Positions 1 through 64,000 of a DNA stretch of 64,000 nt are shown here, in pieces. Each line of letters starts with the position of its first letter. The first letter of the stretch is position 1. A program made the translations under genes and the position numbers. Under the pieces are notes generated by a model, which was not told where the DNA came from, searched no databases, and saw only the letters and a list, made by a program, of their open reading frames with translations. This DNA comes from Pseudovirgaria hyperparasitica (taxonomy: Eukaryota > Ascomycota > Dothideomycetes > Acrospermales > Acrospermaceae): positions 928,186 to 992,185 of the forward strand of contig NW_022985555.1 of the NCBI RefSeq assembly GCF_010093815.1. The letters run 5' to 3'.

Positions 1-36
1 GGCTGCTCCTTTCCGATCATTTGGCATTTCCATTCT

Positions 37-240
37 ATGCTCATTTCACCGGGCCAACCCCCAATAGCACAGATTCACAGCTTTTAGATCGCGACGACAT
101 CAGTCACTGCTATCTCAATACAGTATACCACGCTCGCGCACTGTCCAGCTTCTACGCTCTCTCTCGTCGAATTCTCCGCCGCCAGTTAGATTTCCTCCGA
201 TAACGTCCACACCTGGTTTCTACACCAAATGCTGGCATAG
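37..240 (+). promoter_or_regulatory. Leader of the histidine kinase gene with two small upstream ORFs
   Basis: Two ATGs precede the kinase start codon at 268. The first opens a 16-codon ORF at 37-87 and the second a three-codon ORF at 229-240 (ATG CTG GCA TAG), ending 27 nt before the main ATG. If both lie in the mRNA they could lower or condition translation. The transcription start is unknown, so this is inference from position only. Confidence 0.35.
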
Positions 241-267
241 AGTACAATTATACGAATCGCTCTAGCG

Positions 268-3200
268 ATGCCTGATTCCCAGACTTCGGCCGCTCTTGTC
301 GGTATTCTCTCCAACCTCGCCAAATCACACGATCCTTCACAAGACACCACATTTTCAGGACGCATAGCTGCAAATGGAACTCGGCAGTCCAAGATTCAGC
401 TGCCTGGCCCTGACGACCCAGAGAAACAGACGCTTGAACGTGAGCTGTCAAAATTAGCCGCCCGCATCTCTTATCTCGAAGCCAAAGCGAACGCAGTCAA
501 CGAACGCGCATTTCCTCTTACACCCAGCGAACCTCTTTCGTCTCCATTCAACCCAGATACCTCAGCTATCTCCGGCCGTAGTGCCCCTCCTGCCTTCACA
601 CGGTCTCAAACTGGGGCCACGAAAGAACAGAAGGCACAATGGGTCTCGAACTGGCTTGCTTCGAGGGACGAAGCCGACCAGCCTCCAAGTCAGGTCACTG
701 CTCTGACGGAAGAACAATTGAGCTACCTGCGAGACCACGTAAGCAAACAAGCGGAACAAATCCGTAGTCAACGAGAACACATTGAAGAGCTGCACAATGA
801 AGTCAAAACTACACTGGAAAGCCAGAATCGAGAGGTCAAGGAGAGCGTGGATGATATTGACGCTCTGAAAAGAGAGCTTGCGAAACATCAGCAGGCCAAC
901 CTTGCCTTCCAGAAAGCTCTACGTGAAATTGGAAACATTGTCACTGCTGTCGCCAACGGTGATCTCAGTTGCAAAGTTCTCATACACGCAAAAGAGATGG
1001 ACCCAGAAATTACTGTGTTCAAGCGCACTATCAACACTATGGTGGACCAGCTTCAAGATTTCGCCAGCCAAGTGACGCACCTTGCAAAGGAAGTCGGCAC
1101 CGAAGGCAGACTTGGTGGCCAAGCTTGTCTTCCTGGCCTCGGAGGTATTTGGGCTGAATTGACCGACAGCGGTATGTTGACGATCAGGCTTGTTTTGATA
1201 CCTGTCTAACCCTATCTAGTCAACGTTATGGCGAAGAATCTCACCGATCAAGTGCGAGAAATCGCTGTAGTAACAACTGCGGTAGCGGATGGCGACCTCA
1301 GTCGTAAGATCGAGCGTCCCGCACGTGGCGAAATTCTCCAGCTACAGCAGACTATCAACACTATGGTGGATCAGCTCCGTTCTTTTGCTACTGAAGTTTC
1401 AAGAGTCGCCAAGGATGTCGGCACTGAAGGTGTTCTCGGTGGCCAAGCTCAAATTGAGGGCGTCAAAGGCATGTGGAACGATCTGACAATCAACGTCAAT
1501 GCGATGGCCTTCAATCTCACGACACAAGTGCGCGACATTGCTGAAGTTACCACTGCCGTGGCTCAAGGAGATCTCACACGTAAGGTTCATGCTGAGTGCA
1601 AGGGAGAAATCCTCGAACTCAAAATAACCATCAATTCTATGGTGGAACAATTGCAGCAATTTGCACATGAAGTGACGAAAATTGCGCGAGAAGTCGGTAC
1701 TGAAGGCCAACTCGGTGGACAAGCCACTGTACATGGCGTCAAGGGCACATGGGCAGAACTCACTGAGAATGTGAACGGCATGGCCATGAACCTAACTACA
1801 CAGGTGCGCGAGATCGCAGAAGTGACAACTGCTGTCGCCAGGGGTGATCTCAGCAAGAAGGTTAATGCAGAGGTGCAAGGCGAGATTTTGGAACTGAAGA
1901 GCACCATCAACACCATGGTGGACAGATTGAGCACATTTGCCTTTGAGGTCAGCAAAGTAGCTCGCGAAGTCGGTACTGAGGGTCAGTTAGGAGGCCAGGC
2001 CGAAGTGAGGAATGTGGAGGGTAAATGGAAAGATTTGACGGACAACGTCAACACAATGGCCAAGAACTTGACTTCCCAGGTCCGTAGTATCTCCCAAGTC
2101 ACGCAAGCTATCGCACAAGGAGACATGAGCAAGCGAGTGTCGGTGAATGCCGAAGGCGAGATTCGTCTGTTGAAAGACACCATCAACGATATGGTGGGTC
2201 GTCTTGACGACTGGTCCCTGGCTGTCAAGCGTGTCGCACGAGACGTGGGCGTAGACGGCAAGATGGGTGGTCAGGCTGATGTTGATGGCATCGCTGGTCG
2301 CTGGAAAGAAATTACCACCGATGTCAACACAATGGCACAGAATTTGACATCCCAAGTGCGCGCCTTCGGGGATATTACAAATGCTGCCATGGAAGGAAAA
2401 TTCACACAGATCACTGTGGAAGCGTCTGGAGAAATGGACGAGCTCAAGCGCAAAATCAACCAGATGGTTGCCAGTCTACGTGAAAGTATTCAGAGAAATA
2501 CTGCAGCCAGAGAGGCTGCCGAACTCGCCAACAAGACCAAGTCTGAATTCCTTGCCAACATGTCACACGAGATTCGGACGCCCATGAATGGCATCATCGG
2601 AATGACGCAGCTCACACTCGATACGGATCTTACCCATGCTCAACGAGAGATGTTGACAATCGTGCACAACTTGGCTGGTCAACTTCTTACTATCATTGAC
2701 GATATTCTGGACATCTCAAAGATCGAGGCGAATCGTATGGTCATGGAGGAAATCCCATTCTCACTGCGTGGTACCATCTTCAACGCGCTGAAGTCACTGG
2801 CTTCGCGTGCGAACGAATCGAAGCTGAATCTGGCGTATGAGGTCGATAACACTGTGCCAGACTATGTAATTGGCGATTCTTTCCGCCTGCGACAGATCAT
2901 CCTCAATCTGGTCGGCAATGCCATCAAGTTTACCGAGGGTGGCACAGTTAAGGTCGCTATTGACGCCGGCGACCAGGTGAATTGCAGTCCTGACCAGTAT
3001 ATGTTCAAAGTTGTTGTATCCGATACTGGAATTGGTATCAAGCGAGATAAACTCAATCTGATCTTTGATACGTTCCAGCAAGCTGACGGTTCTACCACGC
3101 GAAAGTTCGGTGGAACCGGCCTTGGACTATCAATCTCAAGGCGACTAGTCACTCTTATGGGTGGAAGAATGTGGGTGGAATCTGAGTATGGAGTAGGAAG

Positions 3201-4373
3201 CCAGTTCTACTTTACCGTCAGGGTACGTTTCGGCAATCCTGATGTCAGCGTGCTTGCACAGAACCTGCACCCGTACAAGCAACACAATGTCCTCTTCCTC
3301 GACCAAGGCCACACCAATTATGGCAAAGATATCGCACAGCATCTCAGGGCACTCGAGCTCACCCCCCACATCATTAAAGCGGAGGACAACATCCCGATTC
3401 AAGAACTACATGCCGCCATCGGTAACGCTTACGATTGCATTATCGTTGACTCCAATATGACCGCTCGAAAACTGCGTAACGCCGAACGCTTCAAGTATAT
3501 CCCTCTTGTGATGGTCACGCACCGAGTTTCCGTCGGTCTGAAGTCCGCACTCGAGGACGGCATTTCCAGTTACATGACCGTACCATGTCTATCGATTGAT
3601 CTTGGCAATGCTCTCATTCCCGCACTCGATGGCCGTGCCGCGCCATCTGTGTCGGACCACTCCAGGTCATTTGACATTCTTCTCGCAGAAGATAATTCAG
3701 TCAACCAAAAATTGGCTGTCAAGATTCTCGAAAAATATCATCACACGGTAACTGTCGCAAACAACGGTCTTGAAGCTCTGGAGCACGTTAAGCTGAAGCA
3801 CTATGATGTGGTGCTCATGGACGTGCAGATGCCTGTCATGGTGAGACGAGCTTCCTGTATATATGCTTTTCCATGTACTAACTATATCGTCAGGGTGGGT
3901 TTGAAGCGACTGGTAATATCCGAAAGTGGGAGCGAGAGAATGGTATGGAGCGAACTCCTGTCATTGCACTCACGGCACACGCCATGGTCGGCGATCGCGA
4001 AAAATGCCTTGAAGCTGAGATGGATGACTACCTATCGAAGCCTCTCAAACAAGCACAACTGATACAGACTATTTTGCGTTGCGCTACCTTTCCACAACCC
4101 AGGAAAGAGCACGATAGCGGAAGCACGTCGAAGCAAGATTCCGAACCTCCAAGCCCAAACAGTGGCAGAAACTCTCTGAACCCAAGTAGCGCAAGGAGGC
4201 CCGGCATCGAGCCCAGAGGATATACCGAAACGGGTGGCCAGAGCAGCCCAAAGCTCTTGGCTACAGATCAAACAGATCAGGTTGATAGAGTGAGTGGCGG
4301 CTCTCCCGATCCTCCTCCTCCTTCCACCGGTTTTTTCGGCTCAATGCTCACTGCTATCGGTCTTCGTCGTTGA
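268..4373 (+). CDS. Group III hybrid histidine kinase (Nik1/Os-1/Bos1 type)
   Basis: Exons 268-1171, 1220-3840 and 3894-4373 give 1,334 aa, the usual length of this class. An N-terminal region of about 210 aa with a coiled-coil-like stretch is followed by six HAMP units, several ending in the GTEG-LGGQA pattern. Next come HisKA with the H-box [11 protein letters not shown] (His about 751), an ATPase domain with N-box (NLVGNAIKF), DTGIGI and GGTGLGLS motifs, and a receiver domain with phospho-acceptor Asp about 1169 in LMDVQMP and the conserved Lys in LSKPLK. The second intron splits the receiver directly after that motif. The family is a cytosolic osmosensor acting above the Ypd1-Ssk1-Hog1 pathway and is the target through which phenylpyrroles and dicarboximides act. 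No transmembrane segment is evident, as expected. The C-terminal tail is Ser/Pro-rich. The family call is firm. Confidence 0.96.
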
Positions 4374-5904
4374 AATCATTGCTAACGCTCAGTCGTAGCT
4401 TTTGATCCGGTCACACAGCGGCTAAAGATGTGATCATCCTCTGCTATCTCTCTTTCGCATACTCGTCGACACATATCATGATCACCAAATACTGCGACCG
4501 TCTCGCAGCTATCGCCCCCGATCTACCCCAAAGCTGTGCGCCTGGACGACTCTTTCGTGTCTATGCCTTTCCTCTTGCGATCAATCCATCATCATACCTC
4601 GGTGTACAGGCGTTGATGATTGACATTATATGTCTATGATTTTTGTTATAGGGCTTGGGCTGGAGTTCCACCCGCGAATGCCAACGCGGCGGTTCCGCAA
4701 ACTGCAGTCCTTGGCCATTTCCTTTCTGCTCTCTCTCTTGGGACCTGGGCTCTGTATTTCTTCTGGTTGGAGAAGGGGGTTAGGTTCGTAGACGGAGAAC
4801 AATGTTCCCTTCATCTGCCAAAATGGCGCTCCCTACTACAATACCTAGTATTGCTGGTTGTGCCAGTCGCTCACTCCCTGTCGGACTCAGGTTCTCCCCC
4901 GCGGTAGTGAAGTCGGGTCCATGTTATGTTTTGAGCGTTCTTGCTTATTGGTTCACATGTATTCGATTTTTTTGACGGACGAGTGTGGGCATATTGTGTG
5001 GCATGGGGAGACGGGAGACAAGGGGGGAACGGAAATTCCGGACTGGGCGATGATGTGTCTGATGTCTGTTCCTCACGTCGGCATTGTGTTTTTCAAGCAG
5101 CCAGCAACCAGTAAAGTGCGAAAGGGTATTGCGCATACGCCACGGCGAATCGGACTGGTTCTAGCAAGTAATCAATCAACGAATGATCGAATCCAAACTA
5201 TGTTGGGTCAGAATATTCCTAGTCTTGTTTTCTTCGGATCGTGGTTTCATGGTGATTTCGTGGTGATTTTGTCATGTCATGGTGTTCTGCGTCGTGCGTG
5301 TTCGTGTATCTGTCTGTCTGTCTATCTACCTAGCTTTCGACGTATACGTACGTTGTATCTGGCAAAACGCATCAGACTCCAATCTAAAAAGTCTAGTCAA
5401 CCTTCCATCTCCCTCCCAGCAAGCCATCGACTTAGCAGCCTGAAAAGCAACCACCCCGACATCTGCAAAACCCTCGTGATCCCCGTCCGTCAGTCCGGAA
5501 ACGTCGTGTATGAGAGAGCCAGCCTCGCTGTGCCCGGATCATTTCGCTCTTATGAACGAATACATCAGACTGTGGAGCAGTGATATACATACATGTCATG
5601 TCAGAATTGCAATTCGAATGACAGACGTAGTTCTCTGGAGACTAGCCATCACTCTATTTGTCAAAACAGCAGATGAACGGCGATTTATAGGAGAAAGGGG
5701 TCATGATTTGATTCATCCCGGTGCGTGCACACAGGACGACCGTTGATTACCTAAATTCGTTGGGGCCATCGATCCCATTGACTCGTTGACCACGCACGCC
5801 AGAACAAGATCGATACCCAAGCACCGCGCTATGCATTTTATTCACACACACACACACATTTACCACCCCAGTGCCATGAGCACATCATTCCTATAAAATT
5901 GCAA
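4374..5904. other. Intergenic region between convergent genes
   Basis: This is the shared 3' flank of the histidine kinase and the Ngg1 gene. It holds an open frame at 4858-5583 that begins on TTG, has no recognisable motif and is rejected as a gene. A (CA)8 microsatellite lies near the right edge. Nothing else is supported. Confidence 0.6.
5843..5858. repeat. (CA)8 microsatellite
   Basis: A perfect dinucleotide run about 45 bp downstream of the Ngg1 stop codon. Confidence 0.9.
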
Positions 5905-7889
5905 TCACTCCTCCTGTTCGTTCCAGCCCTCTTCTTCCTTGCGCATATACTCGCGCATGATTTCTTCCTTAAAGATGCTCTCCTCGGGCAGTTTCGCCTT
6001 TCCATAATCGACGACCGGACCGATGACGCTGTTCCACGTAGCCTTTCTGTCCATGAGCATACGAATGGGCTCACCGACGGCAGGTCGTTGTGTGCCACCG
6101 GCAACCGGGTGACTGCCACCGCCCGCGCCGCCGGGGCGTTTCTGGATCTTCTTGCCCTTGCCCATGTTCCGGTTGCGCTTGAGATAGGCGGCGTTGAGCT
6201 GGTTGTCGAGGTCGTCGGCGATCTGCTGGTATTCCTGCATTGCCATGCGATCCGAGGTCAGCTCGCTGATGCGAGCTTTGCGCGCGCCATTAATGATGGA
6301 TTGTTTTCTTAGTTCGGACTGAAGCAGGCGCAGGCGAGCGGCTACTTCATCGTCGTAGTGGCCGACGTAGTTTGGAGTGTCTTCCGGTGCCAAGAAACCT
6401 ATGTACCGTAGCTCCTGCAACATTCGATCGTCGAGACTTTGGTAGTCGCCTTTGCCGACCTGAGGTGGAGCTTTCCAGCCGGGAGCCTCGGACTCTGGCA
6501 TATGTGTTGCAGGAGAGAGACCATTCGGTGGCTGTTGTGTTTCTCCGTCGATATCCATAGCGCCGGAGTCACCGTTGACGCCGTTGGGCTCGTTGGTAGA
6601 CTCGCGTCGCTCGGGCCTAAGCGTGGCGAGCAGACGGGATACGACCGGGCCTACCGAGATGTTGTTTTGCTCTAGCTGGTCATCGCCCATCTGATCGTAT
6701 GAGCCGCGAGGGTCGTACGGAGGATAATGTTCGGATGACGGGTCAATTGCCATTCCTCCGTCTTCCTCAGCCCATATCTCTTTGTAGCTGCGAGGACCGC
6801 GCGGTGGGAGGACAAAGGGGGTTATGCGGTCACCCTACATATGGTCAGCTATAATGCAGGAAGGGCTTGTATTGAAACGTACTCTTTCCTTGAGAAATGC
6901 TGCATCTTCTTCGGTCAGTGGCCGAATGTATGGTTCAACATAATGTCCGAACGCCGTCGCTGTTACCTGCGACTGGGCCTTTCCAGCACTGAAGTCTTGG
7001 TCCGGCGGAGTGCCAGCAGTGAGGTCGTGCAGGTCGCTCTTCGGGAAAACGTTCACACACAGAATCTCTTTCTTCTCTTCGTCGGACATGCCGGGTGTGA
7101 TATCTCGGATATGGTATACAGTGGGATCATCGAACTCGACTGGATTTGGACCAAAGGTTTGGAACTTGGGAACTGGTTTCATTGGAGGTGGTTGATGCGA
7201 GGCATCAGAATTCGTTGGTGAGGGGGCTCCATCTGCTGGAGCGGTGCCTGCGGAGGGTGGAGCTTGGGACACGGGAGATGATATCGAAGAAGAGGTTTCT
7301 GTATAATTTAGTGTGTGACACTTGGTACTCAAAGCAGGCCATATGTCTTGGGGCGAGCCTGTCTGAGATCCGGCGTAGAGAGTGCACCAAACATACCTTT
7401 GTGAACATCAACACCATCTTGCCTCGCCAGGCCGTGGGCCCCAACTGCCAGTGGCCGATCCTCTGAGGCTCGTTTACTCATCTTCTTGAGCTTGCGCTTC
7501 CTCTCTTCGGCCTCTAGATTCTGGCTCTCTTTGTTCCGCTCTTGCTCCTCATGCTCCTTCCTCTTCGCCGTGACTTCCCTCAGCGCACGGTCGCAAGTTT
7601 CTCCGCGTTGTTTCAACTGGTTCACAAATGAATCTTTAATCTTGTCTTGCATGGATCCAAGAGCAACCGAGCTAGGGATGTTTGGGCTGGTGCCATTTCT
7701 ATCCAATACATCTTCGAGTGTTATGGTGGGGTTCACAATAAGAGGGTTGAGTGAAGTGTTAAGGTACAGGCTTGTGTGGGTCGGCTCAACAGTGACGGAA
7801 ACTGGAACCGGAGTTGTGTTTCGTGACTTGGAACGACGGTCGCGCCCATGCGATTTGCTCGGCTTGCTTTTATCACTTGTCGGAGCCAT
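5905..7889 (-). CDS. NGG1: Ada3/Ngg1, SAGA histone acetyltransferase adaptor subunit
   Basis: Exons on the minus strand are 7889-7397, 7298-6883 and 6834-5905, giving 612 aa. The start chosen is the MAPTSDKSKPSK methionine, because fungal orthologues begin with a similar basic MAP segment; an in-frame start at 7928 would add 13 residues. The middle carries the conserved Ngg1 block with FGPNPVEFDDPTVYHI, TPGMSDEEKK and YVEPYIRPLTEEDAAFLKER, directly joined by splicing to a GDRITPFVLPPRG segment. A charged region near residue 115-165 looks coiled-coil. The C-terminal exon holds the ADA3 domain (YIGFLAPEDTPNYVGHYDDE). The family links Gcn5 and Ada2 in SAGA/ADA and acts in the nucleus on histone H3. 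It is convergent with the histidine kinase gene and divergent from the RING gene. Confidence 0.92.
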
Positions 7890-9400
7890 GTGGAAGAGGA
7901 GGGGGATCGGATTCGCTTGGGCGGACACAGAGCGGTCTCAAAGCGACAGAATACGAGATATTTGACCAGCGCTCCTTGACTATCGCAGTACAGTGAAGGT
8001 CAAGCAGTCAAAGGCGTGTATTTGCTGCCGATCCGCCAAATTCGAGTGGCCGAGCGAAGTGTGAAAGTGTCCACGATGCGCACGCGCTGACAGTCTGCCG
8101 TTGCACTGAGACTAAGCCTGATTAGTGGTTTTGATGCCTAAGGCGACAAGGCCTATAGGCTGCATTGACAGGCATCTGCGGTTTATCGTCTACCGTCATC
8201 CGCAACGTTCGAGGTTTGACGGAACGCACATCATGGCAAGAAACAAAGCTCTCACAGGTGTAAGATATCCATGAAGAGTTCATGAGAGAGACCCACGCTT
8301 GTCTCTCATTCCACAGCGCAGATAAATGCTGGCAGTGGTAATTGAGCCTTTGATATACTATGTCCAGCTTTGAGATGACAGATGATGCCCCCCGGAACGA
8401 ATAGTGCGGAGTAAATAGCGAGGTAGGTTTGCACGACCCACGATCCACGACCCCAGCGGAGACGGCAGAGCAACCGGCTGTGACCACATTACACAAACAT
8501 GGGTCATGATCCTGACCATGTGAGGGGCCACGCGAGCTGCTCTGGTGTCCTGTACAATCCACACAGCAGACTGTTTATCTCGGTCCAGTCTGATGCCTTG
8601 ATGTTTGATGTGAGGTATCTCTTGAAACCTGCCCGAGTGAATTGCATGTTGCAGGAAGGAAGACTATAATTGGAAAAGACAGCCAAGGACTGAAAAGACC
8701 GAGACCTTCCGGAGCGATGGAAGTGGAGCCAGCGCTAAATGGTGGCACGACCTGAACAGTCCGGGAGGGTGGTCCTGTCCGTCCATAAGATCAGTGATGC
8801 TCTAGTATACCCGTGGACAAGGCATCGAGAATGTGTACAGAGGAGAAGCCAGAGTATAATCATTACGATCATCCAAGTCGTTAGCTGAAATGAAAGTGGA
8901 CTCGTCGACTTGGCCTTACGGCTTGGCAACCCCAGATAAAAAAGCTTGTTTATCGGCGCTTGGGACATTATGCGCCAATGCAACTGTCTCCGTCAACCGT
9001 GTTCCGTGCGAGCTACCCCGGGGAGACGGGCGTGGGCGTTCGGCCGCGATTCACTCTGCCTCCCTTACCGCCGCCGCCCACCACCCGTCGCTCACCCTCT
9101 CACTCACACACACTCTCTCTCTCTCACATCTCTGTATACGTCCTTGTCCCTCCTCGTACCAGTCTTCTATCCCAGATCCCTGACTGTCGCGTGCTTGCAA
9201 CCACTATTTCTGCATATTCCTCATTTGTCGCTCGCTCAGCCTTTCTTTTTCCCCCAGCAGAGCATCCGGATGGCTCTGTCAATTTGAACGCCTTCCGCCA
9301 CCACCACGCTATCGTTCCATACTGATGCCGCTGTAATACCTCCATCACAATGCGCATTTGTTCTCGCAAACTTCCCTTATCTCGGTAGTAATTCCTCGAA
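7890..9400. other. Divergent intergenic region between Ngg1 and the RING gene
   Basis: About 1.5 kb without a supportable gene. The right half, from about 9030, becomes pyrimidine-rich with short CA and CT runs near 9103-9125, typical of a fungal promoter or leader. Short open frames here have no recognisable motifs. Confidence 0.6.
9270..9388 (+). promoter_or_regulatory. Three small upstream ORFs before the RING gene
   Basis: ATG-initiated mini-ORFs lie at 9270-9287 (five codons), 9324-9335 (three codons) and 9350-9388 (12 codons). The last ends 12 nt before the main ATG at 9401. If the mRNA starts upstream of 9270, all three would be scanned first. Confidence 0.4.
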
Positions 9401-11219
9401 ATGACTGCTCAGGCCGTCAGCTTCTTTACCATCGCCTTCCCAGACCCCTCACTCCCGACCACTGAATCAGATCAATATGACACACTGAACGTATGTCCAT
9501 ACAGCACCGTTGAAGCGAGAACCATGTTGCTGACCATAATGTCCGATAGTCATCCGTTGCCTTTCAATTCGGGTTTGCAAATAACATCCGAACTCTATCT
9601 ACAAACAACGTGCCTAATACCGACGGCGTCAAAGGCCTCCTCTACGTTCCCGACCTAACTACAGACGAATGCAAGAATGAAACTTCTTCATTAATCCCCG
9701 CGAATGCCACTCGACGAGAAAATCTCCCAGACGGAAACTATATACTCATAGGCCTTGCGCCATGGACCCGTCCCCAGTGTGTGCTGGAATTCCTCAATGG
9801 CACAAGCGGTTCTGCCATACATGGATTCATATTCTATCTACCCAACAATGGAACACAAATACCACCCTTGCCAAACGATCCCGTCTGGGGCCTAAATGAT
9901 GGAGGTCAATGGAAGAAGAATAACAGATTCCCTGTATGGACGATTCCTGGCTTGTATGGTGCAACTACAATGAACCAACTGGGGCTCTATTCTGGGAACC
10001 TTACGCAAGTACCACACGGTCACCAACTTGCAGATACATATCCGCCAAGCGAATTCATCAGACTATACACAGTCATTGGTATTGGTATGTTATGTTGAGA
10101 CCACATCGCTTTGTCTTTGATCCCTAATCAGCATCAGACAAATCGAACCCCCTCCCGAGCTTATGGGTCTTCCTCCTCATCACCCTGGGTCTACTCTTAC
10201 TCATCATAGGAACAACATCATTGTTCATGCACGTAATCCAACGAAAGCGTCGAAAGCTACTTCGACAGCGAATTGTTGATGGCGAAGTCGATTTGGAGGC
10301 TCTAGGAGTCAAGCGCCTCACTGTTCCGCAAGAAATTTTAGACAAGATGCCAATACATGCTTACAAAGCCGATGTTGTTTCCGAACCACTGAACCCTTCG
10401 AGAGAGACGGTCCTTCGGCAGAGCTCTGCCGAGTCAATTGCTGGCTGCGCATCGAGCCCGACGAGTTTGATAATTCCGAATCATGCGCAATCCAGTCTAT
10501 CTCAGCCGACATGCGCAATCTGTCTTGATGATTACATACCTGAAGAAACTCTAGTTCGCGAATTACCTTGTAGGCATATCTTCCATCCGGAATGTGTCGA
10601 TACGTTTTTGCTCAATAACTCTTCTCTTTGTCCAATGTGTAAACATTCGACCCTGCCGAGAGGTTACTGTCCGTCGGTAATTACGAACGCGATGGTGCGA
10701 CGTGAACGAATGGTCAGGAGACAACGAGAGCGTGCAGCTGCCAATGCTGCCAATGCTGCGATACCGCCGCCTGATGGTAGTGTCTCTCGTGTTCACACCG
10801 GCCCTAGTGCTGCAATGCGTCGGGCTCTGACAGGCATTAGTGGTCGACGAAGCCTCAACGCGTCTGATACACTCGGAGCAAACGGCAATATGACCACAGA
10901 CCATTCAGCTAATTCACATCGATCTGGTCGCGATATCGAGATGGCTACATCGATCCCCGTTCCCGCTCCAGTCCTATTGAACGCATCCTCAGGCACGAAC
11001 GACGAGCGGCCTACTCACTCAGCTCCTCCTGTTCATGCGACATATGATGAAGTTTGCCCGGTACCGAGCTCTGCGCCACCGCAAAGTCGAAGCGAATGGG
11101 CTCGAGGTCGAGCGATGCATCTGCTTGGACGTCATTCCCGTGTAGTCGACCCTGACGAAGAAGAGCGACACAGAGGTACTATCAAACGACTATGGAATCG
11201 TGTATTTCCCAGTTCATAA
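9401..11219 (+). CDS. Membrane-anchored PA-like/RING-H2 protein, putative E3 ubiquitin ligase
   Basis: Exons 9401-9490, 9550-10084 and 10132-11219 give 570 aa. The N-terminal 210 aa resemble a protease-associated lumenal domain with several N-glycosylation sequons (NETS, NATR, NGTS). One strong transmembrane segment (LWVFLLITLGLLLLIIG, about residue 220) is followed by a basic stretch (IQRKRRKLLRQR). A RING-H2 finger begins CAICLDDY and continues with LPCRHIFHPEC and CPMC, giving C3H2C3 spacing. The tail is long and low-complexity. The order lumenal domain, TM, RING matches endomembrane E3 ligases of the RNF13/Tul1-like style. No clear signal peptide is seen at the chosen start, so an extra 5' exon is possible. 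Substrate unknown. Confidence 0.85.
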
Positions 11220-11880
11220 TGCTCTTTAGCCTCAGATCTTCAGTCTGTTCTTGCTGTTTCACGAAGCGTAGTGGTCATGGCATATAAACTTTTTTGCACG
11301 ATTGTTCATGATTCATATCCTAGCGTACATATACCACGGTCGTCTGTTGTATTAGGTAGGTGCATTGGTGGACTATACGTATTTCTGATAGGAGGTGGCG
11401 GAGCTACATACCCCATGAGCTCGTTCTTGAGCTACGAGCGACGTTGCATTATTAATTCAGACTATACACATTCTTCCTCTACTATAATCATACTCACTCC
11501 TTGGAGCTGACTTACCCTCACTTGGGCGACATGCAACTTAGCTACCACTTTCAACATACATACTACTTACACCTCATGCGAAAGCTCCTGCATTCACCTG
11601 ACTTCGCAGCTATTTTTGACGCTACAGGCAATGGCATAGCAGGATCAATGACCGCCTCCGCTGACTGTAATCACTAGATGCACATGACAAGTCCACGAGT
11701 GTCTGTATATACTGTAATATTTCATTTGAAGGAGTGACAAGGTATCTGACCCATATTTCCAAGGAGCGTCCAGTAGTCCCACTTTTCCATCATAGACCGA
11801 TTCCCTTTGTTGCTCATCCTCATTTTTATTGCATTCTTTACCTCTTTAATTCCACGCGATATGGATGATTCATGATCAGG
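11220..11880. other. Convergent intergenic region
   Basis: The 3' flanks of the RING gene and the HsbA-like gene. I see no gene, RNA or repeat here. Confidence 0.6.
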
Positions 11881-12576
11881 TTACGCCTCAACAGCGACCT
11901 CCTGCATCATCTCAACACCCTCTACACCGCGCATGATGCGCGAGATGGGCTGTGCCTCGCGCTTCGCCAGAACGCTTGAGATGGCGCTCAACAGGCTCTG
12001 GAGCAGGCCTGTGACCGTCGACGTGAGGGTCGAGATCTGGCTGGCGCCGGATGCGACAGCGGACGTGAGAGCGCTCAGGAGTGAGGAGACGCCGGAAGTC
12101 AGGGCCTGCACGGCGGTGTTCAATAGTGCTCCAGCACCCGGGATGTTCTTCAGAAGCGCGACCTTGGCGGTGAGGGAGGTGATGAGCGTCTGGGTCGCGG
12201 TGGTCATGCCAGTGAGCGCGGACAGGATGGCGGTCGTGTCGGTGGCGGAGGATACGGTGGGCAGTGTGCGGACGAGCCCGACGGCCGTGGTGGTTCCGGT
12301 GGTGACGGTGGTCAGGCCGGAAACGATTTGCTGTGGAGAGAGAGTGTGTTAGTGAGTATTCTGGTCTGGCAGGAGAGGGGAAGTGAGATAGGGACGGCTT
12401 ACAGGGAAGATGATGGCGGCGTTGGCAGAGGTGAGCTGGTTGACGGTGGTCTGGAGCGCTTTCACGCGTGTGGTCACATCGTTGAGGCCGGAAATGACAT
12501 CAGCAGCTGTTGCTGCCATGGTCACTGGCACGGACACGGCGACGGCGGCGGTGAAGATCTTCTTGAAGGAAACCAT
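11881..12576 (-). CDS. Small secreted HsbA/galactomannoprotein-like surface protein
   Basis: Two exons (12576-12403 and 12330-11881) give 207 aa. The start MVSFKKIFTAAVAVSVPV is a signal peptide with likely cleavage after about residue 22. The mature part is Ala/Ser/Thr/Leu-rich, amphipathic, cysteine-free and predicted helical, with a recurring SLL/TLT/SAL spacing. This fits the hydrophobic surface-binding protein A / cell wall galactomannoprotein family, whose Aspergillus members bind hydrophobic surfaces. Near the C-terminus a KREA motif resembles a Kex2/Ste13 processing site and would release a 24-residue tail. A TATA-like element lies about 135 bp upstream. The family assignment comes from composition and layout rather than a diagnostic motif. 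Confidence 0.75.
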
Positions 12577-15202
12577 TTTGAAGGGGGGTTTTGAAGTATC
12601 AACTGAAAGTGTTGAAAGACTTGAATTTGTGTGTGTGTTTGTGTTTGGAAGTTGTTGGAAGTGTTGGATCTGTTGCTGGATGAAGAATCAGATATTGGGG
12701 GATACCATGACCTTTTTATATTCATCTTCCCCTCGGTGGACTGGACAATTAGATACGATGAAGACCTCTTGTCGATTGGGGGAAGCCGATCTCGAACATG
12801 CTGTCAACTCTCCGCAAACGCCATCAATGAGGTTGAGAGATCGCACAGCACTTGAGATATGTCTGTGCGAACCATGGTTCGCAGAGGTATGGATGGATGG
12901 GATCCAAATGCCAGTTCAGCCAAGACTGGGGGAATAACCTCATCCATATTTCCAATAGGGCTCCATACCTCACATTCGGGACTAGGCTAGATGGTATCAG
13001 GACAGGAGGGTCTGTTTTGGTTTCCTGAACGGGTCGTTTCTATGGGCGTGCATGAGGTACCCCAGCATCCCCCTATTTCCGCCCGTTGACCGCGTTTGAT
13101 GTCCGACAGTTGGAGGGCACCGTTGAGACATACATAGAGGCAGTCTATTGCTGTCGCTGTAGCGCAAATTGCTTCAACATCACAGAGCTACACAAAGCCA
13201 CACTGAGCTACTCAGCTTTCTAATTCCAAAACCCCCACTCTGGTTACAAATTCCATAGCAGCCATAGACCACACTTGCGGAGCTGGCGTCCGACCCATCC
13301 AGCCACTGATGTATACAATATCTAGCCATGTAAGCTTTTTCACTCCAACCACTAGTGTACTACCATGAGCACAGGGACCCAATGCGCCCCAGAAATCTAG
13401 AGGCGGCTCTCGCGGGTCGCACACACGGACCTTTTCCGGAAGTCTGGGTCGGAGGATAAGGCTGAATATACTACATACGCTACCTGTCTGGGGAACGGGG
13501 CAAAGCCATTCGGAATCAACTCCAGGTCAGAATCTAGACCGGCTATATGGAGTGCTCAAAGCCACAAAGATGGGGGGCTTAGGGCCGTCAGCTGTGATGG
13601 GATTCTGGTGTTGAGAGTTTGCCGGGGGAGGGGCTTTGACTGTGGCGTTTGTTGAGGGAGGGTTTGGACCATGGGTGGGTGGTTGGGTGCTTGATCAGTA
13701 TGTACGTATGTGTAACTGTCAGCTGAGGATATTGTTGGGATTGCGGTCTACTGGCCTTGGGGTGCTCTTTGGGTGTTTAGAAGGTACTAGTTTAGGTATG
13801 TGGTTTGTCGACGTTGCAGGTATGATAGAGTACACGTTAGGCCTACATTGCACTCAAGAAAGCTGTGCTGCTGCAGTGTCTCAAGGATAGACATGACCCT
13901 GCCTAACCTCAATAGCTTCACAGCGATTCGTCAATTTCCGCCGCTACGGAAAATATCTTCGTCGATGTCCAAAACGTCCGCATTAAAGCATTAGATCCCA
14001 GCCCCTACCTACTCCATCACGAATGTCACGAGGTCTTGAAAGTTATCAAGCTTTGATCAATGGTTTGGTACAAACACTAGTAGTAGATCGTCTCATCGAT
14101 CGCGAACCATTTTTCAACATCTTAATACGATTTTGACACCTTCTCATAGCTCTTGTATTCTGCATGCATATAAGATTTCCGGACTGTCTAGACTAGTCTG
14201 TCAGCCTCTATAAAATCTACGCGAAACTACTCCAACCGGATTTGGTATAGCCCTTTCGATAGGGATATTTTCGTTCTGACATCCATGACAGCGTGGCATG
14301 AGAGAGAGTCCAGATTAACATGGTTGACAGTTACGGATGGCTATGTAGACGGTTCGGCCGACTTTTTACAGGCGTTGCTTGAGTGTCTTCGAGCGCGGAT
14401 TGTGGTGCTGCTGTGGCTGATTCAATGATTTGTACATATCGATCACATCTCTGACGCCCTGTCTTCTTGCAGAGTCGTTTGACATGCAGATTGTGTCGAG
14501 TATAATGCTGTAGAAACTCATATGAGGTTCAAATACTAGTCTACCTGGCTAGAACAGTAAATGAAGATAGCTTTAGTGTCTAATTAGTAGAAGAAACGAT
14601 TCTACCACACTATCAAGGGGCATAGTAAATTAAGTTCAATATTAGTCTCTACTCAGTATTAGAAATTATCTCTAACTACTGATCAAGTGACCAACATAAC
14701 ATACAACCACAGTCCTACCTAAAGTAGACTAGCATGTCAAACCTTATATAAGTTCCTTGGTCTTGTGGGCCTGCTGCGCTCAGCTCTTGCAGACTATCGA
14801 TCACGGGTTAAAAGCCTGTGTATATGTTGTGGCTCGGAAGGATCTCCGACATACCGGACATGGCTGTGTCGTCGAGTATGAGGTGACCGGACATTGGTGC
14901 CATGCTCGTGCTTGTTGATAGTTCGATTGATAGAAGAAAACAAACCTCAAGACACAGTTCTCGTACGTACAGGTTCTTGATTCATTGGATCTTTGATAGG
15001 GATTATCCTTGGCTCAGGTACCTTGTGTTATACACATCCTTCTAAAGCAGTCACTACAATAGTGAACACTTTGTCTTAGCATCATATACCTACCGTGGTT
15101 TGGACTGAAAAGCGATACTGATGGGAATTCTGCACATGAACTCTGGTGCACGATTCTAGCCTAGCATAGCCCTCATGATTCACAACCCTATTCAAGAACA
15201 TA
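12577..15202. other. Gene-poor 2.6-kb interval
   Basis: No open frame here has a recognisable domain or a credible exon chain. The left part is the promoter of the HsbA-like gene. Between about 14520 and 14740 the sequence becomes distinctly AT-rich (about a third G+C by hand count) with many TA steps. This may be a decayed element or just AT-rich spacer; no ends, repeats or coding remnants were found. Confidence 0.5.
12711..12720 (-). promoter_or_regulatory. TATA-like box upstream of the HsbA-like gene
   Basis: The minus strand reads TATAAAAAGG about 135 nt upstream of the start codon at 12576. Strong TATA boxes are common before highly expressed secreted-protein genes. Position-based inference. 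Confidence 0.45.
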
Positions 15203-16628
15203 CTACTTCTCCTCCAGACTACGGCTATATCCAGGAAATGCCTTCAGCTGGTCATCGTCGAACCTCGTCAAAAGCGGACATCCGAGCCCAAGCAGCGCCT
15301 TGCCAGCCTCGCCTCCAAGTGTGCTCAACAGAGTCCTCAACAAGTCAGGCTCTGCCTGTGCTGCAAACTGAGACGCAAGACAAAACGCATTATTGCCCTC
15401 TGCCAGCGTCTTCACATTGAACACTCCACCAGATAGATCCCCGAGGTCAACGCCAGTAAACGTGTTGACCTTTCCAGTATTACCGCCGATATCCAAGAAC
15501 TTCGGATGGACGAGAGCATCCTTGAGGAAGTCGGTCTGGAAGAATGGAATGCTGTACTCATCGCCGATGGCACGTTTATACCAGTTATCGGGGATGCGCT
15601 CGTAGCCGCGTCCACCAGACCACGAGCCATCGGCATTCTCTGTCATGCCGAAGAAGGATTTGAGGACTTCTTTGGTAAGCTGACCGTCGGGGTGTTCGGC
15701 GGATTTGTTGCCCATGAAGCGGTAGATGAACGTATATGCCGCAGGCTGCACGGCGACTCCTGTGAATCTGTAGGAACGAGGTTAGTTGTGCTTTCGTATA
15801 TGTCATATGCCAATGCACTTACGGTCCATTGAAGAAGTATGGGTTATTGGCGATCTGTTGATCGAAGCGGCGAGAACGGAATTCGCGGAGCAGCTCGAGG
15901 CTGTAGTTTGAGTCTTCGTTCGGGACGTCTTTTTGGAGGTCGTAGAGCTCTTGCCATTGGGAGAGGACGACTTCGTAGTTGTTGCCAGCTTCGTAGAGGT
16001 CCGGTCCTGGCGGTATGTTAGTTAGACTGGATGGTATGATATTCAAGGGACTTCTAACTGCATGGGCTGACGTCCGACTCGTATTTGTTGTGGCTGCCAA
16101 TGAGACCTGTAGCCCCTAGACCAACGGCAGGATGTGGGCCACCGATACTCCAACTTGTACCGTCTCCGTCAAAGCTGGCGCCTAGGACAGCAAGAAAGGC
16201 TCCTAGATCGAGGCTCATGCCGAACACTTTGAATGTGCCTAACACGAAGTCCTGTTGTGCGTGAGCTTACGTTAACAATGGAAGATGGTATGTAACATAC
16301 TGTAATCGTACCGACTCCATTATGAGGCAGATAGCCGTGATTGGCCATAGCATTCAGACCTACACCCTGTTAGCCTATCTTCTGTCGATATAGTCTCTAT
16401 TGAGGTACCTGGACATGGACCACGGGCATCTTCTGTCGTCGGAGCGACCCAAGAATGCTCGCCAGTGGTGTCGATATACTGAGCTTCAGCATTGAAATAC
16501 GAGATCAAGTCTCTCCGATCGGGAAGAGCATCAGAAGAAAAGCCAGCAGCCGCCAAGTCGATATTCGCCGGAAAAGCTGAGGCTGTGACAGCCAAAGAAG
16601 CCACAATACTAAAACATGATGGCCGCAT
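15203..16628 (-). CDS. Secreted heme-thiolate peroxidase (chloroperoxidase/peroxygenase family)
   Basis: Five exons (16628-16409, 16359-16301, 16251-16059, 16006-15823, 15767-15203) give 406 aa. A signal peptide (MRPSCFSIVASLAVTASA) comes first. The PCP motif with the proximal heme-ligand Cys (about C72) is split by intron 1 and followed by LNAMANHGYLPHNG, which is diagnostic. A SIGGP segment and SHNKYESDVSPCRPDLY follow; the acid-base site is Glu151-Ser152-Asp153 with Arg158, where family members usually have EGD or EHD. Assembly of that Arg depends on the intron at 16007-16058, whose donor is GTTAGA. The long C-terminal exon (ERIPDNWYKR, FLDIGGNTG) matches the family. The expected activity is H2O2-dependent oxygenation or halogenation outside the cell. 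Substrate cannot be told. Confidence 0.9.
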
Positions 16629-18009
16629 TGTGAATGTCTAAACTTACGCAGATGTCCGCCTGTCGGTCAGAAGTGATGGGTATATATGAATACCCATTTG
16701 CCACAGTCTCTCATATACCATTGTCCCATCGGCTCTTTCGAATACCCTTCTGCCCGACCCATCCAATCCACTGGTCACTCCTCGAACGCATACACTAGAA
16801 TAGGAATCCTCAAGTATAGTTCTGATTTACCACTGACGTGGCGCTACCTTCGCGCATCCCCGTTATATTTCATAATAAGATGACTCCTATTCGTTCCTGG
16901 GGACAAAGCACATATCTAGTGCTTGTTTTGGTGGTTGCTAGTCTCAATCAGGTCCTTACGATCGACATCCATGTGAGGTTGCGCAGCGCGCTATCATGCG
17001 GGGTCAAGTAAGATTCATCTAGGGGTAGTAGCAGCGATCTATCCATTAGCCAAGATGAAATCGATTCGGCTGTTGTCCATCCGTGCGCAATGGTATATCT
17101 TTCACTCGCGACTTGCATCTTCGAGGTGCGTCAATGGCTGAGCTTCATGGGTCATCGGTCACCTGTTAGTGATGGATGGACAGATGCATACAGGTTGATG
17201 CGAGGCTCTTTCAGCCACCATGCGCCTCAACCTGTAAATGGCACATGTCTAGGATTGCCGCCGTGATATGTAACATTGGACTGGTTGGCTGTCTGCATGA
17301 ACCAGCACTTCCCGGCCTGTTAAAAGTGTCGGTCGCGATACCGCTAAACCTAAAGCAGAGGAATGGATAACATTAAGAAGACGTCTGAGCAAGTGTAGAC
17401 CCACTTGCGCAAGACAACAATACAACGTCTCCATTCTTATTGCAGGTCGATTGCTACAACTGTACCAGATTACAGCTGCGTGCGTTCGATGCGCTGGCCT
17501 CGTCATAACAGCACATCCCATGAAGAAGGACAAATTACTCGCGTCGTGGGACATTCGTGGCCCGTGGGATAGTCTTCCGGCGCAGCTTTATGTTCGATTA
17601 CGGATAAAGTAGTACTGACTATGCTGCCTGCTATCTGCCATTTATTGATGAAGCCCAACGTAGCTTTCAACTTTGCCGCTATGGTGAATACGTATAACAG
17701 GCTGTGTCTAAGGATGCAGAACCAGGTCGGTTGACATTAGCTATACATGATCTCATACGTTTGTAGAGCCTGAACGAAGATTCTAGCCACTTCATTTGGT
17801 ACAGGTCGCGCGCACGCTAATGGTCAATCTCGGTAACACGTAAATAGGTACACAGGACATGACACATTACTAGAAGAAGAATCAAGTTTACGTTCAATTG
17901 ACAGAAAAGATTTGACGTCCTTATTACTGTTGAGTGCTATTATTACAAACGATGCACATCCATAGCCCCAAATCGAACTACACCTAACTACAGACAAGCA
18001 AGCAGGGCA
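16629..18009. other. Intergenic region left of Npr2
   Basis: About 1.4 kb without a gene. The first 60 bp contain a TATATAT stretch (about 16679-16687) that could serve as the TATA region of the peroxidase gene. Nothing else is recognised. Confidence 0.55.
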
Positions 18010-19574
18010 TCACTTATGGATGATGTGAACGTCTCCAAACGCCTTCATCTTCTCCATGACCGCCCGCTCACTCATCTGCAGCTCAGTGCAGATCTCATCG
18101 AAGCTATGGATGCCATCCATATACTTCTCCAACGGCAGCTCGCGCACTGCCCCAGTCGCAGAGCCCGCCGTGGCGGGCGCACCCTCCTCTCCCCAGAACT
18201 TCCCGCCTGGAAGCTCCGTATGCGGAAGCGATGCGTCCGCCTTGGCAGGACTTGGTAGTGCTGAGGATGCTGCAATGACGTACTTGTGTACGCGGTACAG
18301 GAATCCTTTGATTACCCCGAAGGTAATCAGCCGCCGGATATCGATGCCGGCTAGCATCTCCAAGTTCTCGAGCACCCAGTTTTTGAGTGTAACACCTTGG
18401 CGCAGGGAAACGTAGAGCATGATGAGGGTCATTGGCTCGATGACGGGTAAAGAGGCGGCCATGTTGGCCGTGTCGTACGCTGAAGTCTCATTCATTGGAC
18501 CGGCGGCACCTGCGAGGTCTGGCTGCGATCTTGGGACGGTGACGTAGCGAACGCACTCCCGCTGCAAGGCTTCGGAAGTTACGAACGAGTGGATGTCTGG
18601 GGTTGGTGCATAGATTGCCCCGAACTGAAAGATGTCGAGAAGGAGCACGCAACTGTAGTAGACCAAGTGACGAATTGCTTTTCTAGTCAAACTGAGATCG
18701 GTGTCTGCTAAGATGGAGATGTGAGAGACCGAATTGACGCCGTTGATGTAAGGTAACACTCTTTGAAGAGTGAGATCAGAGGAGATGTGCTGCGAAGAGA
18801 ATGCAGAGAGATTGATTGTCAATAGCGGAACGTGCCAAGCATGAACTGGAGCAGGCGCTTTGAGCAAGGGAAAGAGCTTCAGGTTGATCGTGTTGGCTTC
18901 GTCTGTAGAGCGGTTAGTAGTGTCTCCTGGAACGATGACGCAGGTATGCTTACCGATTGGAATCATGCATTCACGGTAGTTGTTTAGATCCTCAAGAATC
19001 ATCTCGCACAAGGCGTAGATCTTGCCCTCGGGCACAGCAGATTCCGCAGCCTTTGTACTCGATGTCTCTGGGTCTTTACCAGAAGTAGCAGATCGGTCAA
19101 CAGGTTTCGCAAGGCTGGCCTCTTCCTTGCTGAGGAAACCACTTTGCTCCTCCAAGGCTCGAAGAAGTCGTCCAAGCTTGCGAATAATGTTCGCGTAGCT
19201 GGTCCAATCCTCGACGTCTTCATCAATGACCAGGGCCAAATTGAAAATGAACTCGTTTCGAGCGTACTTGCCGTCGTAGTCACTAATGCAGACCGGGTAG
19301 CCAATGATACGGTGATCGGAGATGGCCACGGTGAGAAGGTGATCACAGAACTCCTGACGTGGGATGATGTAGTCAGAGACAGTGGAGAAGTCGAACAGTG
19401 GCTGACGCAGAGCAGAGGGCGAAGTCGATGGTGTAATCGAGCCTTCTGGGACCTCATGCACAATTTTCGAACCTGGAAGCATTTGTTAACGCGGATTCTC
19501 ATTGCAAAGAGCAGACTGATACCTCGTGTACCTTCAGCGGTGTGGAAACGGGCATAGAACATTGATCGAATCAT
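18010..19574 (-). CDS. NPR2: Npr2, nitrogen permease regulator 2 (GATOR1/SEACIT subunit)
   Basis: Exons 19574-19523, 19472-18954 and 18902-18010 give 487 aa. The first exon encodes MIRSMFYARFHTAEG, close to the family's usual opening. Strong blocks follow: VSDYIIPRQEFCDHLLTV, RIIGYPVCISD, RNEFIFNLALV and, after intron 2, the conserved CMIPIDEANTINLKLFPLL. The 51-nt second intron (18903-18953) has no stop and keeps frame, so it reads through as an ORF; splicing restores the family motif. The C-terminal part includes a winged-helix-like end. With Npr3 and Iml1 the protein forms the GTPase-activating complex that restrains TORC1 under amino-acid or nitrogen limitation at the vacuole. Confidence 0.94.
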
Positions 19575-20651
19575 TTTGGTGAAGCTTCCAAGCTAGAAAC
19601 GGATGTGATGGTGAGAGACGAACGTCAAAGGATGGTGTTTTTCTTGCGCAGCCTGAAGTGCAAGCGTGCAAGAGATATAGAAGCGGGGTCCCAAGAGCCT
19701 GACATCTGTGCGCTTGTTGACGTGTCAATCTCTTGCGCGAGATGAAAGTGAATCAAGTCAACCGAAGTGAATTGAGTAAGATCGAAATGAACTTGAAGTC
19801 AGTCCTGGTTCTGTAGACCGACAGCCCGTTTCGGGCTAGGCCCAATTAGGCCAGATCTTCATACTGAGACGACCTCAGCTCTTGTCTCGCGCTGCGCGGA
19901 TTGTTTTCCTTCTTGTCTCATTGCGTTAACATCCCAGTGGTGGATATCATATGATTTCTTCATGAACAGATACGCATAAGATTAACTGGTTAGTATGACA
20001 ATGCGTTGCGTCTAGAATCGATCATCTATAGCCGTAACCCATCCTGGATCAAGATCTCACCTCGCAATGTACGAGCACATCATTACATCCTTTCTAACAA
20101 TCAGCTTAGCAATTCTGTCGAATCTTGAGACGGGGGTGTTTTCTGGGTTCCAGCCTCATCGTGACTTTTCCCTGTATTTGATCGCCGCAATTGCAAACGT
20201 CGCGCTCAGCAGAGCCTCAAGACATCGAAATTCGTAGCTAGTGACATGGATACAATCGGCTTTGTGACCAGCATGATGTTTTGAACACATACGAAGGATA
20301 CTGCTATACGACTCAATATTTACAGGACCAAATAGTATCGAAAGTCTGTATTTCTGTGTGGACAAACTATGACTCTGACGACAGTATAGTTCTCGGTGGT
20401 GACATAGCCAGAGGAAGCAGCATGACAACTGTAAACCCCGAGAAGCTGTCGAACGTAGCCATGAAGCTGCTACACGAACACTCACGAAACTTAAGAGCAT
20501 AAGTAATTATCCATTCTCAGGACAGTCGACTTCTAGTTCATTGGGATTAGTCAGCATAAAGAGCTCCGAGTCATTTAGTGTCACTACTGCCTTGCTTCTT
20601 TGTGATGAACGATATTTCCGAACTTCGTGTTACCAAACTTAGGTTTTACCA
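19575..20651. other. Divergent intergenic region between Npr2 and the orphan ORF
   Basis: About 1.1 kb. Short open frames have no motifs. No RNA gene, repeat or clear promoter element was recognised. Confidence 0.55.
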
Positions 20652-22193
20652 ATGGCACATCAAGCCCATAACATCCCCTGGAACACTGTGGCTTCTCATT
20701 ATAAGTACAAATACACTCCAACGAATCGTCAAGGCATCACCAACCTCTACCCGCGGGATCGACCTGACCAGGCCACTACACTCAACTACTTCGCCAATGC
20801 TTTTGCCAAAACCATAGCAGAACATGCAGTCACTGAGAAGCCAAAGCACACTGTCAGCACCGACGACTTCGACGACGATGAGCTCCTGATCCCCGACAGC
20901 ACAGCCGTCCGCATCGCCCCCAGCGTATATCGCTACCATACAGCCCTCTCTACCCGCGCCCATCGTGAAACACTCAAACCCGTCCAGCCCATCTTCAACC
21001 GCCCATGCACACACTTTCCTCCCTCCTCGGATCCTGAAACCTGTGTATGTCCACTTCCTAGATCTGCCCGCTACCTATCTGCATTCCTCTCATCCCTTTC
21101 TCACGATCTCTACGCCATGTGCTGTAATTCCACCGTCCCCTTTTCCGCTAGGCTCAACATCGAACTCATCAAAACCTTGCTCCTGTACGGCTCTCTTGAG
21201 CCTCTTCTCCGCCTCGCCGCCCACCCATCCGTCACCACAGTACCACGCTGGGACTGGGCTGATTGCGGCGGCGATGTAAGCGAGGGCGTGAAGGGCATCG
21301 CCAAATCTTGTTTGCGTAGTTATATAGCGCTGAACATGCTTGCTTGTTACCCCGAGCTCCGCCCGGAGCATATCAGTGAAAGCCGCGCAGGAGAGCTAGG
21401 TAGAGACACAGATAGTTCTGGTGGTCACGGCGAATCCGACTACCGTCTCACCGCCGGATATCAGAAACTCATCCTCCTCAACACCGGCACAGACAAATGC
21501 TGGTACCGCGGTCACGATACACATTTACAACCACATCGCCAGTTCTTCGGTGTGCGCGAGGGCGCATATCCGCCATATAATCGCTGGCTCGATCCCTCGA
21601 TCCTACTTGGTAGTCGCTCGCTAATCGCATGGACTGCATCGTCCGCTTCATCTTCTTCAACTTCTTCCTCATGTTCATATCTTGCATCTGCAGACGACGT
21701 CATCGTCGTACGAGCCATGCTGAAGTCTTTCTTGCCGACTGAGCTGGCACTGCAAGTAATGCTAGACGCAGGGTATGTCGTCGAGCGACGACTGCGCGTG
21801 CGGGATGATCCATTGCATATAGACAACGCAGCGGAGCTACGGACATATCTGACGTATTGCTGGGTGAGCATGGTCCGGTGCGAAGTGCTTGCGCAAGCGT
21901 GTGGACAGTGGATTGATTGGGCATCCGGGGTACGCTGCGTTATGGACGAATTATGGGGTTCGCCGCGAGTGAAGACGAAGGCTATGTGGGCAGATGGGTA
22001 TTACGATAGTAATGATGACAGCGAACAGATGGAGAGGCGGAGGACTCGATTGTGGGTGGTACACGACTTTTTCATTATGTTGGAAGTTTCTGATCATTCT
22101 GAAGGGCTCTCTAATGCGAAGACATCGACCCAATCGTTTGGGATCTGCCGACCGCCTTCCAGGGCTTCCGCGATGTATCGCTCACCCTCGTAG
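20652..22193 (+). CDS. Uncharacterised 513-aa protein
   Basis: A single uninterrupted frame from an ATG at 20652. I recognise no catalytic domain. Visible parts are an acidic patch (DDFDDDELLIPDS), a Cys-containing central region (ETCVCPLPRS, YAMCCNSTVPFS), a Ser-rich linker and a C-terminal segment with LPTELALQVMLDAGY, VRDDPLHIDN and YLTYCWVSMVRCEVLAQACG. The LPTELALQVM stretch is reminiscent of the opening of fungal F-box-like proteins, but only weakly. The last 33 codons overlap the amidase coding region on the other strand, so the true end may lie earlier through an unseen intron. Length and composition argue for a real gene. Confidence 0.65.
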   Translation: MAHQAHNIPWNTVASHYKYKYTPTNRQGITNLYPRDRPDQATTLNYFANAFAKTIAEHAVTEKPKHTVSTDDFDDDELLIPDSTAVRIAPSVYRYHTALSTRAHRETLKPVQPIFNRPCTHFPPSSDPETCVCPLPRSARYLSAFLSSLSHDLYAMCCNSTVPFSARLNIELIKTLLLYGSLEPLLRLAAHPSVTTVPRWDWADCGGDVSEGVKGIAKSCLRSYIALNMLACYPELRPEHISESRAGELGRDTDSSGGHGESDYRLTAGYQKLILLNTGTDKCWYRGHDTHLQPHRQFFGVREGAYPPYNRWLDPSILLGSRSLIAWTASSASSSSTSSSCSYLASADDVIVVRAMLKSFLPTELALQVMLDAGYVVERRLRVRDDPLHIDNAAELRTYLTYCWVSMVRCEVLAQACGQWIDWASGVRCVMDELWGSPRVKTKAMWADGYYDSNDDSEQMERRRTRLWVVHDFFIMLEVSDHSEGLSNAKTSTQSFGICRPPSRASAMYRSPS

Positions 22194-24002
22194 CCCCATT
22201 CGATTAATGCATTCTCGTTATTCCAAACGGCCTGGCCCATGAGGCCGATGGGAACACGGCCTTCGCCTCCTTTGGGCTCTGCGTATCCGACCGGGAATGT
22301 CAGACCAGGCAGTCCGCAGAAATTTGCCAGCCATACATATTCCATGTTCTGAAGAGTCTGATTAGCATCTGTTACTCCGTGCTTCAGGTCGCCTTCCGCT
22401 TCTATGTGCCAGCCTGCTTTTGGAGTCGTCGGAGTGACGATGATCATATCTGGGTAGGTCTTGAATAGGGATGCGAGGTGTTGCATGAGAAGGTTGCGCA
22501 TCTTCTGCGCAAGAACAAAGTCCGTTGCAGGTGTCTTGCTGGCTACCGAAAGGAGCAACTTGTTCGGCGCTGTCAGAAATGAGATATCTGGGAAGTCGGA
22601 CAGCTGTTCGTTGAGAATGGTCATAGCATGCGCGGTCTGGCCCTCGTGGACATATGGGATATTGATATCGACAACCTCGTAGCCGAGCCGCGTGATATAC
22701 CAATCCACCGCACGCTGACATGCGAGTCGAACTGACTCTTCGGCACGGTCGGACCACGGCTTGTAGACGCCTAATATCTTCTTCCTAGGTTGCTGTGAGG
22801 GGTACGCCAGTGGGAAGGAGGCGTTGAGATTTCCATGAGGATCAGGGGCCGCCATAACGCGAAATGCGACCTCGAGGTCTACCATATTCGCAGCTATGGG
22901 ACCTGATACAGTCACGCTGGAGGTCCCGGTCGGGTATGAGGAGACACGACTGTGTGAGGGCTTCAACCCAAAAGCACCACAGAAAGAGGCTGGAAGACGC
23001 ACTGATCCGCCACCATCAACGCCATGTGCGATTGGGATCAACCCCTTTCCTACACAGTAGCCGCTGCCTCCTGACGACCCCCCAGTATAGTAGTTCTCAT
23101 TATAGGGATTCCGCGGAGTTCCCCAATTTGGATTGTTGTTGGTAGTATCTATGTACATTATTAGTCAAGTTCAACATAAACAGTCCATACGTAATGCGAT
23201 GTTCTGTTTCGCCTTTTCGTTGAATGTAAGGGTGCTCACCCATTCCAATTTCATGCATATTAGTCTTTCCAATCACCACTGCCCCATGCTCTATCCACTT
23301 CTCTATGCACGAACTGGTCAGTCCATCTTTATTCGTATAATCCCTCACAGATCCCAACGTTGTCCTGTAACCGCTGAGCTCAACCTCGTCTTTAACTGCC
23401 ACAGGAACACCATCGAGCACGCCAAGCGGTTTCCCTTCCTTGTATCGTAGTGTTGAAGCTTCCGCAGCTTTGAGCACAAGCTCGACTTTTGTATCTATAA
23501 ATGCGATAGAGTGCTTGGTCGGGGATGCAACATCTTTCCGGATGAGTGGGAGAAGTGACTGCGCGACGGCTGTGGGCGTCAATGTTCCGGCAAGATACGC
23601 CTTATGATAGTCGAGCACGGAGTAGAAGCGGTGTTTGATGTCCCCGGGAGGTTCGCGTAAGCCATCAGCGTTTGCAAAATTGGAAGTGACCTGTGGTGCG
23701 GCGGTGGATGCGATGGGTGTTACGGTCGGATCATGGCGTGCAGAGAAATCTCGCAGCTGCGGTATGGAGCGGAGGACATCGAAGCCAGCATTTGTCCATA
23801 GATAGTTCTGGAGTATACTGGAGGAGGCAATGCTGCTGTTGTTAGATAGTGACGTTCACTCGGGAGGTAAGTCTTACATAGACGCGCCAATAGAGAGTGG
23901 GAGGCCCCTCACGATGGGGTTGCTTGCGGCTTTCGGACTCTTGTATTCGACCTCCGTAGCCTTGGCTACAGGATAGCCTAAAGAATCGGGAGCGTTGCTC
24001 AT
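22094..24002 (-). CDS. Amidase-signature family protein
   Basis: Exons 24002-23878, 23835-23240 and 23148-22094 give about 591 aa. The amidase signature is complete: catalytic Lys about 190 in VPVAVKDEVE, cis-Ser about 265 in GGSSGGS and nucleophile Ser about 289 in GVDGGGSVRLPASF. The Lys-to-Ser (75) and Ser-to-Ser (24) spacings equal those known for this fold. The acceptor of intron 1 is a CAGCAG doublet, so two isoforms differing by one residue are possible. No signal peptide is seen, which suggests an intracellular enzyme. The substrate (acetamide, fatty amide, nitrile-derived amide) cannot be inferred. Its 3' end overlaps the orphan gene tail to tail. Confidence 0.93.
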
Positions 24003-24436
24003 GGTAGGAACAGGTTAGTAGAAGACTCTTATATGGCCCGTGAAGACGGTCTGGTTTCACTTTGATTGCGTGTCACGTAATTCGAAGAGCGGTAATACGG
24101 CACCCATATATCGTATTCATGCGCTAAGAACAGGGTACCGACGGGTACAAAAGACTATTTCGAAGGCTCGTGGCAGCACAATACAATCACAATACCACAA
24201 TACCGCTCATCTATCCTAATTTCTTTAGACCTAACATGCTTAAGATTCCAAAATTAGCATGCTGCGTGAATCGTTCCAGTGGTGTGTTGGGATCTGGCTC
24301 TCATCAAGAAAGCATCCTCTTTGTTCAATCCGGCTCTTACTCAAGTAGCTACCATGAATTGACCGTGTAAGGTAACGCAACGAGCACGCTGCAGCTAGAA
24401 GTACACTGCAGGAGTCATGGAGACACGAGCGGGAGT
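24003..24436. other. Short intergenic region
   Basis: The promoter side of the amidase and 3' side of the BAP31-like gene. A TATAAG sequence on the minus strand near 24030 lies about 30 nt before the amidase ATG. Nothing else is seen. Confidence 0.5.
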
Positions 24437-25300
24437 TTATTTAGTCTTCTTCGGGGTACCATCCTTGGGAGAGATCTCGTCACCCATGCGGTTGTACTCG
24501 CGTGACAGACCCTCGGCTTGTTTCTTTAGATTCTCAATATCACGGTCTTTGGCTTCAAGCTCTTTCTTTAAGCGGCCAATCTCGCCGGCGTTACCGGCGT
24601 TGCCAAGTGCGGCAGAGTCCTTGCCCTTGCCCGTATTTTCGCCTTTGAAGCGCTTGTTTTCTTCCTCCAGACGAAGCTGGTCAAGAATCATGACGTAGGT
24701 ACGGTTGAGGATAAGGGACAGAAAGAGGGTGAAACCGCAGAGGTACATGTTTCGCTGGGAGTAGAATTTGCGAGCCTGAACCTCCATGCGTTCAGAACCC
24801 ACCACGGCAGCGCTAGATCATGTCAGCCAAAGGTTCGATATCATGCTGGGGCGAACAACGTACGCCCCACGAGAGTCTTTGCTGTACGCAGCGAGCTCCA
24901 CCTGGACACGGTAGACGCGATTGACAGAGTCAATGAATAAGATGAGGATGAAGATGAATGTAATCTATAATCCGGTTAACTCTGCAACTCATGGACATTG
25001 GCAGACTACATACCTTCATTCCATATTGTAGTTTCGCTATAATTGGACTTTCCGATATGAAAGTAAAGAGCTTTCTGCGCCAGGTAAATGGTAGAGGGAC
25101 GATCAACGACATGAAGACGACCATCTCAAACACCAAAAGGAGGAAGACCTAAGGACGACGCGTTAGCGATGGTTTCTCTGGTAATGTCGCTGTCTTGCCG
25201 AAGCACTTTTTCTCTCGACATAGACATTGAGATGAAGCCATTCTGTCTCATTTGGCTTCCTGGAGAGGGGTGCACTGACGAGGCTGTAGTAGAGCGTCAT
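24437..25300 (-). CDS. BAP31/Yet3-like ER transmembrane protein
   Basis: Four exons (25300-25280, 25148-25014, 24964-24864, 24812-24437) give 210 aa. The first exon codes only for MTLYYSL and is followed by a comparatively long 131-nt intron. Three hydrophobic segments are evident: VFLLLVFEMVVFMSLIVPLP, ITFIFILILFIDSVNRVYRV and NMYLCGFTLFLSLILNRTYV. A Lys/Glu-rich coiled coil follows (LKKELEAKDRDIENLKKQAE) and the protein ends KKTK, resembling a di-lysine ER-retrieval signal. This is the standard plan of BAP31 proteins (yeast Yet1/Yet3), which act in ER export and quality control of membrane proteins. Confidence 0.92.
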
Positions 25301-25661
25301 GATGGCTAGATATTGCGAGGCTATAGGTGTCGTGTGGAGGGTGTTGTGGGCGCCGTTCAAGGGAGATACAGCAACTAGATGTTTTACTGTTGCCTGGAGG
25401 GTTGATCAGGTTATGAAGTAAACAGGTGTTCAGACCGGGGGGTTTGTGAAGAGGAGGAGTTCCTGAGCAAGCAGGCCATGCGAGCTGTGCGAGAAATAAT
25501 ACGTCACCTCACTAGCCACACCCGTCGCGGCTACCGAAACGACTAGTCTATTTCCGGCATACCTCCAAAATACCTTCACATTACACTCCCGTGACTTCAA
25601 CCATTGCATATATCATAGGACGGAAGCTGGAGAACTTGTCTCAGTATCACCAGCTAACAGT
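25301..25661. other. Divergent promoter region between BAP31-like and Dus3 genes
   Basis: A 361-bp spacer shared by two divergent genes. No specific element is identified. Confidence 0.5.
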
Positions 25662-27943
25662 ATGGAGCCATCAGTGGAAGATCTTGCAGTCCCACAGTCA
25701 ATAATGACCACAGATTCTGTTACAACCAAGGCTGAAAAATTAGCACGGCATGACAATGGAGAAATGAACGACTACGAGGAGCCTCCAAGCAAAAGAGCCC
25801 GCACAGAAGGAACCAATGGAGCATCCGAAAATTTACAGACAGCACCTCAGCCAAGAGAGAGGGTCAGAGGGGTCGCCCCAGTGAAAGCAGAGTGAGACAC
25901 ACGTGGAAGTCGGGGACGTATATCAAATTATGCAATCGAACTAACAGTTGCAAAGATACATTCTTCCTGTCCCAGACAACAGGACGAAGCAGGAAAGGGC
26001 TGCCTTTGACGATGATGCTGCCGAAGCAGCACACCACGAGGGAGAAGGACGGCCTGGAAAGAAAGAAAAGAATAGAGGCCAAAATAAAGGCCGCGAATTT
26101 GGCAGCTCTAAGGATGCATTGCCTCTATGCGCTTCGGTTATGCTCCAGCCCGAATTTTCACCACTCGAATGCAGATTTGGTACTAAGTGCAAGTTTGAAC
26201 ACGACCTGCGAAGGTACTTGAAGGAAGGGAGGAGAGAAGACCTCAAAACGTTCAATGGGCAGTGCCCGATCTGGGATCTGAAGGGCCACTGCGAGATGGG
26301 ATGGAAGTGCAGGTTTGTTGGTTCTCACTCCACAGAAAGGGAGGTTGATGGCAAGAAGGAGCTTATACTTCTCGACGATGACAAGCGGAAAGCCCAAGCT
26401 GCGGCAGCAGGAGATGCGAATGGTCAAGTCGGGGTGGTCAACGATGTGCATCTAGACAGGAAAAAGGAGCTCAGCAGGAAGAAGTTTCCGCTACCAAAGT
26501 CGGACAAGTACGTACAATGGTTGAATGAGAAAGACAAGGCGAAACAACGCCTCGAAGGTCTCAAGAAGGATGAAATCGACGAGACAATGGACAACCGCGC
26601 ACAATTCGTCGATCCACCTCTACTCCCATCCGAGAAGCGTCGCATCTACTATGGTCCCGAAACTCCTATTCTCGCACCACTCACCACCACCGGCAACTTA
26701 CCCTTCCGCCGGCTTTGCGTCGGATTCGGCGCCCAAGTAACATGGTCCGAAATGGCCCTCGGTCTGCCCCTGATCACTGGTCACAAAGGCGAATGGGCGC
26801 TCATGAAAGCCCACGAATCTGAGACCCTTCCACCCGCATTCACTCCCGGAAGTCCTATCATACGCGGCTACTCCAACGAGAACGACCTCAAGTTCGGAGC
26901 TCAAATCGCCGCAAACAAACCCTGGCTCGCACTCAAAACTGCCGAAACGCTCAGTAACCTCTGTACCCACCTCCGGGCTATCGACCTGAACTGCGGCTGT
27001 CCCATCGATCTCGTATGCAATGACGGCGCCGGCTCTGCGCTTCTCGACCACCACGCAAAGCTCGAGAAGATGCTACGCGGCATGAACACAGTCTCCGGAC
27101 CTATTCCTATCACTGTAAAGATTCGCATGGGCACAACAAACTCTCACCCGACCGCCGAGAAACTTGTCGCGAGACTGATTAACGGTGGCGCAGAAGAATC
27201 AAGTCCTTGCGGCGTGGCAGCCATCACGCTGCATGGCCGGTCGCGCCAGCAGCGATACTCACGGGCTGCGGACTGGAGCTACATCTCATCTTGCGCAGCA
27301 CTCATCAAACGCACAAAGGAAACCCAGGACGCCCTTGTCGACACGACGGCCGAGCCCGACGCACGCTTCGCCGCGCCGGACGGCAAGGTGTACTTCATCG
27401 GCAACGGCGACGTCTACTCGCACGCCGACTACAACGCACACCTCAACGATGCAAACGTCGACAGCGTGATGGTGGCGCGTGGCGCGCTCATAAAGCCGTG
27501 GATCTTCGAGGAGATCGCGTCGGGGCAGTACCTCGACAAGTCTGCGACGGAGCGGCTCTCGTACATTGAGACATTCGTCAAGCACGGACTCGAGGCATGG
27601 GGCTCGGACGAGATGGGTGTGGGCACGACGCGGCGGTTCCTGCTGGAATGGCTGAGCTTTGCGTGCCGGTATGTACCGATCGGGCTCTTGGAGCATTTAC
27701 CGCCAAACATCCAGGACCGGCCGCCGAGGTACAGGGGCCGCAATGAGCTGGAGACACTGTTGAGCAGTGACAACTACAGAGACTGGATCAAGATCAGGTA
27801 CGTTGGACATCATCGCGGACTGGGGGGGCCGGGAGTGTGCTAATTATGGTGACAGTGAGATGTTTCTGGGCCCAGCGCATCCAAACTTCCGGTTTGAGCC
27901 GAAGCACAAGTCGAACAGCTATGAGATTGAAGCGGAGGGTTGA
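25662..27943 (+). CDS. DUS3: Dus3, tRNA-dihydrouridine(47) synthase
   Basis: Exons 25662-25891, 25956-27797 and 27856-27943 give 719 aa. The first intron ends at AAAG (25952-25955): the nearer CAG overlaps the CTAAC branch site and would break the frame, whereas the AAG acceptor gives [16 protein letters not shown], matching the family. Two CCCH-type zinc fingers follow ([11 protein letters not shown] and [22 protein letters not shown]). The FMN-dependent Dus barrel carries [20 protein letters not shown] with the active-site Cys, then [20 protein letters not shown] and GNGDVYS. The C-terminal exon encodes [20 protein letters not shown]. The enzyme reduces uridine 47 in the tRNA variable loop. 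Confidence 0.95.
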
Positions 27944-28784
27944 GTCGTGATCGAGCGAAAACACTGTGTACGATGGAAGGATATCTAGTCACGAACACGT
28001 CAAGACATGTCAACCAAGGGAGGAATACCAAACACCAAGACCAAGACCAAGCCTTGTTCCCAAAATCCACAACATCACAATCACATATAGAAGGACCAGC
28101 CAGCTCCAGGTTCCACAAATTCAAACCATTAAAACCCCTCAACTCACCCATCTCTGCTGCCCTCCCATCACTGCGCCCCCTCCTCCCTTCCACAACTCTG
28201 AAACACACACCCTCATCACGGGAACCCTCACCCCCCCTGCTCTCCCATCCCACGTCCCACCAACCAAGCATCGGCCATCGGTCATCCCAAGCCCTCTATC
28301 CCTCACTCATCCCACAGTTCTCCCAGTAGAACGGGCAGAAGGAAAGGCAGACAGGCAGGCCGTGCCCTCTATGCCATCACGTTTTATAACTAATCACAAC
28401 GTGGGCAGACACGACGAGGAGATGCAAAAAATAAATACAGCTGCACGGATGGTAAGAGTTGCGATCATGCACACACGCGGTAACGGTTCGTTTGACGGTG
28501 GTGGCTACGCTGCGAGAGAGACAGAGCAGATGGCCAGCAGGGTACTTACTTATAAGAAAGTATCGCAAACAAAGGAGACATGCAGTCGAGAGTAGCACTG
28601 ATGGATTGATTGATTGATTACTAGGTGTCAATGTTGTATACATACATACATAGCTACGTCCGTCCATTCATGGTAAATTACTACCACGAACGGGCACACA
28701 ATGCATTACACACCACACCGCACCATTACCACACCAGTAACTACCACACCAACGCCAGTACCATAGAGATAGATATAAATAGAT

Positions 28785-28804
28785 AAAACAAAACAAAACA
28801 AAAC
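28785..28804. repeat. AAAAC short tandem repeat
   Basis: Four units of AAAAC in tandem within the non-coding interval. Confidence 0.8.
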
Positions 28805-30602
28805 CAAACATCCATAATCACATAGTCCCCTTCTTTCCTTTTGCACGTTAACAACGTTTGCAACGTGCGCAACGATGCTCCAAAGTCTCACCACTATCCA
28901 TCCCCTCTTCCAACCCGGGCCATGGTACTTTTTTCTATTTTGTTTTGTTCGATGTTGTTACTGTCAAGGTTCCTCCTTCCACCACATGGAACCTAGGATG
29001 TCATTGCTCCAATCACAGCGCATGAGCGACAACGGGCGGATGAGCCGGGGATGCACGGGATGTCTGAAGAAGGAAATCCGGTGGGTGCACCGGATGTGGA
29101 ATAGCGGGGGTTTGGGGGTGGGGAGGCAGCCCTACGACCGGGACCTGTCTGTTGAGAGACTCCTCCAGACCGCTACTATCGTTTGCATCTCTACAACAAC
29201 AATAACCTCGAGGACAACTCTCAGCTTGAAGAATTTAAATCTTTGCTTGAACCTCATACGGTTATGAGCGTGCTCTGTGCACTTTTTTACCTTTATAGTT
29301 TTGCTTACTGTTCGATCCTACGCGCGCAAGAGAGACGTAGATTCACGAGGAGTGTGACAAAGGCTGCAGACGGGGCATGCAATGTGTATTGGGAGGGGAG
29401 AGACGGGATTCGATCCGATTCATGTGATATGTGCGGTGCGAAAGGTAGAATACGAGGCAGGGTGCGACATCGGGCGAGATCTGTCTTGGCCAAAACAAAG
29501 CAAGGAAAAAAAGAAGGGCGATCGATTCGGATGGTTCGAGGCGAGAGCCCAAGGCGATGCTGTTCATCGGAGAGGATTGATAGGTACCTTAGTTAGCAGG
29601 TGTTACGATCCTCTGGGTGTGAGAGTGTGGTAATGCATGTGGTGGTGGTGATGATGATGATGATGGATCCCGGCAAGTGCGTGCGTAGGTCGCCGCCGCT
29701 CGGCAGCGGACTCAGGGACTGGACAGGCAGGAGCGCTGCGGTGTCATGCTGGGAAATGTCAGTATTGATGGAATCCCAGTACTGGCCTTGTTATTATAAC
29801 GATCATCAGGATCATGATAATCATCGTAATATCAGCGTCTAAGACGAGACGACGACTGTTCACTGTGTTCAGCTGGATCTGGAGTGCAGTGTGCAGACGA
29901 CATGTGAAGGCGTTCGGCTGAAGGCATTCGGCTGCATCCGGCAGGCTCAGCCGATCCCGAACAGTTGACAGATGCTCGCCCATTTGCCGTCCCCCTGAGC
30001 TGGCGGCCTTCCTGGCGAAGATGGCTGACCCTTTTGCGGTAAACACGGCGACAAGCAGTGACGGTTGACGGGGTCTAGAGCTAGGACATGCTCGGTTGGC
30101 TAGAACAATTCGGTCGAGTAGCAGCATCTGTCACCCAGTCCGTGGTTTCAATGTATGCTAATGCTACTGTTCGTCCGGAAATAGCCTCATACTCGTCTGG
30201 TCTGGTCATGGTCTATACACCATTGGTTTAGGGAGATATGGAGGACGTGTCTCGGATGGGGCATGGTTAGTCTAGTTATGTAACGATTATCCTTCGAGAG
30301 CGCGTGCTTCGTGGACTCGTGGACGTGTGGTCTGTGTACTGTGGACTGTGTGGACTGTGGCGCTCAGACTGGTGCAATATATGATGCAGCAAGTCGAGTG
30401 AATTCAGCTGAGGCCGTGCGATGTTACTGAGTGCATACTTGTCGTGAATATGGTAGGCAGTAGAGTAGTGGGTGGTAGGCAATATCGTGGTTCTGAACAG
30501 ATTGAATAATCGCATGATACCACGCAGACGGAATGCAGGCCAAACGGACAAAGGCGCTTCTCGGTCAATTGGAAGCGGCTGCTGGACAAGTGTCCGTCTC
30601 GG

Positions 30603-30641
30603 TGACGTCCACTTCACGGTAACGTCAACGTCAACACGTCA
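30603..30641 (+). promoter_or_regulatory. Cluster of CRE-like motifs
   Basis: TGACGTC at 30603-30609 is followed by CGTCA at 30623-30627, 30629-30633 and 30637-30641. These are full and half sites of the ATF/CREB class, which in fungi are bound by AtfA-type bZIP factors downstream of Hog1. They lie about 2.3 kb upstream of the Sfp1-like start codon. Function is inferred. Confidence 0.4.
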
Positions 30642-30934
30642 ACGTCCGGACATCAGCCGTGGTTATAGCCACGATGGCAGGGAAATGATCTACGATCCGC
30701 ACCACTAACTGACATCAGGCGAGTTAATAGACGAGACGAATAATTGCATCAGCGTGATGATGATAGACGGTCTTGCTTCCCAAGTTCGCTATATCAGATG
30801 TCAGTCAGACGGGGATGGATGGGGGTGATGGGGCAGTCGGGGGAGGTCTAAGCTTGTTCCAGAAAGCCCCTAGAAGCGCTACTATGTCCAATCCTAGTGG
30901 GTCGTTAGGCAGATTCCACATCATCGTGTGTTGT

Positions 30935-30970
30935 TGTGCGTGCGTGTGTGCGTGTGTGTGCGTGCGTGCA
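30935..30970. repeat. Alternating purine-pyrimidine (TG/CG) tract
   Basis: 36 nt of strictly alternating pyrimidine and purine, mixing TG and CG steps. Such tracts can adopt Z-DNA and are often polymorphic. Confidence 0.8.
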
Positions 30971-31865
30971 CGGAGAGAGACAGACGGAGACGGCTCCTGT
31001 GCTATTCTGTAGAGATTGACCTGTTGTTCATTACTCGAGCACCCCCTTGCATGGTGTCGCACCTTCGCCGTTGTTGGCTTCACGAAGCCACGTGAGGAGA
31101 TGAGGATGAGGTTGTCAGTTGAGAACAACACACGCACACGCTAGGCCGGATCTCCGCTGCAGAACTGGGGTGCAGCCAGCAGCGATGGCACTCAACACCA
31201 TAGAGGAGGGTTAATCATGCCACTCAATAGTAGCAGTAATAGTACATAGCATATGATAATAGAACAGAAGTAATATGTAAATACTGGTAGAACGCAGTAA
31301 GACTACACATCTTTCTCTCTCCCTCTCTCTCGCGTGGTGACGGCTTAGGTCGGCATCCTGCTGGGTGGGGGATCCTAAGCTGCATCGCCGCAGTAGCCTC
31401 GACGCGAACCGGGCCTCTCAACTTTAACCCACTATAGCGACAGGCAGCGGCGGAGATATTAGGTAGAAGTGTAGGTATAGGTGGTAGATGGTATGTAGTA
31501 TGTGGTAATTAGGAGGTCAGTAAGCATGGTAGGTAGTAGTATAGTAAATGTAGCGGTGACGGAGCAGCCAACAAGCCAAAAAGCCAGCCAGCCAGCCAGC
31601 AAGGGGATGGATGCCAATGTAGTGCGCGCACTCAACTTCATGGATGGATGTGAAATGTGTCGTCAGGTATTAATGAGTAATTAGTAGCTTACAGTAGATG
31701 CTTCAACATGAGATTAGACAGTGGCAGCGAAGTGAATGTCGTCGTCAAGCCTCAATGCTCGCACGGCCAGACAGACCCCCTCATCGTTCGTCGCTGTCGT
31801 CGTCCCTTCTCCGCCATACAGCTTCTGCTTCATACTACCCATCCATCTCATCCATACCATCCATG

Positions 31866-32977
31866 CCCATACATCCCTCCCCACCTAAACCCGCCAAGTG
31901 GTTAATAACTTTGATACCCCGGACCACTTTTTACTCTTAATATTGCTGTTACATCTTCTACTTCAACAATCTTCCATTGCTACAGCTGTTCACTATTATT
32001 ACTCACGCGTTCAACAATCGAATCACTTGCTTTCTGTCGAGTCTTGTTGTCGGTAACGAGGGCGCTGCCTTACACACGCTACAAGCAAATCCTCATCATC
32101 AACATACACTCACTCTATCCCTCCCACCATTACTCACTCGCTCTCCCACCCTTTCTCTCTCTCTGCAGCTCTCACTGGATTGGAGCGCATATCGCACTGC
32201 ACCCTACATCACTAGAGTCGACCAACGAGTCAACCACCACCACCACCCGCCTGATCTTCTGTCCAATCATCACGACGAGTCTGTTACCCGAAATCGACTG
32301 CAGGCCTGGTCTCCGAATACTATAATATACCCTACTTCGCCTTCGCCTTCGCTCTCACCGCCACCGTCCATAATACTTTTCTGCCATCCTCGACGCTCTG
32401 CTGCCTCTCCAATTCTTTTGGCTTCACGTTGCAGAACGTACTGCCCGTTACCCGACGCTCGCCAAGCTACTTCCGCAACGACTATAGTACCTAGTCTAAC
32501 AACCAACGAACCATACCGCTACCGCTTACACCATCTCCATACAGTCCCCACAACGTCCACGACTGTGATCGCCCCATTAGCCGGCCTAAACATCTGTCAA
32601 CCACTCTCCGCCGCTCTCGTCCAATCCACCTTGCCTTTCCTCTCCAGATAATTCTCACCACCGCGAAACTGGATTCCTCAACCGCCTCCACGCCTCCCCT
32701 CTCCTACTCGCCCATCCAAAGTGACAGGGAACGCGAGTCGACCGCCGAGAGTACGCCAATCACAACTCCTGTCACTACCTCCCTCGATCATACATTCTTC
32801 GCTCGACAGCGTCGTGATAAAGACCTCTACTTCAGCTGGCATCGCAAGAGCGCAAACGACACAGATCCCACAGACTCGTCTGGGAGTGACTTGTTGTTCG
32901 AGGACGCAGGCGACTGCAGCTTCCCGCTGTTTCCTGAGTCTCCACCATCCGCCTCGTGCTTCCCCGCCGCCGCCACA
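31866..32977 (+). promoter_or_regulatory. ATG-free 1.1-kb leader of the Sfp1-like gene
   Basis: Reading every base of the plus strand from 31866 to 32977, I find no ATG in any frame. The complementary triplet CAT occurs about two dozen times in the same stretch. The region is pyrimidine-rich and ends in GCCGCCACA just before the ATG, a strong initiation context. This is the pattern expected of a long transcribed 5' untranslated region under selection against upstream start codons. Long open frames here (for example 31977-32651) lack an ATG. Confidence 0.6.
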
Positions 32978-34839
32978 ATGGCTACTCAGGTTTCGCCCAT
33001 TGACATCAACACCCCTCCCAGATACAATTCAGCAAGCCCTCGGAACCAAACCTCCAATCTGACCTCTGCTTTGCAACAAGCGAGCGCGCACGGCAACCAA
33101 CAAGTACAGGACTCGATACTCGGTCCAGACGAGCCACGGGTCTCCATCTCGGACCCGTCCGGTCGCAACGAGTCCATAAGTCATGCATTTGGCTCTTATT
33201 ATGGCTCAGGTGCGCGCCCAATTTCCACAAAGGATCGCCCTCGTCGTGAGAGCAACACTGGCGCTGGAAGCTACCTCGGCATGAGCTGGGGAGGTATGTC
33301 TGTGGGAAGCTGGATCAACAACGAGTAAGAGACAAAGACTTGTGTCGCAGAAGCAGGAATTAACGCTGACGCTCTCATAGTATAGCCATGCAGGGCACGT
33401 CGCCAGCCATGCAGTCACCTTCCTTCCACTCTTCTTCGTACCTGCCAAAAATGGAGGCAAATTTTATGAAAGATTTCACATGCTGCGGCCTGACACTTGA
33501 CTCACTACATGAACTCCTTCAACATTTTGAAGAGGCACATGCCCAAGCACCCGGTCAAAATTTACCTAGAACGTCAACCAGTGGTCATAGCGGCCTCCCA
33601 CAAAAGCCGGGTGCTATGCCTGCTTCGTCAAGTCGTGCAACACAAGCGGATCCTGCTGCATTCACCCAGCATGGCTTTCAGACTACTCCACGCCCACAGC
33701 CCACACAGTACAACATTGCACGGTCCCAGCGACTGGGATCAGATGGTTTCAGCAAAACGAACCTGTCTACCGTGCATGACATGGACAATGTGGAGGACAT
33801 GGAGATGGATGATGTGGGCGTGATGCCGTCAATTGATGAGCAGCACCACTTTGACATGCAGCAGCAACAACACTTCAGCAATCTTCCCCAACTGAATGTG
33901 AACCTTGCGAACTTGCAGAATCAAGGTCTTCGAAATTCGAACCCCAATACCCCTCTTGCTACAGCTTCGCCCTTCGGACTTCAACACAACCCCACTGTCT
34001 CTTCTGTCAACACGCCTACACTTAGCACAGCACCACTACAACAGCAAAGTAGGACACCAGACTCATCTACACCGGGTACTCCTGCAGAATTTGACCCAGA
34101 TTACACCATGGGCTTACCAGGAGGACTTCCGATGAATAACCAGATGAACGGTATGAATGGACTAAACGGAATGAATGGCATGAACGGAGACCTAAATTTC
34201 AACATGAATTTTGGCACTGGAATGGGGGGAGCCTTCGATGGTACAATAGACCAGCCAGCCAAGCGCCTCTTCAGCAAAAATGGATCCGGCGTCACCCAGG
34301 CACAGCTAGCGATGGCAATTCGTTCCGCACAGGGAGCTGGCGACGTGCAGCTACAGAATCAGCTTCTTGCAAAGATGCAAGGTCTGCAACAGCAGGAAGA
34401 GGTCAAGCCTTTCAGATGTCCTGTAATAGGATGTGAAAAAGCATACAAGAACCAAAATGGTTTGAAATACCACAAGACGGTCAGTTTGTACAGCCAAGCT
34501 ATGTTGTGCATATCCCGCTAACACTTCTTCCAGCATGGTCACCAAAATCAGAAACTCAAGGAGAATGATAACGGAACCTTCTCTATCGTCGATCCGGTTA
34601 CAAGCGTTCCTTACCCTGGCAGCATGGGCATGGAAAAAGAGAAGCCTTATCGCTGTGACTACTGCGGGAAGCGCTACAAGAACCTGAACGGCCTCAAGTA
34701 CCACAGACAACACTCAGCAAATTGTAACCCCGATCTCGTCAACCAACTTGGCCCGCTCAATGGCCTTCAAAATATTCAAGGTCTCAACGTCAACGTTGCT
34801 GGTGCAGGCCTAAGCGGCATCGAAGGTAGCATGTTCTGA
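32978..34839 (+). CDS. SFP1: Sfp1-like C2H2 zinc-finger transcription factor
   Basis: Exons 32978-33324, 33381-34479 and 34534-34839 give 583 aa. The ATG at 32978 is the first for 1.1 kb and has a strong context; the frame stays open about 29 codons upstream without an ATG. A conserved ANFMKDFTCCGLTLDSLHELLQHFEEAH segment (given here as FTCCGLTLDSLHELLQHFEE) resembles the first atypical zinc finger of fungal Sfp1. The middle is Asn/Gln/Met-rich. A split pair of C2H2 fingers follows (FRCPVIGCEKAYKNQNGLKYH, shortened: CPVIGCEKAYKNQNGLKYH; and YRCDYCGKRYKNLNGLKYH), with intron 2 inside the first. Yeast Sfp1 drives ribosome-biogenesis genes downstream of TORC1 and PKA; the same role is inferred. 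Confidence 0.88.
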
Positions 34840-35949
34840 GTATCGAAACCACAGCGTGTTCTTTCCTTTTCACTTGCTTTTCATCTACTGCCAGATATCT
34901 GTCAGAGTCTTTTGTCGAATACCCAGCTTCAACCTTTTACACACGCTAAGGCCACTAATACGCTGTCACGGCCGCACATGATGAACCGATAGACTATGCC
35001 TCTCATTTGTTCATATACCGGCTGGCGGCACATCCTTCGGCATCATCATATCACATTTCAGGCGTTTTTAAAATACCACCCAACCAAAAGTTTGTTGATT
35101 TGTTGTTTGTTTTTCCGGAGTATTTTTCACTTGTCAATGTCGTCCCAACTCACTGCGTATACTGTCAGAAACGGGGTTTAAGCATTCCCGCTTTTTTTGT
35201 AATTTCTTGTGGATCAATTTCGCCCCTGTTTTTCGGGTCTCCCTACCCAACGGCAATGCTGATGTGTCTATGTGCACATTGGTTGCTCGCTGCTCTTGCA
35301 GTTCTCGTTATTCTCCATCCTCCTTATTTGGGTAAAAAAAGATTTACAAAAAGGGAGGCGAATTTCGGGAAATTTTGAAAAGAGAAATGGCGAGCATGTG
35401 CATTATGGGCGACTTTGGGTTGTTTTGGGGCACGCGCATGGGCGGAGCGTAATGTAGGTGGTACCTCTTGAAAAGCGTACCTAACCTAACCTACCTTTGG
35501 ATTTTTGGTTGGGGATGAAGATGAAGGAGAAGAGAGCGGGTGGGTGGGCGTGATGGGAAAGTTCTATAGATCGATCTCTCTGGCAGTTTAGCGAGTCTAT
35601 ATAAAGCAAGCACATGAGACTGTGTAGACTTCTTTCTGTTTTAGCTTAGCTTGCTTAGCTTTGAGCCATACATATACGAAGGAGGCTACTATTTATTTAT
35701 TACCTCTTGAAAAACTTTCTGGCTGCCGCTGGTTTAACTTGACTTTTTGCAGTTTTTTTTTGGAGGGGGGGGGCAGCAAAGGATCGGTCGGACATGAAAA
35801 TATGATTCCGTTTTATCGATTCATTCTTTGGGGAGGGGTGATGTTCCCAACTACTACTAAAAACCCACGATGCGCTCGCTCTGCGCTCGTCAACAATGGT
35901 ATTGAATTTTCCCGTCATGTTCTCGAAACAACCCCAAAAAAACCCCTTC
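34840..35949. other. Convergent intergenic region
   Basis: The 3' flanks of the Sfp1-like and Hrd3 genes. T-rich and A-rich stretches near 35090-35200 and 35330-35400 fit 3' ends. Short CTAAC/TTAGC repeats occur near 35480 and 35645. No gene is recognised. Confidence 0.5.
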
Positions 35950-38813
35950 TCAATGCCCAATCCCACCCGCTGCCCAATCCATGAAATTCGGGTCATCGCG
36001 GTCTGGAAACATGCCTCTGTCCTGCTGCTGCTGCTGCCCGCCAACAACTCCACCGTCTGCACCGGCCCCACCACCAACACCACCAACACCACCACCATTC
36101 ATTGCATGATCCCCTCCGCCCTGTGCATGCTGCTGCTGCTGTTGCTGTTGGTGTCCGTCCTGATGATGGCCCCCCTGTTCCATGCCCTGCGCCTGCCTTC
36201 TATTCCGCCAATATACCAGGGCCCCCAGCGCCATAACGACACTCATGATGAGCAAGGTATCGAGGATGCCGTCGTCGAGGTCATCGTAATATTCGCCTTC
36301 GCCACCAGGCATGCCGTCGGTCGCAGGGGCGTCCCAGTCATCGACCTCATTCTCGTAGGCGGCGTCGCCGCCGTCATACCACGCGTCGGTTGCGTCGAGG
36401 AAGTTCTGGAGCCATTCGGAAAAGGAGACTTCTTTTTGGGTTTCTGGAGTACAAGGTCAGATTGGGTTAAAATACTTTGGGGATGGCAAGAAGATTAGAG
36501 GGAATGGGGGCTAAGGAGAATAGGTGTAGAGGTATAAGGAGGCGTACCTGGCTCATTCTGGATGGATTTGATGCGGCCATCAGTAATATCATTCCACCAG
36601 CTGCGCAGACGCAGTTTATAGAGGGCGAGTGTGACGGGGAGGTATGCTTCGCGGGGATTTGTTTCAAGTGCTAGATCGTAGTAGCGCTTTGCAAGGTGGA
36701 AGTCCTGCTCGACGCCGATACCATTCTCGTGCATCCAGCCGAGATTCCACATCGCTTGCGCGCACTGCATTGTCTCGGCGGCAGTCTGGTAGCACGTCGC
36801 TGCTTTCTCGCGGTCGAGGGGAGTGCCGCGGCCCCCGAGGTAGTAGTCGCCCATCTTGACCATGGAGTCGATGTTTAGTTGCTTTGCGGACCGGGTCCAG
36901 TAGATCAGGGCCAGGCCGTCGTCAGTGAGATTCGTTGCTTTCTTCTTAGCCCAGGAGAGGGTATCTTCCCAGGAGCGACAATGCTGAGCACGGTCAAGAA
37001 GGTAGGCAACATTGGCCTGCGCGGACTCAAAGCCTTGTTCTGCTGCCATCATATAGCCTACGAGAGCCGTCTGGAGATCTCCTACTTCGTATGCTTCGTT
37101 GGCTTCTTCAAATGATGAATGAATCGACTCTGCTTTCTCCGCTACAATCTTGTAATACACGGCAGCCATCCCGCAATTCTTGTCACGACCAACGCCTTGA
37201 AGTGATAGATCACCCAAGTAGTAGAAGGCTTCGATATGGCCATTTCTAGCGGCAAGTTCGAAATACTTCGATGCTGTGACGACATCTCCCTGATCAAGAA
37301 ATAGAGCTCCAAGCTTGACCTGGGCTGATGCGAGGTCTTGGTCCGCTGCCGGAAGGAAATACTCGGCAGCTTTGACTGCGTCCTGGGGAACTTCCCAGCC
37401 ATGAAGATACATCAGCCCCATGTGATATTGAGACAGTGCATCTCCATTGGAGACCCCACGCTTGAACCATGTCTGGGCAATGTCAAATCTTTGCTCAACT
37501 CCTTCGCCACGCATATACATCCGCCCAATGTAGCCAGCTGCCTTAGACGCAAGTTTCTCGGCTTGTGGAGACACATCACCAACCAATTTCCCATCTTTTT
37601 GCCATAGGAGCCGAGCTACACTGTAGAAGTATTGTTTGGCCATTCGATAATCAGGCTTGAGGCCGCGGGCACCGTCGTAGTACGTCTTCGCTAGATTGAA
37701 CGTTGCTCTAGCATCTCCGGTTTTATGCATCAGCTCGATATAGTCTAGGACATCCTCAAGGGCAGCATATGCGTCTGAATTTGGTCCTCCTTGTCTAGCG
37801 TTTGGTCCGGAGCTGCTAACACTGGCGCCTTCACCATAGACGCCACCTTCCTCATCTGCGATGCGAAATGAATCTTTGTACAATACATGACCCCCTGGTG
37901 GCCCTGATCGCAAGTATTCAATTGCTTTGTCGGCCACCTTCTGGTAGTAGTATACAGCTGTATCGCAGTTCCTCGGGGTTGAAATGCCACTGTGGTGGCG
38001 AAATGCAACAGTCATTTCTGAGCGAATGTCACCCCCTTCTGCTGCAAATGTATGGTACAGTAGAGCTCGGGCCTGATCTGATTTCACCGCACCTCCTATT
38101 CCTGTAGCGTAGATGAAACCCAGCATGTGCTGAGCAGTGCTATTCTCATACTCAAAGGCCAGCTCTTGATATCTCCGGAACGCTTCTGTATAGTTTCGAG
38201 GATATGAATAGTTTCCGTGGAAATTCATCTCGGCCAGGAGGAAAATTGCATCGGGATTCTTCATTTCTGCCGACTTTTCGAGTAACTTCACCGCGTTGGT
38301 AAGGGGTCTGCTCAGCTTCTTCTGAGGTTGCGACGTAACGCCATCTTGTCCGGGCGGAGTGTTCATGAAAAGGAAGACGAAAAGCTGCTTTGCATAGTGC
38401 CATGTCAAGTCTATGGGGCCCGACAGCCTGGGTGAATTAGACGGCTTTTTTGCTGACGACTTGATCTTGCGAAGGATGTCGGTTGCCTCTGCGAAAGCAG
38501 GTGCGCCTAATTCATGTCAAAACCCATCGAATCTCAATGAATAGTCTATGCAGACTCAATTGAGCCTACCAGGATATATTTCACTCTCTTGTGTTGTTTG
38601 CATATCTGGGTCGAGGTTCCTCGATGTCGACTTGAGGTTGCCAAGAGGCTGCTGACTCCTTCTCGTATCATCTGCATGTTGTTGCGCGTAGATCAATGAA
38701 GAAAATAAGATAACTGCCCTTCCAAAGTTAGATACAGCCTTGGTGGAACATCCACTCCAAAAGTCTAGCTTACCAAGGAAGAGCGGCAGAAGCCGCCGAG
38801 GTTGCAACTTCAT
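35950..38813 (-). CDS. HRD3: Hrd3/Sel1L, ERAD ubiquitin-ligase adaptor
   Basis: Four exons (38813-38774, 38713-38570, 38506-36548, 36443-35950) give 878 aa. A signal peptide spans intron 1 (MKLQPRRLLPLFL joined to VILFSSLIYA). Sel1-like repeats cover roughly residues 90-690, for example AQHMLGFIYATGIGG, AAGYIGRMYMRGEGV and AMWNLGWMHENGIGV. After an acidic stretch there is one transmembrane helix (about residues 774-794, LLIMSVVMALGALVYW) followed by NRRQ and a Gln/Gly-rich tail of about 90 aa. Hrd3 recruits misfolded lumenal proteins to the Hrd1 ligase; the Sel1 domain is lumenal. The tail's Gln runs come from CAG/CAA repeats and may vary between strains. Confidence 0.95.
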
Positions 38814-39324
38814 AATCGCGTAAAGTTAGATATTGGAGAGGTCGTGAGCTTCATATCGCAGCCGAGTCGCTGGATTCAGCAGCACGTGAGCGGAGTAGCG
38901 AAGCCTGCGGCAAGTGAAAGGGACAGATGGCGTTGTTGAACTACTGAAGGAAGCTGAAGATAAAGCCACCTTGAAGTCACCGAGCTTGCATGCGCATAGA
39001 CGCGTGCTATAGACGCGCGCTAGAGCTAAGCGCGTGTGGCGTGCCCCTCACTCATGCAGTTATGGTTTTTCTGGCCTGAGGCTGCATGACCTGTGATTTG
39101 TATCAATCCATCTCCATATTTGTCAATGACTCGCCCTCTTCCAACAACATGAGTTTTGTACGACTTCGTTTCATTGCATTCCGCGGCATAGAGGCTACTT
39201 AGACGGTTTACACCTAGTGCGACCACGTATTGCATAAATCTAGTCTGCTCGGCTTTTCGTTCGCCTTCTGAAATTGGCACTCTGCGGCCATACAACTTTC
39301 GATTCATTCTTCCCTAACCTAGCT
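38814..39324. other. Divergent promoter region between Hrd3 and the MFS gene
   Basis: About 510 bp. The same frame as the transporter extends upstream to 39274 without an ATG. No element is identified with confidence. Confidence 0.5.
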
Positions 39325-41209
39325 ATGCTTCCTGGCGATGACAGTTCTGCAACGGTGACAGAACAGTCTTCCCTGCTACACCAATCGAGACCATCATCCA
39401 GATCCAGTACCGGTACAATTGCGAATGGCCAAGATGCGGGAGGAGCGAGCTTCCAAGATCCTCAGGTTGAGAAAATTACAAGCATGACTGCGACTGAATC
39501 TGTCATAGTTTGTATCTCTATTGGAGTCTTGATGTTCCTTCTAACGTCGAATATGTCGATGATCACCACCATTCAATCCGCGATAGCTACTGATCTCGAC
39601 GCGTTTGAGGAAGCTGAGTGGTTTACAACTGCATATATGGTGACTATGTCTGTTATATCACCTTTGATGGGCCGATTAAGCCAGACGTTTTCTCCGCGCA
39701 TTTGCATGGTCGCAGCAAGTGTATTAATGGGAGTCGGATCTATCATTACTGGGGCATCGTCAACAGCCCGTGTATTCCTTTTCGGCAGGGCAATTACTGG
39801 TCTCGGCGCTGGAGGAACAATGACTGGCGCCACGATTATCATCATTCACCTGGCTCCTGTAGCTACTAGAGGCGTATGGCTGGGAGCGGCTGCGTCAGTT
39901 ATGACGGTCGGTCTCTCCTTGGGAGCTGTTATCGCTGGCGGACTAGAACCATATGTTGGATGGGTATGTAAATGTACCAACTTGGAAAGCGATGAGCTTC
40001 GTACTAAGCCATGATAGAATTACCTTTTCGGGATGCAGGCACCAATAAGTTTTGTTCCCGGTCTTTGTCTATTTTTCTTTTTGCCCACTCACACAGGCCT
40101 CAACCACAAAAGAGTAGCTTTGAAGCGCCGCCTGCAAAACATAGATTACCTAGGCGCTATAACATTGGTTAGTTGCCAATTGCGGGCATATAGTACCAAC
40201 TGACCATTGCACTCAGGCTGTTGGGATCACCATGTTCTTGATCGGCGTATCAGGACGAAGCATTCTGCTCGTGCCAACATTGTCGTCATTACCTGCTTTC
40301 ATGATATTCGTGTTCGTAGAACGCTTCTTCGCCGTTGAGCCCATTATACCTCTCAGTGTACTGAAGTCTCGAGGTGCACTTCTGACGAGCCTCGCTACCC
40401 TCGGTTTCATGATGTCACGCTGGGCAATCTTGTTCTACACGCCTGTATACGCGATCGCTGTGCGTAACAGATCACCCGCCGTGGCTGGCTTGATCCTGAT
40501 ACCGACCAACGCTGGCTTCGGGCTTGGAGGACTGCTATCAGGATGGTTTCACATTCGGCGCGAGGGCAGTTTCTATATGTGAGTTAGGGACGCAGGCCAC
40601 GTATCTGGGCTGCTGACTCACAATCGCAGACCTTCACTCGTCAGCATGGCGATTTTTCCGGCCACCATGCTTGCTATTGCACTCATCTCCACTCCTACCT
40701 CCCCCAATGCTCTATATGTAGCCTTCCTGTTTTTGAACGGCCTGGCCACAGGCTGCGTAGTGAATTACACGCTTGTCCATGTGCTTCACCTTCTTCCCAA
40801 AGAGGTACATCCAATCATGATGTCACTCGTGGCAACTTTCCGTGGGCTTGCAGGCTCATTTGGCAGTGCTGTTGGTGGTGGTCTATTCCTGCGGATACTT
40901 GCATCTTCTTTAGATGATGGTTTCAAGAAACATGGTATCTCTGGTCGAGAGGATCTAATCAAACGCCTCCTTGGGAGTCCCGCAACAGTACAGCAGCTTG
41001 TGGGGAAAGAGCGGCAGATCGCATTAGCCAGTTATGTCGTCGGTCTTCGAGGACTCTTCCTTGCTGGCGTTGGATTGAGTGCCGTTATGGTATTCTTGCA
41101 GGCGGGGACAGGTTGGACAGGGTATCACGAGAAAAACCAGCTCCTGACTCGATCAGACATCGATGGCGACGAGATACATGTTGAGGAATCCCTTCTCGGG
41201 ACATCGTAA
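39325..41209 (+). CDS. Major facilitator superfamily transporter (DHA2/Vba-like, about 14 TM)
   Basis: Exons 39325-39963, 40018-40167, 40217-40578 and 40630-41209 give 576 aa. A hydrophilic Ser-rich N-terminus of about 60 aa precedes the membrane domain. TM1 is VCISIGVLMFLLTSNMSMIT. The loop after TM2 has GRLSQTFSPR (motif A region) and TM4 has FGRAITGLGAGG. Intron 1 falls after EPYVGW and joins to NYLFGMQAPISFVPG; the Arg usually found after GW is missing, so the acceptor deserves a check. The fold suits drug, metabolite or basic amino-acid export or vacuolar uptake; the substrate is unknown. It lies 1.4 kb upstream of a Zn2Cys6 regulator on the same strand. Confidence 0.88.
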
Positions 41210-42601
41210 GTGTAAGCACTATACCTCAATCTTGCGAGCATATTTAGCGACGTATAACAGATTGTGGTCAAAATATAGACAAAAATGTGGCCAATTCTGT
41301 CGGGCCTGTTGCTCGTTTCGGCAAATTCGCATCATCCGAGCATTTTCTCTACTTACAGGGTAATAACGAGCTTAGCATCAAAGTCTATAACGTTGAATGT
41401 AAGAGCCTACTGCGCTTGAGCATACACCAGGGAAGGTAGGTAAGGATATCCATGTGTGACTTTTTTGGTTAGGGCATACGGTTCTCGCGGCGTAGATACT
41501 GATCCCGCTCCGTAACACTGGTATCCAAGTAAAGCTTCCGCTGGTCCAAAACAAGATCACCACTGTTAAGTAAGAGAGCTTCGCTTCGACTATCACCGAC
41601 AAGTAACGATTTCAACAGCCCTAAGCTCATCACGATCCGCTGCCTTACCCTACGACTGCCGCAGATAACATCCTACTCGCCGAACCGGCTCCCGAAAGAT
41701 TTTGAAGCACGAAATTATGTACACATTCCGCCGTACAGTTCAACAGCTGGGCTCTACGCCGGCTTGAGTCCCATCGCACTTAGTCAGAATCTGACCATGA
41801 ATGGCGAGGGTTTGCAGATATCATGACCCTATTTGCTTGAGTGTTCTCTGGTCTTTGATGGAGGACCGATAGGAGGGCATATACACCTCATAGTTACTAA
41901 CGAAAATGGTTTCACCTGAGCCCTGCTTTGGCTGTTGAAACATTTGAGGCTAGTCATGGAAGAGATCAATTCTAATCAGTCCTATAGTCTGAACATCTTC
42001 GTGAGCCCCAATGCCACCTTTTACTCAAAGGAGCGTTATTGAAGTACGCGAGAGTCAATTTAGACATGGAAGGCTGACATATTAACTACATAAAGGCGTT
42101 GGGACAAACCAATCGGAAGATGGAATTATTGAAATGACTCGTAAGTATTCTGGTGCGCGTATGGTGCACATCCAACTCAATTTTCGTTTCCAGTCACTAC
42201 GCCGCAATTGCTGGGTATGTGCAAGGAGCTTAGTGCATGCCGACCATTTCAAATCGATTATTCGCCAATCATTGCCCTTTGTCAAGTCGAAGATCGCTCA
42301 CATCACAGATAGGTACCGTACCGCCTCCTAGGCGCGTTGGTGCCTCCCCTGCACTACATCTGAACTTATGGCCACGGCAGATGCCAACTATCATCATATC
42401 ACACAGATTTATTCATGGTATGGTAGGGATGCCCTAACGAAGATGGTCCGCATTCGATGTTTTCGCTCTCTATATGTTAACTACTCTTCTCGTCCTGAAG
42501 ATGTGTTCAAAGGCCTCGACTGGACCCATATCAATCCCGCTTGATGGCTACCAGAGCCTGAATTCTCTAAGGACACGTGTAAAGGACAAACACACAAATC
42601 C
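41210..42601. other. Intergenic region between transporter and regulator genes
   Basis: About 1.4 kb with no supportable gene. Short open frames show no motif. It contains the promoter of the Zn2Cys6 gene. Confidence 0.5.
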
Positions 42602-44621
42602 ATGGCTCTCACAGAAGAAGATGAGGCCAAAGAGGTCAGATGCTCATCACCGACAAGGCATGCAAAACGTAGTCCCAAACGACTAACGTACGTTATATCA
42701 ATGTCGTCTCATGTTTGGTAATAAAGCTAACATATATTTCAGCTGTGTTCCATGCAGAGAACGAAAGGTCCGCTGCGATAGAGCATTCCCAAAATGCGGG
42801 CGATGCTCACACCTAGGTCACAATGGTGTGTATCGTCCAAGATCTAGCAATCGAGCAAACCAGGTTGCTTTGATCAGCCAACTGCAGGAGCGCATGTCCC
42901 AGGCAGAAGCACGACTTGCTTTGCGAGCATATGGAGCATCTTTCGGCTCTGATCATGCACACAATGCCTCAGTCACTGGTATCTTTATGGAGCCCACTGT
43001 CCAATGTTATCCTCAGCACAGTGTACCGATCGAAAGACAACACAGCGGCCCACCATTTGTTTCCACAGATATATATCCCATACCGAGCAGTTCCAGCACT
43101 ACAGACTCCGCCATTTATTCAGATCTAAAGTCGACGGCTTTTAGACTTGGGGATTTTGAGCAAGCGTTCGTCCAACCAGCCTTGCCTCCAGTTTCGAGTT
43201 CCGAGGTGGTCGTTGCACCACATGACACATATCGCAGCCAATGGTCAAATCTGTCACCATCGTTCCATTCAAGAAGTTCATCTGAGGCTTCAGACATTTC
43301 GATTACTTCCGAAGACCTCGTTGCTCTTCATCAAATATTCTTCGAAAGTCTAGAAGCATCATTTCCAATCATATCGCGAAACCGGTTCTATTGCGAGATT
43401 CGGAATTCACCCGCGGATCCATCCATTCAAGCACTGAGCTATGCTATTGCCCTCATGACCATATCAGTGACTGGAACGCAGCTGTACCCTGAGAAAGGCT
43501 TCTACCTACGAGCTCGTCGCCTCCTAGATGAAAGTGAAATCTATGGCGATGGGAGATCACTGGCAAACTTGAATATCTTACAAACTTTGATCATTCTACT
43601 ACGCTACGAGATTGGTAGCCAGCGTAATGCCAGTTCGTGTCTGACTGCGGCTCGAGCGACTCAGTTAGTCAAGATGATGCGTCTATCACAAATTGATTCT
43701 CGAGAGTTGTTGTCAGGATACAAAGCTCGGTATCCTGATGTGTCGCTACCCCTAGCGAATGACCCAATAGAGCTTGAAGAGAGACGCCGTTGCTTCTGGG
43801 CGCTCTACGTAATGGAGGGCTATCGTAATATCATCAACGGAGATACTGACAAGATCTTGGACGAATCTACGGTAAGCCTCCCGACCACGTCACTCTTATC
43901 ATACTAATCCCACACCTAGCCTCTAGTATGCCTTCCCTCTCCCGGTGCTCTCGACAGCTCATTCATCCCTATCCAAATGCCCTATCTCCACGACGCCCCT
44001 TCAAATCTTACCCCGTCCGCCCTTTCTCACTTCACCGCAACGATTCTCACCACCCACCTCACCCTTCGAATTCTCACCCACGCCTCTCAACCTCCAAGTA
44101 CCTTCTGGTGGAACCACCACCACGACCTCGTCGCCCGCTTCAACTCCATCGGCGCCCTCCTTCACAATCACTCCGACGTCGACGCTCCATACGCCGACCA
44201 AACCACTCTCGAACTTCACCTGATCCTCTCCACGCTCGACTCCCACCTGCACGCCGTCGCTCTAGCTGCAAGCGCGCTGACAGAAATCGCCGCCGTCGTC
44301 AGCGAGGAAAGCAGGCGGCGCCTCGGCGACAGTGCGTTACGGATGGCGAGTGTTGTGCGTGCGAAGTGGTGCCATCGCCTGGATTTGCGGGCGGATCTGC
44401 AGCAGGATAGTACTCGCCAGGGCTCGCAATCGCAAGCTTGTGCGCTGTCGCTGGGCGCGATGTTCTTGCCGTGGGCTCTGAACACGGCAGTGAGGATGCT
44501 GCGGACGTTGGGTGTGGATGATGGGGATGCCCAGGTGGGCGAAGGCGTGCAAGTGCTGCTTGCGGCGCTAGACAATGTTGAAGAGAGAAGTGGGCCGTGG
44601 CATCAGTCACTAAGGACGTAG
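42602..44621 (+). CDS. Zn2Cys6 binuclear-cluster transcription factor
   Basis: Exons 42602-42687, 42743-43871 and 43920-44621 give 638 aa. The first exon (MALTEEDEAKEV to KRLT) is not obvious from an ORF view, but splicing GTACGT (42688) to CAG (42742) yields RLTCVPCRERKVRCDRAFPKCGRCSHL, a complete C6 cluster (here CVPCRERKVRCDRAFPKCGRC in part: CX2CX6CX5CX2C, with the sixth Cys replaced or displaced after SHLGHN). A short coiled-coil-like linker follows (VALISQLQERMSQAEARL). The fungal-specific transcription factor domain spans about residues 200-420 (LHQIFFESLEASFPIISRNR, RRRCFWALYVMEGY). Being next to an MFS gene suggests local control, which is unproven. Confidence 0.85.
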
Positions 44622-45173
44622 GTTGCTCTTTGTTGGGGATGACGAAAGTCGCAGAGCGTAAGTGGCTGTAGCATACATAGATCGCAAGATTTGTGTTCTG
44701 GTGACTACCTTATCATTCATTCTGTATCTGAACATTGCATGGTTCTGGCAGTATAGCGTTTACAATGTAATCGAAGAGGCGCACCAAGCCTGGCTCATAT
44801 GTGAAGTGTGAATCATTTGTTACTCAATGATGTGATGAGATCTGACCCAGGTCTACCACAGCCCGTCGTATATATGCGGTCTCACAGGTCCAAGTCACAA
44901 ACATATCGGTTTGATCGTCATGCAATTGTCTCGACTCAGGATGCCCGAGTGAGAGCCAATGAGTATCTTATAAAGTCTAGATAAAGTCCTCAGAGCGAAG
45001 CCGCCGTGACTTTTGGCCACGCTGACTTCTTCACATTCAAGGTGCTTTCAAATGCACCTCCCTGCGCACGCTATGTTGATTGCGCTTATGGCAAAAAGCC
45101 TCTGCGCCCAGTATCGTCAATCCCACGTAGTTCTTTCAGCATCCCATTTAACATCCATCAGCTCGTGAATCAT
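44622..45173. other. Convergent intergenic region
   Basis: The 3' flanks of the Zn2Cys6 and Ran genes, about 550 bp. Nothing is recognised. Confidence 0.55.
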
Positions 45174-46070
45174 CTACAAGTCAGCATCATCCTCATCGGG
45201 AAGAGGCATCTGAGCTGCGTCGGCCATCTCCTTCTGGTACTGCTCCATAACAGCCTGGTCAACGGCGACCTCTGGTGGGGCCAAAGCTGGGGCAGCAACG
45301 AATTCCTGGACATCAATCAGTACTTGCTACGATAGCCCATTAAGTTGCATTTACTTACAAGACTCTGGTTACCAACAAGCTTGCGGGCAAGCCACAGGAA
45401 AGGCTTCTCGAAGTTGTAGTTGGACTTCGCGGAGATGTCATAGTACTGGAGATTTTTCTTGCGGTGGAAAACAATCGTCTTTGCCTTCACTTTGCGCTCC
45501 TTAACATCAACCTTGTTTCCAGTCAAGACGATTGGAATGTTCTCGCAGACACGGACCAGGTCACCTGCGACGCGATCTTTAGTGTTCACTCTATACGCCC
45601 ATTCGTCGTTACTTACGGTGCCAGTTTGGAACGTTCTTGTAAGTGATACGAGATGTGACGTCAAACATAATGATGCCGCATTGCCCGTTTATGTAGTATC
45701 CATCACGAAGACCGCCGAATTTTTCTTGACCAGCGGTGTCCCAGACGTCAAATTGGATCTGTCCGAGGTTCTGTAAAGGTCAGTGATAAGTCGCATATGT
45801 AAGACTCGGAGGAGAATTACGGTGGTGAAACCAAGAGGGTGAACTTCGACGCCCAGAGTCGCAATGTATTTCTTCTCGAATTCTCCCGTCAAATGACGCT
45901 TTACGAAGGTGGTCTGCGGGGCAATGATTCGTTAGTTATAGGCCTGGGTATTTCAAATGATATTTCAGGATGCGCCTGCTGCACATCCAGAGAGTCAATC
46001 TTACCTTTCCAGTACCACCGTCGCCGACAAGGACGAGCTTGAAGGTTGGGACGCCCGTGCCTTCAGTCAT
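45174..46070 (-). CDS. GSP1: Ran GTPase (Gsp1)
   Basis: Five exons (46070-46005, 45913-45821, 45770-45617, 45564-45359, 45305-45174) give 216 aa, exactly the length of Ran. Visible motifs are the P-loop GDGGTGKTT (split by intron 1), the switch I region [14 protein letters not shown], switch [22 protein letters not shown], and the [18 protein letters not shown] block. The C-terminus is acidic, ending DEDDADL. Ran drives nuclear import and export and spindle assembly. All introns are 50-91 nt with canonical ends. Confidence 0.98.
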
Positions 46071-46584
46071 TATGTTGAGTCGTCGGAGGACGAAAGATAC
46101 TTGCTGCAGAATGAGGATTAGGCCAATTTCAGAACAGAGAGAAGGAAGATTTGGTTAGGAAAGGAAAGGCGTACTGTTCAAAGAGAGATGTTCCAATGCT
46201 TGTCGGGTCGTAAAAAAGTTGCAAGTGGTGGGGAGCGGGACTGGTGGACGAAGGTGGGAGGTGTAGTGTGTGATGATCGTGGGGCGAGAGGAACTAAGGA
46301 CGAAAACGAAATTGTTGTTTGGTGGCTGTTGCCGGGCGGTGACAGGCTCTTGGCTTCTTATATAAGCCACGCACGTGACCATACCCAAGGCAGAACACCT
46401 CACATTTCTAAGCCATGGCTGCCTAGCGAACTAGCGAGGTTTCTTTCATTCCATTTTTTAGGCATTGCCCAAACCACAGCCTGTACTACTATCATACACC
46501 TTGCTAAGACCTGTCCATGTGGCTAAAACTCCATTCCATGCGCGCCACGAAGGCGATTACTTATCGGCAGACTACGTTTCGCGA
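46071..46584. other. Promoter region of the Ran gene and 3' flank of Nas2
   Basis: About 510 bp between two minus-strand genes. It contains a TATATAAG element on the minus strand (about 46359-46366) and an adjacent CACGTG box. Confidence 0.5.
46372..46377. promoter_or_regulatory. CACGTG E-box (Cbf1-like context)
   Basis: The sequence GTCACGTGC on the minus strand fits the RTCACRTG consensus of Cbf1-type bHLH factors. It lies about 300 nt upstream of the Ran ATG and next to a TATATAAG stretch. Confidence 0.4.
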
Positions 46585-47468
46585 CTACACTGGTAGAAGA
46601 TGACATCCTAAGAGTCCCCGCCCTCCCCAATCGCGCCGCGGTGTCAACTGGACTGAGACCCGCTCGCCGGTTCGAGACAGTTCCACTTGTATGGGTCTCT
46701 GCAGAAGATATTAGCCACGCTCGCTGTCCATGCCTAGAAACAGGGCGATTTGGCATGCGCGCGCGCAAGATAGTGTGCAGACGTACTCCTTCACTACTAG
46801 CAACTGCTTCTGCCACCTTGGCTAGCTTTTCATGGTTCGCCCAATTTACTGAGCCGAACTGTGTTATCAAGTCACCCACTTTCATCCCAGTTTCATCCGC
46901 GGGGCTGCCAGAGACCACACTGTTTACTTTTGCGAAAGGGATGCCTGTAGTACTGCCCTGAATGTCTGGTGCGCTTGGTGCACTTGCTGCGACTGGTCGA
47001 CTGCTAGGAGGAGTGGAGGAGCCATTCTGAGTGATCTGGTTGGCGTGATGCGCATGGAGTCCCTTCTCTATACGACTCATGAGATCTTTGTAGTCGTTAC
47101 GTAGGTGTATTATTCGTGCTCTGGTAGTTCGTACTATGATCCTGTAAGCAGAGGTTCGAGGCTCTGCTGAGAAAAGGAAGACCGTACTCTGGGCAACATC
47201 AATATCACTTCTGGGAAAGCCGTCGAAGGTGGTGAGACCAGTGTTCATGTTTACGCTATGCTATATTCTTGTCAGTCCTGACACGCAACGAAGCCTCTTC
47301 TAGGCTCACAGAGTCCAGAACTGATCCAAGCGTAGAGAGCTCTGCCTCCACTCGCTCTTTCTCGTTGATCAGCTGCAGAAGAGACAGTTTGTCTTTGTTG
47401 ACTCCATTCGAAGAGTCTTGCACAGTTACCGGTCCCGACGGAACTGTGGGCGTATGTATATCATCCAT
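46585..47468 (-). CDS. NAS2: Nas2/PSMD9, 26S proteasome assembly chaperone
   Basis: Four exons (47468-47310, 47260-47188, 47133-46787, 46698-46585) give 230 aa. The start MDDIHTPTVPSGP is typical. Splicing rebuilds the family core: DGFPRSDIDVAQ joined to IRTTRARIIHLRNDYKDLM across intron 2, and SSEG joined to RPIQVELSRTGERVSVQL across intron 3. The end is TPRRDWGGRGLLGCHLLPV, the hallmark C-terminus. A PDZ domain is visible (FAKVNSVVSGSPADETGMKVGDLI). Intron 2 is 54 nt, stop-free and frame-preserving, so an unspliced reading hides it. The protein binds Rpt5 during assembly of the proteasome base. Confidence 0.94.
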
Positions 47469-48174
47469 CCGTAGATTGGTGTTGGTTGAAGCCGTAAAAC
47501 AGTTGCTGTGTTGAGATGCGCATGAATTCGAAGCTTGGTAGCTGCTGAAGGAGGGGAGGGGTATCCACAAGAAGCTCCAGCTGAGGGTGGAACACTATAA
47601 GACTCGGTCTAGCCCAAGTAGGTAGAACTAGCAACATGGATGAATAACAATTAGAGGCGTGAGGTTGTCACTTCGTTCTTCTTTCTAGGATCCTTTCGTA
47701 CACACGTTCTGCTATCCTCACCCTGCGCGTCATGTCGCAGACTCACAGCTTAGAGGTCTCGAGATAGCGTACTTCTAAAACTATATGTGCACTGTCGCAC
47801 AGCCAATTCGTCCGAGAATACATTATCGGATCTGATTTGCACGTGGCACGGAAGATGCGAGATGATTCGAAACATTCTCACCCGTACTGAATGGCACCAG
47901 TACTCAATGGTGCAATTGAACAGACGCCTCGTTCCTGGACCATTTGAAATGATGCGATGAGCCGATCGCAATTGCTATTAAGAACCAGTATCATGTTGTT
48001 CTTTCCACTCACGCATAATCAGCAGCGCATCCATGACCTTCAGATCGCAAAAGCTTTCCATAGGTCGGCATACCTACCTTCGTGCGCCAGACAAGCTTGT
48101 CATCTTAACTTAATGTCATCTTCTGTTTTCTCGCATTGTCATACTTAAGCCTGGTGCTAAACACAGATACCGTT
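47469..48174. other. Divergent promoter region between Nas2 and the RhoGEF gene
   Basis: About 700 bp. A short ATG-initiated upstream ORF begins near 48112 and ends before the RhoGEF start. No other element is recognised. Confidence 0.5.
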
Positions 48175-51100
48175 ATGGCTTACATCCTCTCATTGCCGCC
48201 ATTGAGTCCCTTGAAACGATCATTCAGCGACACGTCCTACATCAAGACCGGCTCACCTAGGACAACTTCACCTTTAGTAGATGATACCTCAACGATTCGT
48301 CATTTTCCCGCACGCAATGTTTCAGGCTCTTCCCTTCTATCACTGACATCTATACAATTATCTTCGTGGACTCCAACGAAAGAGAATGTCTCTCCACGAC
48401 CGCAAGACCACAATGTACTTGACTTGCTTCAGGACCTCAAAACGCGGGATTCTGCGCGACGACATTCCCAGAACATACCGCGGAAGCCCATCTGGGTAAT
48501 TGGGCGCCATCCTCATCCGGAGCGCACTTCCAGCTTACCCAGTCCCGGACGATCATCTAGTGTCTCGAACGGCGCCGAACAGAGCTTTGCTCGTCCGATT
48601 GTTGGATCGAGAGCAGAAGAAATTGAAGACATTCTAGCCAGCCTTGACGAGTCATGCGGGCCATTCAGTGAAGGTTCTTCACTGTCTTCCTCCTGCTCGA
48701 AAACCCACATATCCTCTTGCGATACAAGTACCTATCATGACACTGTACCTGAGCAAGTCGTACCAATACAGACACATTTCCGCCGATGGATGAGTACCCT
48801 CCGAAGGCGTAAGATTGACAACGAAGTGCTGCCAGGTGGATCATCGACCTGTGAGTCTGAAGTATCTCGCGCTCTAGTATTGAATAGAAAACTATGTAAT
48901 CGATCTCTCAGGCTCCCTCAAGCAACTCATGAAAAAAGTCTTTCTCTATCATCGTCCATGGGATTCGTCACAACTGTCAAATCAGCATCGATCACCCTTG
49001 CAAGCACACATCGCCCTCCATGGGCTACAGGAAACCGGTCGATCAATAGCAGGCGTGACAATAGTGGAATTGAGAATGGTGACGCTAGAATCTCCACGGA
49101 AAGTACGCCCGCTCAACGTACTCCCCTCATGGATGAGCGATCCTGGGATCGAGCACGGAAAAGAGGAGAAATCCTTTCCGAGCTTCTGGCTACGGAGGAG
49201 AGCTACATCAGCGATATGAAAGCTCTCGTCAATGTACGCAGACGAACTACACTTATACCCCTGCTCATACTGATCAGTCATCCAGGTATACTTCACCCTA
49301 CTAGCATCAATTCCATCATTCTCCACAGAAACTCGTCGATCATTCCACAGGAATGTCGCACAGATCATCCAGCTACACGAAGATCTACTGCGTGACCTCC
49401 ATGCAGCAATTCCAGGATCTGAAAGTATCAAGGACGTAGCGAAGCCTTCCCTCACCACATGCAGAAGGCCGAAACACGTTCGATGGAAGAGCGCTGAAGC
49501 AGTGTCTGAAAGAGAAGTGTTTAGGAAGCTCGGACGAGTACAGAGACACTCGATTGATATCAGAGTAGGGTCCAATGAAAGACAGAAGCAAGTTGTCGAT
49601 ACGATCACTGCAGGTAGTGTTGCAAAAGTCTTCAACAAATATGTTCGTATCGATACACGAGTCTAGGACTTTCTAACCCTCTCGTCCCGGTCAGTAACTG
49701 ACCAGCACGTAGATGAAACGATTTTTTGCGTACGAGCAATATGTCGCACACTTTGAGGAGATGAAGAAGGACATGGAGCAAAGCAGGGAAAATGTACCAT
49801 TGTCTGACTATGAGAGAGGCATAGAAGCACTCTCGACTGCCCTGCTCTCTCTGAATCACCGTGGATCTGAAAGTCGAAAGGGGCTTACAGTGCAAGACCT
49901 TTTCATAAAGGTATGCTGAACGAAAGCCACTATCCGAACAACGAGTCACTGATTGGGATATTCAGCCTGTACAGCGCGTGACTAAGCTATGTCTCATGTT
50001 AGAGACCCTTTCGAAGCAGACACCAGTCTATGATGATCCGGAGTCACATGCGGAACTTGAGAAAGCGCTCTTCCGAATGCGGGAAACGAATAGAGAGATA
50101 GACAGAGCTACGAATAATCCTGCGGCCAGAAAGCTTATGGAGATATCGTGGATTTTGCAAGATAGATTTGATTTCGAGCACCAGGTAGTACCGAATCAGT
50201 GCGACAGCGTGAGTGTGTGCTGACACAGTCTTATAGACCTTGTCCAAGCCCATAATTTTCAGCCTCCTTGGCCATGTAATGCTTTGTGGTGTTCTACACA
50301 TTGCATACCAAGCGAATGACCGAGTATTGGGACAATACATGATTTGCGCATTGTATAGATCATGCCTAATTCTTGCAACGCCGAATCGGTCGTTTTCGTC
50401 GTACAGTGTTGTCGCGGCGATTGCTTTGGCAGGTGGTTCACTCGAAGAAGCCGACAACGGGAAGGGTACGTTACGATAACACTTGGGTTAGGTATTGGAC
50501 ATAGCTAACAGCCCTAAAAGGTCTCCAGTGTTACACTGCCGCCTTTACATGGAAGTTAGTCTTCGAATCCGAACACAAGCTGTACGAGATAGTTATGAGT
50601 GCTTGTTCAGCAGAAGAGGAAGAGCAATGGCGGCGAAATCTTCGGGAACGCATCGCATCAGAGAATCATGATTTCGCGGAGGGCCGACTCTCCGTACAAG
50701 ATATCTTTGCTTGTCGTCACCTCGATCTCAAGTCATTGGGATCCGTATTCGGACAAGCCGAAAGCTTCGTGCGGCGACTGTCAGTCCATCGAGCTCAAAC
50801 ACTTGGTCCTCGGATAAACATTCATCAGGTTATAATCAAGAATACACAAGCTCGTAAACTGTCAGATCCTGGACAGCCAACGGTACAAATACCAGTAGCG
50901 AGGTCGCATTCCCTTTTGTCAACAAACAATGTGCCTATTCTGACACCCCGAAGAGCAGAGCGTGTTCGACTAGAGAATGCTCTTGTAGACGTCTGGACGA
51001 AAGAGGTCTTGCCATATCCTGGTATGTCCGGCCGTCGCAGCGAAAATTCCATCCGAGCTTCTGCCAATGCTGTGATGCGAAAAATGAGTATGGCTAGCCT

Positions 51101-51623
51101 CACGAGCAACTTCTCCAAGAGGTCTGCCAGCGTCAACAATTTGAGTCGACGCCGGGCGGAAGATGCTTTGAGAAGCGGGCGGAAGACTTCACCGCCTGTC
51201 CTGGGTTCGTCACATAGCATAGCTGGGAAGCGGCCCAGTCCCCCTCATGTGGACTTCCATAACGATCCATTGAGATTCTTACCCGCCGACTTCGACCTTG
51301 CAGATAGGCGGCATAATAGAATCCAGAAGTCGAACAGAGTGACTAGTAATCGTCACAGTATACGGTCTTCAAGAAGAGTGTCTAGACCAACGTCTTTCAT
51401 TGCTGGTCGCAATCGGCCTCGATCAGATATATCGATGGCAATAGAGGCCTCCAGCACGTCTCTTTCGGCATACACATTCTCAACACCGCCGAACGACAAG
51501 ACATGTACCGAAAGCGAGTGGATGAAACCCAAACATAAAGCACCATCGGGTAGTTCCGGCCTTGGTACTATTTCGAAAACAATTCGCAAACAGAAGAGTC
51601 GGTTCTGGAAATTCCTGCCCTGA
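48175..51623 (+). CDS. Rho guanine nucleotide exchange factor (DH-PH type)
   Basis: Six exons (48175-49233, 49286-49642, 49713-49910, 49966-50184, 50237-50465, 50521-51623) give 1,054 aa. The first 320 residues are Ser/Thr/Pro-rich and likely disordered. The DH domain starts near residue 330 (RGEILSELLATEESYISDMKALV) (shortened: ILSELLATEESYISDMKAL) and includes VFNKYMKRFFAYEQYVAHFEEM (core FAYEQYVAHFEEM), then the highly conserved PVQRVTKLCLMLETL helix and a final NREIDRATN helix. A PH-like region follows at about residues 612-740 with WKLVFESEHKLYEIVMSA. The basic Ser/Arg-rich tail (about 300 aa) has no clear domain. The protein should activate a Rho-type GTPase in polarity or cell-wall signalling; which GTPase cannot be told. 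Confidence 0.92.
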
Positions 51624-52353
51624 TACAATGGTATACTCAAGGGTCCAGGCCTAAGACCTGCACAAGATCATGTCATAACGGTGAACCTTCACGACTCGAC
51701 TCGAGTTTATGTTTGGTACTCCGAGGAAGGTCGCCGATCAAGATCTACGCAACGGCTGGATCTGCAAGGTACAGCCGCGCTGTCCCGAACCTTGTCGTGC
51801 CTTGTATGGTGTTGAAGTCTGTCCGTGCACGGGAGGTATGTTTTACGATGGCGTCACGCATTCTACAGCTTGCATGCTTGACTAGGATATTCTTGCGCGT
51901 GGACGGTGGAATATCTCTCGGAATTTGGATGCTCGTAATCCTACTAGCATGACAAGCAAACAGATACAAACGCAAATAATACTCTTACTCCAGCATGCAA
52001 CGTACCGCTTGTGAGCACCTTGAATGACTATTGTGGTGTTATTGAACGGACTTGATACCACTACTGGCATGTTGTTGTAGATGTTCAGATGGTGGCCCGT
52101 GATGCCATCCATGCGTTGGCACCGTGATTGCTGCAACCTTGTGTTGATAGAGGGGGAGCTTGGGGGAATGACGTAACTTGCGCGCGTGCCAACTGGAGGA
52201 CTGGGCGGCAGCAGCTTCGAGAGCTCTCATAAAGCTCGCCAGTCCGCAACTCCTACACTGAATATCGTCCAACTCCATTGCTCCTCGCACAAACACATCC
52301 CAAGCCGAACCACTCTACAATTCAATCTCACCCATTCAGATACTTCCATCATC
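51624..52353. other. Intergenic region between RhoGEF and Rtc3-like genes
   Basis: About 730 bp, no gene recognised. The right end (about 52240-52350) is C-rich with TCATC/CCATC motifs, typical of a leader. Confidence 0.5.
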
Positions 52354-52828
52354 ATGCCTCGTGGTAATGCTACCCAGACCAGAGTTCACTACAAGGGACA
52401 AGAAGATGACTTCGTGATTCTTGTCGACGATGCCAAGGCTGTCGAGGACTGGAAGACCGACAAGACTATACCGTTGGCTCAGGTAGTCAGTGGCTGGAAG
52501 GTCTTCGTCACTCACAAGTCAGTACAATTACGTTCTCGAGTTGCGTTGACTGCCGTGTCGTGTTAACGCATGCATACCGTAGGCATGGCAACCAAGGTAT
52601 CCTTGACACAGCCTCCAACTCAGCGCTCGACAACGAGTTCGGCACACACAAGGATGATGAAGTTGTGAAGTTGATACTGGAGAAAGGCACTGTTCTTGAG
52701 AATGAGGTAGGTTCTCTGCGAGACTATGCATTTGATCTCACCACAAGAGTCATGTACTGATAAGGCGCCAGAATGCCGAGAGACAGGGCGAGAAGAACAT
52801 CACGCAGGGCGGAACTGTTGCTCACTAG
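52354..52828 (+). CDS. RTC3: Rtc3-like small protein with SBDS N-terminal fold
   Basis: Exons 52354-52517, 52583-52706 and 52772-52828 give 114 aa, matching the roughly 110-aa fungal family. The conserved run is QTRVHYKGQEDDFVILVDD, then WKVFVTHKHGNQGILDTASN across intron 1 (core HKHGNQGILDTAS) and FGTHKDDEVVKLILEKG. The short third exon codes NAERQGEKNITQGGTVAH. It corresponds to the yeast Rtc3 (Hgi1) / SBDS N-terminal domain family, linked to RNA metabolism and stress. It lacks the later SBDS domains, as is normal for this family. Confidence 0.92.
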
Positions 52829-53357
52829 ATACCCTCGATATATGAAGACACACTTAAAAAGTCCCTGCCATGACTATTCTTGATACATATGTTACCTTTA
52901 TAAGTGCATGGACAAGAGCGCATGGACTCAAGCGCACCAGTTGCATTCAAACAAACAGCTCTACTAGGAGTAATTACCACAATTAAATTCAACGTTAAGT
53001 AAGGTGTGACTCGGCACCACCTGATTTGGTGTGTAAGTGAATTCGGTTTCGGTAGGGATCGTCTTATGCAAGCTGTGTACTTCACGTCTGGTTCATATAG
53101 TTGAACAAAAACTTTCACTTTGGCTAGCACTGTAATATGGCAGGCACGCTGTTCCGTTTAATAAGGTTAGATTAAACAACGTTCGGATGCGTTACCGTGA
53201 CACGAGTTCACGTCTAAATCACACACCGAATATCTGCACTTTCCAAGCTCATCTTATCCCAGAGAAGACACTCTTTTCGTCACAACTCTCATTCTAATTC
53301 TCTTATATTCATGACTATATAGTACGTTAATATTCTATTCCCTCTACTATCTCAACC
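52829..53357. other. Intergenic region
   Basis: About 530 bp, somewhat AT-rich, with the leader of the F-box-like gene at the right. Nothing else is seen. Confidence 0.5.
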
Positions 53358-54851
53358 ATGACAAATTCAGACGTACCATCAGAGTCTCAAGACACTGCAG
53401 GTCCGCCTGAAGATTCGCATAGTGAACATACGGCGGATGAGAATGCGGGAGACCTTCCACCTGATCGAACGGCAGAATGGGACCATCCAGGTACAGACGA
53501 AATCATTCTGCAGAATCTTGCTTCCCTGAGACCCCGGCTCCCTGACGAGGTCGTTGATCTTATCAAATCCAAAGTTGATAGCCTCGATCCCACATCGTTA
53601 GAACACGAGATGTGGAACATGGTGTTGTCCAGGATACGTGAGAACCCAACAGCTAGATCAGCTCAGTTGCTCTGGGAACTACCACTAGAAATACGGAGGA
53701 CGATCTACGAATACTTCCTGCCGCCAAAAGACAGCATTTTCGAAATCCGTCCAATAAGACAGGCGCGTGATATGCCAGATGGCCACGTGGATGGTTCGAA
53801 TTGTCCTGTCTGCAGTGTTGACATCACTGGTATATCAGATGCAGACAAAGATGTACATGTCAACAATTGTCTGAAAGGCAGCCCTACAGAATTACCAGAG
53901 AAGACGCGTTGGTCATACAAAGGCTCTAACAATGCATTAGCATTACTTCTCGTCAACTCACAAATGTGCCAAGAGGTTGCTACCATTCTTTATGAAAACT
54001 ACACCTTCGAGCTCGATCTTTCCGAACACGGCGTAAGATTTCTGGATCTTCCCGTCATCGATAAGATCAACCAGTACGGCTTTAGTCTCTCACACGGCGA
54101 CACCAAGTTCGGCAACAGGGTTTCCAGCGCAGAGGGCAATCGGCAGTCAAATTGGATCTTTTCATTTGCGCGAATCCATAAGCTAAAATTGAATATCTGG
54201 GGAGGTACAGTTCCCTTGTCCAATTCTGAAGGCCAACAATGGAAAGCAAAGGAAAAATGCCTTGGGATGCGGCAGAATCTTCAGAGCTTAGTAGAGCTCT
54301 TGACAAAAGGCCCCACTAAACCGCATCTTCTATACTTGGAAGTTACTCTCTACGATGGTGACCGAGGGCTTGATCTTGTAGAACCCTGGGCGGGATTTTG
54401 GCGCCTTGGAAGAGGATTGACTCCGCGTTGCAGTCTGTTAGCCGCAGACGAAGCGGATGGAGGCATAGCCCCATCGACTGCACTTTACACTAACGAGAGA
54501 TTTATCATGCAGCCCCTTGAAGCCATACGAGGTCTAGAATGCCCATGGTTCTTCCGCTACCAAGGAAACGACAGACACACGAGATACAGGCTCTGCATGG
54601 ATTACATGCGAAGCCAGATGAGGCGCCATCCATCGAGTGGGTATGTGCCGAACCCAGAATTCATTCGACATGTGTCACAATTAGAAGATGCACTGAGAGA
54701 TTGGAAGGAGCATCTCGCGCGTCAGACTGCAGAGCGTAATCGTAAAATGGAAGCTGAACGCGATGCTTGGGTCGACGCTACGATCGAAGAATGGGGATCC
54801 GACGATGGACACGCAACGCAAGAAGAAGACGGCGAAGAGGACGGAAATTAA
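53358..54851 (+). CDS. F-box-like/2EXR-type protein of unknown function
   Basis: An intronless 497-aa frame. An acidic N-terminus of about 60 aa is followed by LLWELPLEIRRTIYEYFLPP, the typical start of fungal F-box-like (2EXR/DUF3295-style) proteins. Then come NCPVCSVD, possibly a zinc-binding pair, and a block (NALALLLVNSQMCQEVATIL followed by YENYTFELD) that matches the recurring 'L.VNRQ...E...ILY..N.F' pattern. The C-terminus is a charged helix (KEHLARQTAERNRKMEAERD). These proteins are very numerous in Pezizomycotina and mostly uncharacterised; an SCF adaptor role is possible but unproven. Confidence 0.85.
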   Translation: MTNSDVPSESQDTAGPPEDSHSEHTADENAGDLPPDRTAEWDHPGTDEIILQNLASLRPRLPDEVVDLIKSKVDSLDPTSLEHEMWNMVLSRIRENPTARSAQLLWELPLEIRRTIYEYFLPPKDSIFEIRPIRQARDMPDGHVDGSNCPVCSVDITGISDADKDVHVNNCLKGSPTELPEKTRWSYKGSNNALALLLVNSQMCQEVATILYENYTFELDLSEHGVRFLDLPVIDKINQYGFSLSHGDTKFGNRVSSAEGNRQSNWIFSFARIHKLKLNIWGGTVPLSNSEGQQWKAKEKCLGMRQNLQSLVELLTKGPTKPHLLYLEVTLYDGDRGLDLVEPWAGFWRLGRGLTPRCSLLAADEADGGIAPSTALYTNERFIMQPLEAIRGLECPWFFRYQGNDRHTRYRLCMDYMRSQMRRHPSSGYVPNPEFIRHVSQLEDALRDWKEHLARQTAERNRKMEAERDAWVDATIEEWGSDDGHATQEEDGEEDGN

Positions 54852-55483
54852 TTGCCAGCTGGAGTATCTAATTAGCCTGGAAACGGCCCAGCACGAAGAA
54901 GAGGAAACCGTGAGATAACCGTAAGAAACTTGTATGATCTTCTGGTATGGTGGTATCTTTCGTCACCTGAGTCGGTAAGCCATCCATTACGAGCAGTGAA
55001 TATATGCATGCGGAAGAAGTTCGTGCGATTATGAAGACCTTGCAGGCGATAGATGGCAAGTTGGGTGACTCCTAATACCAGGCGAGGAATCGGAACCTTG
55101 GTGGATGAGGTGACGTGGGTAATCCATGTATATCACTAGACATCGACATTTCTAAATCAACGGCTATTTGAATCCGACTGGCATGCATAACATCTCATCA
55201 TATGCAATACAATTGAATGTAATCGTATTCAAGACCGACCCCACATCATCTAAAATCCAGGATCTGATGAAATCAGATTCGAAGGATGCTTAAGGGACGA
55301 GTAGGCTGTGGGACCGTACCTAGTCGGAACTACCTTAGCTAGTGCTAGCAGGAAATCAAGTTCCTGGATAATTACCCCGCCTACGATTGATTTTACGAAC
55401 AGTCATCTCTCGTAGAAACATTAATTGATCCCCAAATCCTGTCAATTGGAGCAGAAAGAGATACAGTTCCCCTAGTAGACACG
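54852..55483. other. Promoter region of the His4 gene
   Basis: About 630 bp. It includes TGAGTC and TGACTC motifs and an AT-rich right half. Confidence 0.5.
54968..55072. promoter_or_regulatory. Two Gcn4/CPC1-like half sites upstream of His4
   Basis: TGAGTC at 54968-54973 and TGACTC at 55067-55072 match the core of the TGA(C/G)TCA site of the general amino-acid control regulator. Neither has the full palindrome. They lie about 515 and 415 bp before the His4 start codon. Their presence suits cross-pathway control of histidine synthesis. Confidence 0.4.
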
Positions 55484-58153
55484 ATGGTATCCTTCATCCC
55501 TTCCATCGATCTGACTAAGTACGCAACCACAATTCAAGGCTTGACACCGAAAGAACTTAGTTACATTGGAGTCGTGCATGCGCAAGTGGAGACAGCCACC
55601 CTCGACAGTGCTTTCGCATACCTCTACGAAACACTAAAACTATACCAGACCTACTTCGATGTTTCTAAGCTCGACTTGATTGATGACATCGTTTCCCTCC
55701 TTGACTCCGGCGCATCAAAAGTGTTCGTCAGCAGTTTACAATTAGAGCGCTTGAAGGCCATCGAGAATTTGGACTTCGATCGTGTCGTACTTGCCATCTC
55801 TGGCGAAAGAAGAGACGAGATCATCGATACAATATCAGGCACCAGTGTGGGAGTATATTTCCACGCAGTAAAAGACGCAGAGATCGTGGAGGCTTGGCTG
55901 AAAGAATACGGTACGGATCGACCTGACGTCTATGTGTCGTTCGCGCAGCCATCTTCTGAGCATCTCTTGAAGGTAACGGCGCTTTCTGCCATTTCTATCA
56001 CCCCAGCAACCCTCCTCACAGTCGACACTGAGGCCAATCCAACCCTGATAAGCGTCGCGACTTTACTCCTTGCGAACGCGAAGAGTGACCGACCGGATGG
56101 CTTATTCACAACTCTGGTCACCGACGAGAGAGGAATTGCACTTGGACTAGTATACAGTAATGCAAAGAGTGTGGCTGAAAGTCTCCGGACGGGCCGAGGT
56201 GTATACTGTAGCCGCAAAAGAGGTCTTTGGTACAAGGGCGAAAGTAGCGGTGATATCCAGGAGCTTGTGCGAGTTGAGCTGGATTGTGACCAAGACTGCC
56301 TATGCTACGTTGTACGACAGAAAGGCCGAGGCTTTTGCCATCTGGCAACTCCTACCTGCTTTGGTGCATATAGAGGTCTATCAAAATTGCAACGAACACT
56401 GCAGAGCCGTAAAGAGTCTGCGCCGGAAGGATCATACACTTCGCGGCTGTTCAATGATCCCGAGCTATTGAACGCAAAAATCATGGAGGAAGCAAACGAG
56501 CTTTGCGAGGCGAAGACAACTTCAGAAGTTGCATTTGAAGCAGCTGATGTTATGTACTTTGCTCTCACAAAATGTGTCGCCGCTGGTGTATCACTTGAAG
56601 ACGTTGAACGGAATCTCGACCTGAAAAGCTTCAAGGTAAAACGAAGAAAAGGCGATGCTAAAGGACCATGGGCGCAGAAACTCGATTCCCAGAACGGCGC
56701 ATCACAGGAGCCTGAAGAGAAAGAGATATTGAAGGAGGCTGCATCCGTGCCGAAGGGTGTTCATGATCCAGCAGGACTTCAAAACGGCAGAATACAAATG
56801 CGACGCTTCACAACGGCAACAGATTCTCTCGAAACCATCTCAGATGTTCTAAAAAGACCTTCGCAACGTTCTACAGAGAAAATCATGGGAATTGTCAAAC
56901 CTATCATTGAAAATGTACGAACAAGAGGAGATGTCGCGGTTTTGGATTACACGCACAAATTCGAGAAAGCGACATCACTCACGAGTCCAGTCTTAAAAGC
57001 GCCGTTTCCTGCATCCTTGATGCGACTACCTCCTGAAACGATCGAGGCGATTGACATATCCTTCGAGAACATTCGTCGCTTCCATGCTGCGCAGAAGGAA
57101 GAGAAACCGCTGATAGTCGAGACTATGCCCGGCGTAGTCTGTTCTCGGTTTTCAAGACCAATAGAAGGCGTAGGTCTGTACGTCCCTGGAGGCACTGCCG
57201 TGCTCCCATCCACAGCCCTGATGCTTGGTGTCCCTGCTATGGTTGCAGGGTGCAAACGTATTGTACTCGCTTCACCACCTCGTTCCGATGGATCTATCAC
57301 ACCCGAAATTGTATATGCAGCGCACAAGGTTGGCGCCGAGAGCATCGTCCTTGCCGGCGGTGCTCAAGCAGTCGCTGCAATGGCGTACGGGACGGAGAGC
57401 ATCAGCAAAGTGGACAAGATACTAGGACCAGGTAACCAATTTGTGACAGCCGCCAAGATGCTCGTATCGAACGACACGTCGGCCGGAGTCAGCATTGACA
57501 TGCCTGCTGGCCCAAGTGAAGTTCTTGTCGTGGCTGACTCGACGGCCGATCCATCGTTCGTGGCATCGGATTTGCTGAGTCAGGCCGAGCATGGTGTAGA
57601 CTCTCAAGTCATCTTGATTGCTGTGAATCTGGCAGAAAAGGAGCTCCAAGCCATCGAGGATGAGCTTCATACCCAAGCGAATGCTCTACCTCGCGTTGAC
57701 ATCGTACGTGGAGCTATCAGTCACTCTGTGACCCTTGTAGTCAAGGACATTAGAGAAGCAATGGTCATGAGCAATCAATATGCGCCTGAACACTTAATCT
57801 TACAAGTCAAGGATGCTGAGCAAGTAGTTGATTTGGTAGAGAATGCTGGTAGTGTCTTTGTCGGACCCTGGACCCCTGAAAGTGTTGGTGATTACTCTGC
57901 TGGTGTAAATCACTCTCTTCGTAAGTGAATGGAAGATGAGGGACAAGTGTCCTTTGCTGACCAGAGAATAGCAACTTATGGGTATGCCAAGCAGTACTCA
58001 GGAGTCAATCTAGGGTCATATGTTAAACATATCACTAGCGCCAACCTCACCAAAGAAGGTCTGCAGAATGTGGGCCCTGCAGTGATGCAATTAGCGAAGG
58101 TTGAGGAACTGGAGGCTCACAGAAGAGCTGTTTCTATCCGTCTGGGATTGTAA
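55484..58153 (+). CDS. HIS4: His4, trifunctional histidine biosynthesis enzyme
   Basis: Two exons (55484-57920 and 57972-58153) give 872 aa, the usual length. The N-terminal part, after a divergent TIM-barrel-like region, holds the phosphoribosyl-AMP cyclohydrolase segment (LVYSNAKSVAESLRTGRGVY, CDQDCLCYVV). The phosphoribosyl-ATP pyrophosphohydrolase segment follows (GSYTSRLFNDPELL, KIMEEANELCEA, ADVMYFALTKC). Histidinol dehydrogenase fills residues 440-872 (SRFSRPIEGVGLYVPGGTAV, LGPGNQFVTAAK, IDMPAGPSEVLVVAD, SVGDYSAGVNHSLPTYGYAK). The 51-nt intron near the 3' end splits LPTYG. The protein catalyses steps 2, 3, 9 and 10 of the pathway. Confidence 0.97.
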
Positions 58154-58812
58154 GTGTATCATGTTCAATGTTGTGCATATTTTACGTTGCCCTCGTAGCC
58201 ACATAATCGGTTTTGGTATATACACACTATAGAGTTATTTGATTTCGCCATAGAACATATATGTAAGTTCAGGAGCAACAAAATTATAGTTTATGAACTC
58301 ATTAAGTCTACTACCGACGACATATGTACTCTACGTTCATCCGGAAGCCACATATCATCTGGCTGGTTGTACTCCTGCGTCTGGCGCACAGTGTCACATA
58401 GCCGCAAATCATTCTTAATTCATTTCACGATCTGCCTTTGCCACTGGACTATTTCCTGGCCAGGGCACGAAAATCATAAAGAGAATCGTTCATTATTAGA
58501 TTACCATGGCTGCAATCACCAAAATGCCAGCAAAAGCCCCCCGGCCAATGCCTAAGTTCGTGCTTGCGACTTATCAACAAGATGCAGCTGTTGATTGTGT
58601 ATTTGAGCTTTGGATGCTCTGGTACATAAATGCGACACTTTCCTGTCGGATCTTTATCCATCTATCTGATACACGGCAGAGGTTGATATGAAATGCCTGC
58701 TCCCAATCCAACCATTTTAAATTTCGGGCCCCACTTTATTTTCAAACTTCAAAGAATCCTGTCTCCGCGATCTGAAGGTTCAACATGCACAATTGCACCA
58801 GCACACTACAAC
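58154..58812. other. Intergenic region between His4 and Rrp7 genes
   Basis: About 660 bp. The Rrp7 frame is open upstream to an ATG at 58693, but the family start is at 58813. No other feature is seen. Confidence 0.5.
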
Positions 58813-59799
58813 ATGTCTAAGAAAAGCACTGGAATCGCCAGTGGTACTGCTGGAGACTTTGCGATACTGCCACTGACGATACTGCCTCATCCCGCATTTC
58901 CAAAGTCCGCAACACATTACCTCTACGTCCGCCCAAATGCGCCTCGAAACCCCACCCCGGAAGAGGAGCAACTCCAGAAACGGCAGCTTTTCTTGGCCAA
59001 TATACCAATAGATTCTGGCCTAACGTCGATCAGGACCCTTTTCAAGACACTGGTAGGAGAGGCGGGACGGGTCGCGGATGTCTCGTTCGGAAATGATAGA
59101 AAGATGGTGCGGGAAAGTGAAATGGCAGATGATAATGGCGAGGCTGTAAGAGGGGGGACAAAGGTCAAAAGAAGTATTGCTGAGCTCAAAGTAATGCTGG
59201 AACAGGACGCGGATTTGCCACAAGTATGGGACACGCAAGTCCACACCAGTGGAAGCTCGGCTGTAGTACTCTTTGTGGACTCAAAAAGTGCGGATATAGC
59301 TATGAAAGCCATTAAGAAAAGAGCCAAGAAAGGGGAAGAGATTTTATGGCAAGGCGAAGATCTATCAAAGCGTAAGTCTCAGCTTATGTGCGACGAGAAT
59401 ACTGCTGACACTACCACAGGCTACAAAGCACACCATGCACTGAAATTCCCGAATCCCGATGTTCTGACTGCGCACATTAACTCTTACCTCACTACATTCA
59501 ACACTCTGCAAACCTTAAAGGAGAGAAATATGCGGAAGCTCAGTGCGCCTGATGAGGATGGTTTCATAACAGTGACTCGGCAAGGCTCACGTGCTGCACC
59601 TGTAAGCCTTGCGGCTGCAGAAGCAGCCAAAGCCAGAGAGGATGAGCGCAAGAAGAAGGCTGCGGAGGAACTGACGAACTTCTACCGCTTCCAAGGTCGC
59701 GAGAAGAGGAAGGCGAGAGAAATGGAGCTGAAGAGGAAGTTCGAAGAAGATAGAAAAAAGGTGGAGGGCATGAGGCAAAAAAGAATGAAGACATCTTGA
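58813..59799 (+). CDS. RRP7: Rrp7, ribosomal RNA-processing protein
   Basis: Exons 58813-59371 and 59420-59799 give 312 aa. The start MSKKSTGIASGTAGDF fits orthologues; an in-frame ATG at 58693 would add 40 unconserved residues. The N-terminal block (FAILPLTILPHPAFPKSATHY, LFLANIPIDSGLTSIRTLFK in the RRM-like domain) is typical. The 48-nt intron (59372-59419) is stop-free and frame-preserving; removing it gives LSKRYKAHHALKFPN. The C-terminal Rrp7 domain has EDGFITVTRQGSRAA and FYRFQGREKRKAREMELKRK, then a basic end. Rrp7 belongs to the UTP-C/CURI complex in the nucleolus and is needed for 18S rRNA production. Confidence 0.93.
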   Translation: MSKKSTGIASGTAGDFAILPLTILPHPAFPKSATHYLYVRPNAPRNPTPEEEQLQKRQLFLANIPIDSGLTSIRTLFKTLVGEAGRVADVSFGNDRKMVRESEMADDNGEAVRGGTKVKRSIAELKVMLEQDADLPQVWDTQVHTSGSSAVVLFVDSKSADIAMKAIKKRAKKGEEILWQGEDLSKRKSQLMCDENTADTTTGYKAHHALKFPNPDVLTAHINSYLTTFNTLQTLKERNMRKLSAPDEDGFITVTRQGSRAAPVSLAAAEAAKAREDERKKKAAEELTNFYRFQGREKRKAREMELKRKFEEDRKKVEGMRQKRMKTS

Positions 59800-59845
59800 C
59801 TTATTCATTCGCACGGGCATTTGTGTCATGACATCTATGGTCTTG

Positions 59846-60952
59846 CTACTCGGGAGGAGTGTACACCCAACCTGATGGGTCGAGAACAACGCTGAAATCG
59901 ACACCCCCGAAAACACCGACCACAGGGAAGAGATCACACTCGCCTTTCAGACCGACTGCGCCTTCGGCACTTTTTGAGTCTAATTCTGCGTTCCCGTCCC
60001 ATCCCCCCGTCTTCACACCATCTCTCGTGAAGAAGACCTCGATATCTAGCGGATTTTGACTTCCTCCCTCGTACGTAGGTGGTTTTCGAGGCAAAGAAAA
60101 CGTCATACCTATCCCAACAACCTGGGCATCGTAGAACGGCGTAGTAAAATCGGACCCTCCTTCATCGTTGTTGATGTACTGATGCCCGTCGTCAGAGTGG
60201 ACCGCTAGACTCCCACGATGCCACCCTGGCAGCCGGAATGGCGGATACGGCGGCGCGCAGTAACCTATGGCTATCCCGGAGTCCGTGTTCTGCACCATGT
60301 TAGATGGACCAGAGGATGAGACCTCTTTCTGTTTGTTAGACGAGCGCGAAAACAGTCTCGAAAAATTCTTGATTCCGTGCTTTTCGCTCTTCGTCACTTC
60401 ATGCTGTGGTCCAGAATACTGGTTCGATTGTCCGTCACGACCTAGCACCAAGGGACGTATCTCGAAATATATTGTTTTGCTTCTTCCCGTCACTGATGGG
60501 CTATCATGCAACGCCGAATAGGCTGGCAGGTGCGTCAATAGGATCGAATCTGCACAGCTGGCATGTGTTCTGCAGCTATATGTGCCTGGTCTACCGTTTT
60601 CGAGGACGTCTCCGAGATATGGATTTTGTTTGATGAGTCGCAGAGATCCTGCTTGAACTTCTTCGCGCTGCTCTGCGGTTAAAGGTCGTGGTGCCCATAA
60701 TCGATTCTTTAAACACCATTGTGCTCCGCGATAAGCGTCTCCTGGAGAAGCATTTGCAGCTGGTGAGACTTCATATGATAGCGATGGCGGAGGTGGAAGC
60801 TCCGAGGTATCAGGAATGATGGTCCAATTGTGAGGATATGGAGGTGATTGCGTCTCGTATGCTGGAAGTTTCTGGCTCGGTGGTGGTCCTGGAGGAGGTT
60901 GATAGCTCTGTTGACCTGGTGGAGGACCAGGCGGTGGATGGAAGCTGGACAT
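59846..60952 (-). CDS. SPRY-domain protein with proline-rich N-terminus
   Basis: An intronless 368-aa frame. The first 60 aa are Pro-rich (PPPGPPPGQQ). The rest matches a SPRY/B30.2-like fold: TIYFEIRPLVLG, IAIGYCAPPYPPFRLPGWHR, GSLAVHSDDGHQYINNDEGG, VVGIGMTFSLPRK, IEVFFTRDG, LFPVVGVFGGVDFSVVLDP and a closing WVYTPPE. Fungal proteins of this plan include Ssh4/Ear1-like adaptors, but no transmembrane segment or PY motif is clear here, so the role is open. It is convergent with Rrp7, with only 46 bp between stop codons. Confidence 0.85.
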   Translation of the reverse strand: MSSFHPPPGPPPGQQSYQPPPGPPPSQKLPAYETQSPPYPHNWTIIPDTSELPPPPSLSYEVSPAANASPGDAYRGAQWCLKNRLWAPRPLTAEQREEVQAGSLRLIKQNPYLGDVLENGRPGTYSCRTHASCADSILLTHLPAYSALHDSPSVTGRSKTIYFEIRPLVLGRDGQSNQYSGPQHEVTKSEKHGIKNFSRLFSRSSNKQKEVSSSGPSNMVQNTDSGIAIGYCAPPYPPFRLPGWHRGSLAVHSDDGHQYINNDEGGSDFTTPFYDAQVVGIGMTFSLPRKPPTYEGGSQNPLDIEVFFTRDGVKTGGWDGNAELDSKSAEGAVGLKGECDLFPVVGVFGGVDFSVVLDPSGWVYTPPE

Positions 60953-61444
60953 TTCAGGATTGTATACTCGTTACTACTTGGCGACTGCTTCGATATGCAA
61001 TATTTTCTTGATTTGGATGTATTGTGAAGCTACTAGCTAGATACAGTACGAGGGAAGTTGAGGTACAAGAGTATGGATATTATAACTGCAAGCTGGCTAG
61101 AGTAACAACGTGCATCAGATGCTCACTCAAAAAAAACATCCCCGCTAGCGCATGTCATGTGCTCGTTGAAGACGCAGGTAATTGTGATAATGAGTGAAGG
61201 TGAATGAATTTTGAAAGAAACATGTTTTGTTCCACCCCGCAGAGCCCGTGCGGCTGTGCTCCCTGCGCCACCCGCTCAGAAACGTGCGGCTCGAGGCGTG
61301 GCGTGCGCGTGCATCGCGGCCCCAAGCACAACTAAAATGTGCTGAGGAAGTCTATGACATGTCGTCTGCTCTGCATATAATGTCTGACCTACACCCTACG
61401 GCGCTGCTCATCACGCCGTCAACGTTCCCTCGAGCAGCGAAGAA
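60953..61444. other. Divergent promoter between SPRY and metallo-beta-lactamase-like genes
   Basis: About 490 bp. The right half is GC-rich (61230-61330). The frame upstream of the 61445 ATG is open but has no recognisable content. Confidence 0.5.
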
Positions 61445-62586
61445 ATGACTGACACGCCTGCTGCGCAGCTCCAAGGCGACCTCCGCGCCTCGATAGCACA
61501 ATCACTCGAGGCACAACGACCCCTATTGCATCACCTCAACGCCGATTCGTCCTGGCTACTGCAGATTCCACGGCCAAAGGGTGGACGGAAGAGTGGGAAT
61601 TTCAGGAAATTCTATAATGTCCTGATTGATCCGTGGTTAGCGGGTGGTCAGAGTGATGTGGCGAGCTGGTTCAGCCAGCAGTTTCATGCGACTGAGAGCA
61701 AGGTCGGGAGCATAGAAGAGGTGGAGCAATTGATACGTCGTGTTGAAGGTGGAGGTGGTGAAGAAGAGGGTCTTAGGGTCTCGTCTGAGCCAGGACCTAG
61801 CCAGATTGATGTCGTGGCTATCAGTCATGAATTCACAGATCATTGTCATAAGGAAACGCTCATGCAAGTACACCCCGACGTAGCAGTATTTGCGAACGAT
61901 GTGAGTTCAGACAATCATACGCAGACCTATGTAATCAGAACTGACTGACGCGCCAAAAGCGTGCGGTATCGGTTATTCAAGGCTTCAAACACTTCCGCAC
62001 CATAGTGCCCATCCCCGCCTTCCAGCCCGACGGTGATACAGACTGGCGCATAACCTCTCTTCCTCCTCTGCCGGACTGGGTCTCCATCACACGCCTCATC
62101 AATCCTGCCGATGCACTCTACTACCATGCCGCGCTCATGATCACATTCCCATCCTCGCAGTCCCAGAAACCTGCCGACTCGCCAATATCCTCACCTGTCG
62201 ACATGCCCGCGGAAGCGATCATATACACACCGCACGGCATATCCGCGTCCGCGATCCCAGACCTGCGCTCTTTGTCGCCTCCGATCCATACGCTCGCGCT
62301 CTTACACGGACTACACGCCATCACGCTCACGAAGCAGAAGCTGAATCTAGGTGCTCACAACGGGTTGCAGGCGCAAAGGAAGCTGCAATCGCGATATTGG
62401 ATTGGTACACATGACGAAATCAAAAGAGGCGGTGGGATCGTGGCGAGGTTTCTGAGACGGAAAGTGATTACGCTGCAGGAGGCGGTGGAGCAGGAGAAGC
62501 AAGGGATGAAGGAGGAGGAGCGAAGGCAGTGGGCAGATGTTGGGTTCTTGGAGGTGGAGAATGGTGAGAGTGTGTTGCTGAGATGA
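61445..62586 (+). CDS. Metallo-beta-lactamase-fold hydrolase-like protein (UlaG-like)
   Basis: Exons 61445-61900 and 61960-62586 give 360 aa. A YNVLIDPWLAGGQSDVASWF segment is the first strand and loop of the fold. The metal motif reads ISHEFTDHCHKETL, a HxxxDH variant with an extra C-H, typical of fungal UlaG-like members. The segment RAVSVIQGFKHFRTIVPIP after the intron and AIIYTPHGI later fit the second half of the sandwich. The C-terminal helix is charged (EEERRQWADVGF). The substrate is unknown; no signal peptide is seen. Confidence 0.85.
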
Positions 62587-64000
62587 CGGGGACGTAGAGA
62601 TATAGATGTGCATAATACAAGTATCAGTAGCAAGCTGAAGGAGCATAATTCGTGATTGACTGCTCATGTTGTATTACTATGCACGCGTGCGGCGCAGTAA
62701 TACCCAGATCTTCACTGTGTACTGTAGCTAGCTGTGCAAACGGGAAGATCCGTTGGGTGGGTGCAGGCTCGGCGTATACGCAGCGTTGGGATGGCAGTCC
62801 CGCGTATATCTCAGCATACCAGCGCACAAGAGGGCACTTGGAAAGCCAGGCAGGTATAGACGACGAGATCAACAACCCATATCCACCCACCCATCTTCCC
62901 CGCCGATTTAAGCGACTTTCAGCGGGCACAAGGCGGCGACGGCGGGTGGTGCTTTGATGCTTTAGAGTACATTGGTGCTTTGGTGCCTTTGGTGCCTGTG
63001 CTAAGGTGTGCTAAGCGTGCTAAAAGTGTCTGTGGAGTCGACGGGAGGGCTAAAATAGGCTGAGAGACCGTCGCAGATCAATCAGTTCTCACACTCTCAG
63101 CCTCACTTCTGGCAATATCATTCGCTATTTGCTATCGTGGTCGACTGTGCTGGAGATGATCGGTGGAGATGGAGATTTGCAGACAGTAACTAGGTTGGAA
63201 GGTGGAGTGGCGCACGATGTGATTGATGATCAACACAACGGCGGCAGAGTTTGTTCTTGTCGATTTAGTGCTGATGGCTGTACCTAGCTAGCTAATTAGC
63301 CACCCTGGATGAGCGTCGTAAGCATTACAGTACCTTTGAAGAGGACTATTATGGTACCTACATAGCTATCGTTCATGTAAGATACAGATACCTACCTGGT
63401 AATTAGGTAGTAACTATGAACCAACCTAACTAAGCAGTGGGGGATATGTGGACTCATCTCCATCTGATCCTTGAAGGCCCCCCATATCATCCGCGACTCT
63501 CCGCTTGGTGCATTTCCACACCAGCATCCAAACAATCCCAAACAATTCGCTGGTCGCGCCATGACCATACTATACACCTTGTATATCATCCAATTGTGTT
63601 ATTGTGCGTCCCGTCTGCCCCATGCTATGTCTCATATCCCTGCCTGCCTGCTTGCTTACCTCCACCTCCACTACGAGTTATGTATGCTCCGTGGCTTGTA
63701 TACTTTGTATCGGGCGCATGGCAATCTTTCTCGCGTGGGCTGATAGGCAAATAACAGCAGGATACCGGTAGCAAAAGCCATCTAATCAAAAACCGCGTAG
63801 CTATCCTCGGACCAAACTCCTCGAGGACGACGCCAATAAAGTGACAGCGGAACGTGTTCAAGTGCAGCCTTTCTTCTGCAGGGAAACCCTCACACTTAAC
63901 CCGAGACGGCCTGGCTAATAAGCCTATTCGTGTTCTAGACTGTTGTTTTTTGCGCTGATTTCTATTCCCTTTTTCCAGTCTCGACCTTCCCGCAACGCTA
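62587..64000. other. Terminal region without a recognised gene
   Basis: About 1.4 kb. Short direct repeats of GGTGCTTT/GGTGCCTTT and GTGCTAA types lie around 62965-63025, and a short inverted repeat (CTACCT...AGGTAG) at 63392-63410. It is possibly the promoter of a gene beyond the window. No open frame is convincing. Confidence 0.5.

What the first reader, a model, noticed from the sequence alone, without database searches (positions are those of the whole stretch)
31866..32977. 1.1-kb stretch with no ATG on the sense strand directly before the Sfp1-like start codon
Seen directly: no ATG in any plus-strand frame for 1,112 nt, yet about 24 CAT (ATG on the other strand). At random one would expect many, even allowing for the pyrimidine-rich composition. 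It ends in GCCGCCACAATGG. The likely reading is a very long 5' untranslated region purged of upstream start codons, allowing scanning over an unusual distance, perhaps with length-dependent translation control of a growth regulator.
Basis: partly seen in the sequence, partly recalled or inferred. Interest (0 to 1): 0.72.

Follow-up and report, generated by a model that had tools for sequence, protein, structure and literature searches.

The report
Long ATG-free leader of growth gene
The stretch before this fungal regulator gene really does lack the start signal ATG over 1.1 kb, most likely because it is transcribed and scanned by ribosomes, and the part nearest the gene may itself be translated from a non-standard start codon.

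Summary
No ATG lies on the + strand of 31866-32977, against 8.6 expected; none of 5,000 dinucleotide shuffles reached zero. ATG is the most depleted of 64 triplets, while CTG, TTG and ATC stay common. It is the longest of 9,971 ATG-free runs on both strands of 264 kb of this genome; the next is 613 nt. CAT is not enriched: 23 found, 22 expected.

The best reading is a long transcribed leader purged of upstream AUGs by ordinary selection, C-rich, G-poor and without special structure. Length-dependent control has no support.

From about 32700 on it has coding-like codon usage. The only CTG of 25 with A at -3 and G at +4 (32669) lies in frame nearby. So part of the "UTR" may be an N-terminal extension started at CUG, as published for CPC1, whose probable orthologue here looks similar. 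A second coding measure and real stop-free windows support this only weakly. No relatives or transcripts were available.

The parts
31800..31890 (+). pyrimidine-rich, very G-poor stretch where composition changes; inferred core promoter / 5' end region
   Evidence: 31800-31899 has C 46, T 25, A 22, G 7, after G-richer sequence with 2, 3, 8 and 3 ATGs per 100 nt at 31400-31799; no transcript data, so inferred
31863..31865 (+). last ATG before the ATG-free run
31866..32668 (+). ATG-free leader proper (803 nt): C-rich, G-poor, no special fold
   Evidence: 0 ATG, about 6.4 expected, P0 0.0013; MFE -116.7 against shuffles -122.1, sd 5.3
32492..32494 (+). TAG, the last stop in the main frame before the start codon
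32495..32977 (+). 161 codons open in the main frame, without ATG in any frame
   Evidence: chance of openness about 2% for a given frame in dinucleotide shuffles
32669..32671 (+). CTG in frame with A at -3 and G at +4: candidate non-AUG start
   Evidence: the only one of 25 CTGs in 31866-32977 with A-3/G+4; use as a start is inferred
32669..32977 (+). possible N-terminal extension of 103 residues; coding-like from about 32714
   Evidence: second measure and real-window control weaker
32978..33324 (+). exon 1 of the Sfp1-like gene from the ATG (GCCGCCACAATGG)
   Evidence: sequence and splice borders set by eye
33381..34479 (+). exon 2, ending in the first zinc-finger-like segment
   Evidence: zf-C2H2 E 0.046, below Pfam's cut-off
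34534..34839 (+). exon 3 with the second zinc-finger-like segment and the stop codon
   Evidence: zf-C2H2 E 0.0011, below cut-off; zinc-finger chains of the PDB

Best explanation
This is an unusually long, probably unspliced mRNA leader of a fungal C2H2 (Sfp1-like) regulator gene. Transcription probably starts near 31800-31950 (inferred). Small ribosomal subunits scan the C-rich, weakly folded RNA to the strong-context AUG at 32978. An AUG that arises on the way would divert ribosomes, so AUGs have been removed by purifying selection while near-cognate codons were left alone. Shown: the ATG-specific loss, the composition change, the absence of GTRNG splice donors in 31866-32750 and the start context. 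Inferred: transcription, scanning and selection. At least the distal 0.6-0.8 kb is leader; the proximal 0.25-0.3 kb may be leader or an N-terminal extension (see the first rival, which is compatible with this one).
For: 0 ATG against 8.6 expected and specific to ATG. First of 9,971 runs, next 613. The deficit holds for 31866-32494 alone (P0 0.002). The run ends exactly at a start codon in context GCCGCCACAATGG. No GTRNG donor in 31866-32750. No fold beyond shuffles. Known general rule: against dinucleotide shuffles uAUG observed/expected was below 1 in 473 of 478 eukaryotes, and AUG had the lowest 5'-to-3'-UTR ratio of 64 triplets (PMC7889888, passages).
Against: No transcript 5' end was seen. 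In A. nidulans 5' UTRs with tight start sites have median 93 nt and 95% lie within 15-434 nt, measured with a 500-bp ceiling (PMC4046813, passages). Upstream-ATG depletion before other starts of this genome is weak: observed/expected 0.82-0.96 within 300 nt of 41 starts (of 67), longest run 452, so this gene would be an outlier rather than typical. [quoted passage not shown]
Confidence: 0.65

Rival explanations
1. The proximal part, about 32669-32977, is coding: ribosomes start at the CUG at 32669 at low rate and make a protein 103 residues longer, with an acidic, hydrophobic segment before the usual start; others leak on to the AUG and make the short form. The upstream leader must be AUG-free for both forms.
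For: 161 codons open in frame. Codon-usage frame contrast of 32723-32977 is 0.248, against 0.189 (sd 0.115) in 267 windows of long open stretches (the training set, not left out), and reached by 1 of 2,000 stop-free shuffles; the adjoining 32495-32722 scores 0.006. Best change point 32714. G is enriched at codon position 1 (0.31) as in exons 1 and 2 (0.28, 0.27). The only A-3/G+4 CTG of 25 lies in frame near the change. Similar architecture is published for CPC1 (PMC5487733, passages) and seen in this genome's probable orthologue L021.
Against: In real stop-free windows away from long open stretches 11 of 165 reach the value (6 of 56 C-rich ones); for 32669-32977 it is 13 of 91 and 8 of 29; these windows may hold some short exons. 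A 3-periodic Markov measure gives p 0.11 and 0.09 and scores 32495-32668 as high. The start 32723 was picked by eye. The codon measure is near zero in the CPC1 extension, so it is neither necessary nor well calibrated. Other near-cognates with A-3/G+4 exist out of frame (ATA 32484, ATT 31942, ATC 32017, AGG 32059). 32723-33322 has no Pfam match and 32669-32977 no PDB match. No relatives to test conservation.
Confidence: 0.32
2. The extension is coding but reached by splicing from an upstream exon with its own ATG, for instance through the acceptor CTCCAG at 32642-32647.
For: A pyrimidine-rich acceptor lies in phase 0 near where the coding-like part begins. With three acceptors tried, 29 mechanical combinations of upstream ATG, donor and acceptor keep the frame.
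Against: The 15 of 29 combinations that were printed need introns of 1,026-2,029 nt and exons of at most 147 nt (the other 14, with exons no longer than these, were not printed); A. nidulans introns have median 59 nt with 95% at 46-228, though one of about 1.4 kb was confirmed (PMC4046813, passages). It would not explain the ATG loss inside the intron.
Confidence: 0.06
3. The run is composition plus chance: the transcript starts close to 32978 and the distal part is promoter DNA.
For: C-rich and G-poor, which lowers ATG; leaders are mostly short in A. nidulans (PMC4046813, passages).
Against: Composition is already in the shuffles: 0 of 5,000, longest run 813 in 100 shuffled windows. The distal 629 nt alone give P0 0.002. 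Of the 64 triplets ATG is the lowest.
Confidence: 0.12

Closest known systems
Long 5' leaders of Candida albicans regulators (EFG1 1,139 to 1,170 nt, WOR1 2,978, UME6 3,041, CZF1 2,071; PMC6034079, passages seen)
   Same: Transcription-factor genes with kilobase leaders; the authors found one 4-residue AUG uORF in EFG1 of one strain, absent from SC5314, and deleting it made no difference.
   Different: Those leaders are reported with lengths, and effects on translation are reported: up for EFG1, down for UME6 and WOR1. Here neither the 5' end nor any effect is known.
CPC1 of Pezizomycotina with non-AUG-started N-terminal extensions (PMC5487733, passages seen)
   Same: Transcription factor whose frame stays open far upstream of the AUG without an in-frame AUG, with near-cognate codons in good context.
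   Different: CPC1 leaders carry two AUG uORFs; the open extension is found in 100 of 100 homologues analysed, is under purifying selection, and has in vitro and ribosome-profiling support in N. crassa. Here there is no AUG in any frame and no conservation or profiling data.
Non-AUG-started peroxisomal form of 6-phosphogluconate dehydrogenase in Ustilago maydis (PMC7214817, passages seen)
   Same: A fungal gene whose 5' UTR encodes an in-frame extension without an AUG.
   Different: There the start (AGG AUU) and a targeting signal were shown by experiment; here nothing was tested at the bench, and the targeting signal there begins 39 nt upstream of the AUG, against up to 309 nt here.
General depletion of AUG in eukaryotic 5' UTRs (PMC7889888, passages seen)
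   Same: AUG specifically depleted against dinucleotide shuffles.
   Different: There a statistical tendency over genomes; here total absence over 1.1 kb before one gene.

Membership tests
Long AUG-depleted fungal mRNA leader | AUG-specific depletion beyond composition | tested here: met
Long AUG-depleted fungal mRNA leader | Transcript 5' end far upstream | not testable with these tools
   no cDNA, CAGE or RNA-seq at hand
Long AUG-depleted fungal mRNA leader | Not removed by splicing | tested here: inconclusive
   no GTRNG donor in 31866-32750, but no cDNA
CPC1-type non-AUG N-terminal extension | Main frame open far upstream without in-frame AUG | tested here: met
   161 codons
CPC1-type non-AUG N-terminal extension | Near-cognate codon in good context, in frame | tested here: met
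   CTG 32669, A-3/G+4
CPC1-type non-AUG N-terminal extension | Coding constraint on the extension | tested here: inconclusive
   codon usage for; second measure and real windows weak
CPC1-type non-AUG N-terminal extension | Conservation among relatives | not testable with these tools
   no relative found in viral or genome contigs; the genome search says this genome has no relatives held
CPC1-type non-AUG N-terminal extension | Two AUG uORFs in the leader | tested here: not met
   no ATG in 31866-32977; so it could work like the CPC1 extension but is not the same regulatory system
Sfp1-like C2H2 regulator | Two C-terminal C2H2 fingers | tested here: inconclusive

The most novel reading that the evidence does not exclude
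A fungal Sfp1-like growth regulator makes two proteins from one mRNA: a long form started at a CUG that adds a 103-residue, partly acidic and hydrophobic (activation-domain-like, by eye) segment, and a short form from the AUG. Their ratio would then shift with start-codon stringency, linking the translation machinery to a regulator of ribosome production, and the 0.8-kb AUG-free leader would deliver scanning ribosomes to both starts.
Probability: 0.22. Interest if true: 0.6.

Novelty: new member of a known kind. Interest (0 to 1): 0.38.

Why it matters
It is a clear single-gene case that looks like selection against upstream AUGs over about a kilobase, in a genome sample where such depletion is otherwise weak (41 starts). 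If the extension is real, another fungal transcription factor besides CPC1 would use a non-AUG start, and gene models that begin at the first AUG would miss its N-terminus. Both can be settled with standard cDNA and ribosome-profiling data.

Tried and rejected
Antisense meaning of the CATs: rejected, 23 against 22 expected. RNA element: no Rfam match in 31700-33000, no fold beyond shuffles, and inside the leader only a 15-nt two-copy repeat and parts of weak long-range pairs. Bacterial promoter and terminator scan: not meant for a fungus; 1 promoter-like site against 1.4 expected. Translated ORF 31977-32651 in another frame: no consistent codon signal (0.105, then -0.044). Relatives: none in viral contigs (4 pattern matches, none confirmed) or genome contigs (21, none confirmed). 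Paralogues: the two searches of the own genome found only this gene, best candidates only. Literature: two searches with Sfp1 among the terms and leader, uORF or non-AUG terms listed 15 of 18 and 10 of 21 papers; by title and abstract start none is about an Sfp1 leader or extension. A third on Sfp1 in filamentous fungi listed 20 of 74; of these I opened only PMC4046813.

Full report
Observation. The ATG-free run 31866-32977 is exactly as described. Against dinucleotide counts 8.6 ATGs are expected; in 5,000 shuffles the minimum was 2. ATG has the lowest z of 64 triplets, -3.56, while CTG (25), TTG (12), ATC (26), ATA (18) and ATT (11) stay common. Over the window plus 200 kb of the same contig, both strands, it is the longest of 9,971 runs; the next is 613 nt. 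In 100 window copies shuffled in blocks of 250 the longest run was 813. CAT is at its expected number (23 against 22.0), so nothing points to the other strand.

Gene. The ATG at 32978 (GCCGCCACAATGG) starts a three-exon gene of 583 residues by my borders (33324/33381 and 34479/34534). It ends in two C2H2-type segments; Pfam matches lie below the curated cut-offs, and the PDB matches listed are ordinary zinc fingers (60 of 219 shown; 39). The genome has 35.0 Mb in 59 contigs. That it is a filamentous ascomycete is inferred from gene structure and from its probable cpc-1 orthologue; no call named the organism.

Leader. The + strand changes at about 31800 from G-richer sequence with more ATGs (8 in 31600-31699) to C-rich, G-poor sequence. 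The deficit of ATG is significant without the proximal part: P0 0.002 for 31866-32494. No GTRNG donor occurs in 31866-32750; a looser pattern gives GTCGGT, GTAACG and GTCTGT. The RNA of 31866-32668 folds slightly less well than shuffles (18 of 20 fold at least as well) and 31700-33000 matches no Rfam family. This suits an open, scanned leader and gives no sign of a structural switch. Selection against AUG in 5' UTRs is general (PMC7889888, passages), and fungal regulators with leaders of 1-3 kb are in print (PMC6034079, passages). In this genome, however, depletion before other starts is weak: 41 of 67 ORF starts were used (26 were dropped for lack of a purine at -3 or of 1.3 kb upstream, and this gene was left out before that); observed/expected was 0.82-0.96 within 300 nt and the longest run was 452 nt. 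Some of these starts are probably internal exons, which would dilute the effect.

The main frame is open from 32495 to the ATG, 161 codons; the chance of this in shuffles is about 2% for a given frame. Among 68 first-ATG starts of ORFs of 200 aa or more (one of them probably exon 2 of this gene) the longest such stretch is 156 codons; all eight longest carry ATGs in other frames, 1 to 11 each. Codon usage trained on 48 long open stretches shows a frame contrast of 0.248 for 32723-32977, against 0.189 (sd 0.115) in 267 windows of long open stretches, which were not left out of training, and 0.006 for 32495-32722; 1 of 2,000 stop-free shuffles reaches it. The start 32723 was picked by eye, so that p is optimistic. 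With start 32669 the contrast is 0.199. The best change point is 32714. The only A-3/G+4 CTG of 25 in the region lies in frame at 32669. Two weaker ones with G at -3, CTG 32306 and TTG 32180, are in the same frame but meet stops at 32492 and 32213; four other near-cognates with A-3/G+4 (ATA, ATT, ATC, AGG) are out of frame.

Results against the extension. In real stop-free windows away from long open stretches, 11 of 165 reach 0.248, and 6 of 56 C-rich ones; for 32669-32977, 13 of 91 and 8 of 29. A 3-periodic Markov measure gives 0.136 and 0.128, inside the coding range (61 left-out windows, mean 0.194, sd 0.065) and above the leader windows tried (maximum 0.092), but stop-free shuffles reach it with p 0.11 and 0.09, and 32495-32668 scores the same, 0.137. 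32723-33322 has no Pfam match and 32669-32977 no PDB match.

Control. Ivanov et al. (PMC5487733, passages) report that in 100 of 100 Pezizomycotina homologues the CPC1 frame extends far upstream without an in-frame stop, that no in-frame AUG could start it, and that in N. crassa four near-cognate codons start translation in vitro and footprints in vivo fit. The probable orthologue here (L021; one bZIP match, 63% identity, E 2.9e-7) agrees: first in-frame ATG at 877, 223 open codons upstream, and in that stretch ATGs at 347, 353 and 570 only, none in frame. I did not measure its uORFs or near-cognate codons. My codon measure is near zero there (-0.04 to 0.07 in the windows starting at 208-748) and 0.14 to 0.40 in windows starting at 868 or later; the Markov measure gives 0.03 and 0.06 in the extension and 0.16 in the main frame. 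So such architecture exists in this genome, and my measures can miss a real extension; they do not prove this one.

Verdict. A real, extreme, AUG-purged leader, confidence 0.65; a CUG-started extension on top of it, 0.32 and compatible with it. Splicing from an upstream ATG is unlikely (introns of 1,026-2,029 nt in the 15 of 29 combinations printed). Length-dependent control is unsupported.

Noticed in passing
L021 1-3168 (gene on the reverse strand; G000 C2:1354349-1357516): The probable cpc-1 orthologue of this genome has 223 in-frame codons open upstream of its first in-frame ATG, with three out-of-frame ATGs there (positions on the reverse complement).
   Followed up: partly
L004 7474-7929 (- strand): A 452-nt ATG-free run (5.2 expected) directly before a 1,099-aa ORF: perhaps a second, shorter purged leader.
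   Followed up: no
window 30227-31760: A 1,085-nt stretch 30227-31312 without TTT on the + strand, then low-complexity, TAG- and ATG-rich sequence up to the leader; GT repeats at 30926-30972.
   Followed up: no
window 26453-27986: 1,533 nt without TAG on the + strand; it overlaps the ORF 25948-27843, which may be the reason.
   Followed up: no
L001-L020 joined and reversed, index 87557 and 82929: Two ORF starts with 156 and 142 coding-like in-frame codons before the first in-frame ATG; probably unresolved exons, possibly other non-AUG starts.
   Followed up: no
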